From contig CAKKRP010000023.1 of the NCBI GenBank assembly GCA_919902765.1, positions 1 to 64,000 on the forward strand: 64,000 nt of DNA, in the 5' to 3' direction. Positions 1 through 64,000 of the stretch are shown here, piece by piece. Positions within the stretch are counted from its first letter, which is position 1, and each line of letters begins with the position of its first letter. The DNA comes from Gammaproteobacteria bacterium. GTDB lineage: Bacteria; Pseudomonadota; Gammaproteobacteria; S012-40. The notes beneath the pieces were generated by a model, which was given only the letters and a program-made list of their open reading frames with translations, was not told where the DNA came from and did no database searches. The position numbers were made by a program, and so were the translations under genes.

Positions 1-54
1 CACCCGATCGGGCTTGTATCGCACAGTGAACCAAGGTAGCGTCATAAGCGTTTC

Positions 55-81
55 AAAAAAAAGGGGGCGTTCGCGCCCCTT
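55..81 (-). terminator. Intrinsic terminator on the minus strand
   Basis: Read on the minus strand, a GC-rich hairpin (arms around 64-69 and 74-79, TTCG/CGAA-type tetraloop) is followed by eight consecutive T (A55-A62 on the plus strand). It lies about 110 bases past the stop of the ATPase gene that ends at 194 and probably ends that transcript. Confidence 0.7.
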
Positions 82-193
82 AAAAATACGACTATTTTGG
101 CTGTCGCGTATTAGCGCAGGCTAAGCACCCATTTTTTCACTGAGTGTGCCTCTTCAGCGCGAAGGTGCGTGATTATTGTATTGACGCGCAGCG

Positions 194-1018
194 TCATTTT
201 GTCACCCCGTTTGTTTTCACCTGCTGCTTGAGCAAGGCCTCATGCGAGCGCCAGTGCGGTTGCACCAAGGCCGCGTTGACATGCGCTACCATGCACAGGC
301 GTTGATGGTCGAGGCTGGCGGCGATCAAGCTGGCATAACACAGATTGCGACACAGTCTTAGATTGCCTTGTACCGCTCGTAGGATGACCTGGATGGCGGC
401 CTCGTCAAAGGTGTTGGCACCTAAGCCGACCGCAGCCAATTCGGTGATGATGAATTGGGTCAACTCGTCATCATTGAGCGGTAATAACTGTTTCGAGTAA
501 CTAATCCGGCTCTTGATGTCCTCGTTGCACATCATCGACAGACGATACAACAATTCGGGATGCCCCAGCAACACCAGATTGTGTTTTTTCGGGAAGCGCT
601 CGAATAACAAGCGCAATTTACGCAGGATCGCGATGTCCAGCAAATGCGCCTCGTCGATCACCACATACAGCGTTTTTTGCGCCTGCACATGGCGGTACGC
701 GGCCAGAATTAATTCCTTTTCCACGTCTTTCATCGCCACGCTCAGTTGCATGGATTCCGCGAGCTGTTTGAGAATGTGCAAATACGTGTGTAAGGTTTGA
801 GTAAACGAAATCACCACCGTATCGCGTTCTTTACCGCGTTGTTCCAAATGCTCGCGCAGCACGGACTTGCCCAGGCCGGGATGGCCGACGATGACGGAGA
901 AGCCGCCATGTTGCGCGTGAATTTTAATCATCTCCATGGCCTCGGACTGCTGCGGCAGCAACGCGCAATCGTGGCGATAAAAAGGTTCTTTGGTTAAACC
1001 CCAGGTGGATTTGATCAT
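194..1018 (-). CDS. TniB/ExeA-like AAA ATPase of a transposition module
   Basis: A 274-residue AAA ATPase with Walker A GHPGLGKS (about residues 45-52) and Walker B LYVVIDEAHLL (about 117-127), followed by LVLLGHPEL. This layout is typical of the ATP-binding partner of Mu/Tn7-type DDE transposases (TniB/ExeA-like family), which helps select targets and activates the transposase. The start codon overlaps the stop of the upstream transposase remnant in an ATGA arrangement, as in intact two-gene elements. The ATPase reading frame looks intact while the transposase is not, so this is probably a decaying element. An ExeA secretion ATPase is less likely: there is no membrane or peptidoglycan-binding segment. 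Confidence 0.8.
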   Translation of the reverse strand: MIKSTWGLTKEPFYRHDCALLPQQSEAMEMIKIHAQHGGFSVIVGHPGLGKSVLREHLEQRGKERDTVVISFTQTLHTYLHILKQLAESMQLSVAMKDVEKELILAAYRHVQAQKTLYVVIDEAHLLDIAILRKLRLLFERFPKKHNLVLLGHPELLYRLSMMCNEDIKSRISYSKQLLPLNDDELTQFIITELAAVGLGANTFDEAAIQVILRAVQGNLRLCRNLCYASLIAASLDHQRLCMVAHVNAALVQPHWRSHEALLKQQVKTNGVTK

Positions 1019-1257
1019 GGCAGCACCTCGTCAGACGCAGCCATGGGAAGACGTAGTTGCGCATTGGCATACAAATCCAACGCGGTGGCCTCGCCCATGC
1101 GGAGCCCATCGAAAAACACCACAAAGCGGTCGTGGCGCATCCGGTCATAACGCACTTGAACCGTTTTTTCGCGCAGATCGACGGGGCATTCAAAACGCTG
1201 CGAGTTGTGTAGCGCACCCCACTCCAATCGTAATCTCAGCCAAGTACCGCATCGCAC
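1015..1257 (-). pseudogene. C-terminal remnant of a Mu-type (DDE) transposase
   Basis: An open stretch of 80 codons from a GTG, with an in-frame stop at 1261-1263 just upstream. The motifs FECPVDL, VQVRYDR and DRFVVFFDGLRMG followed by LDLYANAQLRLP resemble the small C-terminal beta-barrel of Mu-type transposases that come directly before a TniB/ExeA-like ATPase. The catalytic DDE core and the N-terminal DNA-binding domains are missing, so it is a 5'-truncated remnant. It overlaps the ATPase start by four bases. Confidence 0.65.
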
Positions 1258-1583
1258 AATTTAGTAAAAATAGAGCATTCTTTCCACTTTGCCGTCATCA
1301 CATTTAAGGAACCTAGTCACGCTGGCGGAATATGTCAACCTATTTTAGACACCTAAATTACAGATAAACTATATTTCGCTGCGCAGCAGCGGGGCACCCC
1401 CGGCGTACCCCTTGCGGGTGCAACATCGTCAGCCGCAGCAACACGATCCCGGCCCTCGACGGCCTCTTAGGTGGGTTACGAGCACAATAGGCTTGCGTAA
1501 ACCCGGCCGCCTCGACTAGCATACCACCCATCTGTAGAGTTCCACGTGGGGGCGGTTGCGCTCTGCGTAATGAGGGGGGGGAT
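1258..1583. other. Intergenic region between element remnant and cytochrome locus
   Basis: No coding region is supported here. The left half (about 1258-1375) is AT-rich and includes TGTC and GACA arms around 1333-1351 that could be a degenerate element end, and a weak promoter-like pair (TTAGAC near 1345, TATATT near 1370, 19-base spacer). The right half is GC-rich. A very strong purine ribosome-binding stretch (1572-1580) precedes the cytochrome start. Confidence 0.4.
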
Positions 1584-2456
1584 ATGCAAGCGAAATGGTT
1601 GGGAATTGCCCTTGCGGCCGGTTCCGTGATCGGTATGGTGGTGGGCGCGCTCGCTGTCCGTCCCGCCTTGGCCGGCATCGCGCAATCGGTGCATAATTTG
1701 GGTACGACAGGGGTAGGGTCCAACCCGAATGGCGGTGCCCGCAATCAGTTTTCCGGCACGGCGGAAATCTGTGTGTTTTGTCATACGCCGCACGGTGGCG
1801 ATGCGAACGCCGCAGTACCGTTGTGGAATCGGCGTTTGAGCAATCCCGCGATTTACCAAACTTACGATCAGCTCGGCACCAGCACCCTAGATGCCAAGGT
1901 CGCGGCAGTGGGGTCGGTGTCCTTAGGTTGTCTGTCGTGCCACGATGGCACTCAGGCGATAGACGCCGTGATTAACGAACCGGGGTCAGGTGCGGATAAC
2001 CCTGGTTTTAGAGCGGGGACATGGACAGGCACCGACAATAATTTGGGTAAACTCGCCCCAAGCGTCGTGCAAATGTTGGGTATAGATCTCACCAATGACC
2101 ATCCGATAGGCATGCAGTACGCTGGCGGCGGGCTTTCAGCCGCGCGACCCATACTCCCCCAAGGCGAAACCACCGATCCGGATTTCGCTCCTGTGCGCTA
2201 TAAAGTCGAAAACGGTCGTTACTTTTGGTGGGTGGACAAAGATTGGCGTATCGGCGGCGATGGCGAGCGCACCAAGAACGATGCCGTGTTATATACACGA
2301 GACGCCAACAATGGCTATGCCGGTCAATCGGGGCCAGAGCCGTTTGTCGAATGCGCCAGTTGCCATGACCCGCATACGACCGATAATCCCACGTTTTTGC
2401 GTGTTAGCAACACCGAAACGCCGAGCGGTTTGTGTCTGACGTGTCACGTCAAATAA
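1584..2456 (+). CDS. Exported tetraheme cytochrome c
   Basis: A 290-residue secreted cytochrome. The signal peptide ends near ALA|G (residue 30). Four CXXCH sites are visible: CVFCH (about 63), CLSCH (about 116), CASCH (about 257) and CLTCH (about 284, two residues from the C-terminus). The CVFCHTPH and CASCHDPH forms belong to the doubled-CXXCH type common in multiheme cytochromes. Its sequence plan, including NDHPIGMQY between the second and third hemes, recurs in the N-terminal part of the large multiheme protein at 11107, so the two share a module. The start at 1584 has a long G-rich ribosome-binding site. It is the first gene of the electron-transfer locus. The electron partner is unknown. 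Confidence 0.9.
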   Translation: MQAKWLGIALAAGSVIGMVVGALAVRPALAGIAQSVHNLGTTGVGSNPNGGARNQFSGTAEICVFCHTPHGGDANAAVPLWNRRLSNPAIYQTYDQLGTSTLDAKVAAVGSVSLGCLSCHDGTQAIDAVINEPGSGADNPGFRAGTWTGTDNNLGKLAPSVVQMLGIDLTNDHPIGMQYAGGGLSAARPILPQGETTDPDFAPVRYKVENGRYFWWVDKDWRIGGDGERTKNDAVLYTRDANNGYAGQSGPEPFVECASCHDPHTTDNPTFLRVSNTETPSGLCLTCHVK

Positions 2457-3403
2457 ATTGGCGGCGTAGCGTTTACGTCATCGTCATGTGTGCGCTGGCG
2501 GGGCACGCCTGGGCCGCGAACGATGAATTTGCGACCGTTGACGGTGAGCGCATCACCGCGCAAGAATATCGTTTAGCGGTGCAATCGGGGATCAAAAAGC
2601 GGTTTTATCACGGCACGATTCCCGAGGATAAATTGCGTCAGTTTCGTGAGGAAGTCGGGCAGCAATTGGTCGATCGCGTGTTGTTAGTAAAAGAGGCCGC
2701 GCGGCGTAATGTGCGTGCCGATGCGCGTGTAGTCGAAGCACAACTACACGAATATCAATCGCGTCTTAAAAAAAACGATAAACATATAGTCACAACCGAA
2801 ATGCAAGCGGGGTTGCGCCATTTCCTGGAAGAAGAAAATCAGATGCAGCAACTCGAACGCATAATCAAAACCGTGACCGCACCGGAAGAACCGGTCGTGA
2901 TGGCCTATTACCGCCAACACCCGGAATTGTTCACCACGCCGGAACGTATCCATGCCTCGATAATTTTATTAAAAGTAGATCCGGCGGCAGGCGCGGCGGC
3001 GTGGAATGCCGCACAACAAGAGGCGCAACAAATTGTCACGCGATTGCGCAAAGGCGCCGGTTTCGCGGAATTAGCCCGTATCCATTCGGGGGATGAATCG
3101 GCGTCTAAAGGCGGTGATTTAGGCTTTATCCATGCCGGGATGTTGGCCGAACCGGCGCAGCAAGCCTTATCCAAATTGCAGTCGGCACAAATAAGCGAAC
3201 CGGTGATGTTGTTGCAAGGGGTGGCGGTGTTGCGATTAGAAGAGCGTGAAGCGCCTAAGCTTAATGAATTTAAAACCGTTGCGGCGCGCGCCCGAGAGTT
3301 ATGGCAACGCAATCGCGCGCAGACGGCGTGGCGTGAGTTTATCGAAGGCTTGCGTAAACGCGCGGACATACACATCAATACGACGCTCTATCGGGAGACG
3401 TGA
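2432..3403 (+). CDS. Periplasmic parvulin-type peptidyl-prolyl isomerase (SurA/PpiC-like)
   Basis: 323 residues. An N-terminal signal (cleavage near AWA|AN, about residue 29) is followed by a helical SurA/PrsA-like N-domain and a parvulin domain (about 165-265) with the family signature FAELARIHSGDE and SKGGDLGF. The family catalyses proline isomerisation and chaperones exported or outer-membrane proteins. The GTG start overlaps the tetraheme gene by 25 bases; GTG at 2441 is an alternative. Its place directly before a large outer-membrane barrel suggests a dedicated foldase for that barrel or for the cytochromes (inference). Confidence 0.85.
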   Translation: MSDVSRQINWRRSVYVIVMCALAGHAWAANDEFATVDGERITAQEYRLAVQSGIKKRFYHGTIPEDKLRQFREEVGQQLVDRVLLVKEAARRNVRADARVVEAQLHEYQSRLKKNDKHIVTTEMQAGLRHFLEEENQMQQLERIIKTVTAPEEPVVMAYYRQHPELFTTPERIHASIILLKVDPAAGAAAWNAAQQEAQQIVTRLRKGAGFAELARIHSGDESASKGGDLGFIHAGMLAEPAQQALSKLQSAQISEPVMLLQGVAVLRLEEREAPKLNEFKTVAARARELWQRNRAQTAWREFIEGLRKRADIHINTTLYRET

Positions 3404-3526
3404 GGGCGGTTTACAGGGCATTGTACGATGACGTACACTGCGGGGCTCGCGGTGCGGGGAAGGCGCTAAGCGAGAGGGGTAAATGGGTGGTAACACCCTT
3501 GTTGAACGTGGATAGTAAGGCATTCC

Positions 3527-5452
3527 GTGAAGATGCGTGGGGGGGGTAGACCAGTCGCGTGGGCCGTGTTGTGGCTGTTGCCGTTATTGATAACGGTAAA
3601 CGCCTATGCGGGTGTTAGCCCGTGGCGTATGGGCGGTAATCTCGAATACAACTACCGCCAAACCGATACCCAGCCTGGCAACACGTCATCCTATGACCAC
3701 CGTTTTTTGGGTGCATTGGATATCAACGGCTATTTAGGTCAGCCGTGGGTGGCAACCACCGATGCGGGTGGGACGGTCAGTGTGGGCCAAATACGCTCTA
3801 GCAGTGGGCAGCGTAGCGATGCCGATCTATTGACCGGGCGTTTCAATTTTAATTTATTCCCCAGCAGCCATTTTCCAGCGTCGTTTACCTATCAGGCGAG
3901 TAACAATGTCATCGATTGGGTCAATACTCAACAATCTTCCGCACTGACGCTGAACGATCGTTATCGTTCCAGTTATATGAGTTTGCGCCAAGGATTGATT
4001 GCGCCCCAAGGGGATCGTGCGGATGTATTTTACCAAGTGAATGATCGCAGCACCGATAAGAAGGATTTCGGGCGCTACACAGATAAAACCCTAGGATTGA
4101 AGACCCAGTTGCGTGGCGAAGGCGTTAATTTTTATGCCACCGGGACCCAATTGATGGGCTCGCAGTCGGCGACCGGCGATACCCAAACCAGCACCAACGG
4201 GGTGGCCAACCTCGGCATTTTCCCGGGCAGCGATTTCTACTTAAACACCTTGGGTACGTTGGTGAGCACGTCACGCAAAGATGGCGCGGCGCGGCCCAGC
4301 GGCACAGTTGCGCCTAGTAATGGTAGTTTTGCCTCTAACGCCGACACGTCGATACAGCAAGTGGCCAGTTATTTTTATTGGCGACCGGAATACAAGGCCT
4401 ACGCTATGACCGGCGGGGCGCGTTTGCATAGACGCAATGCCGTGTTCGCCGAACAATTAACGGAGTTGACCCAGCTCAATTCAACTGCGTCTGTAGAGCA
4501 ACAATTAATTAAGGCGGATATTGTTAACGAACAATATGATGTCGCCGCCAATCTCGCTGCGGATTATCAATTTACGATGCGTACACGCATGTATGTTGCC
4601 GCCGATTTTTCCAGCGCCAATACCTTGACGACGTGCAATTATCAGCCTTCGCCCTATCAAATTTCAGTGTTAGGGTGTACAGACTCCGCCAATAACAGTT
4701 GGGGCGGCACCGGGTCTGGCGCGGTGATACATCAATCCGATAAATATGTTTACAACGGCATAGGGTGGTATTGGTACGCCGACGGCAACACCTCCGCGAA
4801 ATTGCTGACTCAATATGAGGCGCGCGATTGGTCAGGCGCCACGAGTGGCGGTATAACGCACACCGGATACTATAATTGGGTGACCGGTAATCGCGGCACA
4901 TTGCGCGTCACCGCGACGCAAGGCGCACGCCAATTTCTCACCTACTCCAGTGCCGATTCCAACCGGATGAATGTGGCGCATACGCTATCGATGACTTGGA
5001 ATAATAATGACGAGGGGGTCAATTCCTTCTTGCAGGCCTTGGTGACGGACAATCACGAGCTCGGCTTAGATCGAAATTCCCAATTGATAAACTTGCAGTA
5101 TTCAAGTACCTACGCCATTTCCCGGGTCAGCAATTTTGGCGGCCATGTCTCGGCGCAGAGCGCGCGACGTTATGACACCTTGGGCAGCACCGGGTTTTTG
5201 ACCACCGCGAGCGGACGATTGAGCTACCAACATGCGCGGGTTTTTGGTATATATCGGTTGCGATTCAATGCGCGCGGGGACTTGTCTTTAGTCGAAGTTC
5301 AATATGGCGGGGCACGCCGTCAATTTGACTGGCAGAACGATTTGGATTACAACATCGGAAGGCTGAGTACGGCGCTTATGTATCGAATGTTGTACAATGA
5401 AGGGGCTCAGAATACGCAAATGCTGTTACTGAAGGTGAGCCGGAATTTTTGA
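3527..5452 (+). CDS. Large outer-membrane beta-barrel, probable porin of a porin-cytochrome conduit
   Basis: 641 residues with a signal peptide (cleavage near AYA|G, about residue 28) and a long body of alternating polar/hydrophobic strands rich in Tyr, Asn, Ser, Thr and Gly, ending in LLKVSRNF. A terminal Phe is the classic beta-barrel assembly signal. The size and the surrounding multiheme cytochromes match MtrB/OmbB/PioB-type porins, which sheath a multiheme cytochrome across the outer membrane. I see no MtrB-type N-terminal CXXC motif, so it is probably not a close MtrB homologue. GTG at 3527 has TAAGG upstream; ATG at 3533 is an alternative. The barrel assignment is confident, the electron-conduit role is inferred. 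Confidence 0.75.
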   Translation: MKMRGGGRPVAWAVLWLLPLLITVNAYAGVSPWRMGGNLEYNYRQTDTQPGNTSSYDHRFLGALDINGYLGQPWVATTDAGGTVSVGQIRSSSGQRSDADLLTGRFNFNLFPSSHFPASFTYQASNNVIDWVNTQQSSALTLNDRYRSSYMSLRQGLIAPQGDRADVFYQVNDRSTDKKDFGRYTDKTLGLKTQLRGEGVNFYATGTQLMGSQSATGDTQTSTNGVANLGIFPGSDFYLNTLGTLVSTSRKDGAARPSGTVAPSNGSFASNADTSIQQVASYFYWRPEYKAYAMTGGARLHRRNAVFAEQLTELTQLNSTASVEQQLIKADIVNEQYDVAANLAADYQFTMRTRMYVAADFSSANTLTTCNYQPSPYQISVLGCTDSANNSWGGTGSGAVIHQSDKYVYNGIGWYWYADGNTSAKLLTQYEARDWSGATSGGITHTGYYNWVTGNRGTLRVTATQGARQFLTYSSADSNRMNVAHTLSMTWNNNDEGVNSFLQALVTDNHELGLDRNSQLINLQYSSTYAISRVSNFGGHVSAQSARRYDTLGSTGFLTTASGRLSYQHARVFGIYRLRFNARGDLSLVEVQYGGARRQFDWQNDLDYNIGRLSTALMYRMLYNEGAQNTQMLLLKVSRNF

Positions 5453-5529
5453 TCTGCCCGTAGCCTGACGATACCGGAGTTACCGTATAGGTAGATTCGG
5501 GGGGGTAGGGCTGTTGCAGGCAGAGAGAG

Positions 5530-5560
5530 TTGCGGCCAGGTAAAGTCAGCATAGTATAAT
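5530..5560 (+). promoter_or_regulatory. Candidate promoter before the triheme cytochrome genes
   Basis: A perfect TATAAT (5555-5560) lies 50 bases before the start at 5610. The best -35 is TTGCGG (5530-5535) with a long 19-base spacer, so the site is only a candidate. It falls in the largest gap inside the first part of the locus (5453-5609) and would give the 5610-13338 genes their own promoter. Confidence 0.35.
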
Positions 5561-5609
5561 AAACTGGGGAGATTTTTTTATTAACACCATCATATGGGAG
5601 CGACTAGCA

Positions 5610-6023
5610 ATGTGGAGATATGCCATATTTGGATTGGTGGGATGGGTTTCGGCGTTGCTGATATCCATTCCGGCGCAGGCGGAATATGCCGACGTGGTCA
5701 TTAACAATTATGCCGATGCGGCAGGTATGCGTCCGGTGGTATTTCCGCACTGGTACCACCGTGTGCGCTTCCGTTGTAAGGTGTGCCACGCCGATCTTGG
5801 ATTCCAGTTCAAGGCCGGTGGTAACAAGATCACCATGGCCAAAATCGTAGACGGTCAGTTCTGTGGCGCTTGCCACAACGGTGAAATTTCGTGGTCGGTA
5901 GAAAATTGCGGCATGTGTCACTCGGGCGTGCCCGGCACGGCGACGCAAATCCACGGCAGCACCGTACAACGTCTCGTCGCGCCTACTTATGAGGCGCTAT
6001 CTGACAAAAAGAAAGCGCAGTAA
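5610..6023 (+). CDS. Periplasmic triheme c7-type cytochrome
   Basis: 137 residues with a signal peptide (cleavage near AQA|E, about residue 24). Three CXXCH sites (CKVCH, CGACH, CGMCH) occur in the order and spacing of the c7-type triheme domain, including VFPHWYHRVRF before the first heme, where additional His ligands sit, and ITMAKIVDGQFCGACH. Such small proteins usually shuttle electrons through the periplasm. The gene is followed after 12 bases by a second triheme gene. Unlike that gene and the one at 8432, it lacks the N-terminal extension. Confidence 0.88.
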   Translation: MWRYAIFGLVGWVSALLISIPAQAEYADVVINNYADAAGMRPVVFPHWYHRVRFRCKVCHADLGFQFKAGGNKITMAKIVDGQFCGACHNGEISWSVENCGMCHSGVPGTATQIHGSTVQRLVAPTYEALSDKKKAQ

Positions 6024-6035
6024 GGAGGCATAGCT

Positions 6036-6722
6036 ATGAGAATGATCGCGACGATAGCAACACTCGCATTGTCCCTAGGGACGGCCGCAGCGACGTGGGC
6101 GGCGGATAAGGCGGACAATAACAGCAAGCCTGTTACCTCCGCTGAAATCACCGGCTCGGTACCTGCGCAAATTAACGTTTCTAATGCCAATGTCTTCAAC
6201 CGTTTGTTGAAGAAAGACAAAGAACGCAACTCTGCGCCGCCGACTGACGGTATACACGATGCCGATAACGAGGGCACCCACCAGTTACAACCGCCTAAGG
6301 TCGCCTACGAAGGTTTCCCGACGACGGAGTTCGGCAACTACATCGATTGGGTAAAGTCCTTGAATGGCGGTAATATTAATCCGCGTTATGATCGTGAAGA
6401 TCCTAGTGTCGAGCCCATCGTGATGGACTTAGACATACTGCGTGAGGTCAAGGCCTCCATGCCGGACGTGATCTTCCCGCACAAACCGCATACACAGTGG
6501 CTGCATTGCTCCAACTGCCATCCCAAAATCTTTAAGCCGCAACGTGGCTCTAACCAGATCAATATGTCGCAGATTTTGCTCGGCCAGAAGTGCGGCGTAT
6601 GCCACGGCAAGGTGTCTTTCCCGATCACCACCAAGTCTTGCACAAAGTGCCATTCCAAGCCCAAACCGGCGGAATGGAAGCCACCATTGAGCGACGCGAG
6701 TGTGAAAAATCCGTGGCGCTAA
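6036..6722 (+). CDS. Triheme c7-type cytochrome with N-terminal extension
   Basis: 228 residues with a signal peptide (cleavage near TWA|AD, about residue 22). The C-terminal c7-type triheme domain carries CSNCH, CGVCH and CTKCH, with FPHKPHTQWL before the first heme. In front lies a module with DGIHDADNE, LQPP, a FP...GNYIDWVKSLN stretch and NPR. The same module occurs in the protein at 8432, so the two are paralogues flanking the cupredoxin gene. It probably works in the periplasm or docks to the outer-membrane conduit (inference). Confidence 0.88.
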   Translation: MRMIATIATLALSLGTAAATWAADKADNNSKPVTSAEITGSVPAQINVSNANVFNRLLKKDKERNSAPPTDGIHDADNEGTHQLQPPKVAYEGFPTTEFGNYIDWVKSLNGGNINPRYDREDPSVEPIVMDLDILREVKASMPDVIFPHKPHTQWLHCSNCHPKIFKPQRGSNQINMSQILLGQKCGVCHGKVSFPITTKSCTKCHSKPKPAEWKPPLSDASVKNPWR

Positions 6723-6836
6723 GCTGCGGTTTTTAAAGGAATAATTACACGGCGGGGTGTGGTGTGGCCGCACCCCAAACGGTTGGCTGGTGGGCGCGGG
6801 TGGCTCACTCGCCAACGCTTATGTGCGCGGGCGAAT

Positions 6837-8396
6837 ATGAAAGACGGGGGCGGATCATCTTGGTGGTATAGGCTAGCGGCCATAGGCCTGCTAGCGGTCT
6901 TCGTCTGCGGGTGTAGTTGGGGCCGTGGTAAGGGCGTTAAAACGCCTTCCGTCCCCAGCCCTAAGGCGATACCAGCCGATAACACTGTACGGCCGGAATT
7001 GGCTCCACCCGTGGAAGATGTTGCCGTTGAAGTGATTGCCTTACCCGCAGACGCCGTGCCCGGCAAGGCGCAGCCTATGCCCGAAACGCCTACGGCGATA
7101 CCGATAGCGCCAGCGACGTTGTCAGCCCCGGTAAGCGCGCCCGCGCCGCCATTGCCAGCGGTAAATCCTGCGGGGGCCACGCCACAGAGCGCGTTACCGC
7201 CTAACACTTATCGCGTGACGGTGGGCATAAAAGACACCTCGCATCCAAACTACGGCGTGGGCAACACCATGGGTTTTGTTGTGAATGGCGAACCCGGTAA
7301 AACATTGGTGGTTAAACGCGGTACCGAATCCACGTTTGAAGTGGTAACCGATATTAAACACGATTTTTATTTGTCTACGAGCCCGATCGGTTGGGGCAGC
7401 GGGGCCTTTGGCACGGGCGTACGTGGCAACTTTACCTACCGGGGGGAAGTCACGCTGACCCCGACGGCGGATACGCCGGATACGCTGTATTATCAATGCC
7501 GTAATCATAAAGCGATGGGCGGTAAGATCTTGGTGGTGAATCCCAACGCCGACCTCGCCGCAGTGCAAAAACAAATCGCCGCCGAGCGTACCCAAAATGG
7601 CGGGGCGATAGTTGCTGAAGCCGCCACAACGGCCGCTCAGGGCAGCGCCACCAAACAAAAAATGGACTATGCGAATATGCTGTTTAAGGCTAAGAGCGCC
7701 AAACTCACGCCGGAGCTCGCCAAGCAATTTGAAAAAGAATTGGCGCAAGGCAACACCTTGGTGCATGGCAAAGACGAAGCGCGCACGCTTGCGTATGCCG
7801 ATGATTACATCAAACGATTAAACGCCGCGACGGCAGGTAAACGTAGCGATGAGGCGATGGCGGAAGCGCGCAAGTCTTATCATGAATTGTTAGAGGCCGT
7901 ACACAGTTTTGAAAAATCTCACGCCGATAACAGCAAACGCGCGCGGGCGGCGGGCGGCAAACGGGTCGATTATGATAAAAAACAAGTTGATCAATTGATT
8001 GCCGAGGCCGCGCAATTGGCGGCTAAAAATCAATACGATACTGCGAATGCCAAATTGCAACAGGCGCAGCGCCTCGTTACGTTGGCGATTAATGAAATGT
8101 TGCATCAACAGACCTTGGTCTACGATAAAAATTTTGCGACGCCCAGAGACGAATATGAATTTGAATTGGGGCGTCTAGACAGTTATGTCGAATTGATCCC
8201 AGTGGCAAAAGAACAGCGTGTACCTACGCCGGCGATGGAAAAGTTGATGGAACCGTTCAACGCCAAGGCCGAAAATTTACGCGCCATGGCGGTCAAGTCG
8301 GCAAGCGAAGGCGATCATAAAAATGCGATCTTAATGCTGCAAGCAGGCACCGAAAACGTGCAACGTGTGTTGCGGCTATTAGGCGTGAGCATGTAA
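6837..8396 (+). CDS. Cupredoxin-domain lipoprotein with long helical C-terminal region
   Basis: From the ATG at 6837 the protein has 519 residues. A GTG at 6759 would add 26 residues, but the lipoprotein signal fits the ATG: a hydrophobic stretch ends in VCGC, giving a likely lipidated Cys at about residue 26. A Pro/Ala-rich linker (about 35-122) leads to a cupredoxin-like domain (about 124-235) with candidate type-1 copper ligands His175 (IKHDFYLS), Cys221, His224 and Met227 in YYQCRNHKAMGGK. The remaining 280 residues are highly charged, Ala/Gln/Lys-rich and predicted helical, with no recognised domain. A copper electron carrier among cytochromes would be a second type of carrier in the same chain. 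Copper binding is inferred from the ligand pattern only. Confidence 0.75.
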   Translation: MKDGGGSSWWYRLAAIGLLAVFVCGCSWGRGKGVKTPSVPSPKAIPADNTVRPELAPPVEDVAVEVIALPADAVPGKAQPMPETPTAIPIAPATLSAPVSAPAPPLPAVNPAGATPQSALPPNTYRVTVGIKDTSHPNYGVGNTMGFVVNGEPGKTLVVKRGTESTFEVVTDIKHDFYLSTSPIGWGSGAFGTGVRGNFTYRGEVTLTPTADTPDTLYYQCRNHKAMGGKILVVNPNADLAAVQKQIAAERTQNGGAIVAEAATTAAQGSATKQKMDYANMLFKAKSAKLTPELAKQFEKELAQGNTLVHGKDEARTLAYADDYIKRLNAATAGKRSDEAMAEARKSYHELLEAVHSFEKSHADNSKRARAAGGKRVDYDKKQVDQLIAEAAQLAAKNQYDTANAKLQQAQRLVTLAINEMLHQQTLVYDKNFATPRDEYEFELGRLDSYVELIPVAKEQRVPTPAMEKLMEPFNAKAENLRAMAVKSASEGDHKNAILMLQAGTENVQRVLRLLGVSM

Positions 8397-8431
8397 GTAT
8401 ACAACATGGCTAAACAGGCACGGTGAAGATA

Positions 8432-8980
8432 ATGGGCAAGTTACACATAGTCTTGGTGGCGATGGCGGCGTTGGCGGCGGGGCCGCTATTTGCCGAGGAT
8501 AATTCCGGACATTTTCAATTAAACGGCGACGTGGTGCCCCTGGCGCATGATGGCATCCATGATCCTGAAAATGAGGCCGTGCGCATTTTACAGCCGCCCG
8601 CCGAGGCGATGTTGAATTTTCCGCGCGATGAACGCGGCATCATCAACTGGGTGGAGACGCTCAACAAGGGGTTAGTCAATCCGCGCGCAGGCGTCACCGG
8701 TGACGAAAAAATGCATTCGGTGGATTTCGATGTCATTTTTCGTAACACCGCATCCATGCCCTATGTGCGATTCCCGCACCTGCCGCATACCCAGTGGTTG
8801 ACTTGTAAAAACTGTCATCCAGGGATTTTCATTCCGCAGCGCGGCGCCAATCCTGTCACCATGGCCGCCATCATCTCCGGCGAATATTGCGGTGTATGTC
8901 ACGGCAAGGTCGCGTTTCCGCCTTATGAGTGTAATCGATGCCACAAAGTGCCCAAAGAAAGCGTAGGTTTGCGTTACTAA
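8432..8980 (+). CDS. Triheme c7-type cytochrome with N-terminal extension (paralogue of 6036)
   Basis: From ATG 8432 (GGTGA five bases upstream) the protein has 182 residues with a signal peptide ending near LFA|ED. The N-terminal module has DGIHDPENE, LQPP, GIINWVETLNKG and NPR; the C-terminal c7-type domain has CKNCH, CGVCH and CNRCH with FPHLPHTQWL in front. The match to the 6036 product runs over nearly the whole length, indicating duplication within the locus. The 3' end overlaps the next gene by 43 bases, which suggests translational coupling. Confidence 0.88.
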   Translation: MGKLHIVLVAMAALAAGPLFAEDNSGHFQLNGDVVPLAHDGIHDPENEAVRILQPPAEAMLNFPRDERGIINWVETLNKGLVNPRAGVTGDEKMHSVDFDVIFRNTASMPYVRFPHLPHTQWLTCKNCHPGIFIPQRGANPVTMAAIISGEYCGVCHGKVAFPPYECNRCHKVPKESVGLRY

Positions 8981-9954
8981 TCACGGTTGCGCTGGCGCAT
9001 ACGGCATGCGCGCTCAAACCGGTGGCGCAAGCGCCCGATGCGCCAGTCGCGCCGTTTGCGGCCAAGAGCCTGACCTATGTGGCGACGCTGGATAATGTAC
9101 GCCTCGGTTACGCGGATAAATTTTTGCGCGTATTGTTCGGGCGCAATGAATATCGGTTGGAACGTCCGGTCGCCATAGCCGCGCGCGATAAAAATCTATA
9201 TATCGCGGACGCAGGCGCGCATATCATTTTTCGTTATGACATAGCCAGGAAAATATTAACCAAAATCGGTAGTGCCGGTGACAAATTGGCGGGCGAGGCG
9301 GGCGGAATTTACGTCGCCGCCAACGGCGATTTTTATGTCGCCGATCCAGTAGGTCAACAAGTTCTCAAATTCTCTCGCAATGGCGATTTATTACAGACAT
9401 TTCGCGACGCGCCCAATATTTCGCGACCCATTGCCGTGGCCGTCGATGAAAACAGCGGGCGTCTATTTGTGGCCGATGAGGTCTATAGTCATGTCGTGGT
9501 ATTTAACGCCGAGGGTGAGGCCATACAAGGCATAGGCGCGCGCGGTTTAAATGCCGGACCGGGAAATTTTCGCGTCATCACCGATATGGCCATGGCCCCC
9601 GCAGGGCTGTACGTGACGGATCGCGTTGAATTGCGTGTGCAATTGCTCGATTTGCAGGGCAAATTCGTGCGCAGCTTTGGACAACAAGAGTTGATTTTCC
9701 CCTTGGCGATTGCCCGCGACGCGCATGGGCGTGTCTACGTCACCGATCGTAGTGACAACCGTTTACGCATTTTCGATGCGCAAGGGCAGTTGATCGAGGC
9801 TGTAGGTCACAATGGCAGCGGCCCCGGCGAATTTCGTTTGGCCAATGACATGGCTATCGCCGACGATAGTTTATATATCGCGGATAGCTTGAATGGGCGT
9901 ATACAAGTGTTCAAAATAGAGCCGCCCAAAACAGAGATGTCTGCGATCAAATAG
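8938..9954 (+). CDS. Exported NHL-repeat beta-propeller protein (1 of 2)
   Basis: 338 residues: a basic N-terminus, a hydrophobic signal ending in HTAC (imperfect lipobox, so lipidation is uncertain), then about six NHL-type blades seen as repeats of the pattern RPVAIA / LYIADAGAHIIFRYD, RLFVADEVYSHVVVF, LYVTDRVELRVQLL and VYVTDRSDNRLRIF. NHL propellers are usually protein-binding platforms. The gene overlaps the triheme cytochrome gene upstream and is followed by a paralogue. A scaffold or docking role for the cytochromes is inferred. Confidence 0.8.
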   Translation: MPQSAQRKRRFALLITVALAHTACALKPVAQAPDAPVAPFAAKSLTYVATLDNVRLGYADKFLRVLFGRNEYRLERPVAIAARDKNLYIADAGAHIIFRYDIARKILTKIGSAGDKLAGEAGGIYVAANGDFYVADPVGQQVLKFSRNGDLLQTFRDAPNISRPIAVAVDENSGRLFVADEVYSHVVVFNAEGEAIQGIGARGLNAGPGNFRVITDMAMAPAGLYVTDRVELRVQLLDLQGKFVRSFGQQELIFPLAIARDAHGRVYVTDRSDNRLRIFDAQGQLIEAVGHNGSGPGEFRLANDMAIADDSLYIADSLNGRIQVFKIEPPKTEMSAIK

Positions 9955-9976
9955 TGCCGTGTGATAAGCGACGAAA

Positions 9977-11110
9977 GTGGCCCAGCGCAACAATGACAAC
10001 GCGAAACTTTTTATGAATGTAGCGCGTATTTGCTGTGCTTCGTTTGCCTTATCGCTTAGCGCCTGCGCTACGACGCCAGGAATATATCGCCTTACACCCC
10101 CTGCAGAAGTCGTTGTTTTTCCCAAACCGCCTGACATTGCGCGTTATCAATATCTAGGCGCGCTCGTCGGCGAGTCGAATTTTGTGCGCCCGGACAATGC
10201 GCAACAACAACGCGGCCTGCGTTTGTGGTATTGGTTGGTGGGTTTGGTATTTGGCGAGGAAGGCCCTTACACCTTGGCGCGACCGCAAACCGGTATCGTA
10301 GATGATCACAGTGGGCGCATCTATGTGTGCGATTCGGCGCGCGGCGCGGTAGTCGTGTTTGATCGCGCCGCAGGCGCCTTATATCACTGGGACGATGCCA
10401 CACCGCGTCAACGTTTCAAAACCCCGGTCGGCATTGCGCTGGGGCCGCGCAATGAAATCTGGGTTGCCGATGCTGAACTTGGCTACGTCGTACGTCTGAA
10501 CATACAGGGCGAGCCGCAAGGCGAACTCGGTAAAGGCGTGTTGCAACGTCCGGTCGGTATAGTCTGGGACGCGCAAGGTCAACGTCTCTACGTCGCCGAT
10601 GCGGCGGTACACGCAATTTTCGTTTTCGACGCGCAAGGTCGTGAGGTATCGCGCGTTGGCAAACGCGGAGAGCAAGCGGGTGAATTCAATGCGCCTACGC
10701 ATTTGGCCTTTGCGCGCGGCGAATTATATGTCAGTGACAGCCTGAATTCGCGTATCCAACGCTTTAACACTCAGGGTGTATGGTTGTCTACCTTGGGGCG
10801 GCGCGGGCTTAACATCGGCGATTTGCCGCGTCCCAAAGGTGTGGCCGTTGACGCGGCGGGCCGGGTCTATGTGGTGGAATCCTATTATGACTATCTGTTA
10901 GTATACGATCACGAAAATCGCTTGCTGCTCGCCATAGGTGGCAGCGGTACGGGGGGCGGCCAGTTCAACTTACCGGCAGGCGTGTGGTTAGACGCCACCG
11001 GCAAGGTCTACGTGGCCGATATGTACAACGGGCGGGTCGAGGTTTTTCAATTTTTGGATGATGCCCCAGTGGCACCCCAGTCACCGCCCACACCCAGCAA
11101 GGTCCCATGA
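9977..11110 (+). CDS. NHL-repeat beta-propeller lipoprotein (2 of 2)
   Basis: 377 residues from GTG 9977; ATG 10013 would leave a compact lipoprotein signal ending in SLSAC, a better lipobox than in the neighbouring paralogue. The body has six NHL blades with the recurring motifs IYVCDSARGAVVVF, IWVADAELGYVVRL, LYVADAAVHAIFVF, LYVSDSLNSRIQRF, VYVVESYYDYLLVY and VYVADMYNGRVEVF. It shares layout with the gene at 8938 (tandem duplication). Its stop overlaps the next start (ATGA), so it is in one operon with the large multiheme cytochrome. Confidence 0.82.
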   Translation: MAQRNNDNAKLFMNVARICCASFALSLSACATTPGIYRLTPPAEVVVFPKPPDIARYQYLGALVGESNFVRPDNAQQQRGLRLWYWLVGLVFGEEGPYTLARPQTGIVDDHSGRIYVCDSARGAVVVFDRAAGALYHWDDATPRQRFKTPVGIALGPRNEIWVADAELGYVVRLNIQGEPQGELGKGVLQRPVGIVWDAQGQRLYVADAAVHAIFVFDAQGREVSRVGKRGEQAGEFNAPTHLAFARGELYVSDSLNSRIQRFNTQGVWLSTLGRRGLNIGDLPRPKGVAVDAAGRVYVVESYYDYLLVYDHENRLLLAIGGSGTGGGQFNLPAGVWLDATGKVYVADMYNGRVEVFQFLDDAPVAPQSPPTPSKVP

Positions 11111-13338
11111 TAGCGAAACGCATCTTATCTACGATTTTGGTAGTCGCGGCCCTGGGCGGCGGCGCGCACTTGGTGTTGGCTGCGCAACAAACCTTAGCGC
11201 CGGATCGCATCGCCGATGTGTTGAATACCAAACACAATTTTGCGGCGTTTTTTACGCCCAAATTGCCTACCGGCGCGATACGCGCAGTGGAAGCAAGCAC
11301 GCAAAACGAGACCTGCGTGTTTTGTCATACCCCGCACGCGGCGACCATTTCCGCGCCAGCGCAACTGTGGAATCGCGGTTTTAGCGCCGCAACTTACACG
11401 CTATATTCTTCCGGGACTATGGAAGCCGTGCTCAGCGCGACCGACCTCGGTGTAGGTTCTAAGATGTGTTTGTCTTGTCACGACGGCACGATCGCGCTCG
11501 GCAAGGTGAATGCGGTTAATGGCGTCGCCGCGACGAGTGATATCACCTTTAAAAGCGGGGTGACGACCATGCCTGATGGCAGTGGAGCTAATAGCGGCGA
11601 TACACGGAATATCGGTAGTGATCTGCGCAATGATCATCCGATAGCGGTGGAATACAGCGCCACGGTAGCGGGCAATGACGGGGAATTGCATGCGCCTGGC
11701 GCCATGTTTTATCAAGCCTTGGGCACACCTGTCGTCGGCGCGCGCAATAAGACCGTGCATACCTATCCCGCAGCGCCGTTGGAAACGGTCAATGCTAAAG
11801 ATACCCTGCAATGTACCACCTGCCACGACCCGCATATACGCGGCACAGGTGCCGACGAAAATGTAAATATCAAATTTCTGCGTTTGAATCGGTTTCAAAA
11901 AGCCGACCCTGTCGATGGCATTTTTTCCGTCTCCAGCGACCAACAATGTTTGGCCTGTCATAATAAAACAGGGTGGGCGAATTCCGCGCATGCCAAGTCA
12001 ACCGCTACGCCATACACTTATATCGATAGCGCGGCAGATAAGCGCGAATTTCCGCATAATACGAACATGTGGGAAGCGGGTTGTTTAAATTGCCACGATA
12101 CGCATACTGTCGCAGGTGCGCCCTATTTATTGCGTGAAGGGGCAAGTGGCGGAAATAGCGCGACGGAGAATACTTGCTACCAATGTCATGGAGCGCAAGG
12201 GGCGAGCGCGTTGAATGTCGCATCGTTGACGAATATAGAATCCGCATTTTTGGCCGGTACTGCGACCAGCATCAGCTTGAGTACGCATGGAGATAAAATT
12301 ATAGCGACAAGCAGCGCGTATGGAGATGGCCACGCGCCCGCCAAGAAAAATGTAGACCTCGGCAACGGAACCACTGTCGCAACGGGCGGAAACCTCGCAG
12401 AGACACAGAGCAACCTTAAAACTAACCGCCATGTCGAATGTGCAGATTGCCACCATCCACATCGCGTGCAGGCGGGCACCCACAGCCACGTCGCGGGTAC
12501 CGCACACACCAACGCAGTGGCAGGCGTGTTGATCGGGAACTACGGCGTCGAACCGCTGGCGAATTATGCCGGTACGTTCACGCCCTATGACACCACAGTA
12601 CCGATGACGTATACAGTGAAGCAAGGCAACACGGGTTCCGGTACCGAGATCACCAAAGAATACCAGGTTTGCGTAAAGTGTCATTCGAGTTATAGTTTGG
12701 ACAATACCCAAATCGGTGCGACCAATAAAGTGACCAATGTTGCCGCAGAATTCCTCAGCGGCACAAGCAAACACCCCGTCATGGCGGGGACTGGCGGCAG
12801 CGGCGCGGCGGCCGGGGCGTTTGTTGCGCCATTTAATCAAGCGCTGGGCACGCAGACCATGTATTGTTCCGATTGCCACGAACCGCACAGCGGCAAAATG
12901 AAAATGGCGGGAGATGCCCTTTGTTATGATTGTCACTCAGTCAATAGCTATGGCAATACGGGTGCCTCGGTTAGCAGCAGTGGTTTTAGTTGTAGCGTAG
13001 CCCCCTGTGTATCGAATGCCGGGGCTACCGCACCCTCCAACAACGCAACGACATTTTCAAACCTGCATGTGCGCCATGCGCAACTCGTGACCGGGTATCG
13101 CTGCAACGATTGCCACACCAAGCAGATGCATGGTTGGAAATTAAAGGCCTTCCTTGTCGATATAAATGCGGTGAGTAGTGAAGTTGCAGATGTGCCGGGT
13201 GCTAAAGCCCCTGGTTATACTTACTTACCCTATTATGATGCGGCCCGTTTACAAATTTCGGGGGGGGTGGCGGCGAACGCAGGTAGCTGGACTAAAGCCA
13301 GTTGTGGCGCAAGTGGATGCCATGTACTTCCGAATTGA
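11107..13338 (+). CDS. Large exported multiheme cytochrome c (11 CXXCH plus one CX4CH)
   Basis: 743 residues with a signal peptide (cleavage near VLA|AQ). Eleven CXXCH sites are visible in order: CVFCH, CLSCH, CTTCH, CLACH, CLNCH, CYQCH, CADCH, CVKCH, CSDCH, CYDCH and CNDCH. A terminal CGASGCH has CX4CH spacing and could bind a twelfth heme. Several sites are doubled (CHDPH, CHDTH, CHHPH, CHEPH), typical of bis-His hemes. The first four-heme portion has the same plan as the tetraheme protein at 1584 (CVFCHTPH, LWNR, CLSCHDG, NDHPIAVEY, CHDPH). It is probably the outer-surface or barrel-spanning electron carrier of the locus (inference). A Ser/Ala-rich loop before the last two sites contains an additional non-heme Cys pair. 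Confidence 0.88.
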   Translation: MIAKRILSTILVVAALGGGAHLVLAAQQTLAPDRIADVLNTKHNFAAFFTPKLPTGAIRAVEASTQNETCVFCHTPHAATISAPAQLWNRGFSAATYTLYSSGTMEAVLSATDLGVGSKMCLSCHDGTIALGKVNAVNGVAATSDITFKSGVTTMPDGSGANSGDTRNIGSDLRNDHPIAVEYSATVAGNDGELHAPGAMFYQALGTPVVGARNKTVHTYPAAPLETVNAKDTLQCTTCHDPHIRGTGADENVNIKFLRLNRFQKADPVDGIFSVSSDQQCLACHNKTGWANSAHAKSTATPYTYIDSAADKREFPHNTNMWEAGCLNCHDTHTVAGAPYLLREGASGGNSATENTCYQCHGAQGASALNVASLTNIESAFLAGTATSISLSTHGDKIIATSSAYGDGHAPAKKNVDLGNGTTVATGGNLAETQSNLKTNRHVECADCHHPHRVQAGTHSHVAGTAHTNAVAGVLIGNYGVEPLANYAGTFTPYDTTVPMTYTVKQGNTGSGTEITKEYQVCVKCHSSYSLDNTQIGATNKVTNVAAEFLSGTSKHPVMAGTGGSGAAAGAFVAPFNQALGTQTMYCSDCHEPHSGKMKMAGDALCYDCHSVNSYGNTGASVSSSGFSCSVAPCVSNAGATAPSNNATTFSNLHVRHAQLVTGYRCNDCHTKQMHGWKLKAFLVDINAVSSEVADVPGAKAPGYTYLPYYDAARLQISGGVAANAGSWTKASCGASGCHVLPN

Positions 13339-13779
13339 TGTGTTGAGATTTGCTTAGGCTACGTAGCTCATTGTGCGTAGCGTAAGTTATGGCTGCCGAT
13401 ATAAAAATGCCGGGAACGTAGAAATTGGCGGCATTGCGCCGCCCGCACCATTAACAATACCAATTTCCCACAATAAATCAATTTAAGCCTAGTTTCATTC
13501 TAATCCGTTGTAGTAGCGGCAGGCGATGGGCTGGCAACGCCAAACATTTATATCAAAATTATAAAGCGCCACTTATTGAGTGGTATTCTGTGTTGTTGGG
13601 CAATTCTTCTAAAGCCCAGCTAAATAATAAACTTGTCGAAGAAAAAAATCATCAGCAACCCCATTGTTTTTTTGGAGTGGGGGTGGCGTGTGTCACTGCG
13701 CCGACATCAGAGCGATGTTGTGTGGATACAGCGATAGTAGTATGCGCGTGGGCAGTAATTCAACGAGGGGTTGTGATAG
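13339..13779. other. Intergenic region, 441 bases
   Basis: No protein gene is supported. It contains short hairpins (CCACT...AGTGG near 13569-13583; TGGGC...GCCCA near 13600-13620) without a convincing T-run. A purine-rich GAGGGG (13765-13770) serves the next start at 13780. No clear sigma-70 promoter was found. The gap probably separates the operon ending at 13338 from the PKD-cytochrome gene. Confidence 0.4.
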
Positions 13780-15510
13780 ATGAGTACCATATTGGGTGGC
13801 GGACCTAGCGTTCCGCGCAATATTTTCGGCGCACTGCTAGTCGTTGCGTTGATCGGCATATTTACCGCCCATGAGGCCTTGGCGGATGCCGCCGGGCGCT
13901 CTGGGCGTTCAGGCGCAACTGCAAGCCGGTGTACTAGCTGCCATACCGCAGGCGCCGTAGTGCCTACGGTCGCCTTTGGCGGTAGCGCCTCCCTAGCCGC
14001 AGGGACGACCGGCACCTACACCTTTACTATCACCGGTGGACCCGCAGTGAACGCGGGTTTTGACGTGGCTGCGTCGGGTGGCGTGTTAGCGGTACCGACC
14101 GGTGTAACGGGGATCAAAATTTTAACGCGTGAAGTGGTGCAAAGCTCCGCCACTGCATTTACCGCAAGCGGCGTGACCTATACCTTTGATTGGACCGCCC
14201 CAGCGATAGCCGGGACGTACACCTTGTACGGCGCAGGGCTTTCCGGAAATGGCGATGGAAAAGACGGTGCAGGCGATGGCACCGCTATGACCACTTTTTC
14301 AGTCACCGTTACTGCTGGCGGTGTGACTCCAGTGACAAATCCGGTGGCACGTATCACTGCGCCGACGGCCGGTGTTGCCGGGACGGCCGTGACCTTCAGT
14401 GCGATGAGTTCTACCGCGCCCGCTGGACGTACGCTCAGCTCTTATGCGTGGAATTTCGGTGACAATAGTTTTGGCGCGGGCGTTTCAACGACGCATAGTT
14501 TTTTGGCGGGTTCCTATACGGTGACGCTGACTGTCACTGACAGCTCTGGCGCGACAGGTTCCGCGACCGCACCGCTAGTCGTTGCGCCGACAGGCACCAG
14601 TGTATTGACCGCCAACGCGGGTGGCCCCTATGCCGGTGCGCTCAATGTCCCCGTGCAGTTTGATGGCTCGGGTTCGAGTGCGCCAGGCGGCTCCATTGCG
14701 ACGTACGCGTGGGATTTTGGCGATAGTTCCACGGCCGGAACGGGGGTGAATCCCACACATACCTATACCACCGTGGGGCGCTACACCGTCACCGTGACCG
14801 TAACGGACAATACCAACACCACGGCCACCGCAACCACGATGGCGAATATCGCGCCAACGACGCGGCCACCTGGCAGCGGAGGCATCTCTGCGGCGACGGG
14901 TTTGCCACGCATCGGTGAGCGTCGCTACGACAGATATTGCGCGGATTGTCATGGCGTTGGTGGCTTGGGTGTTGCTATAGACGGAACAGCCACAAGCGGA
15001 CCTGCGATCACTGGTGTCACTGCCGATACGATTGCATTCGAAATCACCGAGGTGCCGGAAATGAACACGCCAGAGCTTAATGCCCTCAGTAGCGATGACA
15101 TTCGCCTGATCTCAGCCTTTTTACAAGGCGCGCAGTTATATATCGATAATTGCGAGTCCTGTCACGGCGTAGGAGGCGTGGGCATCGCTGGTACCGGGTC
15201 GAACATCCTCGGTGCCTCGGCGCGCGAGATCGCCTCTGCCATTGAAGACATTACCGAAATGCAAACCCCCGAGTTGCAGGCCTTGACGAGGAGGGAGCGT
15301 TCATTAATTGCCTTCTTCTTACCGCGCAAGTCGCGTACAGACTCATTATCGGCGGATAGTTTGGCGGACTCCGGGGCAGATTATCCGGATATCCTAGCGA
15401 ACGATGGCGGTACATCGACCTTACCCAAAGCGACGCAAAGCGGTGCTTTTGATGGCCTAGCATTGAGTGCGCTTGGGATTTGGGCCTTGAGACGCCGCCG
15501 CAAGCAGTAA
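13780..15510 (+). CDS. Surface-anchored cytochrome with PKD domains and three heme sites
   Basis: 576 residues. A signal peptide (near ALA|DA, about residue 36) is followed by CTSCH and a Reelin/choice-of-anchor-V-like beta domain (about 45-185). Two PKD domains follow with YAWNFGD and YAWDFGD signatures. Two cytochrome c domains then carry CADCHGVGG and CESCHGVGG. The C-terminus is a short hydrophobic segment followed by RRRR, the layout of a CTERM-type sorting signal. PKD domains usually give extended cell-surface stalks, so the hemes may be displayed outside the cell. The exact sorting system is unknown. It is the last gene of the electron-transfer locus and ends just before a strong terminator. 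Confidence 0.82.
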   Translation: MSTILGGGPSVPRNIFGALLVVALIGIFTAHEALADAAGRSGRSGATASRCTSCHTAGAVVPTVAFGGSASLAAGTTGTYTFTITGGPAVNAGFDVAASGGVLAVPTGVTGIKILTREVVQSSATAFTASGVTYTFDWTAPAIAGTYTLYGAGLSGNGDGKDGAGDGTAMTTFSVTVTAGGVTPVTNPVARITAPTAGVAGTAVTFSAMSSTAPAGRTLSSYAWNFGDNSFGAGVSTTHSFLAGSYTVTLTVTDSSGATGSATAPLVVAPTGTSVLTANAGGPYAGALNVPVQFDGSGSSAPGGSIATYAWDFGDSSTAGTGVNPTHTYTTVGRYTVTVTVTDNTNTTATATTMANIAPTTRPPGSGGISAATGLPRIGERRYDRYCADCHGVGGLGVAIDGTATSGPAITGVTADTIAFEITEVPEMNTPELNALSSDDIRLISAFLQGAQLYIDNCESCHGVGGVGIAGTGSNILGASAREIASAIEDITEMQTPELQALTRRERSLIAFFLPRKSRTDSLSADSLADSGADYPDILANDGGTSTLPKATQSGAFDGLALSALGIWALRRRRKQ

Positions 15511-15521
15511 CTCTAGCAAAT

Positions 15522-15549
15522 AAAAAAGGCCGGGAAACCGGCCTTTTTT
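15522..15549. terminator. Bidirectional intrinsic terminator
   Basis: GGCCGG (15528-15533) and CCGGCC (15538-15543) enclose a GAAA tetraloop, with six A on the left and six T on the right. It can stop both the PKD-cytochrome transcript and the convergent suhB transcript. Confidence 0.92.
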
Positions 15550-15566
15550 ATTTGATTGCTACAATA

Positions 15567-16346
15567 TCAAAGCTGTTGCTGTATCGCCTGGAGCATCGCC
15601 GAGTGTATTTTCGCGCCCCCGCAGACGACGTTGCCGGACTCTAAATAGTGATGGTTGCCAGCAAAATCGGTCAGAAACCCACCCGCTTCCTGCACCAACA
15701 CCACCCCGGCCGCCATGTCCCATGCGTTCAATCCAAACTCCCAAAAGCCGTCTAAGCGATTGGCTGCGACATAGGCGAGGTCAAGCGCAGCGGAACCGGC
15801 GCGACGCACACCCGCACTGCCAGGCAATAACGCCCGTAGCGTCTTGAGATAAAGTTCTAAGTCTTGATCCCGTCGATAGGGGATACCGGTGCCCAACAGC
15901 GCACCTTGCAAGGTGGTGCGTTGGCCGACACGTATGCGCTTGCCATTCAATTGTGCGCCGTCGCCCCGGCTGGCGGTGAACAGTTCATCTTTGATTGGAT
16001 CGAACACGACGCCATGTTCTAAGCGCCCGCGTACTTGTATGCCGATAGACACCGCATATTGGGGAAAACCGTGGAGAAAATTGGTGGTGCCATCGAGGGG
16101 ATCGATAATCCATACCGTATCGCTGACGCCGGTGCGGCCGGATTCTTCGGCCAGTATGGCGTGTTCTGGATAGGCCTTGCGGATGGTTTTGATAATCTCT
16201 TGCTCGGCGCGGTGGTCAACCTCGCTGACGAAATCATTGGCCCCCTTTTCGGTGATCGTTAAGGTATCTATGTGGTTGATAGATCGCGTAATGATAGTGC
16301 CCGCGCTGCGCGCTGCGCGCACCGCGATATTAATCAGGGGATGCAT
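15567..16346 (-). CDS. suhB: Inositol-1-monophosphatase family protein SuhB
   Basis: 259 residues with the metal-binding signatures of the family: EESG, WIIDPLDGTTNF (about residues 83-94) and WDMAAGVVLVQEAGG near the C-terminus. It hydrolyses inositol-1-phosphate; in enterobacteria SuhB also joins the rRNA antitermination complex. A GGAG motif precedes the ATG at 16346. It is convergent with the cytochrome gene and divergent from trmJ, the usual gammaproteobacterial neighbour. Confidence 0.93.
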   Translation of the reverse strand: MHPLINIAVRAARSAGTIITRSINHIDTLTITEKGANDFVSEVDHRAEQEIIKTIRKAYPEHAILAEESGRTGVSDTVWIIDPLDGTTNFLHGFPQYAVSIGIQVRGRLEHGVVFDPIKDELFTASRGDGAQLNGKRIRVGQRTTLQGALLGTGIPYRRDQDLELYLKTLRALLPGSAGVRRAGSAALDLAYVAANRLDGFWEFGLNAWDMAAGVVLVQEAGGFLTDFAGNHHYLESGNVVCGGAKIHSAMLQAIQQQL

Positions 16347-16516
16347 GAACGTCTCCGGGTGCCGACGAAATTAAAGAGCGTAGAAGTCGTGGTATTTTAG
16401 CCGGAGTGGGCCAACGGCGCAATCGACTTATTAGTTGGTCGCTCCCGCTAAGGGTGCTGTGCGATTCTAAGAATAGTCGTTACACTGGTGGGGTGTTCCA
16501 AGCGTGGTTTGTGCTT

Positions 16517-17275
16517 ATGGCGTTAGAGCGTGTACGCATTGTATTGGTCGAACCCTCGCATCCCGGCAATATCGGGGGCGCGGCGCGGGCAATGAAAAAT
16601 ATGTGTCTGTCGCGTTTGTATTTGGTGCGTCCGGAGGCCTTCCCGGCACCAGAGGCCACGGCGCGCGCGGCAGGGGCCGACGATATTTTAGATACCGCAG
16701 TGGTGTGCGCCGACCTGGCGACGGCGTTGCACGGGTGTCAGCGCGTGTTTGCTACTAGCGCACGTCCACGTCAACTTGCTGTGCCGGTGATCACACCACG
16801 CGCGTGCGGGGCGGCTGTCGCACAAGCCAGTGCCGTGGGTGGTGTGGCCGTGGTGTTCGGGCGCGAAGACGCAGGGCTCACCAATGCCGAACTCAGCTTG
16901 GCCGGGCAATTGGTGCAGATCCCAACCGCAACGCACTTTTCATCGCTCAATTTGGCAGCGGCGGTACAGGTGTTGGCCTATGAAATCTTAGTCGCCTGGA
17001 ATGCTCAGATAGTAGCGATAGCGGAGGAAGCGCCGGAACCCATCGCCAGCCACGAAGCGCTTGAGGCTTTTTATGTCCAAATGGAACATACCCTTGTCGA
17101 ATTAAATATGTTGGACCCGCAAAATCCCCGTCGCTTAATGCTGCGTATGCGGCGTCTGTTCAATCGCGCCCACCTTGAAAACACCGAGGTTAATCTGTTG
17201 CGCGGCATCCTCAGCGCGGCCTTAGGGCGCAAATATCGATGGTTAGAGAAGGTGCGTAAGCCTGACCACTTGTGA
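16517..17275 (+). CDS. trmJ: tRNA (cytidine/uridine-2'-O-)-methyltransferase TrmJ
   Basis: From ATG 16517 the protein has 252 residues, the usual length; an upstream start at 16406 would add a non-homologous tail. SPOUT-family motifs are present: VEPSHPGNIGGAARAMKN at the N-terminus, VFGREDAGLTN in the middle and FSSLNLAAAVQVLAYE in the knot. It methylates the ribose at position 32 of the tRNA anticodon loop. The order suhB<->trmJ-cysE-iscR is conserved in gammaproteobacteria. Confidence 0.92.
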   Translation: MALERVRIVLVEPSHPGNIGGAARAMKNMCLSRLYLVRPEAFPAPEATARAAGADDILDTAVVCADLATALHGCQRVFATSARPRQLAVPVITPRACGAAVAQASAVGGVAVVFGREDAGLTNAELSLAGQLVQIPTATHFSSLNLAAAVQVLAYEILVAWNAQIVAIAEEAPEPIASHEALEAFYVQMEHTLVELNMLDPQNPRRLMLRMRRLFNRAHLENTEVNLLRGILSAALGRKYRWLEKVRKPDHL

Positions 17276-17326
17276 TTCCGACTATAAAGCTCAATAATGA
17301 TGTTTGGCTCCTAGCAAAAACAACCT

Positions 17327-18148
17327 ATGTTTAATCGATTGCGGGAAGATATTAATTGTGTGCTGGAGCGCGACCCCGCCGCGCGAACCTGGTTTGAAGT
17401 ATTGACCACCTACCCTGGCATACACGCCGTGCGTGCGCATAGGGTTGCGCATTGGCTGTGGCGGATTAGGTTTAAATGGATAGCGCGTATAGTATCGATG
17501 GGCGCGCGTTGGTTTACCGGTATAGAAATCCATCCTGGCGCCATTATTGGACGCCGTTTTTTTATCGATCATGGCATGGGTGTGGTCATCGGTGAAACCG
17601 CCGAGATCGGCGACGATTGCACGCTCTATCACGGCGTTACCCTGGGCGGTACCTCGTGGAAGGCGGGTAAACGCCATCCGACGCTAGGCAATGACGTGGT
17701 CGTGGGCGCAGGGGCCAAGGTGTTAGGACCTATCCGCTTGGGGAATGGCGCACGTGTCGGGTCGAACGCGGTGGTGGTGAAAGATGTGCCGGATAATGCG
17801 ACGGTGGTCGGCATCCCAGGGCGTTTGGTCGCCAAATCCGCAGCCGCTACCGAGGCCCAGCGGCGGCGTCAGAACATGGCCAAAAAGATCGGATTCGATG
17901 CCTATGGCACCAGTCAGGATATGCCAGACCCGGTGGCGCATGCCGTCAATTGCCTGCTTGATCACATGCAAGTAGTGGATCAACGTTTGGTTTTAATGTG
18001 TAATAAAATGAAAGAGATGGGTGTTGATGTCGGCGATCCCGCATTGCCCGGAATAGATCCTTTTGAAATAGGAGGTAGCGGCGAGCGTTTGGACGAGGGT
18101 GAGCAAAATAATAAAGCGCGAAAAGACTTACAAAACGCGAGTGAATAA
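17327..18148 (+). CDS. cysE: Serine O-acetyltransferase CysE
   Basis: 273 residues with an N-terminal helical part and the left-handed beta-helix hexapeptide repeats ([58 protein letters not shown]). It acetylates serine to O-acetylserine, the carbon acceptor for sulfide in cysteine synthesis. Its place directly before the isc genes makes sense, because cysteine is the sulfur source for Fe-S clusters. The C-terminal tail after about residue 200 is longer than in E. coli and polar. Confidence 0.93.
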
Positions 18149-18151
18149 TAG

Positions 18152-18179
18152 TTGACAAAATTGCTAAGTCATGTAATAT
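18152..18179 (+). promoter_or_regulatory. iscR promoter with possible IscR operator
   Basis: TTGACA (18152-18157) and TAATAT (18174-18179) are 16 bases apart, a strong sigma-70 promoter about 100 bases before iscR. The -35 region reads ATAGTTGAC followed by an AT-rich stretch, which resembles the half-site of IscR type-1 operators that overlap the -35 in E. coli. Autorepression by [2Fe-2S]-IscR is therefore likely, but I recognise the operator by resemblance only. Confidence 0.65.
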
Positions 18180-18283
18180 TAACTATGTGGCGTCGTGACG
18201 CTCTTGTCATTAGAGGCCGCTACGGGATTTTACCGTAGTTCCTAGGGTTTAGACAAAGATTTCTTTAATAAAGGCGAGAGACC

Positions 18284-18781
18284 ATGAGACTGACTACGAA
18301 AGGTCGTTATGCGGTAACCGCGATGTTGGATTTAGCCTTGCACTTTAACGAAGGCCCGATCACCTTGTCGGATATCTCCCGTAGACAAGGCATATCTTTG
18401 TCTTATCTCGAACAGTTATTTGCCAAGCTGCGTAAAAACGGCTTGGTGGACAGCGCGCGTGGCCCAGGCGGAGGTTATCGCTTGAGTCGTGAAGCCACCC
18501 AGATTTCGGTGGCGAGCGTTATTTCGGCAGTGGACGAATCTGTAGACGTGACCCGCTGCGAAGGCAAGGGGACTTGCCACAATGGCGAAACTTGCCTGAC
18601 GCATGAGTTGTGGTGCGATTTGAGTGCGCAAATTGTCAATTTTTTGGATAATATCAGCCTCGCGAACTTAGTGGCCCGCAAGGGTGTGCAAGATACAGCG
18701 GCGCGCTTGGAGCGTGAATCTACGCGTGGTGGGGTCACGGCCCCAATGCCGGTGTCGTTATCCTCGGTAGAGGTGGGTTAG
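18284..18781 (+). CDS. iscR: Fe-S cluster-sensing regulator IscR
   Basis: 165 residues, Rrf2 family. An N-terminal winged helix ([38 protein letters not shown]) is followed by the cluster ligands Cys92, Cys98, Cys104 and His107, the same positions as in E. coli IscR. With a [2Fe-2S] cluster it represses the isc operon; the apo form acts at other sites. It heads the isc operon and probably represses its own promoter at 18152. Confidence 0.96.
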
Positions 18782-18848
18782 GCGGTGATATTCCGCACAC
18801 AGCAGTGCAGGTAAGTTGTGTGAGGGAGACAAGTATGTGTAGATCGCT

Positions 18849-19994
18849 GTGGTGTATTTAGACCACAATGCCAGCACTCCGTTGGACGCGCGGGTGCTGG
18901 AGGCGATGCAACCATTTTTGGTCGCCAACCATGCCAATGCCTCGGCCTTATATCGACAAGGGCGGGCGGCGCGAGCGGCGATAGAACTCGCGCGCGAACA
19001 AATCGCAGCCTTGGTGGGTGCCCATCCTACGCAGGTGATCTTCACCAGCGGGGGGACCGAGGCCAATAACCTTGCCCTCAAGGGCGCGGTGCTGGGCATG
19101 GGCCTTAACAGTATCGTTGTATCGGGCATCGAGCACTCATCGATATTACAGGCCGCCAACGCGTTACGGCGCCAAGGGCGGCGAGTGTTGGAAATGCCGG
19201 TCGATGGCGCAGGACGAGTCGATATCGCTGGCGCGCGCACCCGGCTTGCCGCAGGGCAATGGGTGACGCTGATGTGGGTCAACAATGAGACTGGCGTGAT
19301 CCAAGATGTCTCAACGATGGCCGCAGCGGTGCGCGAGGCGGGGGCGTTTTTACATTGCGATGCCGTGCAGGCGGCGGGCAAGTTGAAGTTAGATTTCGAG
19401 GCCAGCGGCGCGCATGTTATAACGCTGTCGGCACATAAAATATATGGCCCCAAAGGGGTGGGCGCGATGGTGTTGGATCGCGCTTTAGATATAGAACCGT
19501 TGATCCACGGGGGGGGGCACGAACACGGTCTGCGCGCAGGCACTGAAAATGTCGCAGGCATCGTGGGTTTTGGGTGTGCCGCGATGTTGGCTGCAGCGGA
19601 AATGGTCGCACAAGTAGCGCATGTGCGTGCATTGCGCGACATGTTCGAGGCTCAGTTGGCGGCGGCATTGCCGGAGATTACGCTATTCGGGCAGCACGCT
19701 CTGCGTGTGAGTAACACGAGTTTTATAGGCGTGCCCGGCATGCATGGCGAAACCTTGTTGACCGCCTTGGATGCGGAAGGTTATGCCGTAGGTAGTGGCT
19801 CGGCGTGCGAGAGCAAGACCGGCCAGCCCAGCCATGTGTTGCTGGCCATGGGGGTTGCGCCAAGCTTGGCGGATGGCGCGCTACGGGTGAGTTTGGGCCA
19901 CCACAACACGGCCGGCGAAGTGGCAGGATTGGTAACGGTTTTGGCGAATGTCGTCGCGCGATTTCGCAATATGGCGGCGATGCGTTTGGCCTGA
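18849..19994 (+). CDS. Second cysteine desulfurase, NifS/IscS-like
   Basis: 381 residues from GTG 18849, a class V PLP aminotransferase: YLDHNASTP at the N-terminus, TSGGTEANNLA for the cofactor phosphate, [25 protein letters not shown] with the PLP lysine, and the catalytic Cys in GSGSACESKTGQPSHVL. It removes sulfur from cysteine as an enzyme-bound persulfide. It is clearly different from the canonical IscS encoded immediately downstream, which has the [14 protein letters not shown] active site. It may be a NifS-like duplicate with its own acceptor (inference). The ribosome-binding site is weak (GGGAGA, about 20 bases upstream). Confidence 0.88.
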   Translation: MVYLDHNASTPLDARVLEAMQPFLVANHANASALYRQGRAARAAIELAREQIAALVGAHPTQVIFTSGGTEANNLALKGAVLGMGLNSIVVSGIEHSSILQAANALRRQGRRVLEMPVDGAGRVDIAGARTRLAAGQWVTLMWVNNETGVIQDVSTMAAAVREAGAFLHCDAVQAAGKLKLDFEASGAHVITLSAHKIYGPKGVGAMVLDRALDIEPLIHGGGHEHGLRAGTENVAGIVGFGCAAMLAAAEMVAQVAHVRALRDMFEAQLAAALPEITLFGQHALRVSNTSFIGVPGMHGETLLTALDAEGYAVGSGSACESKTGQPSHVLLAMGVAPSLADGALRVSLGHHNTAGEVAGLVTVLANVVARFRNMAAMRLA

Positions 19995-20039
19995 TGGCAG
20001 GTACAGTAACATTGAGTGTTGAGCGTACGGAGTATTAAC

Positions 20040-21257
20040 ATGCGTTTGCCTATTTATCTTGATTATTCGGCAACCACCCCCGTGGACGTACGGGTCGCGG
20101 AAAAAATGGCGAAATGCCTGACGATGGAGGGTGCGTTTGGTAATCCTGCGTCGCGTTCGCATGCCTTCGGTTGGGCCGCTGAAGAGGCGATAGACGAGGC
20201 GCGCGGACATGTCGCGGCGCTCATTAATGCCGATCCCAAAGAAATCGTTTGGACCTCAGGCGCAACGGAGTCGAACAATTTAGCCATCAAGGGTGTGGCC
20301 CATTTTTACCAAAAAAAGGGCAAACACATCGTCACTTGCAAGACTGAACACAAGGCGGTCTTGGATACGTGTCGCCAATTGGAGCGCGAAGGGTTTGAAG
20401 TGACTTATCTCGATCCTGAGCATAATGGATTGGTGGATTTAAACAAATTGGAAGCGGCCTTGCGGCCGGACACGGTGCTCGTGTCGTTGATGCATGTGAA
20501 TAATGAAATCGGCGTCATCCAAGACATCGGCGCCATCGGCGCGATGACGCGTGCGCGCGGTATCTTATTGCATGTCGATGCGGCGCAAAGCGCGGGCAAA
20601 GTGCCTATCGACTTGGACGCCATGGCGGTCGATTTGATGTCGTTTTCCGCGCATAAGATCTACGGCCCGAAGGGGATGGGCGCATTATACGTGCGCCGCA
20701 AACCGCGCGTGCGTATTGAACCGCAAATGCATGGCGGTGGGCATGAACGCGGTATGCGTTCCGGCACCTTAGCGACCCACCAAATCGTCGGCATGGGCGA
20801 GGCCTTCCGGATCGCGGGTTTAGAAATGGCGGCTGAAAATGAACGCATCTTAGGTCTACGTAACCGTCTGTGGGCAGGCCTGCAAGGCATGGAAGAAATT
20901 CATTTGAACGGCGATATGCATGCGCGCGTGGCAGGCAATTTGAACGTCAGTTTTAATTATGTCGAGGGTGAATCCTTAATCATGGCGCTGAAAGATATCG
21001 CAGTGTCATCCGGTTCGGCCTGTACCTCGGCCAGCTTGGAGCCCTCTTACGTGTTACGCGCCATCGGGCGTAGCGACGAGTTGGCGCATAGCTCCATACG
21101 GTTTACCTTGGGTCGTTATACAACGACTGAAGATGTGGACTACACGATCAAGTTAGTGCGCGATAAAGTCGCCAAATTACGTGAGCTATCGCCGCTGTGG
21201 GATATGTATAAAGAAGGTGTGGATATCTCCAAGATCCAATGGGCTGCCCACCACTAA
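20040..21257 (+). CDS. iscS: Cysteine desulfurase IscS
   Basis: From ATG 20040 the protein has 405 residues, close to the 404 of E. coli IscS. Motifs: [56 protein letters not shown] and the catalytic loop [19 protein letters not shown]. The C-terminus [13 protein letters not shown] with IQWAAHH is the IscU-binding tail. It supplies sulfur for Fe-S clusters and tRNA thiolation. An upstream in-frame start at 20016 would add eight residues. Confidence 0.96.
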
Positions 21258-21392
21258 GATAGTGTTAGTGGCTAGGTAACGGGTGGTAAAAGTTGGGTTA
21301 TTGATTTATATTGCGCGGTGCCCCTGGCCGAAGGGGATATAGCGCCGCTTATGGACGGCCGATATAGTAGTGTGAGCGAGGAGTAAAACATT

Positions 21393-21794
21393 ATGGCTTA
21401 CAGCGATAAAGTATTAGATCATTATGAAAATCCGCGTAACGTGGGTTCGTTTACCAAAGACGATCCTAGCGTAGGAACTGGGATGGTAGGGGCACCTGCC
21501 TGTGGCGACGTGATGCGCCTGCAAATTAAGGTCAATGAGCTAGGCGTCATTGAAGATGCGCGTTTCAAGACCTATGGTTGCGGTTCCGCCATCGCGTCCA
21601 GTTCGTTGTTGACGGAATGGGTCAAGGGCAAAACCTTAGACCAGGCCCGCCAGATTAAAAACACCGATATCGCCACCGAATTGGCCCTGCCGCCGGTGAA
21701 GATCCATTGTTCGGTGCTCGCCGAAGACGCCATTAAGGCCGCCATCGACGATTTCAAATCCAAGCAACATGCCGATGCGCAGAAATCCGCGTGA
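21393..21794 (+). CDS. iscU: Fe-S cluster scaffold IscU
   Basis: 133 residues with cluster ligands Cys37 (GAPACGD), Cys63 ([11 protein letters not shown]) and Cys106 ([12 protein letters not shown]), and the HscA-recognition motif LPPVK (about 99-103). It assembles clusters from IscS sulfur and passes them on with HscA/HscB. It overlaps or abuts iscA. Confidence 0.97.
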
Positions 21795-21796
21795 AT

Positions 21797-22120
21797 ATGA
21801 GCATCAGTCTTACCGAAGCGGCGGCAAACCGAGTTAGAACCTTCCTGCAAAAGCGTGGACGTGGCGCGGGTTTGCGTCTGGGCGTGCGCACCAGCGGGTG
21901 TTCCGGGTTGGCCTATGTGATGGAATACGCCGATCAGATCGAGCCTACCGACGAGGTCTTTGAAGAGCACGGCGTCAAGCTCATCGTGGACAAAAAAAGT
22001 CTGGTTTACCTCGATGGTACGCAAGTCGATTTCACCAAAGAAGGATTGAACGAGGGGTTTAAATTTAATAATCCCAACGTCAAGGGCGAATGTGGTTGCG
22101 GCGAGAGCTTTACCGTATAG
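21797..22120 (+). CDS. iscA: A-type Fe-S carrier IscA
   Basis: From ATG 21797 the protein has 107 residues, as in E. coli, with Cys35 (TSGCSGLAY) and Cys99/Cys101 (GECGCGESF). It carries Fe-S clusters or iron to apo-targets. GTG 21791 is a possible start two codons earlier. It begins directly at the end of iscU. Confidence 0.96.
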
Positions 22121-22233
22121 TCGTAGCAGCTTTTTTTGCGCCTTTCAATATTAGTATTTAATAAAATAATGTTGTCTGTGCGGGAGACATTGCAGCGCGG
22201 TAAAATATCGCGTTGCCGGTTCGAGGATGGCCA

Positions 22234-22749
22234 ATGTACGACAATGACTTCGCCTTGTTTGGCCTGCCAGTGGCGTTTGCGCTTGACACAGCGGTGTTGA
22301 CGGCACGCTATCGTGACCTGCAACGCGCCGTACACCCCGATAAATTCATCCAGGCCAGCGAGGCAGAGCGCGTGCTGGCCGTGCGCCAAGCGGCGCGTAT
22401 CAATGACGCCTACCAACATTTAAAAACTCCCTTGGCGCGTGCGCAATATCTACTGACGCTGCATGGACACGGTTTAGTGGCAGAGCACGCGACGCTTAAA
22501 GACCCCGAGTTTTTGCTAGAGCAAATGGAATTGCGTGAGGCGTTGAGCGAGGCGGATAGTGCGGCATTGGCACGCCTGCAGATGCAAATTGAGCAGCGTT
22601 TGCAAACCTTAATTCAGGCATTGGAGAGCGGTTTCGCCGCCGCGCAGCCGGATTGGGCGCAGTTACAAGTGGTGGTGTTAAAAACGCAGTTTATGCACAA
22701 ATTACGCAACGAGGCTGAGCTACGCGCTGAGCGCTTGTTGGGGATGTAA
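22234..22749 (+). CDS. hscB: Fe-S co-chaperone HscB
   Basis: 171 residues from ATG 22234, which has GAGGA seven bases upstream. The N-terminal J-domain contains HPD (residues 34-36, VHPDKF) and a C-terminal helical bundle binds IscU. It stimulates HscA ATPase and delivers IscU. Confidence 0.94.
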
Positions 22750-22769
22750 CCAGAGGTTTTAGACGTAGC

Positions 22770-24647
22770 ATGGCCTTATTACAAATTTCCGAACCGGGCG
22801 AATCCACCGCGCCGCATCAACATCGCTTAGCGGCGGGCATAGACCTGGGCACCACGCATTCGTTGATCGCGACGGTGCGCAGTGGCGTGGCGGAGACCTT
22901 GCCCGATACGCAGGGCCGCCATCTATTGCCTTCAGTGGTCCGTTACATCGCGTCCGGCGCTGCCCCCGTCGTGGGCTGGGAGGCCATTGCGCAGGCGACG
23001 GAAGACCCGCATAACACGATTGCCTCCATTAAGCGTTTGATGGGGCGCGGTAGCGACGATGTGCGCGCGCTGCATGCGCGTTTGCCCTATGAATTCAATT
23101 TGAACGATGCCCGCGTGCCGCGTTTGCGCACCGCAGGGGGCGAGTTCAGCGCCATAGAAATCTCGGCCGAGATATTAAAAAATTTGCGCGTGCGCGGCGA
23201 ACAAACGCTGGGAGGCGAACTGACTGGCGTGGTGATCACGGTGCCCGCATATTTTGACGACGCCCAACGTCAGGCCACTAAAGACGCCGCAAAATTGGCG
23301 GGCCTCAATGTCTATCGTTTGCTTAATGAACCGACGGCGGCGGCGGTCGCGTATGGTCTGGATAGCGGCACCGAGGGCGTAGTGGCGGTGTACGATTTAG
23401 GCGGGGGCACGTTTGATATCTCATTGTTACGCCTCAATCGCGGTATATTTGAGGTCTTGGCCACTGCCGGGGATACGGCGTTGGGTGGTGACGATATGGA
23501 TCACGTCATCGCGGAATATTTATTACAACAGGCGGGCGTCACGCGTTCCGATATGGACGCCAAAGACTGGCGACGTTTGTTGCGCGATGCGCGGACCTAT
23601 AAAGAGCGCTTGACGGATGCTCCGGCCGTCGCCGTGGAAGTACGTACCGGCGAGCGTGTCGCGTACCAAGGTGAATTGTCGCGTACGCAATTTGAGGCCT
23701 TGATAGAAAATTTATTGCAGCGCACGCTAACGCCGTGTCGGCGTGTACTCCGCGATGCCGGTGTTGCCACCGCTGAAATCGTCCAAGTGGTGATGGTCGG
23801 CGGCGCCACGCGTACGCCACGCGTACGTGCGGCGGTAGAACAGTTTTTTGCGCGACCGCCGTTGGTCGATATCGATCCCGATAAGGTCGTCGCCATCGGT
23901 GCCGCGATACAGGCTAACACCTTGGCCGGGAATAAATCGGGCGACGAATTATTATTGTTGGACGTGTTGCCCCTGAGTTTAGGCTTAGAGACCATGGGTG
24001 GCTTGGTCGAACAAATTATTCCGCGCAATACCACCTTGCCGGTGACGCGTGGGCAGGAATTCACGACCTTCAAAGACGGTCAAACCGCGATGGCCTTGCA
24101 TATCGTGCAAGGTGAGCGCGATTTAGTCGCCGATTGCCGATCTTTAGCACGCTTTGAATTGCGCGGCATCATGCCGATGGTGGCGGGCATGGCGCGTGTT
24201 TTAGTCACCTTTCAAGTGGATGCCGATGGTTTGTTGAATGTCAGTGCGCGTGAACAATTCAGTGGTGTGGCGACCGATATTGTCGTTAAACCGTCTTACG
24301 GTTTGAAAGACGGCGAAATCGAACGCATGTTGCGCGATTCGTTTGAATACGCGCAAGTCGATGTGGTGCAGCGCCGTTTGCGTGAGCAGCAAGTCGAGAC
24401 GGATCGCGAAATCGCCGCCGTCGCAACGGCCCTGGCGGTGGATGGCGATCAACTGTTGTCGGCGTCCGAGCGTGTTGTCATTGAGGCCGCGCTGGCGGCG
24501 TTGAAACAAGCGCGCGCAGGCGACGACCCCATCGCCATGCAAGATGCGGTCAAGGCGATGGAAAAAGCCGCGACAGACTACGTTGGACGGCGCATGAACA
24601 GCAATATACGCAAGGCCATGGCCGGTCATAAGATAGACGAATTTTAG
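22770..24647 (+). CDS. hscA: Fe-S chaperone HscA (Hsp70 family)
   Basis: 625 residues. The N-terminal nucleotide-binding domain shows [59 protein letters not shown] and [12 protein letters not shown]; a substrate-binding domain and helical lid follow. It binds the LPPVK motif of IscU and promotes cluster release. The length is as in E. coli HscA (616). Confidence 0.96.
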
Positions 24648-24657
24648 TGAGTAGCCT

Positions 24658-24996
24658 ATGACCCAAATTATTGTATTACCGCATGTGGAGCTGTGTCCCG
24701 AGGGCGCAGTAATAGAGGTCAAACCCGGTGTTAGCGTGTGTGACGCCTTATTGGACAATGGCATAGAGATCGAGCATGCGTGTGAAAAATCTTGCGCCTG
24801 TACGACCTGTCATATCTATGTGCGTGAAGGTGGGGACTCCTTGGCGGCGGCGACCGACGATGAAGAAGACATGTTAGACAAGGCATGGGGTTTAGACACG
24901 GATTCGCGCCTGAGTTGTCAGGCCTTGGTCGGCAAGGACAATCTTGTCGTAGAGATTCCCAGATATACGATCAATATGGTCTCCGAACATCACTGA
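24658..24996 (+). CDS. fdx: ISC-type [2Fe-2S] ferredoxin Fdx
   Basis: 112 residues with ligands Cys42, Cys48, Cys51 ([15 protein letters not shown]) and Cys87 (RLSCQAL), the adrenodoxin-like ISC ferredoxin pattern at the same positions as E. coli Fdx. It supplies electrons for cluster assembly on IscU. Confidence 0.96.
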
Positions 24997-25007
24997 GAGG
25001 TAGCGTT

Positions 25008-25208
25008 ATGAGCATCAAATGGACGGATACGCGCGACATCGCCATCGCCTTGGATGAGGCGCATCCGGATATCGATCCGCAATTTGTGCGCTTCACCGAT
25101 TTGCATCAATGGGTGGTCGGGTTAGAAGATTTTAGCGACGACCCCCAGCGTTCTAATGAAAAAATATTGGAAGCGATACAAATGACCTGGTTGGAAGAGC
25201 GCGGTTAA
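25008..25208 (+). CDS. iscX: IscX, small iron/IscS-binding protein
   Basis: 66 residues, the standard length, from ATG 25008. The conserved acidic family features are visible: [24 protein letters not shown] and [15 protein letters not shown]. It binds IscS at the IscU/Fdx site and modulates cluster assembly. It is the last gene of the isc operon and stops nine bases before the convergent DsrE-like gene. Confidence 0.95.
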
Positions 25209-25217
25209 ATAATTTAT

Positions 25218-25736
25218 TTACCAACTGATGTACGCGTATCCCTTGTGTTGCAATTCCATCAATGCCGCCGCGCCTACGTCGATGATTTCTGCAAACGGGA
25301 CTAAATCTTCCGCTGTCAATTTTAAAGACCGCATCGTATTACCGCAGGCGACAAATTTAACCCCATATTGATGCAAACTCGAAACGCGTTCCTGCGTTTC
25401 CTTGGCGACCGGGCGCGTGGGTTTTTTGGCCAGAATTTGCAGGCCGGGACCTATGCAGACCACTACAATGGCGATATCGTCGGTATATTTGCGCAACATC
25501 GCGCCGATGGAAAACAACACACTGTTGTGATAATCCGCCTCGCTTTTATTAAATTGATAGACGACCTTGTTGGGTGGTTCTTCGCCGGGAAACCGCAAGG
25601 TGTTTTCTTCCGCTTTGACACTTGTGTGCAACGCGACGGCCAGACCGCCGCCTGCGACTAACTGGCCAAGCAAGCGCCGTCGCACCTTATTGTAGGGCTG
25701 GGTGATCAAGCGATTTAGGTAGGTGGATTTAGCCAT
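25218..25736 (-). CDS. Exported DsrE/DsrF-like protein with Tat-type signal
   Basis: 172 residues. The N-terminus has RRRLLGQ followed by a Gly/Ala-rich hydrophobic segment and SVKA|EE (about residue 42), a twin-arginine-like signal. The mature part has the DsrE fold pattern: VVYQFNKSEADYHNSVLFSIGAMLRKY, IAIVVVCIGPGLQIL and a single conserved Cys in KFVACGNTM. DsrE-type proteins handle persulfide sulfur; several paralogues are periplasmic and of unknown function. It faces the isc operon tail to tail. Confidence 0.78.
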   Translation of the reverse strand: MAKSTYLNRLITQPYNKVRRRLLGQLVAGGGLAVALHTSVKAEENTLRFPGEEPPNKVVYQFNKSEADYHNSVLFSIGAMLRKYTDDIAIVVVCIGPGLQILAKKPTRPVAKETQERVSSLHQYGVKFVACGNTMRSLKLTAEDLVPFAEIIDVGAAALMELQHKGYAYISW

Positions 25737-25921
25737 AGCAGCGCCCTCGTCAGGTGGTTCCCTAAAGTGATATGCAACTAAAGTAGCATGAAAGCGCGAG
25801 CCTTCCTACGAGCGACGTGAAATAACCGGGTTACACTCCACTTGTAATATTATAACTAATTGATTATAAAAGGTAAAAAGTAATTAGTGTAGGCGGGCTC
25901 GCGCGGTGTACATTAATTGAT

Positions 25922-25947
25922 TGTTACAAACTGAAACACTCTGTTAC
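25922..25947. promoter_or_regulatory. Candidate CpxR-type operator: three boxes with 10-base spacing
   Basis: TGTTAC (25922), TGAAAC (25932) and TGTTAC (25942) recur at an exact 10-base period. On the other strand they read GTAAC-N5-GTTTC-N5-GTAAC, close to the CpxR consensus GTAAA-N5-GTAAA. OmpR-family regulators bind such direct repeats. The site is about 90 bases before the CpxP-like gene, which is followed by a CpxR-like regulator. Confidence 0.55.
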
Positions 25948-26034
25948 CTGAGCGCAAAGAATGTGACGGCGGCTTGCTTTATTCTAAACGGGTCATCATG
26001 TGATGATATTGAATTACGACACAAGGAGATGAAT

Positions 26035-26493
26035 ATGCAACGTCCTTATCGCGCAATTATTGTGGTCACTCTGTTGGCGGCCGGTGCGGCGCTGGCGGCC
26101 GGGTGTACGCATTGGAGGCACAAAAATCCGGAAGAGCATGCGGCGTACATGGTGGAGAAGACCACTAAAAAGCTTGATTTGAATGCGCCGCAGATCGCCA
26201 AACTAAATGTGTTGCGCGATCAAATACTGGCGGTGGCGAAGGAACATAAGCAAGTGCATGCGACTATGCACAAAGATGTGTTGTCATTATTCTCGCAGCC
26301 TACGTTTGATCGCCAGGGCGTCACGAATATGGTAAGCGAACGTACTAAGACGGTCAACGAGAAAGCGCCCGCCATCATCAATGCATTTGGTGATTTCTAT
26401 GATAGCTTGGATGCCAAACAACAGGCCAAATTAAAGGAGTTTTTAGAAGATCGTATGGAACATTTCGGAGCGGGCATGCACGGTACCGACTAA
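26035..26493 (+). CDS. CpxP/Spy-like periplasmic lipoprotein
   Basis: From ATG 26035 (AAGGAG six to seven bases upstream) the protein has 152 residues. A lipoprotein signal ends in LAAGC. The mature part is helical and basic with two LTXXQ-like stretches, LDLNAPQIAKL and LDAKQQAKLKEF, the hallmark of the Spy/CpxP family of periplasmic chaperones and stress sensors. It precedes a CpxR/CpxA-like pair, as cpxP accompanies cpxRA in enterobacteria. Unlike E. coli CpxP it appears to be lipidated. Confidence 0.78.
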   Translation: MQRPYRAIIVVTLLAAGAALAAGCTHWRHKNPEEHAAYMVEKTTKKLDLNAPQIAKLNVLRDQILAVAKEHKQVHATMHKDVLSLFSQPTFDRQGVTNMVSERTKTVNEKAPAIINAFGDFYDSLDAKQQAKLKEFLEDRMEHFGAGMHGTD

Positions 26494-26506
26494 AGTTGGC
26501 GCTGTG

Positions 26507-26538
26507 AAGACATCCCCGTCTTGCGGGGATGTCTTTTT
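26507..26538 (+). terminator. Intrinsic terminator after the CpxP-like gene
   Basis: A perfect stem of 10-12 base pairs (AAGACATCCCCG at 26507-26518 against 26524-26535) with a five-base loop ends in a T5 tract. It lies between the CpxP-like gene and the response regulator, so the two are probably separately transcribed or joined by read-through. Confidence 0.92.
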
Positions 26539-26601
26539 GTTTGTGCGCAATGGGCGTAGAGGCAGCCTATACTGTAATGCCGAACAGGGAGAAATAGACG
26601 T

Positions 26602-27276
26602 ATGGGGCACCTGCTGCTAATCGATGACGATGAGCGTTTGGCGGCGCTGTTGGCGCGATATTTTGAGCGATTTCAATTGACCATGGACAGTGCCGTAACG
26701 CCTAGCGATGGGCTGCGGAAATTGCGCGGTCACCACTATGATATGGTCATACTCGATGTGATGCTCCCAGAGCAAGATGGGTTTGAAGTCTGCAAAAATA
26801 TACGTAAATTCAGCGCCGTTCCCATCATCATGTTAACCGCGCGTGGCGAGGTGACGGACCGTGTGGTCGGACTGGAGTTGGGCGCGGACGATTACCTGGC
26901 CAAACCTTTTGAGCCGCGCGAATTAGTGGCAAGAATTCAAAATGTGCTGAAACGTATAGTACGCACAGGTACCGGCGGTGCGTTACTAAAATATGAGCGT
27001 TTGACGATAGACACAGACACGCAGTTGGTGAGTGCGGATGGTAAAGACGTGGCATTCAGTGCGCTGGAGTATCAATTTTTAATATTGCTCGCGCAACATC
27101 CGAATAAGGTCTTTAGCCGGGATGAGATATTAAATGAACTAAAAGGGATAGATGCGGATATTTACACAAGATCCGTCGATATATTAGTTAGTCGCGTGCG
27201 CCAAAAAATCGCCCCTCTTGAATTGATTAAAACGGTGCGCGGAGCGGGCTATTGCTTCACGGGTAAGCCGCTATGA
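26602..27276 (+). CDS. OmpR-family response regulator, CpxR-like
   Basis: 224 residues. The receiver domain has the acidic pair DDD (8-10), phosphorylatable Asp52 (VILDVMLPEQDG), Thr79 and Lys101 (LAKPFEPREL). The C-terminal winged helix ends with YTRSVDILVSRVRQKI and TVRGAGYCF. It overlaps the histidine kinase gene by four bases. The nearby CpxP-like gene suggests a CpxR function in envelope stress; RstA-like is the alternative. Confidence 0.9.
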   Translation: MGHLLLIDDDERLAALLARYFERFQLTMDSAVTPSDGLRKLRGHHYDMVILDVMLPEQDGFEVCKNIRKFSAVPIIMLTARGEVTDRVVGLELGADDYLAKPFEPRELVARIQNVLKRIVRTGTGGALLKYERLTIDTDTQLVSADGKDVAFSALEYQFLILLAQHPNKVFSRDEILNELKGIDADIYTRSVDILVSRVRQKIAPLELIKTVRGAGYCFTGKPL

Positions 27277-28616
27277 GGGCCATGGCGCGCAATACACTCT
27301 TAGAAAAATACCTGCCTCGCTCGATCAAGGCGCGGGTCTCATTGCTGTTTTTGGCGATGGCGGCGGTGTTCGCTTTAGTGTTGGCCGGCATTATCGCCTG
27401 GGCGATGCGCGATCATTTTAACCAGACGGTTAGGCCGCACTTAGAGCAATATCTGGAATATGTGCGTGCTGATATCGGCAATCCGCCCAACCTTGAGCGC
27501 GCGCGCGAGATTGCACTGCGAGTGCCCGTGGAAATAGCGGTGCAGGGTGCGAACGTGCGGTGGTCGTCGAGTGGGCGTCAGGTAGATATAGACGCGATAA
27601 AAGAGCATCGGCGTTTTATATTAAACGGTGTTCAATATTTTACCGGGGAATATGGAGAGCGTGAATATTTGGTGACGCGTTATCCTGATAGTACGGTCGT
27701 TTTTTCTATTCCGCATCCGCACCACGAATCCGGCTGGCGCAGGGTCGCGCCCTTTGCAGTGTTGCTGATATTATTTTTTGGGTTTTATCACATTATGCGT
27801 TATTTTTTTGCGCCCGTAGCGACATTAAAAGAAGGGATACAAAAAATCGGTAGTGGCGAGCTGACTCACCGCATCGTAGTGCCGCGCCGGGATGAATTGG
27901 GGGAATTGGCGATCAGTATTAATGCGATGGCTGACGACATAGAAAAAATCCTCGATGCAAAGCGCCAGCTCCTGTTGGCGATCAGCCATGAATTGCGCAC
28001 GCCGGTGACGCGCGCCAGGGTGTCCGCAGCGATGGTGGAAGACGCCCGGCAAAGGACTGATTTAGAGCGCGATCTAGTGGAGATAGACCGTTTAATAGAA
28101 GAATTGCTCGAGGCGGAACGCCTCAGCGTTCAACATGCCATACTGCACAAAGCACAGCTAGATCTATGCCGTTTAGTGCATGAGCTTAGTACACCGTACA
28201 TCGAACGCGGCGTGGATGTAGCGTGCGCGGGTCCGGTAGTGTTAATGCTAGACGAGGTGCGTATAAAAATATTGTTAAGAAACTTGCTCGACAATGCCTT
28301 TAGCCATGGACAAAGCGGCTACCGCGCGCCTACGCTACGCGTGAAAGCGACAGGTAACGAGGTTGTTTTGGAAGTGCGTGATTATGGTCGCGGCGTGGAT
28401 AAAACCCAGCTGGCGCAATTGACCCAACCTTTTTACCGCGCCGATGCCGCGCGTCGCCGTGCGACCGGTGGGCATGGTTTGGGCCTGTATTTATGCCGCA
28501 AGATCGTCGAGGCGCACGGCGGTCGTTTGGAAATCTCTAGTGAAATCAACGCGGGCCTGGTCATTAAGGCGATTCTTCCGCGCGCTCAGGGTGAATTATT
28601 GTCACCCGTGGAATAA
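27273..28616 (+). CDS. Sensor histidine kinase, CpxA/RstB-like
   Basis: 447 residues: TM1 (about 20-44), a short periplasmic domain (about 45-155), TM2 (about 157-178), HAMP, HisKA with His239 (AISHELRTPVTRARV), an N-box NLLDNAFSHG, G1 DYGRGVD and G2 GGHGLGLYLC. It should phosphorylate the regulator encoded just upstream, with which it overlaps by four bases. Confidence 0.9.
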   Translation: MRAMARNTLLEKYLPRSIKARVSLLFLAMAAVFALVLAGIIAWAMRDHFNQTVRPHLEQYLEYVRADIGNPPNLERAREIALRVPVEIAVQGANVRWSSSGRQVDIDAIKEHRRFILNGVQYFTGEYGEREYLVTRYPDSTVVFSIPHPHHESGWRRVAPFAVLLILFFGFYHIMRYFFAPVATLKEGIQKIGSGELTHRIVVPRRDELGELAISINAMADDIEKILDAKRQLLLAISHELRTPVTRARVSAAMVEDARQRTDLERDLVEIDRLIEELLEAERLSVQHAILHKAQLDLCRLVHELSTPYIERGVDVACAGPVVLMLDEVRIKILLRNLLDNAFSHGQSGYRAPTLRVKATGNEVVLEVRDYGRGVDKTQLAQLTQPFYRADAARRRATGGHGLGLYLCRKIVEAHGGRLEISSEINAGLVIKAILPRAQGELLSPVE

Positions 28617-28676
28617 CTTCGTTGTGTAACCTGTTTATCCTTGTAGAGATATCTCGGACACACCTGCGAAGGACAC

Positions 28677-29177
28677 ATGAGCAAGTTTGAAGAATTAATC
28701 GTTGAGCAGATACCACGTCTACGGCGTTATGCGCGGGCCTTGGTGGGTGAGCGCGCGCGTGCCGACGATCTTGTGCAGGATACGCTGGAACGTGCGTGGA
28801 CGCGCTTTCATTTGTGGCGGCACGGCAGCAATTTGCGCGCCTGGTTGTTTACGGTGATGCATAACGTATTTGTCAACCAGTACCGCAACGGCGATCGCGG
28901 GCGAACTTCTTCATTGGATGAAAATTTTGAAATTCCTATGCGCGATGGTAGCGAAGTATCTATGCAGATGCGTGACCTACACAATTCATTGGCACAATTA
29001 CCGGATGATTTTCGCGAAGTAATATTATTAGTCGGCGTAGAGCAGTTGACTTATGAAGAGGTCTCTGAAGTGTTAAATATCCCATTGGGTACTGTGATGT
29101 CGCGACTTTCGCGTGCCCGCGAAAAATTACATGTCTTGATGTCCGGTCAAGTGAAGCCGTTGCGGAGAATCAAATGA
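28677..29177 (+). CDS. ECF-family RNA polymerase sigma factor
   Basis: 166 residues. Sigma region 2 (RLRRYARALVGERARADDLVQDTLERAW and LRAWLFTVMHNVFVNQYR) and region 4 (LPDDFREVILLVGVEQLTYEEVSEVL then GTVMSRLSRAREKL) are clear; region 3 is absent, as in ECF sigma factors. The stop overlaps the start of the anti-sigma gene (ATGA), which implies co-translation. It follows the histidine kinase by 60 bases and may be part of the same stress operon. Confidence 0.92.
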   Translation: MSKFEELIVEQIPRLRRYARALVGERARADDLVQDTLERAWTRFHLWRHGSNLRAWLFTVMHNVFVNQYRNGDRGRTSSLDENFEIPMRDGSEVSMQMRDLHNSLAQLPDDFREVILLVGVEQLTYEEVSEVLNIPLGTVMSRLSRAREKLHVLMSGQVKPLRRIK

Positions 29178-29932
29178 CGAATGTGCATCCAGTAACAGAA
29201 AATGATTTGCACGCATACGTGGATCAACGTTTAGACCCGGCGCGGCATGCGCAGGTGGAGGCCTATTTGGCGGCGCATCCAGAGGCCGCCACGCAAGTGC
29301 TGATTTATCGCGAGCAAAAAACCTTGTTGCGTAATGCGTTTGATCCCGTACTGGCGGAGCCTATTCCCAAACACATGCTAAAAGCGCGTAGCCGACGCTG
29401 GGGGCGGCCTCAATTATTAGCGGTTGCCGCTTCGTTAACGATGGGCGTGAGCATAGGTTGGTGGGTACACGGCGAGACGGCGTTAAAAAAGAATGCGTTA
29501 TTGGTGTCCTTGCCGATGCAGGCAACGGTAGCGCACGCGGTATATACAACGGAGGTATTGCATCCGGTCGAAGTCGGCGCGGATCAGCAAGACCACCTGG
29601 TAAAATGGCTGTCGAAGCGACTCAATAAACCGCTGCATGCACCGGTGCTGCAGCATGCCGGTTATCAATTGGAAGGCGGGCGTTTACTCCCGGGAAATAG
29701 CGGTCCTGCCGCGCAATTTATGTATCGCGACAGCGCCGGGCAACGTTTGACTTTGTATTTGCGTAAAGCCTTGGCGGAGAATTCCGATACGGCGTTTCGC
29801 TATGCGCGAGAAAGCGGCGTCAGCGTTTTCTATTGGGTCGATGGCGATATGGCCTATGCGCTATCAGGCGACATCGCGCGCGAAAAATTATTGATTGTAG
29901 CGGATGCGGTGTATCGGGATTTGATGAAATAG
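29174..29932 (+). CDS. Membrane anti-sigma factor paired with the ECF sigma factor
   Basis: 252 residues: an N-terminal cytoplasmic anti-sigma domain (DLHAYVDQRLDPARHAQVEAYL, about 11-32), one transmembrane helix (about 78-95) and an extracytoplasmic C-terminal domain. The zinc-binding HXXXCXXC motif of ZAS anti-sigma factors is absent, so it is a zinc-free type. The operon overlap with the sigma gene supports the pairing. The signal sensed is unknown. Confidence 0.82.
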   Translation: MTNVHPVTENDLHAYVDQRLDPARHAQVEAYLAAHPEAATQVLIYREQKTLLRNAFDPVLAEPIPKHMLKARSRRWGRPQLLAVAASLTMGVSIGWWVHGETALKKNALLVSLPMQATVAHAVYTTEVLHPVEVGADQQDHLVKWLSKRLNKPLHAPVLQHAGYQLEGGRLLPGNSGPAAQFMYRDSAGQRLTLYLRKALAENSDTAFRYARESGVSVFYWVDGDMAYALSGDIAREKLLIVADAVYRDLMK

Positions 29933-30008
29933 ATACGCCATCGCGGGCTTACGTTGCGTAGGCGATATCTCACGCATGCCGGTGGCGTCCACGTAGGAGT
30001 TTGTCGGG

Positions 30009-30037
30009 TTGACTATTGAACAGCGTTCAAATATATT
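30009..30037 (+). promoter_or_regulatory. Promoter with a TetR-type operator in its spacer
   Basis: TTGACT (30009-30014) and TATATT (30032-30037) are separated by 17 bases. Within the spacer lies the perfect inverted repeat TTGAAC-AGC-GTTCAA (30016-30030). The TetR gene starts 37 bases downstream, so simple autorepression is expected. Confidence 0.75.
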
Positions 30038-30073
30038 TTGCGCACGTTACAATCGTATACAAAAGGGAGGCGT

Positions 30074-30718
30074 ATGGCGCGACGGTCCGATCACTCTAAA
30101 GAAGAATTGAGGTCGATGATACTAGATGCAGCGCAGCGCAATCTGGTGCAAGCGGGATACGCGGGTTTGACTGCGCGCAAGATCGCATCCGACATAGATT
30201 ATACGGTCGGGACGCTATATCATAATTTTCAAAATCTCGATGATATCGTCTTGCACGTCAATGCACGCACTTTAGACGATTTGTATGACGCCCTACGCGC
30301 GGCGTGCGAGCGGCATCGCGAGGCGCAGCAGCGCGTGATGGCGATAGGGCGAACCTATATCGATTTTGCCTTTAAAAACAGGAATCGCTGGAGTGCGGTT
30401 TATGATATTCCGGTGCGCAAAGAGACTCCGGTGCCCGATTGGTATCGAGCGCGCGTGACGCGCAATTTGGAGTATGTGGCCATCCAGTTGGCACCGTTAG
30501 TGCCGGAAATCAATCCGCAACAATTGCGTAAATCCGCTTATATGATTTGGTGTAGCGTGCATGGCATGTGCGTGTTATCGGTAGGGCATAAATTGGAGGT
30601 TCCGCGCGCGGAGCTGGGCGTGCTCGCGGAAAACTTTATTAAAGATTATATCGCCGGTTTAGTGATAAGAGATAGAGAAAAAACGCGTGTCGTAAAACGC
30701 GAGGCCTATGTGCAATAA
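30074..30718 (+). CDS. TetR/AcrR-family transcriptional regulator
   Basis: 214 residues from ATG 30074, which has an AGGGAGG ribosome-binding site. The N-terminal helix-turn-helix reads ILDAAQRNLVQAGYAGLTARKIASDIDYTVGTLYHNFQNLDDI; the C-terminal part is a WHG-like ligand domain (FAFKNRNRWSAVYD, YMIWCSVHGMCVLS). The ligand is unknown. It probably represses its own promoter. No efflux or lipid gene is next to it. Confidence 0.88.
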   Translation: MARRSDHSKEELRSMILDAAQRNLVQAGYAGLTARKIASDIDYTVGTLYHNFQNLDDIVLHVNARTLDDLYDALRAACERHREAQQRVMAIGRTYIDFAFKNRNRWSAVYDIPVRKETPVPDWYRARVTRNLEYVAIQLAPLVPEINPQQLRKSAYMIWCSVHGMCVLSVGHKLEVPRAELGVLAENFIKDYIAGLVIRDREKTRVVKREAYVQ

Positions 30719-31115
30719 GAATAATGGTTGAGAATAACAAATTATAATAACAACGTGTGACTATAAGCCCTAAAAAGGCGCGCCATCCACGTGTGGCATA
30801 ATAAGCATAAAAAACCGGTAGAGAAGATCGAGACAATAATGAGATAACGACTCGATAATAATCGAATATATAGAATTATAAATTCACTCCATGGCGAGAG
30901 CTCCCCGAGCGATATCGGGGAGCGTCTTATTTTTGACGTTGTGCTACCCGCTATGTCCCTACGCTCGTTCCCCTAATCCTTGCAACTATTAGGGTGTGTG
31001 CGCTGGAAGTCGCTATTCCTAAGGCGTAATAATCCACTATAATCCAATACCCCAATGAGGGGCGGGAGGCGCAGTCTGTGCGTCGATTCGTTTGCGCATG
31101 GTAGAGGTGAGTGTG
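30719..31115. other. Intergenic region, about 400 bases, with terminator
   Basis: AT-rich up to about 30890, then the hairpin described separately, then a GC-richer stretch before the MEKHLA gene. No protein or RNA gene could be supported. Confidence 0.4.
30901..30934 (+). terminator. Intrinsic terminator downstream of the TetR gene
   Basis: CTCCCCGA (30901-30908) pairs with TCGGGGAG (30915-30922), loop GCGATA, followed after a few bases by a T-rich tail (TCTTATTTTT). It is about 180 bases past the TetR stop. Confidence 0.75.
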
Positions 31116-31601
31116 ATGAATTTGCAGAGTGATATTCGCCCGGTTCCGACACGTGAAAACGGCTATCTAAATGGGCATGCACAGCTATTGGTGGATAGTT
31201 TTAGGCGCTGGACAGGGCGCACGTTGATAGACTGCGCGCCCGCAGAGCTTGGGCGGGAGTTGTTTTATGCGCCGTTTGTCATCGCGTCGCATGACACACA
31301 ATCCGCTCCCGTCTTCAATTACGCGAATTTAGCGGCGCTGCAATTGTGGGAGACGAATTGGGAGATGTTTACAAGCAAGCGTTCTAGCGACAGCGCGGAG
31401 GCCGACGCGCAGGTGGAACGGGAACAATTTATGGCGCGTGTCGCTGCCCAGGGCTGTGTGTCCGGTTATAGCGGGGTGCGTATTTCTATGCAGGGGCGGC
31501 GTTTTCGCATCGACAACGCGACAGTGTGGAATGTATTAGATGCGGCGGGGGGCTACCATGGGCAGGCGGTGTGGTTTGACGCATGGCAATACATCGAGTG
31601 A
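31116..31601 (+). CDS. MEKHLA-domain (PAS-like) protein
   Basis: From ATG 31116 (GAGGTGA five bases upstream) the protein has 161 residues. The family pattern is visible: FVIASHDT, PVFNYANLAALQLWETNWEMF, a Ser-Ser-Ala stretch, GYSGVRISMQGRRFRI and VWNVLDAAGGYHGQA. MEKHLA proteins are small PAS-related domains of unknown biochemical role. The gene stands alone, convergent with the Cyc2-like gene. Confidence 0.78.
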   Translation: MNLQSDIRPVPTRENGYLNGHAQLLVDSFRRWTGRTLIDCAPAELGRELFYAPFVIASHDTQSAPVFNYANLAALQLWETNWEMFTSKRSSDSAEADAQVEREQFMARVAAQGCVSGYSGVRISMQGRRFRIDNATVWNVLDAAGGYHGQAVWFDAWQYIE

Positions 31602-31621
31602 GTTTTGGCGCCGCTAGGCCG

Positions 31622-32875
31622 CTAAAATGCAACGTCTAAACCTACCAAAAAATAGTCTTCTTTATTGTTGTGGCCGTAACGTGTGTTGTCGATGACGAGA
31701 AAATCGGTGGTGATTTCGATGATTCCGCGCACATTGCGCGCGAAATAATGGCTGGCGTTGGCGGTAATGGCGTTTATGGCGATGCCACGATATAGGTTGG
31801 ATGCGCCTGCCAGCGTGCCGGGGTTGACGTAATTGTAGAGCAACGAAAAACTCGATCCTGCGTCAACGATATAGTCTAATCCGGCAATTCCGCCGTACCA
31901 CGTATCCGCGACATTGGTGCGTTGAAAATCATCCCAGCGCACTAATAGCGCCTGCCCATATAGATAAAAGCGCTCAGCGACCGCCAGGCTGCCATCGACG
32001 CCGCTGACGGTGCGCGTTATTTGTGCGGTTCCGGCGGCATTGGCGCCTGCACCGATTTGCATGAACAGACCGCCTTTTAATATCTCGGTGTCTAGCCCCA
32101 CGCGTGCGAAGTAATTTTTTTTGTTGTTATTATCGAAAATTCTATCGCTACGCGCGAGTCCGGGCGAATTCAGCTCATAGCTTGCGCCCACGCCATTGCC
32201 GTTGCTCGCGCCCATCGTCAATGCGCCATAAATGAGATCTAAATTGAGTAGCACACCGCGATCATGTCCTAGTCCGGCGAGATCGTATGGAAGATAGTCT
32301 TGCACGGTCAGGCGACGGCGGCGTGCGTACATCAGATCGGAAATCGGAAATTGTCCTATGGTCACCGTGCCGAGTATACCGGTGTAACGCAGTGTCGCCT
32401 GGTCTATCGGTTGATAGGGTGAGATACTGCGGTCGGCAAAGGTGGCGTTGAATTGAAAGCTGACATTAGACGTGAGGGCCGTGCCGCCGAGCACGTCGAG
32501 GCGATAGGGGGCTTGAATGTCGTAGGCGGTGTTGGCGACTGTGGCGCCGCTTTGGGGGTCTATGTATTCGCCTCGTCGCACGCGTGCATAGGCTTGTGTG
32601 CGTATCGAAATCGGCAACACGCGCGGTAAATGGATTTGGTTGTCCTGGGTATCTATCGTACTCAGGTCTTCCCAATGCGGAAGCACATAGCCACGGCGCA
32701 CAAAGGCGTCGCCGGCATGGTTGAGTTTTGGGCCAGCGCTATGGCATACGGCGCAACTGATTTCATATTGGCGGGTAAAATGCGGGCTGGCGATGCCGAG
32801 ACGCAGCACGCCGCATAGGCAAGCGAGGGCCAGCCCTATCCGAATAGTCAAAAATTTAAACGTCGATGTACTCAT
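31622..32875 (-). CDS. Cyc2-like fused monoheme cytochrome-porin
   Basis: 417 residues. A signal peptide (near GIA|SP) is followed by FTRQYEISCAVCHSAGPKL with a single heme site at Cys41-His45 and the conserved context PKLNHAGDAFVRRGY, then a beta-barrel of about 340 residues ending in LVGLDVAF with the terminal Phe. This N-terminal heme plus barrel layout and the CH...PxL...G..F...GY pattern are those of Cyc2, the outer-membrane iron oxidase of neutrophilic and acidophilic Fe(II) oxidisers. Cyc2-like fusions also occur in bacteria not known to oxidise iron, so the substrate is open. Confidence 0.75.
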   Translation of the reverse strand: MSTSTFKFLTIRIGLALACLCGVLRLGIASPHFTRQYEISCAVCHSAGPKLNHAGDAFVRRGYVLPHWEDLSTIDTQDNQIHLPRVLPISIRTQAYARVRRGEYIDPQSGATVANTAYDIQAPYRLDVLGGTALTSNVSFQFNATFADRSISPYQPIDQATLRYTGILGTVTIGQFPISDLMYARRRRLTVQDYLPYDLAGLGHDRGVLLNLDLIYGALTMGASNGNGVGASYELNSPGLARSDRIFDNNNKKNYFARVGLDTEILKGGLFMQIGAGANAAGTAQITRTVSGVDGSLAVAERFYLYGQALLVRWDDFQRTNVADTWYGGIAGLDYIVDAGSSFSLLYNYVNPGTLAGASNLYRGIAINAITANASHYFARNVRGIIEITTDFLVIDNTRYGHNNKEDYFLVGLDVAF

Positions 32876-33113
32876 AAGCGCTGCAATGTTTTAACGCAGG
32901 TTTTGCGCCATGTGTACGTGGTAGCGGGGCGATATATTTCCTATGGTACTTGCGCGGATTTAGAATTAAGGTAAAATGACCTAATATCGAACTGGTTTTT
33001 TTGATGCAGGCGTCTTGGACTATACTTAAAGTTTTAGGCGTGCGCGGTTTGTTGGCCATTGTTTCAACAATTACAAAGCACTACACTAGCGCATTTTCAC
33101 AGCGAGGTTTTCC

Positions 33114-33545
33114 ATGGCACTAGAACGTACGATTTCTATCATCAAGCCCGACGGCGTGGCCAAAAATGTCATAGGTGAGATTTATGCGCGGTTTGAGAAG
33201 GCCGGTTTGCGTATCGTCGCGGCCAAGATGATGCACTTGTCTAAGGGCCAGGCGGAAGAGTTTTATGGCGTACATAAGGCGCGTCCGTTTTTTAACGATT
33301 TGGTTAAATTTATGACCTCCGGCCCGGTCATGGTGCAGGTGTTGGAAGGTGAAAACGCCGTCGCCGAGAATCGCGATGTAATGGGCGCCACCAATCCTAA
33401 AGAGGCCAAACCAGGGACGATCCGCGCCGATTTCGCCAAATCTATCGACGAAAATGCCGTCCATGGCTCGGATGCGCTGGAAACCGCGCGTAATGAGATC
33501 GCGTTTTTCTTTAAGGACAGTGAGATTTGTCCGCGTACCCGATAA
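33114..33545 (+). CDS. ndk: Nucleoside diphosphate kinase
   Basis: 143 residues, the usual bacterial length, with the active-site His117 in [12 protein letters not shown] and the N-terminal [12 protein letters not shown]. It transfers gamma-phosphate among NTPs. It overlaps the rlmN start by one base (TAATG), the conserved gammaproteobacterial order. Confidence 0.96.
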
Positions 33546-34663
33546 TGGCGGATACGCTACGCAATCCGGTCAATTTATTCGATCTTGACCAAGCGGGAAT
33601 GGAAGGGTTTTTCGCGACGTTAGGCGAGAAGCCCTTTCGCGCCACGCAAGTGTTGAAATGGATGCACCAGCAAGGCGTGACGGATGTCGCGCAAATGACC
33701 AATTTATCCAAGGAGTTACGCGCGCGTCTGACGCTGGCGGCGAGTTTCAAATTGCCTGAAATCGCATTCGAACAGGCCTCGGCCGACGGGACGCGCAAGT
33801 GGTTGGTGCGCCTGCACGATGGCAACTGCATCGAGACGGTGTTCATCCCCGAGCATGACCGCGGCACCCTGTGCATCTCCTCGCAAGTGGGCTGCGTGTT
33901 GAATTGCGCGTTCTGTTCGACCGCACAACAAGGTTTTAATCGTAATTTGACCACCAGCGAGATCATCGGCCAATTATTTTTGGCGCGCCGGGCCTTGGGT
34001 GCGGCCAAGGACAATCGCGTGGTCAGCAATGTTGTGATGATGGGCATGGGCGAACCGCTGCTCAATTTCGATCAAGTGGTGCCCGCGCTCAATTTGATGT
34101 TGGATGATAATGCCTATGGCTTGTCTAAACGGCGTGTGACGGTGAGTACTGCCGGTGTAGTGCCCGCTTTGGATCGTTTGCGTGAGGTCACTGACGTGGC
34201 CCTGGCGGTGTCGTTGCACGCGACGCGCGATGAATTGCGCGATGAACTCGTACCGTTGAATAAAAAATATCCGATTGCGGAATTATTGGCGGCCTGTAAG
34301 CGTTATATCGAAGGTAAGGCGCATCGCTCTATCACGGTGGAGTATGTAATGTTGGATGGGGTCAATGACCAGCCGCAACATGCGCGTGAATTGGCGCGTT
34401 TGCTACGCGATCTCCCGGCCAAGGTCAATTTAATCCCGTTTAACCCGTTTCCAAATAGTCGTTATCGCCGTTCGAGTGCTGAGGCGATAGATCGCTTTCA
34501 GTCGCAATTGATCGCACTGGGGATGATCACCGTCGTACGGCGTACGCGCGGCGATGATATTGATGCCGCGTGTGGCCAGTTGGCGGGGCAGGTGCGTGAT
34601 CGTACGCAACGCAGTGCGCGGCTATTGCGCAACGCCGCCGAGGTTGCGAATGCGGCATCTTAG
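33545..34663 (+). CDS. rlmN: Dual-specificity RNA methyltransferase RlmN
   Basis: 372 residues from ATG 33545. The radical-SAM motif CVLNCAFC (CX3CX2C) lies in [19 protein letters not shown]; the methyl-carrying Cys is in the C-terminal [11 protein letters not shown]. It methylates C2 of A2503 in 23S rRNA and A37 in some tRNAs. The last 14 bases overlap the likely start of pilF. Confidence 0.95.
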
Positions 34664-35447
34664 CGGGTGGGTACCGGGTTCGCGCATGGCGACCGGGTGG
34701 CTGGCCGCGTGCCTAGGGCTGGTCATGATAGTAGGGTGTACCACGACCACTAAGCGTGCGCCGGATCAAGAAATCGCGCGCGTGAACACCCATTTGGCCA
34801 TGCAATACTTGCAACGCGGGGATTTTGAAACCGCGATAGAAAAGCTTAATAAGGCCTTAGCGGCGGATAGCGCGCTGGTGGAGACGCATGCGACGGCAGC
34901 CTTGATTTACGACCGTGTAGGCAAGTACGACGAGGCCGAGGACCACTACCGGCAGGCCATTGCCTTGACCCGCCCCGACAGCGACGATTCGGCCTCCGCC
35001 TATAACAACTATGGCGTGTTTTTGTGTAAAAGAGGTAAAATTAACGATGCGGCCGACAATTTTAAACGGGCCTTCAGCAATATGTTTTATAACAGTCCTG
35101 AGGTTGCTTATGAGAATGCCGGGGTATGCCTGGCACGCCAGCCGGGCCGCGAGGGTCAGGCCGAGGCCTATTTGCGTAAGGCCTTGGAGTTGAAACCGCA
35201 GTTGGCGATGGCTTTACAGACCTTGGCGCAACTGCAATTCGAGCAAAAGCATTTTTTACAGGCGCGCGCGTTTATTCAGCGTGCCCATGGGGCGGCGGCC
35301 CCTACGGCGGCCAGTTTGTGGCTTGCGTATCGCATTGAACGACAGTTAGGCGATTCCAAAGCGGCTGCCGATTTGGCCCAGCAACTGCGTAACCGCTACG
35401 CAGATACGGAACAAGCGCGGCAGCTTGCAGAGTTACGGGATAGGTAG
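34650..35447 (+). CDS. pilF: Type IV pilus biogenesis lipoprotein PilF/PilW (TPR)
   Basis: About 265 residues from ATG 34650 (GAGG seven bases upstream), or 253 from ATG 34686. A lipoprotein signal ends in MIVGC. Six TPR-like repeats follow (for example [24 protein letters not shown] and [25 protein letters not shown]). PilF is the pilotin needed for outer-membrane assembly of the PilQ secretin. The rlmN-pilF-rodZ order is typical. No other pilus genes are in the window. Confidence 0.9.
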
Positions 35448-35455
35448 GAGGTTCG

Positions 35456-36127
35456 ATGAGTACGGGTAATGTAGTGATAAAAGACGCAGTTCTTGACGCC
35501 GATACGGATACGGATACGGATACCGATATCGAGATACGCGCGCGCACCTTGGCGCGTGTCGAAGTGCCGGTGTCGCAAGACGCCAAGACGGCGGCGGCCG
35601 AACTGAACGAAGTCATTAAGCAGAATGGCGACCAAGGGCCGGGTTCATTTTTGCGTTTGATGCGTGAACATCTCAGTAAATCGGAAACCGATGTGGCCTT
35701 TGATTTACGCATGAGTGTAAAGCAAGTCGTCGCATTGGAAGAAAACGCCTTCGATAATATGGCCGCGCCTATTTATGTGCGCAGTTCCCTGCGCCGTTAC
35801 GCCGAATATCTCGGCTTGTCGCCGGTGATCGTGTTGGATTGCTATGAGCGTTTAGGCGCGGGTCAGCCGCCCCCGTTGAAGCGGGTGTCGCAGTGGGGCA
35901 ACGTGCGTGCCGCCGCGCCGCAACCGCATGATAATCGTTGGCTGGCCTATATGTTTATCGCCATCTTGTTTGTGCTGGTGTTTTTCTGGTGGTCTACGGC
36001 CTTGTTAAATGGCAAATCGGATCGCACCTCAATGACCGAGGCGGATGCCGTACGTTCTTCGCAACAAACCACCATCATCACCCCCTTGGCACCTTCGTCG
36101 TCGCCGGATCGAACCGCCGGGCGGTAG
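35456..36127 (+). CDS. rodZ: RodZ-like cell-shape protein, short form
   Basis: 223 residues. The N-terminus contains a run of Asp-Thr pairs encoded by hexamer repeats, followed by a Cro/CI-type helix-turn-helix (about 65-130: FLRLMREHLSKSETDVAFDLRM, PIYVRSSLRRYAEYLGL), then one transmembrane helix (about 161-180). After the helix only about 40 polar residues remain; the periplasmic domain of E. coli RodZ (337 residues) is missing. RodZ links MreB to the elongation machinery. The short form may still act through its cytoplasmic domain. Confidence 0.85.
   Translation: MSTGNVVIKDAVLDADTDTDTDTDIEIRARTLARVEVPVSQDAKTAAAELNEVIKQNGDQGPGSFLRLMREHLSKSETDVAFDLRMSVKQVVALEENAFDNMAAPIYVRSSLRRYAEYLGLSPVIVLDCYERLGAGQPPPLKRVSQWGNVRAAAPQPHDNRWLAYMFIAILFVLVFFWWSTALLNGKSDRTSMTEADAVRSSQQTTIITPLAPSSSPDRTAGR
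35501..35530 (+). repeat. In-frame GATACG hexamer repeat in rodZ
   Basis: Three perfect GATACG units followed by GATACC and GATATC, in frame, giving alternating Asp-Thr. Unit length is a multiple of three, so slippage would change length without a frameshift. Confidence 0.85.
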
Positions 36128-36314
36128 AACATCATTAACGGGCAAGGGGTAGAGGGGTAGCAATGAGCCTACGCCTCGCCGTTAGGGGGTTGGTAGTGAC
36201 ACTACGACCCTGGGTGCAGCAAGTCCACCCCTCCACCTAGACATTTTGCGCGCGAACCCGCACAATGCGCCGAATTACCCCTGATAGGCCTCTCCACTGA
36301 CACGAGGATTAGTC

Positions 36315-37610
36315 TTGTCCACCTTGCAAGCGGTGCGTGGGATGCACGACATCCTGCCTGAACACATGCCTTATTGGTCTAAATTAGAACGCGCGCTATG
36401 CGACTTGTTTGCGGCCTACGGCTATTCTGAAATGCGTCTGCCCATTGTCGAAAAAACGGAGTTGTTTAAGCGCTCCATCGGCGAAGTGACCGACATCGTT
36501 GAAAAAGAGATGTACAGTTTCGACGACCGCAATGGCGAATCCTTGACCTTGCGTCCCGAGGGCACGGCCGGTTGTGTGCGCGCGGGAATTGAACACGGTT
36601 TAATTCAGCCGCAACAAGCGCATAAATGGTGGTATAGCGGGGCGATGTTTCGTCACGAGCGCCCGCAAAAAGGGCGTTATCGTCAGTTTCATCAAGTCGG
36701 GATAGAGGCGTTTGGACTGGAAGGCCCCGATGTTGATGTTGAGTTGATATTGCTGACGCGCCGTTTATGGCAGGTGCTGGGACTGTCGGCGGTCGTACAA
36801 CTGGAAATAAACACCCTGGGCAGCAGCGAGTCGCGCCACGCCTATCGCGCCTTATTGGTGGAATATTTTAACGCCCACCGCGACCGCTTGGATGAAGATA
36901 GTGTGCGGCGTTTAGAGCGCAATCCGTTGCGTATACTGGATAGCAAGAATCCCGATCTCAAGCCCGTCATTGAGGCCGCGCCGCGTTTGTACGACAGTTT
37001 AGACGAGGCCTCGCGGACGCATTTTTCGCAACTGCAAGAGTTATTGCAAGCGGTGGGCGTGTCGTTTACGGTGAATCCGCATTTGGTGCGCGGACTGGAT
37101 TATTACAATCGCACCGTCTTCGAATGGAAAACGGATCGCTTAGGCGCGCAGGCCGCAGTGGCGGCGGGTGGGCGTTACGACGGATTAGTAGCCCAGTTGG
37201 GTGGCAAACCAGTGCCCGCGATAGGCTGCGCTTTGGGTATGGAGCGCGTGGTCGCGCTGTTGCAGGAGATCGGAGCGGCCCCGCTGGCTGAGCGCGTAGA
37301 TGTTTATATGGTGATGGCGGGCGATGCGGCATTGCGTGCCGGGCTAGGCTTGGCCGAGCAGTGGCGCGATGACATCCCGGGGCTGCGCATGCTGGTCAAT
37401 ACCGGGGGCGGGAGTTTCAAGGCGCAATTCCGGCGCGCGGATCGCAGTGCGGCGCGCTGGGCGGTCATCCTCGGCGATGATGAGGTACGCGAGCAGGTGG
37501 TCACCCTCAAGCCGTTGCGTGAGCAGGGCGAACAACTGCGCGTGGCGTGGGCGGATGCCAGCGGGACGTTAAAATCCTTGCTAGGCCTGACCACATCGTC
37601 AATGACATAG
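36315..37610 (+). CDS. hisS: Histidyl-tRNA synthetase
   Basis: 431 residues, class II synthetase, starting at TTG 36315 with GAGGA six bases upstream. Motifs: [59 protein letters not shown] and [17 protein letters not shown]-terminal anticodon domain follows. In most gammaproteobacteria ispG lies between rodZ and hisS; here 187 non-coding bases take its place. Confidence 0.96.
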
Positions 37611-37666
37611 GATACAATAACGCCGCCGCGATTCGGGCGGGTGTAGATTCTCACAAGGGGTATGCC

Positions 37667-38326
37667 GTGGACGTGTTACAAACGGAAGACGAGCAAGTCG
37701 ACCAGTTCAAGCAGTGGTGGGCAAAAAACGGCAAGCAAGTATTGTTGGGTATCGCCATCGCGGCGGCGTTGGCGACCGGCATACGCCTATGGGTGCAGTA
37801 TCAAGAAGGTCGGCGCATGGCGGCGGCGGTGCTCTATGAGCAAGTATTGCAGGCCATGGAGAAGAAAGACAACGCGACGGCCATGCAGCAGGGTGCGGCG
37901 GTCATAGAGCAATATTCCGGTACCGCGTATGCCGCGTTAAGCGGCTTGGTGATGGCGCGTTTGGAATGGGAAAAAGGCGAAAAAGACGCGGCGCGCAAGC
38001 GTCTGATGTGGGTGATCGAACATACCGGTAACGCCGAATTGCAACATGTGGCGCGTTTGCGTTTGGCGCGTCTCTGGATGGCCGATAACAAATTGGAAGA
38101 GGCCGTCAAATTAGTCAATCAGCAAGATGCGGGCGCATTTACCGCCGCGTATCAATTTATTAAAGGCGACATTTTACTCCAGCAGGGCAAGCCTCAAGAG
38201 GCCCAAGCGGCCTTTTACGCCGTGGTCAACGATGCAACCGCCGTGGGCGAATTACATAATCAGGCCCAGCAACGCCTGGATGACCTGGGCGCGCCGCCGC
38301 CGCCGCAACCAGAGGCCAAGTCCTAA
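37667..38326 (+). CDS. yfgM: YfgM-like TPR membrane protein
   Basis: 219 residues from GTG 37667, chosen because AAGGGG lies six bases upstream; the open frame extends further back without homology. A short cytoplasmic N-terminus (QVDQFKQWWAKNGKQ), one transmembrane helix (about 24-43) and periplasmic TPR helices follow. YfgM joins the SecYEG-PpiD chaperone network. Its stop overlaps the bamB start (TAATG). Confidence 0.9.
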   Translation: MDVLQTEDEQVDQFKQWWAKNGKQVLLGIAIAAALATGIRLWVQYQEGRRMAAAVLYEQVLQAMEKKDNATAMQQGAAVIEQYSGTAYAALSGLVMARLEWEKGEKDAARKRLMWVIEHTGNAELQHVARLRLARLWMADNKLEEAVKLVNQQDAGAFTAAYQFIKGDILLQQGKPQEAQAAFYAVVNDATAVGELHNQAQQRLDDLGAPPPPQPEAKS

Positions 38327-39588
38327 TGGTGTATCGTCAATTATGCGCGGCCATCGTGCTGGTCGCGGTGGCGGGTTGTGGCATCCAACGTAAGGTCGAA
38401 CTCGAAGGCTTCGCGTTGTGGGACAAGCCCGTCGCGGAAGTCGAACACGCCAATATAGCGTTAGCATGGGTGCGTAAAATGGGGCGCGGCGGTGCCGAGC
38501 GCTATGCCAAATTGCGACCTGAATTGAGCGGCCAGCAACTCTTTTTGGCCGACCGCGATGGCTGGGTGACAAGCTACGACACGGCGAGCGGTAAGACGCG
38601 CTGGGTGCATCACTATGATGTGTCTTTTAGCAGCGGTCCGCATGTCGTCAACGAGATGGTGTTGTTAGGTACGCGGGCCGCCGAAGTCGTGGTGTTAGCG
38701 CGTGACGATGGACATTTATTATGGCGCAGCCGGGTGTCCAGCGAGGTCTTATCCGTGCCGCAAGCCAATCGTGACTGGGTGGTGGTGCAGACGGTCGATG
38801 GTCGCGTCTATTGTTTGCGCAGCCGCGATGGTCAGCGCGTATGGACCTACGATCGTAGCGTGCCGGTGCTGTCACTGCGTGGCACCTCCGGCCCCGTCGT
38901 TTTGGAAGACAAGGTAATTGTCGGTTTTGACAACGGCAAGCTCGTCGCGTTGGCGCTGGCCGATGGAAAATTATTGTGGGAGCAGGCCGTCGCCTCACCT
39001 CAAGGCCGCACTGAATTAGAGCGCATGGTCGATATCGACGGTGACCTGGCCAGCGATAGTCAATATGTGTACGCCGTCAGTTACCAGGGCAAGATCGCTG
39101 CGCTGACCTTGGATAACGGGCGTGTCGCATGGTCGCGCGATATGTCGGCGTTTATTGGGCCGGTGTTGGTCGAGTCGCGGCTCTATATCGTGGATGATAA
39201 AGGCGTGTTATGGGCACTGGATCGCGATAGCGGGGCCGCCGTTTGGCGTCAAGATATCCTTAAAGGACAGGCGAGCACTGCGCCGGTGTGGCAAGACGGC
39301 ACCGTGGCCGTGGGCACGCGCGCCGGGGCCATTTATTGGTTTAATGCCGCTGACGGCGCGGCGTTAGGGCAATTTGGCTATCGCGATCTGGTCAGCAAAA
39401 TAGAAGATGACGCCAATGTCACCACCTCGGTTGACCCATTCACCCCAGAAGACCTAACGCATGTCTTTGAAGAATATGATGTAGTGGCGTCTCCGGTGGC
39501 ACAGGGGCGGCGTTTATATGTGTCTTATCGTAACGGTGTGGTCGCTGCCGTGGGATGGCCCATCGACAAGAAGGTTGCGCGGCCTTAG
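38326..39588 (+). CDS. bamB: Outer-membrane assembly lipoprotein BamB
   Basis: 420 residues with a lipoprotein signal ending in VAGC and a PQQ-like eight-bladed beta-propeller (repeats such as GWVTSYDTASGKTRW, VYCLRSRDGQRVWTYDRS and KLVALALADGKLLWE). BamB is a subunit of the BAM complex that inserts barrels into the outer membrane. The neighbours yfgM and der are the usual ones. Confidence 0.95.
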   Translation: MVYRQLCAAIVLVAVAGCGIQRKVELEGFALWDKPVAEVEHANIALAWVRKMGRGGAERYAKLRPELSGQQLFLADRDGWVTSYDTASGKTRWVHHYDVSFSSGPHVVNEMVLLGTRAAEVVVLARDDGHLLWRSRVSSEVLSVPQANRDWVVVQTVDGRVYCLRSRDGQRVWTYDRSVPVLSLRGTSGPVVLEDKVIVGFDNGKLVALALADGKLLWEQAVASPQGRTELERMVDIDGDLASDSQYVYAVSYQGKIAALTLDNGRVAWSRDMSAFIGPVLVESRLYIVDDKGVLWALDRDSGAAVWRQDILKGQASTAPVWQDGTVAVGTRAGAIYWFNAADGAALGQFGYRDLVSKIEDDANVTTSVDPFTPEDLTHVFEEYDVVASPVAQGRRLYVSYRNGVVAAVGWPIDKKVARP

Positions 39589-39642
39589 CAGGCTTGTGCA
39601 AAACCTGTTAAAATGTGTTTTTTATGTGGCGTCTAGCATCTC

Positions 39643-41034
39643 ATGAACCCCGTATTGGCCCTAGTGGGCCGTCCCAATGTTGGTAAATCGACCCTTTTTA
39701 ACCGCCTGACCCAGACGCGCGATGCCTTGGTGGCGGATGAACCGGGGTTGACGCGCGATCGCAAATACGGGCGGGGCCGCATCGGGGAACGCCCATACAT
39801 CGTCATTGATACCGGTGGGTTGACCGGGGACACCAATGTCTTAGATGAACAGATACTCAAACAGGCCTTGTACGCGATAGACGAGGCCGATGCGGTGATA
39901 TTTTTGGTCGATGGCCGCGCGGGCCTGACCACCGCCGACGAGGTGCTCGCGCAGCGCTTACGTGCCCTTAACCGCCCCATACATCTTGTCATTAATAAAT
40001 GTGAACGCCTGCAAAAGAACATGATCGAGGCCGAATTTTACGCCTTGGGTTTTGCGCATGTGCATGCAGTGTCGGCGTCGCACGGCGAAGGTATTCCGGA
40101 TTTAATGGACGCAGTCTTGGCACCGTTCCCGCCCGCGACCGGCGACAGCGCGGCCGGGGCGGATGGTTGCCGGGTCGCCATTATCGGGCGTCCCAACGTC
40201 GGCAAATCGACCTTGGTGAATCGCCTATTGGGCGAAGAGCGCATGGTGACTTATGACATGCCAGGCACCACCCGCGACAGCGTTGAAGTCCCTTTTGTGT
40301 GGCAGAACCAACCCTATGTATTGATCGACACGGCCGGCGTGCGGCGTCGCGGGCGGGTCGATGAAAAGATCGAAAAATTTAGTGCTATCAAATCGTTGCA
40401 GTCGGTCGAGCAGGCCAATGTGGTGATCATGGTGATGGATGCGCGCGACGGCGTGACGGAGCAAGATGCGCATTTGTTGGGCTATGTGTTGGAAGCGGGT
40501 AAATCGTTTATTCTGGCCGTCAATAAATGGGATGGGTTGGATAATTATCAACGTGAACGCGTGCGCACCGAGGTCGATAGGCGTTTAGATTTCATAGACT
40601 ACGTGCCGGTATATTACATCTCGGCCTTGCACGGCAGCGGCGTGGGCCTATTGATGCATGATGTCGCCGAGGCCTATGCCAGCGCCATGCGCGAATTGTC
40701 TACGCCGGAACTCACGCGTATGCTGGAAGCGGCCCTGCAAGCCCATCAACCTCCCTTGGTGCAAGGGCGGCGCATCAAATTGCGCTACGCACACCAAGGC
40801 GGGCGCAATCCCCCGGTGATTATTGTGCATGGCAATCAAACGGAGCGGGTGCCGGAGGCCTATCGGCGTTATCTTTCCAATATGTACCGCGAGGCCTTGA
40901 AACTCGTCGCCACGCCGTTGCGAATCGAATTTCGTTCCAGCGACAACCCTTACGCCGGGCGTCGCAATGTCCTCACTCCCCGCCAGGTCGAAAAGCGGCG
41001 GCGCTTAATGAAGCATTTGAAAAAAGGGCGCTAA
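39643..41034 (+). CDS. der: Ribosome-assembly GTPase Der (EngA)
   Basis: 463 residues with two tandem GTPase domains, P-loops GRPNVGKSTLF (about 9) and GRPNVGKSTLVN (about 183), G3 motifs DTGG and DTAG, and NKxD-type sequences NKCE and NKWD. The first is NKCE rather than NKCD. A C-terminal KH-like domain follows. It is essential for 50S subunit assembly. Confidence 0.96.
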   Translation: MNPVLALVGRPNVGKSTLFNRLTQTRDALVADEPGLTRDRKYGRGRIGERPYIVIDTGGLTGDTNVLDEQILKQALYAIDEADAVIFLVDGRAGLTTADEVLAQRLRALNRPIHLVINKCERLQKNMIEAEFYALGFAHVHAVSASHGEGIPDLMDAVLAPFPPATGDSAAGADGCRVAIIGRPNVGKSTLVNRLLGEERMVTYDMPGTTRDSVEVPFVWQNQPYVLIDTAGVRRRGRVDEKIEKFSAIKSLQSVEQANVVIMVMDARDGVTEQDAHLLGYVLEAGKSFILAVNKWDGLDNYQRERVRTEVDRRLDFIDYVPVYYISALHGSGVGLLMHDVAEAYASAMRELSTPELTRMLEAALQAHQPPLVQGRRIKLRYAHQGGRNPPVIIVHGNQTERVPEAYRRYLSNMYREALKLVATPLRIEFRSSDNPYAGRRNVLTPRQVEKRRRLMKHLKKGR

Positions 41035-41267
41035 GCTGTTCCAGCGCGATTTTAGAATAAGTCTTATATGTGCCTGCTTCACTAAAAAGTAAGAAAATCG
41101 CCGGATAATACACCCGTACCTTTAAGGTATGGCGGGTAGATCGTATAATTTTTTTTACCGCAGACAGGCCCGGTTTTGGATAGTTTTTTGCATTATCCCA
41201 GATTTTCTATCGCTATGTTCGACTCCGTGGTTAGCGTGAGGCGACGCCCATGCTGAGGAATAATTAT

Positions 41268-42947
41268 ATGACTTCATTTCTAGCAGCAGACCAAAGATTA
41301 TCGGCAATGACTACGGCGCTCAACGCGGTAACAGACGCCGTGTTAATTGTGTCGCGTGGCGGCAGTGTGTTGTGGCTAAACCGCCAGGCCGAACATTTGA
41401 CCGGGTGGCACACGCAAGACGTGACGGGTTTGATGTTGCGCGATATTTTTCATGCCTTATATCCGCATACCGGCGAGCCTATTGCGCAAATATTAACGTA
41501 TGCCGCGCAACAGACGCGCGAGTGTTTGATTTTGTCGCGCGACGGCGCGCAATACATGGTGGAGTTGAGCGCGGCGAATTGGTTGGATGACGCGCAACAA
41601 CACATCGGTCATGTCGTAGTGTTTCGTGATATCACCGGTTCGCATATGGTGCATCGTCAAGTGGAATTCTTGACGCATCATGATCCACTTACCGGCTTGA
41701 TTAACCGCCACGCATTTGAACAACAGTTTACGCAATTATTGCGTGCGCCGCGCGGCTTGCGCGCCGCGCTGTTATACATTGATTTAGATCAGTTTAAATG
41801 GGTCAACGAAACGCTGGGTCACGCCGTCGGCGACGAAATGTTGGTGCAGGTCGCGCGCATGTTGGAACGGCGCGTGCGCGGCACCGATGTATTGGCCAAT
41901 TTCGGCGGCGATATATTTTCGATATTGGCGGTCCAGGTCAATCCATATCAAGCGGAACAGTTGGCGCGTTCGGTGTTGGAGTCGATGCGTAGCATTACGG
42001 TGGGTGAAAATGATCAGCGTTTCACCGTTACGGCAAGCATCGGGGTGGTGATGGCCGAGAGCGACGCCGCACTCGCGCCCGCAGAGTTTATGCGGCGCGC
42101 CGATGTTGCGTGTAGCATCGCCAAACGTGAAGGCGGAAATCATTTATATTTTTATGCCGGTGAAGATGACGACCGGCGCGCGATGGGCGATATGCCGGTC
42201 GTGGAGGCGTTAAAAACGGCGCTGACCGGCGATGCATTGATCGCGCAATTTCAGCCCATCTATGCCGTGCCCGGCGCTGATTTAATGGCCTATGAGGCCT
42301 TATTGCGTCTGCCGTCGTCTACGGGCGAATTGCAAGCGCCAGCGCAATTTTTATCCACTGCGACGCGCTACGGGTTAATGCCTGCGTTAGATAAATGGAT
42401 GATCAAACACGTCATCGCCCAGTTAGTCAAAACACCTGACGAGCAAGCGCGCGTACATCTCAATATCGCAGGGAAATCCTTAGATGAAGGGGGCTTGCTG
42501 ACATTTATTACCGAGCAACTGCGTATCGCGCAAGTCGATGCCCGGCGTCTTGCATTTGAAGTCTCGGAACAAGATATTGCGGGGCGGCGCGATGTAGTGC
42601 GGGAGTTTGCGCAGGGGGTGCGTCAATTGGGGTGCGCGTTTGTGCTCGACGATTTTGGCACCGGCTTCGGTTCTTTTGCGCATTTACGCTATTTGCCGAT
42701 TGATTATCTCAAATTGAGCGATAGTTTGGTCGCGACCGTGGCCACCGATCCGCTGGCGCAGGCCTTGGTGCAATCCGCCGTTCAGATCGCGCGCGCGATG
42801 GGGCGTCATACGATTGCAGGTTACGTGGAAAACGCGGGATTACTGCAACGCCTGGCTGAATTGGGTGTGGATTGGGTGCAGGGTTTCGCGCTCGGCAAGC
42901 CGGGGGCTTATCAAGCGCGGCGCGCCGAAAAATTGAAAACGGCGTAA
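41268..42947 (+). CDS. PAS-GGDEF-EAL protein with degenerate GGDIF motif
   Basis: 559 residues from ATG 41268 (GAGGAA seven bases upstream; ATG 41250 also possible). PAS domain (about 15-130), GGDEF domain with LTGLINRHAFEQQF and the signature changed to FGGDIFSIL, and an EAL domain with YEALLRL, VHLNIAG, FEVSEQD and VLDDFGTGFGSF. The loss of Glu in GGDIF predicts no diguanylate cyclase activity. The EAL part keeps Glu, Asn, Glu and the DD pair, but the usual KID reads KLS and the usual AEGVE reads AGYVE, so phosphodiesterase activity is uncertain too. No signal peptide or membrane helix is seen. Confidence 0.88.
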   Translation: MTSFLAADQRLSAMTTALNAVTDAVLIVSRGGSVLWLNRQAEHLTGWHTQDVTGLMLRDIFHALYPHTGEPIAQILTYAAQQTRECLILSRDGAQYMVELSAANWLDDAQQHIGHVVVFRDITGSHMVHRQVEFLTHHDPLTGLINRHAFEQQFTQLLRAPRGLRAALLYIDLDQFKWVNETLGHAVGDEMLVQVARMLERRVRGTDVLANFGGDIFSILAVQVNPYQAEQLARSVLESMRSITVGENDQRFTVTASIGVVMAESDAALAPAEFMRRADVACSIAKREGGNHLYFYAGEDDDRRAMGDMPVVEALKTALTGDALIAQFQPIYAVPGADLMAYEALLRLPSSTGELQAPAQFLSTATRYGLMPALDKWMIKHVIAQLVKTPDEQARVHLNIAGKSLDEGGLLTFITEQLRIAQVDARRLAFEVSEQDIAGRRDVVREFAQGVRQLGCAFVLDDFGTGFGSFAHLRYLPIDYLKLSDSLVATVATDPLAQALVQSAVQIARAMGRHTIAGYVENAGLLQRLAELGVDWVQGFALGKPGAYQARRAEKLKTA

Positions 42948-42954
42948 TTCGCGA

Positions 42955-44289
42955 TCAATCTTCCAAATCGTGCGCGTGGGTCACACACGCCAGATATTCG
43001 CGCGTTAAGGTCTTGCTTTCTTCCACGGCGGGTTGATCGAAGGGGTCTACGCCCATCAACTCCGCCACCACCACTGTTTCCATTTCCAGCAATACGATCA
43101 ATTCACCTATCGCATAGGCATCGTGGTCCAACAAGGTGAGCGTGCGATTGGGCCGGCCACGGCGCGTCAAGGTGGTGCGCGTGGCCTTGAGTTCGGAGAC
43201 GAATAACTCGCCGATAGTGTGACCGGCCAGCGCTTTGATCGCGGGGATGTCCTGAAAACGCATAGGGATACGCAATCCCAAATAGCGGAAACTGGGATTA
43301 GATAAAAACGTCACCAATTTATCGTCCGGGCCTTCCAGCAATAATTGCAGTTGCGAATGTTGGTCGGTGACGCCGTGCGCTTCGGTGGGGGTGAGCCCGC
43401 GATGACGGCCTTGGGCATCGATTTTGCCCAGGCTTTCCGCCCACAATTGACGAAACCAATTGACGATAAAACGCATATTGTCGGCGTACGGCATCACCAC
43501 GCTGATAGTGCGTCCGTGTTCGGCATGCAGATATTGCGCGGCACCGTTATAAAACGCCGGATTTTGCAAGATATCCGGGTCGGCACAGCGCCGCGCCATG
43601 GCGCGCGCGCCTTCCATTACACCGTCGATATCCACACCGGCGATATACGCAGGCAACAAGCCCACCACGGATAACACGGAATAACGCCCGCCTATAGGAG
43701 GATGCACGATGGTGGGGACGGCCAGACGTTGCGCCAACTCGTACAGCGCACCTTGTTTGTTTTCGGTGATAAATAAACTGTGTTGGCCGACCGCATCGTC
43801 GCCCAAGGCATGTTCCATACGCGGCAGCATAGTCAAAAATTGCGCAAGGGTTTCAGCGGTGTTACCGGATTTTGAAATGACTAGAAACAAGGTTTCTTTA
43901 ATGTCCAGGCGGTTTAATTCATCCAACGTAGACGGGTCTACATTATCGTAAAAACGTACCGCTACTGTTTTGGGATCGCGATCACCCAAAGTGCGCACTA
44001 ACATCTCGCCGCCCAGTGATGAACCGCCGATGCCGAACACCACCACGCGTTTAAACGTGCGGGCAATGCGTTGGCCTTGGCGTTTAATCTCGTTGAGATC
44101 GGTGATGGCGGGGAGATTTAAAAAACTGCATTGGGTGGCTTGCTGCCATGTTTTAATCTTGGCGCGCAGGCCTTCCAGGCGCGGCGATAGCGCCGCTACA
44201 TCCGCAGCGCTGACGGCGTTGCCGTCGGGATGGTGGATAAATAAATTGCGGTCATCAATGGCGAGGCGCGAGATGGCGTGCGCGGTCAT
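42955..44289 (-). CDS. pgi: Glucose-6-phosphate isomerase
   Basis: From ATG 44289 (minus strand, AGAGGA five bases upstream) the protein has 444 residues. It shows the SIS-fold signatures VVFGIGGSSLGGEML and VISKSGNTAETLAQF, and GRYSVLSVVGLLPAY. It converts glucose-6-phosphate and fructose-6-phosphate. This is the short bacterial type rather than the about 550-residue E. coli type. An upstream in-frame ATG at 44340 would add 17 unlikely residues. Confidence 0.92.
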   Translation of the reverse strand: MTAHAISRLAIDDRNLFIHHPDGNAVSAADVAALSPRLEGLRAKIKTWQQATQCSFLNLPAITDLNEIKRQGQRIARTFKRVVVFGIGGSSLGGEMLVRTLGDRDPKTVAVRFYDNVDPSTLDELNRLDIKETLFLVISKSGNTAETLAQFLTMLPRMEHALGDDAVGQHSLFITENKQGALYELAQRLAVPTIVHPPIGGRYSVLSVVGLLPAYIAGVDIDGVMEGARAMARRCADPDILQNPAFYNGAAQYLHAEHGRTISVVMPYADNMRFIVNWFRQLWAESLGKIDAQGRHRGLTPTEAHGVTDQHSQLQLLLEGPDDKLVTFLSNPSFRYLGLRIPMRFQDIPAIKALAGHTIGELFVSELKATRTTLTRRGRPNRTLTLLDHDAYAIGELIVLLEMETVVVAELMGVDPFDQPAVEESKTLTREYLACVTHAHDLED

Positions 44290-44421
44290 GGAATCCTCTG
44301 TAGCATTGTGAGGTGTTAGGGTGTCCGTGTCGATGCCCATTGTAGCGCTATGTGCGACAGATGCGAAGGGTGTACCAGAGACAACTATTAAAAAGCGTGG
44401 CCGCTAATAACACGTAAGGAG

Positions 44422-44508
44422 TGGTGCCGGGAGGGAGAATCGAACTCCCACGATGTTACCATCACCAGATTTTGAGTCTGGCGCGTCTACCAATTCCGCC
44501 ATCCCGGC
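44422..44508 (-). tRNA. tRNA-Leu (CAA anticodon)
   Basis: On the minus strand an 87-base tRNA with acceptor GCCGGGA/TCCCGGC, a D-arm GGCGGAATTGGTAGACGC, anticodon stem CCAGA/TCTGG around the loop CTCAAAA (anticodon CAA), a long variable arm as expected for Leu, T-loop GTTCGATTC and an encoded CCA end. It reads UUG codons. Confidence 0.95.
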
Positions 44509-44630
44509 AGCGGGAGGCGGTAGTATATAGCATTTTATAAAAACGGCAAGTGATCGCCGCCGTTAGCTGCCCAAAGCGTTTGCGCCAGCTTGCTAGACAT
44601 GTTTTTAAGTATATGATAATTATGTGAATA

Positions 44631-44645
44631 TTGTTATTGTAACAA
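44631..44645. promoter_or_regulatory. Inverted repeat upstream of the putative small RNA
   Basis: TTGTTA-TTG-TAACAA is a perfect 6+3+6 inverted repeat about 20 bases before TATTAT (44665-44670), a candidate -10. It could bind an activator or repressor of the small RNA at about 44680. It does not match the TGTAAG-N6-CTTACA consensus of GacA sites exactly. Confidence 0.4.
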
Positions 44646-44679
44646 GCCTGCCCGCAATGGCGCGTATTATGCTAATTTT

Positions 44680-44838
44680 TGTGTAGTCGACTTGTGGATC
44701 TGACAATCACAACAGGGAGACAGGGACGCCACACACGGAGGCCTTGGGATATGTTGGGGTTGTAGGGACGCAACGCGGGCAGGGGACGCCTGGGGAGTGT
44801 AATACTTAATGGCGGGGCTTGCCCCGCCTTTTCTTTTT
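44680..44838 (+). ncRNA. Putative CsrB/RsmZ-type small RNA that sequesters CsrA/RsmA
   Basis: There is no protein gene here, but eight GGA triplets lie within about 100 bases (44696, 44716, 44724, 44737, 44747, 44766, 44784, 44794). Several fall in hairpin loops: GTTG-TAGGGACG-CAAC (44759-44774) and CAGG-GGACG-CCTG (44780-44792). A strong intrinsic terminator follows directly (44811-44838). GGA in hairpin loops plus a terminator is the known plan of CsrB/RsmY/RsmZ RNAs that titrate CsrA. The 5' end is estimated; the sequence need not resemble known members. Confidence 0.65.
44811..44838 (+). terminator. Intrinsic terminator of the putative small RNA
   Basis: GGCGGGG (44811-44817), loop CTTG, CCCCGCC (44822-44828), then TTTTCTTTTT. 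A very stable stem with a long T-tract and no protein gene upstream on this strand. Confidence 0.93.
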
Positions 44839-45023
44839 GAACGATAGACAAGGTATTTGTAAAAAAGAATGAAATACGCGATGATTTCGTTAGGTGTTTT
44901 GGCGCTTCCGGCTTGCCGGACTGCCCGTCATTTAGGCGGTAAATCGTCTTAAGCCGACATCCGTATTATGCACAATTCCCGCAAGGCATTCGAGATAAAC
45001 TATGCCATTATTCTCCATCTGAG

Positions 45024-45029
45024 TATAAT
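45024..45029 (+). promoter_or_regulatory. Candidate -10 element upstream of pepN
   Basis: A perfect TATAAT about 170 bases before pepN. I see no convincing -35 at the right distance, so this remains a candidate. Confidence 0.35.
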
Positions 45030-45059
45030 CGGTTTTTGGATTTACTAAAGAGTCACCAC

Positions 45060-45170
45060 ATGGCCAAGCATTTTGTAACAGACACGCAAACGCTGGCGAT
45101 AGGCGCACAGAAGGATTTACGCACTTTTCCGGTGCGTGTGGAAGGCGATAAGATATTTGTAGAGATCTAA
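45060..45170 (+). CDS. Small ORF of 36 codons before pepN, possible Rieske-like tail
   Basis: ATG 45060 to TAA encodes a 36-residue peptide ending in DLRTFPVRVEGDKIFVEI. The ending resembles the C-terminal strand of Rieske-type ferredoxins such as NirD (TYPVRVEGG...), but no Cys-His cluster motif exists upstream. It may be a remnant or a true small protein co-transcribed with pepN. AAAGAG lies ten bases upstream. Confidence 0.35.
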   Translation: MAKHFVTDTQTLAIGAQKDLRTFPVRVEGDKIFVEI

Positions 45171-45197
45171 ACTTCAGCACGTCACGAGGAAACCGTC

Positions 45198-47849
45198 ATG
45201 ACCGCCCATCCATCCGTGCAAACCCATTATTTGGCCGACTATCGCGCACCCGATTATAAGGTACACAGTGTAACACTCGATTTTGATCTGGGCGAAGCGC
45301 ATACGCTGGTCACATCAGAGTTGGAAATCAGCGCAAATTTTCCCGTGACGGACGCGCGTCCGTTGATGTTGTTCGGCGCTGAGCTCGAACTGATCTCGGT
45401 GGCATTGGACGGCCGGGTGTTGAGCGCTGCGGATTATGTGTGTAATGATGTCAGCCTCGTCTTCGCCAAGGCGCCGCGTCAGTTTCGTTTACGCATCGTC
45501 ACAAAAATTTATCCGCAACAAAATACCACGTTGAACGGTTTATATCGTTCCAGCGGGAATTTTTGCACCCAGTGCGAGCCGGAAGGGTTTAGGCGCATCA
45601 CCTATTATCTCGATAGGCCGGATGTGATGAGCGTGTTTACCGTCACCTTGCATGCCGATAAAAAACACTATCCGCATTTGCTGTGCAATGGCAATCCGGT
45701 GGCGGCGGGCGGCGGGGCCGATGGAAAACATTGGGTGCGTTGGCATGATCCCTACCCTAAACCCAGTTATTTATTCGCCTTGGTAGCGGGCGATCTCGCG
45801 TGTATCGAAGATGAATTTGTCACCATGTCGGGCCGGCGTGCGGCCTTGCGCGTGTATGTGCAGCACCACAATGCCGATCAATGCGCTCACGCGATGCGTT
45901 CGCTGAAAAATTCCATGCGTTGGGATGAAGAAGTTTACGGCCGTGAATACGATCTCGATATCTATATGATCGTCGCGGTGGACGATTTTAATATGGGCGC
46001 GATGGAGAACAAGGGCCTCAATATTTTTAATTCGAAGTATGTGCTGGCGAAACAAGAAACCGCCACCGATGCCGATTTTCAACACATCGAAGGCGTGATC
46101 GGGCACGAATACTTTCACAACTGGTCCGGCAATCGCGTGACCTGCCGCGACTGGTTTCAGTTGAGTTTAAAAGAAGGCTTCACCGTTTATCGCGATCAAG
46201 AATTCAGCGCCGACATGGGCTCGCGCGGTGTCAAACGCATCGCCGATGTGAATGTGTTGCGTACCCACCAATTCCGCGAGGATGCAGGTCCGATGGCGCA
46301 TCCGGTGCGCCCGGAATCTTATGTCGAGATCAATAATTTTTACACCATGACGGTGTATAACAAGGGTGCCGAAGTGGTGCGCATGCTGGCTTACATACTC
46401 GGCCCCGCCGGATTTCGCGGTGGCACGGATTTATATTTCAGCCGCCATGACGGTCAGGCGGTGACCACGGACGATTTCGTGCGCGCGTTAGAAGACGCCA
46501 ATCAGATGGATTTGTCGCAATTCAAATTTTGGTATAAACAAGCGGGCACTCCGGTGTTGAACGTGTCACGCCGCTATGACGCACAGGCGCGTACCTATGC
46601 GCTGACGATAGAACAATCGTGCGCGCCCTCGTCCGGTCAAGCATCAAAACAGCCTTTTCATATCCCCATTGCAATGGCCTTATTGGATCGCGAGGGTCGA
46701 GAACTGCCGTTGCGCCTGCGCGGCGAGGCGGAGTCCGCAGGTACGTCGCGCGTGTTGCAGTTGCGCGAAGCGGTGCAGACCTTTGTATTTGACGAGGTGG
46801 AGCACCCACCGCTGCCGTCGTTGTTACGCGGGTTTTCCGCGCCGGTAAAATTGAATATCGATTTTGACGATGCTGAGCGCATGTTTTTGTTGGCCCATGA
46901 TAGCGATGAGTTTAATCGCTGGGAATCCGGGCAACGACTGGCGCTGAAATTAATCTTGGATGTGATGGAAAATGTAAAATCGGGTACGCCATTGACGATG
47001 AATAACGCCTATGTGTCGGCGATGCGTCGCGTGTTGAGTGATCGCGACTTGGATCGCGCGATGATGGCGCAGATTTTGACGTTGCCTGCCGAGGGTTATA
47101 TCGCCGAATTTACCGATAGCATAGATCCCGGCGCCATCCATCACGCCTGTCGTTTTGTCCGTACCGCGCTGGCCCGCGAGCTCGCGGATTTATGCGCGGC
47201 GTGGTATGAAGAGTTGACAGATGCCGGCCCCTATAAAATAGACGCCGACGCGGTGGGCCGTCGCGCGCTACGCAATGTGTGTCTGGGTTATATGATGGAA
47301 TTAGACGATCCGGCAATACGCACGCGCTGCGTGGCGCAGTATCGTGACGCCAATAATATGACAGACATGCTGAACGCCTTGTATTTTTTATGCAATACTG
47401 CGGGCGCGGAACGCGATCAAGTGTTGGCCGATTTCTATCAGCGTTGGCAAGGCGAGGCCTTGGTGGTGGACAAATGGTTGAGCCTGCAAGCGGGTTCGCG
47501 CCTGGAGGACACCGTGCAGCGCGTGCATACGCTGACCTCGCATCCCGCGTTTAACATCAAAAATCCCAATAAAGTACGCGCATTGGTAGGCGCGTTTAGC
47601 GGCAATACCGTGCGTTTTCACGACCAAAGCGGCGCGGGCTATGCGCTGGTGGCGGATTATGTGCTGCAATTAAATACGCTGAACCCGCAAATCGCCGCGC
47701 GCCTGGTGTCCGCATTCACCTTGTGGAGAAAATACGAACCTACGCGTAGCCGATTAATGGAGGCGCAATTGAAACGCATCGCCGCAGTCGAAGCGTTATC
47801 GAAAGATGTCTACGAAATTGTCAATAAAAGTTTAACGGCGGAATATTAA
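45198..47849 (+). CDS. pepN: Aminopeptidase N
   Basis: 883 residues, M1 zinc peptidase. The exopeptidase motif GAMEN lies near residue 266 and the zinc motif HEYFHNW near residue 301, with the third ligand Glu in LKEGFTVYRDQEF. A beta domain and the large C-terminal helical domain typical of E. coli PepN (870 residues) follow. It removes N-terminal residues from peptides in the cytoplasm. Confidence 0.96.
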   Translation: MTAHPSVQTHYLADYRAPDYKVHSVTLDFDLGEAHTLVTSELEISANFPVTDARPLMLFGAELELISVALDGRVLSAADYVCNDVSLVFAKAPRQFRLRIVTKIYPQQNTTLNGLYRSSGNFCTQCEPEGFRRITYYLDRPDVMSVFTVTLHADKKHYPHLLCNGNPVAAGGGADGKHWVRWHDPYPKPSYLFALVAGDLACIEDEFVTMSGRRAALRVYVQHHNADQCAHAMRSLKNSMRWDEEVYGREYDLDIYMIVAVDDFNMGAMENKGLNIFNSKYVLAKQETATDADFQHIEGVIGHEYFHNWSGNRVTCRDWFQLSLKEGFTVYRDQEFSADMGSRGVKRIADVNVLRTHQFREDAGPMAHPVRPESYVEINNFYTMTVYNKGAEVVRMLAYILGPAGFRGGTDLYFSRHDGQAVTTDDFVRALEDANQMDLSQFKFWYKQAGTPVLNVSRRYDAQARTYALTIEQSCAPSSGQASKQPFHIPIAMALLDREGRELPLRLRGEAESAGTSRVLQLREAVQTFVFDEVEHPPLPSLLRGFSAPVKLNIDFDDAERMFLLAHDSDEFNRWESGQRLALKLILDVMENVKSGTPLTMNNAYVSAMRRVLSDRDLDRAMMAQILTLPAEGYIAEFTDSIDPGAIHHACRFVRTALARELADLCAAWYEELTDAGPYKIDADAVGRRALRNVCLGYMMELDDPAIRTRCVAQYRDANNMTDMLNALYFLCNTAGAERDQVLADFYQRWQGEALVVDKWLSLQAGSRLEDTVQRVHTLTSHPAFNIKNPNKVRALVGAFSGNTVRFHDQSGAGYALVADYVLQLNTLNPQIAARLVSAFTLWRKYEPTRSRLMEAQLKRIAAVEALSKDVYEIVNKSLTAEY

Positions 47850-47852
47850 ATA

Positions 47853-48194
47853 TCAAACCGGCCCGCGATGATAAATTAGCTCTTCCACCGGTTTTCCGCC
47901 TACCAGATGTTCGTTGATAATACGATCCAGGTTGGCGGGGGTGACGTTGTAATACCAAATCCCATCTGGTTGGATGCACAAAATCGGCCCTGATTTGCAT
48001 GTCGCAAAGCAGTGCGTGCGCGTGCGTTTCACGCGTTGATCGCCTTGATCTACGCCTGCCGCTTTAAATTTATCGGCCAGGCTTTGGAATAATTGTTCGG
48101 ATTCGCCTTCTTGCGTGCAGCGCGGGCCGACGCATACCAGCATATGGCGTTTATAGACGCCCATTTTGGGCTTTTCAAGCACAACTACACTCAT
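47853..48194 (-). CDS. Thioredoxin-like [2Fe-2S] ferredoxin
   Basis: About 113 residues from ATG 48194. Four Cys in the pattern of Shethna-type ferredoxins: LVCVGPRCTQEG and HCFATCKSGP, with a C-terminal IINEHLVGGKPVEELIY as in the family. The thioredoxin fold binds one [2Fe-2S] cluster. The electron partner is unknown. It stops three bases after convergent pepN. Confidence 0.85.
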   Translation of the reverse strand: MSVVVLEKPKMGVYKRHMLVCVGPRCTQEGESEQLFQSLADKFKAAGVDQGDQRVKRTRTHCFATCKSGPILCIQPDGIWYYNVTPANLDRIINEHLVGGKPVEELIYHRGPV

Positions 48195-48230
48195 GGACAA
48201 CGCTCGCAGTACGTGTTTGTGGATATGGCT

Positions 48231-49463
48231 CTAACCGGTACCGTGTCGCTCGCGGTAGCGCGCAAGAAAATCGCCGATACGGGTCAACGCCTCTTGTAAA
48301 TCGTCTTGATGCGGTAAAAATACCACGCGGAAGTGATCCGGGTGCGGCCAATTGAAACCCGTGCCTTGGACGACCAGGACTTTTTCTTCCAGCAGTAATT
48401 CCAAAATAAATTGACGGTCGTCTTCTATCGGATATATTTTGGAATCCAGGCGCGGGAATAGATATAACGCCCCCAAAGGCTTGACGCAGCTCACGCCGGG
48501 AATGTCGTTCAACATGCGCCACCCGACTTCACGTTGACGAAATAACCGGCCGCCGGGCGCGATTAAATCATTAATGCTTTGATAACCGTTTAGGGCGGTT
48601 TGTACGGCGTATTGCGTCGGCACATTGGAGCACAAACGCATCGACGAAATCATTTTAAGGCCTTCCATGTAATCTTTGGCGCGGCGTTTGGCGCCCGATA
48701 CCAGCATCCAACCGGTACGAAATCCCGCTATGCGATAGGCCTTGGAAAGGCCGTTAAAGGTGACGAAAAGCACATCGTCCGCCAATGATGCGAGCGTAGT
48801 ATGCACGGTGCCGTCATAGACGATCTTGTCGTATATTTCGTCTGCAAAAATAATTAAATTGTGTTTACGCGCCAGTTCGACGACCGCCTTCAGTGTGCTT
48901 GCGCTATATACCGCACCCGTCGGATTGTTGGGATTGATGATCACGATGCCTTTGGTATGCGCGGTAATTTTATTGGCGATATCGTCGAGGTCGGGTTGCC
49001 AACCGGCGGATTCGTCGCATAGATAATGTACGGCGCGTCCGCCGCCCATGTTGACTGCGGCCGTCCACAATGGATAGTCCGGCGACGGGATTAATATTTC
49101 GTCGCCATCGTCGAGCAAGGCGTGCATGGCCATCACGATGAGTTCGCTGACGCCGTTGCCGATGAAGATGTCATCGACGGTGACGCCGCTGACTTGTTTT
49201 TCTTGGTAATACTGCATCACCGCCTTGCGCGCCGGGAACAGTCCCTGCGAGGCGCAGTAACCCGTCGCGTTGTGCAGATTGCGTATTACGTCCTCGATAA
49301 TCTCTTGCGGGGCCTCGAAGCCGAACGGTGCGGGATTGCCGATATTGAGTTTGATAATCTTGTGCCCGGCCTCTTCCATCTTATTGGCTTGGTCGAGCAC
49401 AGGGCCACGAATGTCGTAACAGACATTTTTAAGCTTGTTGGATTTGGTAAACATAGGTTCCAT
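48231..49463 (-). CDS. alaA: Alanine aminotransferase AlaA-like
   Basis: 410 residues, class I PLP aminotransferase. NPNNPTGAVYS, FADEIYDKIVYDG, FNGLSKAYRIAGFRTGWM (PLP Lys in SKAYR) and a C-terminal FRVVFLP with the substrate Arg. The close pattern to AlaA (YfbQ), including KLNIGNPAPFGFEAP, supports a glutamate-pyruvate transaminase. MFTKSNK three residues later is an alternative start. Confidence 0.9.
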   Translation of the reverse strand: MEPMFTKSNKLKNVCYDIRGPVLDQANKMEEAGHKIIKLNIGNPAPFGFEAPQEIIEDVIRNLHNATGYCASQGLFPARKAVMQYYQEKQVSGVTVDDIFIGNGVSELIVMAMHALLDDGDEILIPSPDYPLWTAAVNMGGGRAVHYLCDESAGWQPDLDDIANKITAHTKGIVIINPNNPTGAVYSASTLKAVVELARKHNLIIFADEIYDKIVYDGTVHTTLASLADDVLFVTFNGLSKAYRIAGFRTGWMLVSGAKRRAKDYMEGLKMISSMRLCSNVPTQYAVQTALNGYQSINDLIAPGGRLFRQREVGWRMLNDIPGVSCVKPLGALYLFPRLDSKIYPIEDDRQFILELLLEEKVLVVQGTGFNWPHPDHFRVVFLPHQDDLQEALTRIGDFLARYRERHGTG

Positions 49464-49497
49464 AATACAAATTCTGGGTTATAACCGTAAAGCTTGA

Positions 49498-50907
49498 TTA
49501 TAAGGCCTCAGAGGCATAGTCCGCCAGTCTGGAACGTTCGCCGCGCTGTAAGGTGATATGCGCGCCATGTGGCCAAGATTTAAAGCGATCCACCACATAG
49601 GTAAGCCCGGAGGTCGTTTCGGTCAGGTATGGGGTGTCGATTTGGGCGACATTGCCCAGGCACACCACTTTGGTGCCGGGACCGGCGCGCGTGATTAGGG
49701 TTTTCATTTGTTTCGAGGTCAGATTTTGCGCCTCGTCGATGATCAGGAATTTATTCAGAAATGTGCGCCCGCGCATGAAATTCAGCGAGCGGATCTTGAT
49801 GCGATTTTTGAGCAAATCGTGCGTCGCGGCGCGTTCCCAATCGCCGGCACCGCCGGAGTTGGTGAGCACATCTAGATTGTCCATCAAGGCACCCATCCAA
49901 GGGGTCATTTTTTCTTCTTCCGTGCCCGGCAAAAAGCCGATGTCTTCACCGACCGGGATGGTGACGCGCGTGACGATGATTTCGCTGAAACGCTTTTGTT
50001 CCAGGGTCATATTCATCGCCGCCGCGAGCGTCAGCAAGGTCTTGCCGGAACCCGCTTGGCCCAGTAAGGTGACGAAATCGATGTCGGGATCCATTAACAC
50101 ATTGAGCGCGAAATTTTGCTCGCGATTACGTGCATTGACGCCCCATACGTTGTGCCGCGTATTGCGTGCGTTACGGAAATCCTGCAATAATTCCAAGCGC
50201 GCGGTGGTGCCGTTCTTCTCGCGCACAATTGCGTCAAAACTGTCGTCCGTGCTGTAAATGAATTGGTTGGGATACCAGTGTGCGACGTGCTCATGCGTGA
50301 TTTCGTAAAACGTGCGCCCGTTTTCGTGCCAGGTTTTGATATCTTTACGCTGTTTTTCCCAAAAATCATCGGCCAACGCCGTAGCGCCGGTGTAGAGCAA
50401 GTTGACATCGTCAAGGACTTGATCATTGTAATAATCTTCAGCGGGTATGCCCAGCGCGGCGGCCTTGATCCGCATATTAATGTCTTTACTGACCAGCACC
50501 ACGTCCGTCTTGGACGAGGTTTTGCGCAACGCCAAGGCGGTACCGAGTATCGAGTTGTCGGATTTGTTGCCGGGCAGTATGTTCGGAATATCGGTCGCGA
50601 GTTGTTCGGTTTGGACGAACAATTTACCGACTTTGAAATTGCCGGTGATAGGCGCAGGCAAGGGCAGACCGTGTTTAATTTGCTCTTGTGTCGCGCCTTT
50701 GATGACATCTTCGATAAACCGGCTGGCCTGCCGCGTATTGCGCGCGATTTCCGAATTGCCGCGTTTATGTCCGTCGAGTTCTTCCAACACCATCATGGGC
50801 ACATACACATCGTGTTCATGAAAGCGGAACAAACAGGCGGGATCGTGCATTAAAACGTTGGAATCGAGAACAAAAAGCCGCTTACCGGTGTGTTTAGATG
50901 TAACCAC
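49498..50907 (-). CDS. PhoH-family ATPase with N-terminal PIN domain
   Basis: 469 residues from GTG 50907. An N-terminal PIN-like nuclease domain (LFVLDSNVLMHDPACLFRF, with acidic residues MVLEELDGHKRG) is joined to a PhoH P-loop domain with LGQAGSGKTLLTLAAA and FLIIDEAQNLT. PIN-PhoH proteins are RNA helicase/nuclease-like enzymes, some acting as toxins. It is single-copy and lies head to tail with alaA. Confidence 0.92.
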   Translation of the reverse strand: MVTSKHTGKRLFVLDSNVLMHDPACLFRFHEHDVYVPMMVLEELDGHKRGNSEIARNTRQASRFIEDVIKGATQEQIKHGLPLPAPITGNFKVGKLFVQTEQLATDIPNILPGNKSDNSILGTALALRKTSSKTDVVLVSKDINMRIKAAALGIPAEDYYNDQVLDDVNLLYTGATALADDFWEKQRKDIKTWHENGRTFYEITHEHVAHWYPNQFIYSTDDSFDAIVREKNGTTARLELLQDFRNARNTRHNVWGVNARNREQNFALNVLMDPDIDFVTLLGQAGSGKTLLTLAAAMNMTLEQKRFSEIIVTRVTIPVGEDIGFLPGTEEEKMTPWMGALMDNLDVLTNSGGAGDWERAATHDLLKNRIKIRSLNFMRGRTFLNKFLIIDEAQNLTSKQMKTLITRAGPGTKVVCLGNVAQIDTPYLTETTSGLTYVVDRFKSWPHGAHITLQRGERSRLADYASEAL

Positions 50908-51029
50908 TCAAGAATCCTACCTAGCTGCCTGTGGTTTACACCATACCGCAAAACGTATGCCGGTATCTAGTGCTATGCGCCACGTCCTCCGTCGCGCGTT
51001 ACCAAGGGGTATCGCGTCATTAAGTGATC

Positions 51030-51051
51030 GGGCAGGCCTCGGAACCTGCCC
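51030..51051 (-). terminator. Hairpin downstream of bcp
   Basis: GGGCAGG (51030-51036) pairs with CCTGCCC (51045-51051) around an eight-base loop, just past the bcp stop on the minus strand. No T-tract follows, so it may be a weak or Rho-assisted terminator or an mRNA-stabilising hairpin. Confidence 0.45.
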
Positions 51052-51072
51052 AAGTTACCGCGAATTTTCCGG

Positions 51073-51540
51073 TTAACCCAGCGCACGCGCCGCTGCCAAG
51101 ACCTCTTCGACATGTCCATCCACCTTGACCTTGCGCCATTCCTGGCGTAACACGCCCTGACGGTCGATCAAAAATGTGCTGCGTTCTATGCCCATTACCT
51201 TGCGGCCGTACATGTTTTTTTCTTTAATCACGTCAAATAAATCGCACACCTTGCTATCGACGTCGGCCAGTAGCTCAAAGGTGTAGCCATATTTGGCCTT
51301 GAATTTATTATGTGAAATTAGGTCGTCGCGCGAAATACCCAATATTATGGTATTAGCATTTTGAAACTCGGCCCCGTGTTGCGTAAAGCCTTGGCCTTCG
51401 AGCGTGCAGCCGGGGGTGTCGTCCTTGGGATAAAAATAAAGCACAATATGCTTACCTTGGGCGTCTGACAAACGAAACACATCGCCCGCTGTCGAAGGCA
51501 ATTCAAAGGGCGGTACGGGTTTTCCAATGGCGAGGGTCAT
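51073..51540 (-). CDS. bcp: Thioredoxin-dependent peroxiredoxin Bcp
   Basis: 155 residues from ATG 51540, which has AGGAG six bases upstream. Peroxidatic Cys45 lies in KDDTPGCTLEGQGF. Position 50, where E. coli Bcp has the resolving Cys, is Gln here, so it should use another thiol for turnover. It reduces hydroperoxides. The bcp-dapA divergent pair is common. Confidence 0.93.
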   Translation of the reverse strand: MTLAIGKPVPPFELPSTAGDVFRLSDAQGKHIVLYFYPKDDTPGCTLEGQGFTQHGAEFQNANTIILGISRDDLISHNKFKAKYGYTFELLADVDSKVCDLFDVIKEKNMYGRKVMGIERSTFLIDRQGVLRQEWRKVKVDGHVEEVLAAARALG

Positions 51541-51728
51541 GCGAACTCCTAGGTCAAATGGGTGGCGATAAACACTAATCCTGTATATCGAGGCTGATTC
51601 ACGGCATAATACGCCAATCGGGGCGTTCGATAAACAATGATGCGCTCGGGTATCTATAGTCTGGCCCTTGTCAGCGGGAATATTGCCCTTTACCATGCGC
51701 ACTGCGCGTAGCGACGGAGTTAACGTAT

Positions 51729-52604
51729 ATGTTTCACGGCAGCATGGTGGCCTTGGTCACCCCTATGCACAACGACGGGTCGATAGATTTGGCGGCCTTG
51801 GATCGCCTCCTTGAGTGGCATATCGCTCAGGGCACGCACGCGATAGTTGCGGTAGGCACCACGGGCGAATCCTCGACGCTCGATTTTGACGAACATTGCG
51901 CGATGTTGCGCCATACGGTCGCGAAAGTGGCGGGACGTGTGCCCGTTATCGCCGGTACGGGGGCGAACGCCACGGCCGAGGCCATCGCATTGACGCAATG
52001 CGCCCTAGAGGCAGGTGCCGACGCCTGTTTGCTGGTCACGCCTTATTACAATAAACCGACCCAAGAAGGTTTGTACCGCCATTACAAGGCCATTGCCGAA
52101 GCGGTACCGATTCCGCAAATTTTATATAATGTGCCGGGGCGTACGGCCTGTGATATGTTGCCTGCGACCGTCGAACGCCTGGCGGGCATTGCCAATATTG
52201 TAGGGATTAAAGAGGCCTCGGGGCATATCGAGCGGGTCAAGGAATTGGTGGCGCGTTGTGGCAGTCAGTTAGATGTGTTGAGCGGCGAAGACGCGATCAA
52301 TTTAGACGTGATCGCCGCCGGTGGTAAGGGGACGATCTCGGTGACGGCCAATGTGGCCCCGCGTGCGATGTCGATGGCGTTGGCGGCGGCGTTAAAAGGC
52401 GATATGGCGACGGCGCGTGAAATCAACCGGCCGTTGGAAGAACTGCATAAAGTATTATTTTTGGAAGCGAATCCGATACCGGTCAAATGGGCCTTGGCCG
52501 AGATGGGGATGATAGGGCGCGCTTTGCGTTTGCCGCTGACCGAACTTTCGGCGCAATATCATGAGCGTGTGCGTAATGCCTTGCAACAGGCCGGTTGTCT
52601 TTAA
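51729..52604 (+). CDS. dapA: 4-hydroxy-tetrahydrodipicolinate synthase
   Basis: 291 residues, TIM barrel. GTTGESSTLDFDEH near the N-terminus, the catalytic Tyr in LLVTPYYNKPTQEG, Schiff-base Lys in IVGIKEASGHI and GRTACDMLP. It performs the first committed step of lysine and diaminopimelate synthesis. It is followed by bamC, as in E. coli. Confidence 0.96.
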   Translation: MFHGSMVALVTPMHNDGSIDLAALDRLLEWHIAQGTHAIVAVGTTGESSTLDFDEHCAMLRHTVAKVAGRVPVIAGTGANATAEAIALTQCALEAGADACLLVTPYYNKPTQEGLYRHYKAIAEAVPIPQILYNVPGRTACDMLPATVERLAGIANIVGIKEASGHIERVKELVARCGSQLDVLSGEDAINLDVIAAGGKGTISVTANVAPRAMSMALAAALKGDMATAREINRPLEELHKVLFLEANPIPVKWALAEMGMIGRALRLPLTELSAQYHERVRNALQQAGCL

Positions 52605-52627
52605 AAATTTTCGTGAGCATATAAAAC

Positions 52628-53617
52628 ATGATTAAAATTTTCAGTGTGGGCATGCGTTTGACGCTGGTATTCAGCGTTGTATTGATAGGCGCATGCGCGA
52701 CCAAGGGCGGCGGTTTGTATCAACGCGCCAAGACGATATCCGATCTGGAAATTCCGCCCGATTTAACCAAACCGGTGGAAGACACCACCTATGAAATTCC
52801 AGGGTTCGGCGCCTTGTTGGCGCGCGAAGTGAGCTTGAGCGATGGCGATAGTGTGCGCTTGGTGCGCGAGGGCGCGGTGCAATATCTGGAATTCCGCGCC
52901 GATGCGCAACGCTTATGGCAGCGCGTGCGCCAATTCTGGTTGGATCGCGATGTCGCCATTCAATGGGAGTCGCCCGGATTGGGTGTCATGGAAACCGACT
53001 GGGTAAAAAATAAAAACAGTCGTTTTGCATTGGATAAATTCCGCGTGCGCGTGGAAGCGGGTCAAACGTCGGGTACGACGAAATTATATCTGACGCATCG
53101 CGGCATCCAACAAGTTTTTGTGCAGGGAGAAATGACCGATGCCTGGGGGCCGAGGATCAATGATCCCGAGTTAGAGGCCGAAATCATCGGCTATTTGCTT
53201 GAATATTTGAGCCTCGATAAATCGCGCGCCAGACAAATCGCCGAACAAGCGGCGGCGCTGGCGGCGGCGGCCAATGTGAAACTTGATCGCGAGGCCGTCG
53301 TATTGGCGATCAATGAGCCGCTCAGTCGCGCGTGGACACGCGTCGGCTTGGCGATGGAGCGTGAAGGCTATGTCATCGTCGATAGCCTGCGCGATCAAGG
53401 CATTTATCGCATACGCAATCGCACCGAAGAAATGAAAGATAAACGTGAAGAACAGGCGCTCAAAGACCCACGTCCTGCGCGCCAGCAACAATTCGGCGTT
53501 AAAGTGGCGGCGGATGGCGAAAAATCGCGCGTGATGATACTGGATAGTCGCGATAAGCCGGATACGTCATCGTTTGCGCGCGATGTATTGGCGCGGTTAC
53601 AGTCGCAGTTATTGTGA
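52628..53617 (+). CDS. bamC: Outer-membrane assembly lipoprotein BamC
   Basis: 329 residues with a lipoprotein signal ending in LIGAC and the conserved N-terminal stretch that lies along BamD (SDLEIPPDLTKPVEDTTYEIPG). Two helix-grip domains follow, with EYLEFRADAQRLWQRVRQFW in the first. It is part of the BAM complex. Confidence 0.92.
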   Translation: MIKIFSVGMRLTLVFSVVLIGACATKGGGLYQRAKTISDLEIPPDLTKPVEDTTYEIPGFGALLAREVSLSDGDSVRLVREGAVQYLEFRADAQRLWQRVRQFWLDRDVAIQWESPGLGVMETDWVKNKNSRFALDKFRVRVEAGQTSGTTKLYLTHRGIQQVFVQGEMTDAWGPRINDPELEAEIIGYLLEYLSLDKSRARQIAEQAAALAAAANVKLDREAVVLAINEPLSRAWTRVGLAMEREGYVIVDSLRDQGIYRIRNRTEEMKDKREEQALKDPRPARQQQFGVKVAADGEKSRVMILDSRDKPDTSSFARDVLARLQSQLL

Positions 53618-53658
53618 GCGTAATTTTACGTTTTTGGTTAAGAGTAGAGGGTGGTTGA

Positions 53659-54372
53659 ATGACGACCAAGGGCAAGCAACTATATGCGGGCAAGGCTAAA
53701 TCGGTGTATGAAACCGAGCATCCTGGGCAAATGATCATGTTATTTCGCAATGATACCTCCGCCTTCGACGGTGAGCGGGTTGAGCAACTGGCGCGCAAGG
53801 GCATGGTCAATAATAAATTCAACGCCTTCATTATGCAGAAACTCGAACAAGGCGGGGTGCCGACGCATTTTATACGCCTGTTATCGGATCAAGAATCCTT
53901 GGTGAAACGCTTGGACATGATCCCGATAGAATGCGTGGTGCGCAACATCGCTGCAGGCAGTATTTGCCGACGTTTAGGCATTACCGAAGGCCTAGCGCTG
54001 AATCCGCCGACCTTTGAATTTTTTATGAAAAATGATGCTTTGCACGACCCGATGATCAATGATTCGCACATCCGCGCCTTCGGTTGGGCGAGCGAGGCCG
54101 AGGTCGCGCGTATGCGTGAGTTGACCTTTAAGGTCAACATGTTATTGAAAAAGATGTTCTTGGATGCCGGATTATTGCTGGTCGATTACAAGCTGGAATT
54201 CGGGCGCTATCAAGGGCAGGTCGTGCTGGGCGACGAATTTTCGCCCGATGGTTGCCGCCTGTGGGACGCGCAGACGCGCAAAAAACTCGATAAAGACCGC
54301 TTCCGTCAGAATTTGGGCGGTGTAATAGAGGGGTATGAAGAAGTCGCGCGACGTATCGGTATGGAAATCTAA
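53659..54372 (+). CDS. purC: SAICAR synthase
   Basis: 237 residues, the E. coli length. Motifs [43 protein letters not shown] and [30 protein letters not shown]. It joins aspartate to CAIR in purine synthesis. The dapA-bamC-purC order is conserved in gammaproteobacteria. Confidence 0.96.
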
Positions 54373-54555
54373 CCTCGTTGTCTATCACCTCTATTGGCAC
54401 GAAAAATATACGGATTATCTAAGGTAATCCGCCGCACTGCCGTTAATACCCCGGTAAACCTGAAAAAAGCCAGCGATGGGCTTGTGCCCAACATGAGTGG
54501 CACACATTTTTCAGTTATGTCGGGGTGGTTAGCGTCTGGCATGTGTGAGTAGGCA

Positions 54556-56598
54556 ATGAAAATTTTATATAACATACGGAATTACTTGCGTGGCCTATCT
54601 ATTCGCTACAAGATATGGGCGGCGTTTGGTGTTATTCAGCTCTTTTTCGTCGCCATCGTGGGCGATACCCTTTTTAATTTGACAAACAGCCGCAATTCGG
54701 TCGCTACCGTGGTTGAAAACGTTCAACCTGCCGCCATGGCGACCTTGGAGTTGAGCGCCCAGATCCAGGGTGCCGCAAGTTCGTTGGGTTTTTATTTGCT
54801 CAGCAATGACGGCGTGCATAAGACGGCCTATCAACAACGTATCGCCAGCGCCGAAGTTGAGTTGGCGCAACTTAAAAAATTGGCCGACAAACATTTGCAA
54901 AGCGATTTCGGCGCGGCGGTCGAAAAAGTCGATAAAGATTTTTCCGCCTTCAAAAAAGAAAGTCAGGGTTTGCTGCCGCTCGCCGAAAGTTTGATCGAAA
55001 ATTCCCCGCCCTTAAAATACGCCTCTGGTTCGCTCAATCCCCTGACGTCGGAAATTTTGGGTGCAGCGGGTGAGATGGTGCGTTCTGAAAGTGGGGAGCC
55101 CGCGAATGCACAACGCAAAAAATTTCTGTTGGATATCGAGGCCATGCGGTATGGATGGGCGATGGTCGCCTCCAATATGCGGATTTACATCTCTTTTGGC
55201 GGCGAGGATAATCTAAAAAATGTCAGACTCTTCACCGATCAATTTGCCGAACAAATGAAAAAAGTTGATGCTCAAAAAAGTAAATATACATTTGAGCAAG
55301 AAGACGCGATGAAAACGATCAAAGAAAATTATCAAAAATTTATGACTAATTTGGGGGTGATGGTGGAGTTACATCGCGGTGATCACGCGCGTGAAGATGC
55401 GTTTCGTATCCGCAATGCGCTCACGCCCATCATGCAGACCTTGGAGAAATCGTTAAAAAATCTATCTGAAAGTCAGGCCAGTATCATCCAAAACTCCGGT
55501 CGTGGCATGGTCGAAGGCCTGGTCGGTAGCATCATGTTTCAGTTGGGCCTGTTGATTGTTGGAATGATCGTGGGAGGTGTGGTGGCCATATTATTGGGTC
55601 GTGCGATTGTAGGGCGCGTCACGCTGACCGCTCAGACCATGCACGATATCGCAACCGGCGAAGGCGATTTGACGCGTCGCTTGCCCGCAGGGCGCGATGA
55701 AATCGGTCGCTTGGCGAAGGGGTTCAACGAATTTGCGGCAAAAATCCAAGAAGTCATTATGCGCGCTATCGAAGCGTTGGATCAAGTGAACGGTAAAGTA
55801 CAGCGCTTAAAGGTGTTGTCGGAGCAAACCAGCCGAGGGGCGGATCAACAACAAAACGATACGCAACAAGCGGCCTCTGCGGTGACCGAAATCACCGCCT
55901 CCGTGCAAGAAGTCGCGCGGAATACCGCAGCGGCCGCCAAAAAGGCGGAAGATGTCAACACCGAGGCGAGTAATGGGCGTCGCGTGGTGGCGCAAACCAT
56001 AGACGCAATGGACAATTTGGCCAACGAGGTGGAATCCGCCACGCAAGTGATACATCGCTTACAAGAACATTCGCATGAGATAGGCGAAATCGTAGACATC
56101 ATCAAGCAAATCGCCGAACAAACCAATTTGCTGGCCTTGAATGCGGCGATTGAGGCGGCGCGCGCGGGTGAGCAGGGCAGGGGTTTCGCGGTGGTGGCCG
56201 ATGAGGTGCGCACCTTGGCGGCGCGTACGCAAGAATCGACAAAACGAATTGAGGTCATGATAGGTACCTTGCAAGGCGGCACGCAAGAGGCGGTGGCAGC
56301 GATGGATCGCGGTCGCGCGCTGGCCAAAGGGGGCGTCGAACAAGCGGCGGGCGCGGGCGCGTCGTTGGAGCAAGTGACCCAGGCGGTGGGCGCGATGAGC
56401 GACATGAATACTCAAATCGCCAGTGCCGCAGAAGAACAGTCCGCGACAGTCGAACAAATCAATAAAACCATCAGCGCAATCCATCATATCGCCGAAGAAA
56501 ACGCCGCCGGGGCGCAACAGACGCATTCCGCAATCAACGAATTAGTGGCGCTAAATAAGGAATTACAAGGATTGATGCGACAATTTAAAATCGAATAA
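54556..56598 (+). CDS. Methyl-accepting chemotaxis protein
   Basis: 680 residues: TM1 (about 17-38), a helical periplasmic sensor of about 280 residues (HBM/four-helix type), TM2 (about 325-350), HAMP, and a cytoplasmic signalling domain with the hairpin tip [19 protein letters not shown] followed by [15 protein letters not shown]. The ligand is unknown. No che genes are in the window. Confidence 0.92.
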
Positions 56599-56644
56599 TA
56601 AATCATTGTTTACTAAATCCAACTAAGTTCTCTTGTCACTATTC

Positions 56645-56738
56645 AGCATGCGGGCATCCCCCTTTGGAAAAGGGGATGGAGGGGGATTTTATTCTTAAAA
56701 GTGGCGGCAAATCCCCCCTAGCACCCGTTTTTCATGCT
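56645..56738. repeat. Intergenic palindromic repeat element
   Basis: A nested fold: outer arms AGCATG (56645-56650) and CATGCT (56733-56738), a middle pair GGGGGATTT (56681-56689) with AAATCCCCC (56709-56717), and an inner hairpin ATCCCC/GGGGAT (56656-56677). This resembles the mobile-like palindromic C-run/G-run repeats scattered in many proteobacterial genomes. It lies between the chemoreceptor and the DUF6394 gene. Confidence 0.7.
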
Positions 56739-56787
56739 AACGTTTATCGTGTCAGACGTTTTTCAATGTAAGGGGTGGGAGTCGTAA

Positions 56788-57171
56788 ATGAATTTCGAGA
56801 AAGTCATATTCGCCTTTTTTATTTTATTGGCATTTACGTTGAATTTTGGGTTTTTCTATGGGGATATCGACAACCCGGCGCATCACAATGTGTATGAATT
56901 TTTCGCGGTCATTGTGGTTAACTTGATAGCGACGGTGTTGAAACTCGGTGATCGCACGCATTTGGGTGCTGTGTTGCTGGCCACCAGTCTGGTGGCGGTG
57001 CTGCAATTAGTGGTGGCTGCGGTGGTGTGGGGCGTGGTGGTGTATGGTAGCCCTGCGGGCATGACGCCGGAACACATGGCGTCGATTGTGTCGCTGTCAG
57101 CGGGCGCGGTGGCGGCCAATGTAGTGTCGGTGATTTTGTTGGTGTCTGAGACTTTGATGGGGCGTCGGTAG
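56788..57171 (+). CDS. DUF6394-like small membrane protein
   Basis: 127 residues with three to four hydrophobic helices (about 5-23, 34-52, 58-86, 98-122) and polar loops YGDIDNPAHHNVYEF. It is followed after 21 bases by a TrkA-type potassium channel gene. DUF6394 proteins often precede such channels and may be accessory subunits (inference). Function unknown. Confidence 0.72.
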   Translation: MNFEKVIFAFFILLAFTLNFGFFYGDIDNPAHHNVYEFFAVIVVNLIATVLKLGDRTHLGAVLLATSLVAVLQLVVAAVVWGVVVYGSPAGMTPEHMASIVSLSAGAVAANVVSVILLVSETLMGRR

Positions 57172-57192
57172 TCGCGAAATAGGCGTTATTCT

Positions 57193-58908
57193 ATGTTAAA
57201 CATAGTATTTGTGTTGCTGCGCCGCCTGCAAGTGCCGTTGGTCGTATTGATCGTGGCCTATGCGGCGGCGGTGTTGGGCTTTGTGTTGATACCGGGCAAA
57301 GACGACCACGGTCAACCCTGGGACATGGGATTCTTGCATGCGTTTTATGTGGTAAGTTACACGGCAACCACCATCGGTTTCGGTGAACTGCCTTATTTGT
57401 TCACGGATATGCAACGCCTATGGATGACGTTGGTTGTTTATGTCACCGTCATCGCTTGGATGTATGCCATCGGTATGATTTTGGCGTTGATTCAAGACTC
57501 CGCGATACGCACGCTGATGAAGGAGCAGTTGTTTGTGCGCCATGTGCGCCGTATTGTTGAACCGTTCTATTTGTTGTGCGGTTATGGGAATAGCGGCGGC
57601 AGCTTGGTGCGAGGACTGACCGGCGCGGGCTTGCGTGTGGTCGTGGTGGATTCCGACTCTGCAGCGATCGATGCATTGTCCATTGAAGATCTGCCGTTGC
57701 CAGTTCCGGGGCTGTGCCGGGATGCCGGATTGCCTGACACGCTGGTGATGGCAGGTTTGCAAAGCCGTCATTGCGCGGGTGTGTTGGTGTTGACCAAAGA
57801 CGATGAGGTTAACGTAAAAATCGCGATTGCGACCAAATTGTTGTGTCCGCAACTGCTTACTATCGTGCGTGTGCATACGCAGGCGTTTGCCGACACCCTG
57901 GCGACTTTTGGCGTTGACTATACGCTAAACCAGTATGATCTATTCACACGCATTTTTAAAAATGCGGTGCATGCACCCAGCTTATATGCATTGGACGAGC
58001 GGCTGACCAGTGTGCCAAATGAGGCGTGGTCGCCGCCCTTGGAGGTGCCGCGCGGACACTGGATCGTGTGCGGATATGGGCGCTTTGGTCAGGCCATGCA
58101 CAAGGCCTTGCATGACGAGGGGGTTAGTTGTACGTTTATTGCCACCGAGAAAAATAATGCCGCGCGGGCGCCGCGCCATGTTGTAGTAGGTGAGGCGACC
58201 AGCGTTGATGTCTTGGTCGAGGCCGGTGTACGCGACGCGAGCGCCATCATAGCGGGCACCGGCGACGACATGCGGAATTTAGCCATCGTAATGACCGCGC
58301 GGAGGTTGAACCCAACCATATTTGTCGTGGCGCGCCAACTTCATATCGACAATGACGCACTGTTTCGAGCGGCGGCCATTCCGTTGGTGTTGCAACACGG
58401 TCAAGTGCTGGCGGGTGAGGCGTTTACCATCATCACGTCGCCGTTGGTGGTGGATTTTCTGCGCCTTACCGAACAGCACGATGAAGCCTGGGCGGATGCA
58501 TTGCATCGCCGCATACACGCGTATACGGGTGAGCATAATCCTGACCGTTGGACCGTGGACGTGCGATCCAACAGCGCGCCCGCCATTTGTCTAGTTCTGG
58601 CAAGAGGTCGGCGGATCAGTATCGGCGATCTGTGCCGCGATACAAATGAGCGCGCGCGGTACACCCCCAGCATCGCATTGTTACTCAAGCGCGAATCGGA
58701 ATTTACATTGTTGCCCGTCGCCACGCTGGAAGTGCGGAAAGGCGATAAAATATTGTTTTGCGGTGTTAAAGAAGCGCGTAAACAAATGGAATGGGTGACG
58801 CGCAATCACAATGTTTGTCACTATATTTTAACCGGTGAAGAATCCACGCGAAATATCGCGACACTGATTACGCCCCGTACCGCGCGTGTAAAAAAACGGC
58901 AATCATAA
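57193..58908 (+). CDS. Potassium channel with two TrkA-N/RCK domains
   Basis: 571 residues. Two transmembrane helices flank the pore loop with selectivity-filter-like TTIGFGEL (about 59-66; the canonical TVGYG is changed). TrkA-N domain 1 follows (LLCGYGNSGGSLVRGL near 127, VVVVDSD) and domain 2 (IVCGYGRFGQAMHKAL near 289), then two TrkA-C-like parts. It probably moves K+ under NAD(H)/nucleotide control. It forms an operon with the DUF6394 gene. Confidence 0.85.
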   Translation: MLNIVFVLLRRLQVPLVVLIVAYAAAVLGFVLIPGKDDHGQPWDMGFLHAFYVVSYTATTIGFGELPYLFTDMQRLWMTLVVYVTVIAWMYAIGMILALIQDSAIRTLMKEQLFVRHVRRIVEPFYLLCGYGNSGGSLVRGLTGAGLRVVVVDSDSAAIDALSIEDLPLPVPGLCRDAGLPDTLVMAGLQSRHCAGVLVLTKDDEVNVKIAIATKLLCPQLLTIVRVHTQAFADTLATFGVDYTLNQYDLFTRIFKNAVHAPSLYALDERLTSVPNEAWSPPLEVPRGHWIVCGYGRFGQAMHKALHDEGVSCTFIATEKNNAARAPRHVVVGEATSVDVLVEAGVRDASAIIAGTGDDMRNLAIVMTARRLNPTIFVVARQLHIDNDALFRAAAIPLVLQHGQVLAGEAFTIITSPLVVDFLRLTEQHDEAWADALHRRIHAYTGEHNPDRWTVDVRSNSAPAICLVLARGRRISIGDLCRDTNERARYTPSIALLLKRESEFTLLPVATLEVRKGDKILFCGVKEARKQMEWVTRNHNVCHYILTGEESTRNIATLITPRTARVKKRQS

Positions 58909-59075
58909 ATCGAGTGGGTTTACGTTTCGATTCTCCCGCAGGCGGCGGCGCGCGCCGATGAGGCGTTGGTGTTGAAAGCGAAAGTCTTTAGGAATGCGTC
59001 CCCCTGCCCACCCCATCCCTAAAAAATGTTAAACTAACCCGCTTTGATTACAATTCCTACAAATTGGATGAGGGA

Positions 59076-59696
59076 ATGCTGCAAATCGAAAATATTTGTT
59101 GCGAACGCGGCGACCGGCGCTTGTTTCAGGGCCTGAGTTTCGCGGTGGGCGCGGGGGAAAGTATGCACGTGGTCGGTCACAATGGCAGTGGCAAGACCAC
59201 GCTGCTGCGTGCGCTCGCCGGTTTGCTTGCGCCTACCGAGGGGACCATCCGCTGGCGTGAAGAAGATATCCGTGATTTGGGTGAGGAATATCACCAGGAA
59301 CTCGCCTACCTAGGCCATTTGAACGGTAACAAAGGCGACCTCAGCGTGTATGAAAATTTGCGTGTGGCGGCCTGCCTGGCCGGGCGCATGGTGACCCCTG
59401 AAGAGGTGACGGCAGCGTTGCGGCGCATAGGTTTGCACGATTGTGAGGACTTACCCGCGCGGATCCTTTCGCAGGGCCAGCAGCGCCGGGTGGCATTGGC
59501 GCGGTTGTTTTTGACTAAGGCGGCCTTGTGGGTGCTCGACGAACCCTTTGTGGCCTTGGATACTGCTGCCGTGGCCACGTTGCAGCATGAAATCGACGAA
59601 CATTTACGGCGCGGCGGAATTATTGTGCTCACCGCGCATCACGAGGTGCAACTAAATACGGGTGCGCCACGTCTATTGGAACTGGGGAGACACTAA
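59076..59696 (+). CDS. ccmA: Heme exporter ATPase CcmA
   Basis: About 206 residues from ATG 59076 (TTG 59064 would add four). ABC ATPase with Walker A GHNGSGKTT, signature LSQGQQRRVALARL and Walker B LWVLDEPFVALD. It powers the CcmABCD complex that releases heme-loaded CcmE. First gene of the ccm operon. Confidence 0.95.
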   Translation: MLQIENICCERGDRRLFQGLSFAVGAGESMHVVGHNGSGKTTLLRALAGLLAPTEGTIRWREEDIRDLGEEYHQELAYLGHLNGNKGDLSVYENLRVAACLAGRMVTPEEVTAALRRIGLHDCEDLPARILSQGQQRRVALARLFLTKAALWVLDEPFVALDTAAVATLQHEIDEHLRRGGIIVLTAHHEVQLNTGAPRLLELGRH

Positions 59697-59699
59697 GCC

Positions 59700-60368
59700 A
59701 TGTGGGCAGCGGCGCGCATCGTCTTGTGGCGGGATGTCTTGTTGGCGGTGCGACGGCAGTCCGAGGTGGTGACCAGCCTGTTTTTCTTTATCTTGGTGGT
59801 CACGCTGTTTCCATTGGGCGTGGGGCCGGATATCGAGATGTTGCGCATCATTGCCCCCGGCGTGGTGTGGGTGGCGGCGTTGCTGGCGTCGATGTTGGCG
59901 CTCAATCGCATGTTTTCCGGCGATTATGTCGATGGCAGCCTGGAGCAAATGGTGCTGGCCGCGCAACCCTTGCCGGTGTTGGTGTTCAGCAAAATCTTGG
60001 CCCATTGGCTGGTGTCGGGCCTGCCCTTGGTGGTGATGGCACCGGTGCTGGGCCTGCAATTGGGTATGGATAGCGACAGTTTGCGTGTGCTCGTGATATC
60101 GTTATTGATCGGCACGCCGGTGTTGAGTTTGATCGGCGCGGTGGGCGCGGCGCTGACCTTGGGTCTGCGCGGGGGCGGGGTGTTGATTTCATTATTAGTG
60201 TTGCCTTTATATATCCCAGTGCTGATCTTTGGCGCGGGGGCGGTGGAGGCCACACAGGCGGGGTTGGGGGGCGACTCCCATTTGTATCTTTTGGGGGCGA
60301 TTTGCGTGTTTTCGCTGTTATTGGGCCCGTGGGCCAGTAGCGCCGCCTTACGCATAGCGATGGAATAG
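59700..60368 (+). CDS. ccmB: Heme exporter membrane subunit CcmB
   Basis: 222 residues with six hydrophobic segments and the family features WRDVLLAVRR at the N-terminus, MFSGDYVDGSLEQM and LGLRGGGVL. Partner of CcmA. It starts three bases after ccmA. Confidence 0.94.
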   Translation: MWAAARIVLWRDVLLAVRRQSEVVTSLFFFILVVTLFPLGVGPDIEMLRIIAPGVVWVAALLASMLALNRMFSGDYVDGSLEQMVLAAQPLPVLVFSKILAHWLVSGLPLVVMAPVLGLQLGMDSDSLRVLVISLLIGTPVLSLIGAVGAALTLGLRGGGVLISLLVLPLYIPVLIFGAGAVEATQAGLGGDSHLYLLGAICVFSLLLGPWASSAALRIAME

Positions 60369-60374
60369 GCGGCG

Positions 60375-61127
60375 ATGTCGATATTGAGTAAAGAATTTTG
60401 GTTGCAATTCTCGTCACCCAAGACATTTTATCCGGTGGCGGGCAGGATGATCCCGTGGTTTGCCGGTGGGGCGATCCTACTAACGTTAGTCGGCCTGTAT
60501 ATCGGCCTCTTAGCCGCGCCGACCGATTTTCAGCAAGGCGACGCCTATCGCATCATCTATATTCATGTCCCGGCGGCGTGGATGTCGATGTTTATCTATA
60601 TCGTGATGAGCGTTTATGCCGGCATGGGCCTGGTATTAAACGCGCGCTTGTCGAATATGATGGCCACGGCATTGGCGCCTACCGGTGCGATGTTCGCGTT
60701 TTTGGCCTTGTGGACGGGGGCCTTGTGGGGGCGCCCGACCTGGGGGGCTTACTGGGTGTGGGATGCGCGCCTGACCTCGCAATTGATTTTATTGTTTTTG
60801 TATCTTGGTTATATCGCCTTGCAGGCCGCGATTGACGATCCGCGTCGCGCCTATCGCGCCAGCGCGGTGTTGGCCTTGGTCGGGGTCATCAACGTGCCCA
60901 TCATTTATTTTTCGGTGCAGTGGTGGAATACCTTGCACCAGGGTTCATCCATTAATATCAGCCAAGCGCCTAAAATGGCCAGCATCATGTTGACCACGAT
61001 GTTGATCATGTCGTTGGCGGCGTGGTTATATGCGATTGCGATTGCGCTGTTCCGCGTGCGCGTGATTATCTTGGAGCGCGAACGCCACAGCGATTGGGTG
61101 CGCGATCTCGTAGGGGCGCGGCCATGA
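60375..61127 (+). CDS. ccmC: Heme-handling protein CcmC
   Basis: 250 residues with six helices. The tryptophan-rich heme motif lies in LWGRPTWGAYWVWDARLTSQ with conserved His residues in IHVPAAWMS and TLHQGSS. It attaches heme to CcmE. Its stop overlaps ccmD (ATGA). Confidence 0.95.
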   Translation: MSILSKEFWLQFSSPKTFYPVAGRMIPWFAGGAILLTLVGLYIGLLAAPTDFQQGDAYRIIYIHVPAAWMSMFIYIVMSVYAGMGLVLNARLSNMMATALAPTGAMFAFLALWTGALWGRPTWGAYWVWDARLTSQLILLFLYLGYIALQAAIDDPRRAYRASAVLALVGVINVPIIYFSVQWWNTLHQGSSINISQAPKMASIMLTTMLIMSLAAWLYAIAIALFRVRVIILERERHSDWVRDLVGARP

Positions 61128-61300
61128 ATTGGAATAGTTTCGGCGAGTTCCTGCACATGAGCGGGTACGGCCCCTATGTGTGGGGGTCTTATGGGGTGTT
61201 TGCGTTGTTTATCGTTGTCGAGTGGGTGCAGTTGTCGCGACGACGCAAAGACATAATCGCGCGTATCAAACGTATGGCGCGCATGGAAAGGGGTGATTAA
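61124..61300 (+). CDS. ccmD: Heme exporter protein CcmD
   Basis: 58 residues: MSGYGPYVWGSYGVF before one transmembrane helix, followed by a basic tail RRRKDIIARIKRMAR. A small subunit of CcmABCD. The start overlaps the end of ccmC by four bases. Confidence 0.93.
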   Translation: MNWNSFGEFLHMSGYGPYVWGSYGVFALFIVVEWVQLSRRRKDIIARIKRMARMERGD

Positions 61301-61302
61301 AC

Positions 61303-61788
61303 ATGAAAACTCGGCATAAACGTTTGGCGTTTGTCGTAGCGGGTCTTGGGGCGTTGAGTTTGATCGCCTACCTCATCTTCAACGCATTTCAGGGCAATTT
61401 ACTGTATTTTTTCAGCCCCAGTGACGTGGTAGCCAAAAAAGCCCCGATTGAAAAGAGTTTTCGTTTAGGTGGCTTGGTCGAGGTGGGGTCATTAAAGCGT
61501 GAAGATGACGGATTGACCGCGCATTTTACGGTGACGGATAATGTGCAGCGTATAAACGTGACCTATAAAGGCATCCTGCCGGATTTATTTAAAGAAGGTA
61601 AAGGAGTGGTCGCGCAAGGTAAATTGGAGCATGACGGCATGTTCCGCGCGAGTGAAGTCTTAGCCAAACACGACGAGAATTACATGCCGCCCGAAGTGGC
61701 TGCGTCTTTGAAGTCCGCGCAAAACGGCGCTAAATCTCCGGCCCCTGCGGCCAACACCGTTAATACCGAAGGGGGACGTAAACTGTGA
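61303..61788 (+). CDS. ccmE: Periplasmic heme chaperone CcmE
   Basis: 161 residues: an N-terminal anchor (about 8-30), an OB-fold domain, and the covalent heme site His123 with Tyr127 in LAKHDENYMPPEV. It carries heme from CcmABCD to CcmF. Its end overlaps the ccmF start by four bases. Confidence 0.95.
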   Translation: MKTRHKRLAFVVAGLGALSLIAYLIFNAFQGNLLYFFSPSDVVAKKAPIEKSFRLGGLVEVGSLKREDDGLTAHFTVTDNVQRINVTYKGILPDLFKEGKGVVAQGKLEHDGMFRASEVLAKHDENYMPPEVAASLKSAQNGAKSPAPAANTVNTEGGRKL

Positions 61789-63764
61789 TACCTGAACTTG
61801 GACATTTTGCCCTAATCATCGCGCTGTTGCTGGCGCTGACGCAATGCGTATTGCCGTTAGTCGGCGCGCAGCGCGGCATTACCTCTTGGATGGCGGTCGC
61901 GCGACCGGCGGCGGTGGGACAATTCGGATTTATTCTGATTGCGTTTAGCTGTTTGGTCTACACCTTTGTCACCAATGACTTCACCGTCGCGTATGCCGCG
62001 CAACAGTCCAATTCAAAATTGCCCGTCATGTATCGCGTCGCCGGGGTGTGGGGCGGTCACGAAGGGTCGATGTTATTGTGGGTGTTTATGCTGAGTGCCT
62101 GGACGCTGGCCGTCACCGCCTTTAGCCGCCATTTACCGAACGATATGGTGTCGCGCGTGATCGGCGTGTTGGGTTTTATCTCGTTTGGTTTTATATTATT
62201 TGTCTTGTTGACCTCCAATCCGTTTGAACGCTTGTTGCCCGGCGCCGAAGACGGGCGCGATTTGAATCCCTTGTTGCAAGACCCGGGTTTGATTATTCAT
62301 CCGCCGATGTTGTACATGGGTTATGTCGGATTCTCTGTTGCGTTCGCGTTCGCGATCGCGGCCTTGATCGGTGGAAAACTCGATGCCACGTGGGCGCGTT
62401 GGTCGCGCCCGTGGACGACCGTGGCGTGGGTATTTTTGACTGGCGGTGTTGCGCTGGGTAGCTGGTGGGCGTATTACGAACTCGGGTGGGGCGGATGGTG
62501 GTTCTGGGACCCGGTGGAAAACGCGTCTTTCATGCCTTGGTTGGTCGGCACCGCACTCATACATTCATTGGCGGTGACCGAAAAACGCGGCACGTTTAAA
62601 AATTGGACCGTGTTATTGGCCTTGTGTACATTTTCCTTGAGTTTGCTTGGTACATTCTTAGTACGCTCCGGTGTATTAACCTCGGTGCATGCCTTCGCAA
62701 CCGATCCTGAGCGTGGCGGATTTATCCTGATGTTCCTCGCCATCGTGGTTGGCAGTTCCTTGCTGTTATACGCCTGGCGCGCGCCCACAGTGGGCTTGGG
62801 CGGTCGTTTCGGTATGATCTCGCGCGAATCGTTATTGCTGACCAATAATGTGTTGTTATTAGTGGCCGCAGGCGCGGTGTTGTTGGGCACACTATATCCT
62901 TTATTGATGGATGCGCTGGGTCAAGGCAAGATATCTGTCGGACCACCGTATTTTAACGCGATATTCGTGCCCTTGATGACCCCCTTGGTATTCCTGATGG
63001 CAATAGGCCCCATCGCGCGTTGGAAAAATGCCGATGTGCCGGAAATCATCGACCGCTTGAAATGGGCCTTTGGCGTCAGTGTGGTCACGGCGCTGGTGCT
63101 GCCGTTTGTGATGGGGCATTGGTCTTGGTTGGTAAGCCTCGGGCTGTTTATGGCGACCTGGATATTTTCCAGTATCATCGCTAGCATTTGGCGTCGCGCT
63201 AAAACACGCGCAGTGGCCGGCGTGGAGAGTGGCTCTGCGTCATTGAGTTATTACGGCATGCAATTGGCGCATACCGGTGTTGCCGTGTTCATCGTCGGTG
63301 TGACCTTGGTTCTAGGTTACGAAGAACAAAAAGACGTGCGCATGGACATCGGCGATACCGTACAGTTAGGTGAATATTCCTTCCGTTTCGATGGCGTGCA
63401 AACGGTGCCGGGTCCCAATTACGAGGCCACGCGTGGCCGTTTGACGGTGTTCAAAAATAATAAACCGTTTGCGCTGATGGAGCCGGAAAAACGCATTTAT
63501 ATCGTACAACAAATGCCGATGACCGAAGCCGCGATCAGGCCCAGTTTGTTCGGCGATTTATACGCATCCCTGGGTGAGCCCGTGAGCGGCGGCGCGTGGA
63601 GCGTGCGCGTGTATCATAAACCCTTTGTCGATTGGATATGGGGCGGCTGTTTTATCATGCTGATGGGCGGTGTGTTGGCGATTTCAGATAGACGTTATCG
63701 TTTATCCAAGGTGCGGGCTGCGGCGCGTGTAGACATTCAAATGCCGGCGGGGGTAAAAGGCTAA
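61785..63764 (+). CDS. ccmF: Cytochrome c heme lyase subunit CcmF
   Basis: 659 residues with about 15 helices and the WWD motif GWGGWWFWDPVENASFMPW (about 232-250), plus WGGHEGSMLLW and a periplasmic C-terminal domain. It ligates heme to CXXCH motifs with CcmH. Its work would serve the many cytochromes at 1584-15510. Confidence 0.95.
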   Translation: MIPELGHFALIIALLLALTQCVLPLVGAQRGITSWMAVARPAAVGQFGFILIAFSCLVYTFVTNDFTVAYAAQQSNSKLPVMYRVAGVWGGHEGSMLLWVFMLSAWTLAVTAFSRHLPNDMVSRVIGVLGFISFGFILFVLLTSNPFERLLPGAEDGRDLNPLLQDPGLIIHPPMLYMGYVGFSVAFAFAIAALIGGKLDATWARWSRPWTTVAWVFLTGGVALGSWWAYYELGWGGWWFWDPVENASFMPWLVGTALIHSLAVTEKRGTFKNWTVLLALCTFSLSLLGTFLVRSGVLTSVHAFATDPERGGFILMFLAIVVGSSLLLYAWRAPTVGLGGRFGMISRESLLLTNNVLLLVAAGAVLLGTLYPLLMDALGQGKISVGPPYFNAIFVPLMTPLVFLMAIGPIARWKNADVPEIIDRLKWAFGVSVVTALVLPFVMGHWSWLVSLGLFMATWIFSSIIASIWRRAKTRAVAGVESGSASLSYYGMQLAHTGVAVFIVGVTLVLGYEEQKDVRMDIGDTVQLGEYSFRFDGVQTVPGPNYEATRGRLTVFKNNKPFALMEPEKRIYIVQQMPMTEAAIRPSLFGDLYASLGEPVSGGAWSVRVYHKPFVDWIWGGCFIMLMGGVLAISDRRYRLSKVRAAARVDIQMPAGVKG

Positions 63765-64000
63765 TGTTGCGTTATGCATTTCCTATCGTCGCATTTTTTA
63801 TTTTGGTGTTTTTTTTATATCGTGGATTGTCGCTGAAACCCAGCGAGATTCCTTCGCCGCTGATAGATAAACCCGCCCCGGCGTTTACACTGCCGCAGGT
63901 GTTGAACGAGCAACAGACATTTACACCTGCACAGATGAAGGGCAAGGTGTGGATGTTAAACGTGTGGGCCTCGTGGTGTCCGTCGTGTCGCGACGAACAT
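63764..64000 (+). CDS. ccmG: Thiol-disulfide oxidoreductase CcmG/DsbE, cut by the window edge
   Basis: The first 79 residues only: an N-terminal anchor, PAPAFTLPQV and the thioredoxin active site WCPSC (about 71-75). It keeps apocytochrome cysteines reduced. It starts one base into the ccmF stop codon (TAATG). The rest lies beyond 64000, probably followed by ccmH. Confidence 0.93.
   Translation, partial: MLRYAFPIVAFFILVFFLYRGLSLKPSEIPSPLIDKPAPAFTLPQVLNEQQTFTPAQMKGKVWMLNVWASWCPSCRDEH

Follow-up and report, generated by a model that had tools for sequence, protein, structure and literature searches.

A probable CsrB/RsmZ-type small RNA encoded beside tRNA-Leu in a gammaproteobacterium

Introduction

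The closest described relatives in kind of the RNA reported here are CsrB and CsrC of E. coli (RF00018 and RF00084), RsmZ/PrrB of Pseudomonas (RF00166) and Pf1 of Pseudoalteromonas. In SELEX experiments, CsrA preferred GGA displayed by short hairpins as part of their loops, most of which had six bases, and the same work highlighted the CsrA residues L4 and R44 (PMC7652899). Upstream of csrB and csrC, at a distance of about 180 bases, UvrY binds an 18-nt repeat of the type TGTAAGN6CTTACA (PMC4682653). Feature-based prediction of Csr-type RNAs is already established (PMC5568370).

The locus discussed below lies in the window, i.e., the whole 64-kb stretch of DNA that was analyzed, and most probably encodes a non-coding CsrA-sponge RNA of the CsrB/RsmZ type with a length of about 160 nt, as judged from its sequence features. 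It resembles RsmZ/PrrB in size, in multiple GGA with GGA-loop hairpins, and in a 3′ terminator, but the RF00166 model does not match it, it is linked to tRNA-Leu, and it has no upstream GacA box. Repeated GGA, hairpin-loop sites and a terminator are shared with CsrB and CsrC, however, CsrB has 22 GGA in 369 nt and CsrC 14 in 246 nt, compared with eight in the window RNA. Pf1 is likewise a GGA-dense Csr RNA that is confined, by primary sequence, to close relatives (PMC9927453), but it contains about 21 GGA, is preceded by a GacA box and has been tested in vivo, whereas the window RNA is shorter and a candidate.

Results

GGA cluster, transcript ends and coding potential

The GGA triplets of the locus start at positions 44696, 44716, 44724, 44737, 44747, 44766, 44784 and 44794, i.e., eight within 101 bases (44696–44796), which agrees with the first-pass annotation (eight in about 100 bases) and constitutes the densest cluster of the window. 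When both strands of the 64 kb were scanned, 110-base stretches with eight GGA occurred at this locus alone, and four ANGGA in 110 bases were likewise reached nowhere else. The RNA thus has the dense, multiple GGA of CsrB/RsmZ-type sRNAs, although the same counting that gives 21 A(N)GGA sites for E. coli CsrB gives only four here. In its 5′ half, the conserved CANGGANG site has the form CAGGGACG, and reads CAGGGAAG, CACGGAAG and CATGGAAG in the related RNAs described below (alignment A2).

Because the excess is modest given the G-rich composition of the locus itself, the GGA count taken by itself is suggestive, not decisive. With shuffles of this 111-base, G-rich stretch as the background, P is about 0.02–0.03 for GGA and about 0.01–0.015 for ANGGA, and for GGA in the 163-base transcript P is about 0.07–0.08. 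These values, together with a core that is 40% G, are what an Hfq- or ProQ-type base-pairing sRNA could also produce, the G-rich segments of which would pair with C- or pyrimidine-rich targets while the GGA triplets would follow from G-richness; this reading is taken up again with the hairpins.

The other claims of the first-pass annotation about the locus, i.e., a strong terminator at the RNA end, no protein gene and no existing annotation, hold as well (Table 1). The terminator is intrinsic, with seven G-C pairs and a TTTTCTTTTT tail. Within the RNA there is no plus-strand ORF of at least 40 aa, and a 59-aa ORF on the minus strand over the RNA is merely a mechanical frame and not credible as a gene; the RNA is accordingly non-coding with an intrinsic terminator. 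A scan with the whole Rfam library returned nothing at the locus, the neighboring tRNA being the only feature above threshold, with chance-level matches down to E 10. A putative extended -10 element precedes the RNA, and similar TGCTA motifs precede two of its relatives, the G012 and G004 RNAs. Further upstream, the inverted repeat TTGTTATTGTAACAA has no match to the GacA/UvrY box and might be the mark of another regulator.

Table 1 Features of the locus and of the same-place RNAs in related genomes
Feature	Position	Strand	Basis
tRNA-Leu(CAA), divergent left neighbor marking the syntenic position	44422–44508	-	tRNA match
Inverted repeat TTGTTATTGTAACAA upstream of putative promoter	44631–44645	+	no match to GacA/UvrY box
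Putative extended -10 of RNA promoter, TGCTAAT	44670–44676	+	sequence comparison; inferred
Probable Csr/Rsm-type small RNA	44677–44838	+	5′ end inferred from putative -10; 3′ end is the terminator T-tract; GGA cluster; three relatives have homologous RNAs in the equivalent position
Conserved CANGGANG site in 5′ half, CAGGGACG	44721–44728	+	alignment A2
H1 hairpin, GUUGU-AGGGAC-GCAAC, ANGGAN hexaloop	44759–44774	+	covarying stem; not favored in single-sequence fold
H2 hairpin, CGGGC-AGGGGAC-GCCUG, GGA in loop	44776–44792	+	covarying stem
Last GGA, single-stranded linker between H2 and terminator	44794–44796	+	alignment A8
Intrinsic terminator	44811–44838	+	seven G-C pairs, TTTTCTTTTT tail
36-aa ORF (MAKHFVTDTQTLAIGAQKDLRTFPVRVEGDKIFVEI) just before putative pepN ORF	45060–45170	+	no Pfam match
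Same-place RNA in G012	L169:790–953	-	
Same-place RNA in G004	L168:1379–1547	-	
Same-place RNA in G005	L164:2701–2888	+	

RNAs at the same place in related genomes

BLASTN of the RNA against 37 relatives found no homologue, and the tRNA-Leu(CAA) loci of relatives were therefore fetched and the strand diverging from the tRNA was read. A GGA-rich RNA with a terminator, divergent from tRNA-Leu(CAA), was found in this way in three more genomes of the same family (G012, G004 and G005), each with 7–9 GGA. Counting the window genome, the tRNA-Leu(CAA) locus was located in nine genomes of the family, five of which lack the RNA at that place, and inspection by eye of a set of tRNA-Leu loci from the same class revealed no comparable RNA. 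The other genome of the genus, an assembly that is only 78% complete and in 640 contigs, gave no match.

To the right of the RNA, an 883-aa ORF starting at 45198 retrieves homologues widely and is taken as a putative pepN; it is preceded by the 36-aa ORF, the end of which we take to resemble a Rieske/NirD-type protein, perhaps as a fragment. Since RNA and pepN share a strand and the intrinsic terminator lies about 360 bases before the pepN start, the RNA could be conceived as a 5′ leader or attenuator of the short ORF and pepN, with a conditional terminator. We consider this quite improbable, since the RNA accompanies tRNA-Leu rather than pepN in relatives, the G012 and G004 RNAs are convergent with a PD-(D/E)XK nuclease gene, and the upstream region of pepN in the congener is unrelated. 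A promoter-like site before the putative pepN is found at 45002–45029. pepN was also tried as an anchor of synteny and rejected, the regions upstream of it being unrelated in the congener and in other relatives; the informative neighbor is tRNA-Leu.

The nuclease gene, which is RecB-like, lies beside the RNA in G012, G004 and G133, and this neighbor in common with the G012 and G004 RNAs favors descent over convergence for the G133 RNA. On the far side of tRNA-Leu(CAA), the window has an ORF with a PGI domain, and at the G004 and G012 loci (L168 and L169) a gene for a glycogen or alpha-glucan phosphorylase comes after the tRNA. The Csr system classically targets glycogen metabolism, and the linkage of the RNA to glycogen-related genes may or may not be due to chance.

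Hairpins with GGA loops

The 3′ halves of the four RNAs were aligned with MAFFT, and RNAalifold, with no structure supplied, predicted two hairpins, H1 and H2. The H1 stem is rewritten from one RNA to the next while the A(N)GGA of the loop is kept: the window sequence (Table 1) corresponds to GUCGC-AGGAG-GCGAC in G012, GUUAU-ACGGAC-AUAAU in G004 and GUUAC-AUGGAA-GUGAU in G005. Pairing in H1 and H2 is 100% in all four RNAs, with two-sided changes at five of the ten pairs. The covariation score of the whole structure is 0.549 compared with 0.351 for shuffled alignments (none of 500 shuffles as high), and falls to 0.13–0.24 when the structure is slid out of register. In a ten-sequence set, H1 is 86% and H2 94% paired, and all H1 loops read A(N)GGA. 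The four RNAs thereby share a 3′ module consisting, in order, of H1 with its A(N)GGA loop, H2 and the terminator, and at the linker position after H2 a GGA or GGGA recurs in most relatives (alignment A8).

The claim that at least two GGA lie in clear hairpin loops is borne out in part. Folding of the single window sequence yields H2 with a probability of 0.78–0.98, but H1 with about 0.02 or less, and it is covariation that backs both and places GGA in hairpin loops, of the A(N)GGA(N) type in H1. Within the window RNA, other pairings compete with H1, which may consequently form only during transcription or upon CsrA binding. Conservation of the GGA loops in relatives, the check named beforehand in the first-pass annotation, gave a positive outcome, the loops being kept in four genomes of the same family with compensatory changes in H1 and H2. 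Both hairpins agree with the site preferred by CsrA in SELEX (PMC7652899).

In a base-pairing sRNA, the pairing seed should persist as a linear stretch; here, the stems vary and the A(N)GGA loops stay, as expected of a site that a protein recognizes. The base-pairing reading is therefore improbable, if marginally less so than the leader.

Covariance models

To avoid circularity, the window sequence was left out of model R2, which was built from the G012, G004 and G005 RNAs only. Searched with R2, the 3.3-Mb genome of the window has its top match at 44757–44838 with E 2.2e-5 and the runner-up at E 0.34, the E-values of R2 and of the other two models (R1, four sequences; R3, ten sequences) being rough. 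This match, obtained with the window sequence left out, and the compensatory changes in H1 and H2 argue against a chance G-rich intergenic segment or a degraded, functionless relic, although BLAST finds no match in relatives at the level of primary sequence and several family members lack the RNA; of the alternatives weighed, we regard this one as the least probable.

Outside the family, R1 has matches at E ≤0.01 in nine genomes; in seven of these genomes the matched loci are rich in GGA and keep hairpins and terminator in the same order, and two matches (L197 and L198) are doubtful. R3 has matches at E ≤0.001 in 67 of the 369 genomes of the class; the strongest, roughly twenty, are convincing and the tail is not, and weak matches (e.g., L225 to L228, L230 and L232) resemble coding ends with terminators and were not counted as evidence. 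Features that the model does not use speak for the R3 matches. The 80 bases upstream of them mostly contain at least three GGA, compared with 10% of random positions, and seven strong model matches have an exact TGTARGN6CTNANA box upstream (no mismatches), compared with 0.4% of random positions. When R3 was applied to the surroundings of pepN in 80 named records (1.0 Mb in all), nothing came below E 0.019. A second RNA in the window genome was also considered, but the next R3 match (contig C20, L204, E 0.015) has one GGA upstream and is unconvincing.

Several individual matches have features of their own. On the reverse strand of L193, upstream of 1576, two GGA-rich units that resemble each other and both contain TTGCCAGGAAGGCAATC stand in tandem before one terminator and have an exact GacA-type box upstream, as if an sRNA gene had been duplicated. 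Two R3 matches on one strand of contig C42 in G066 (65055–65128 and 65385–65471) are 330 bases apart, and are possibly tandem Csr sRNAs by their sequence. Identical module matches at two contig ends in G214 (C45 and C94) probably reflect either a repeat or a duplicated sRNA gene at which the assembly broke; the R3 matches L210 and L211 also sit at contig ends. In L191 and L193, which belong to two different families, the RNA is located downstream of dsbC, with a 4Fe-4S ferredoxin gene also close by in the case of L193; rsmZ of Pseudomonas adjoins fdxA.

The Rfam models behave differently. CsrB, CsrC and RsmY (RF00018, RF00084 and RF00195) have no match in the window, where their gathering scores are not reached, and PrrB_RsmZ (RF00166; gathering score 44 bits) does not match the window RNA. 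As the first-pass annotation had remarked, diverged members can escape the known covariance models, and this locus, to which Rfam is blind, is an example. The G012 RNA aligns with the whole PrrB_RsmZ model at 31 bits (E 2.1e-5), and L217, a distant module match, scores 36.6 bits (E 1.5e-6) with the CsrB model, both below the gathering score. R1, for its part, matches neither CsrB nor CsrC of E. coli. A search for a canonical RsmZ (RF00166) elsewhere in the window genome produced weak matches only, the best of which (L170) is at the end of a coding region.

CsrA and its regulators in the genome

The genome encodes one canonical CsrA, in which L4 and R44 are present, and one GacA/UvrY (308 bits; cut-off 280). 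Its best BarA-like kinase scores 526 bits against a cut-off of 890, so that the presence of a GacS/BarA orthologue is likely rather than certain. No GacA, LetA or UvrY boxes precede the window copy, i.e., the RNA lacks a box of the TGTAAGN6CTTACA type though GacA/UvrY is encoded; the G012 RNA has a LetA-type box with one mismatch. Such a box is usual upstream of Csr sRNAs, but it is not universal and hence not strictly defining.

Discussion

The conserved GGA loops, the recovery of the locus by a model built without it, and the presence of csrA and GacA/UvrY genes in the genome support the CsrB/RsmZ-type reading that the first-pass annotation had proposed. We infer that the RNA is expressed and bound by CsrA, and that GacS/GacA-type signaling turns it on. 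Transcription would proceed rightwards from a promoter of its own and stop at the terminator, and the product would offer about five to eight GGA sites, two adjacent GGA-loop hairpins included, to CsrA dimers. On accumulation, the RNA would take several CsrA dimers away from their target mRNAs.

The kind of RNA is well known; what is new is the locus and, should the wider analysis prove correct, a subfamily missing from Rfam whose descent can be traced. We give about even credence to the proposal that the window RNA belongs to a coherent Csr/Rsm sRNA subfamily, present in many families of the class, invisible to Rfam and defined by a conserved 3′ module (H1, H2, GGA linker and terminator). If so, Csr sRNAs that are usually held to be unrelated by sequence would have a traceable common descent.

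In many bacteria, CsrA sponges govern the change from growth to storage or stress programs and back. Their sequences diverge quickly, however, and the window RNA escaped the Rfam models, as did almost all of its relatives described above. Starting from one locus, synteny and covariation yielded a model with which unannotated candidates can be recognized in dozens of genomes across the class. With these candidates, the Csr circuit could be filled in for lineages that are uncultured, and the descent of such RNAs could be studied.
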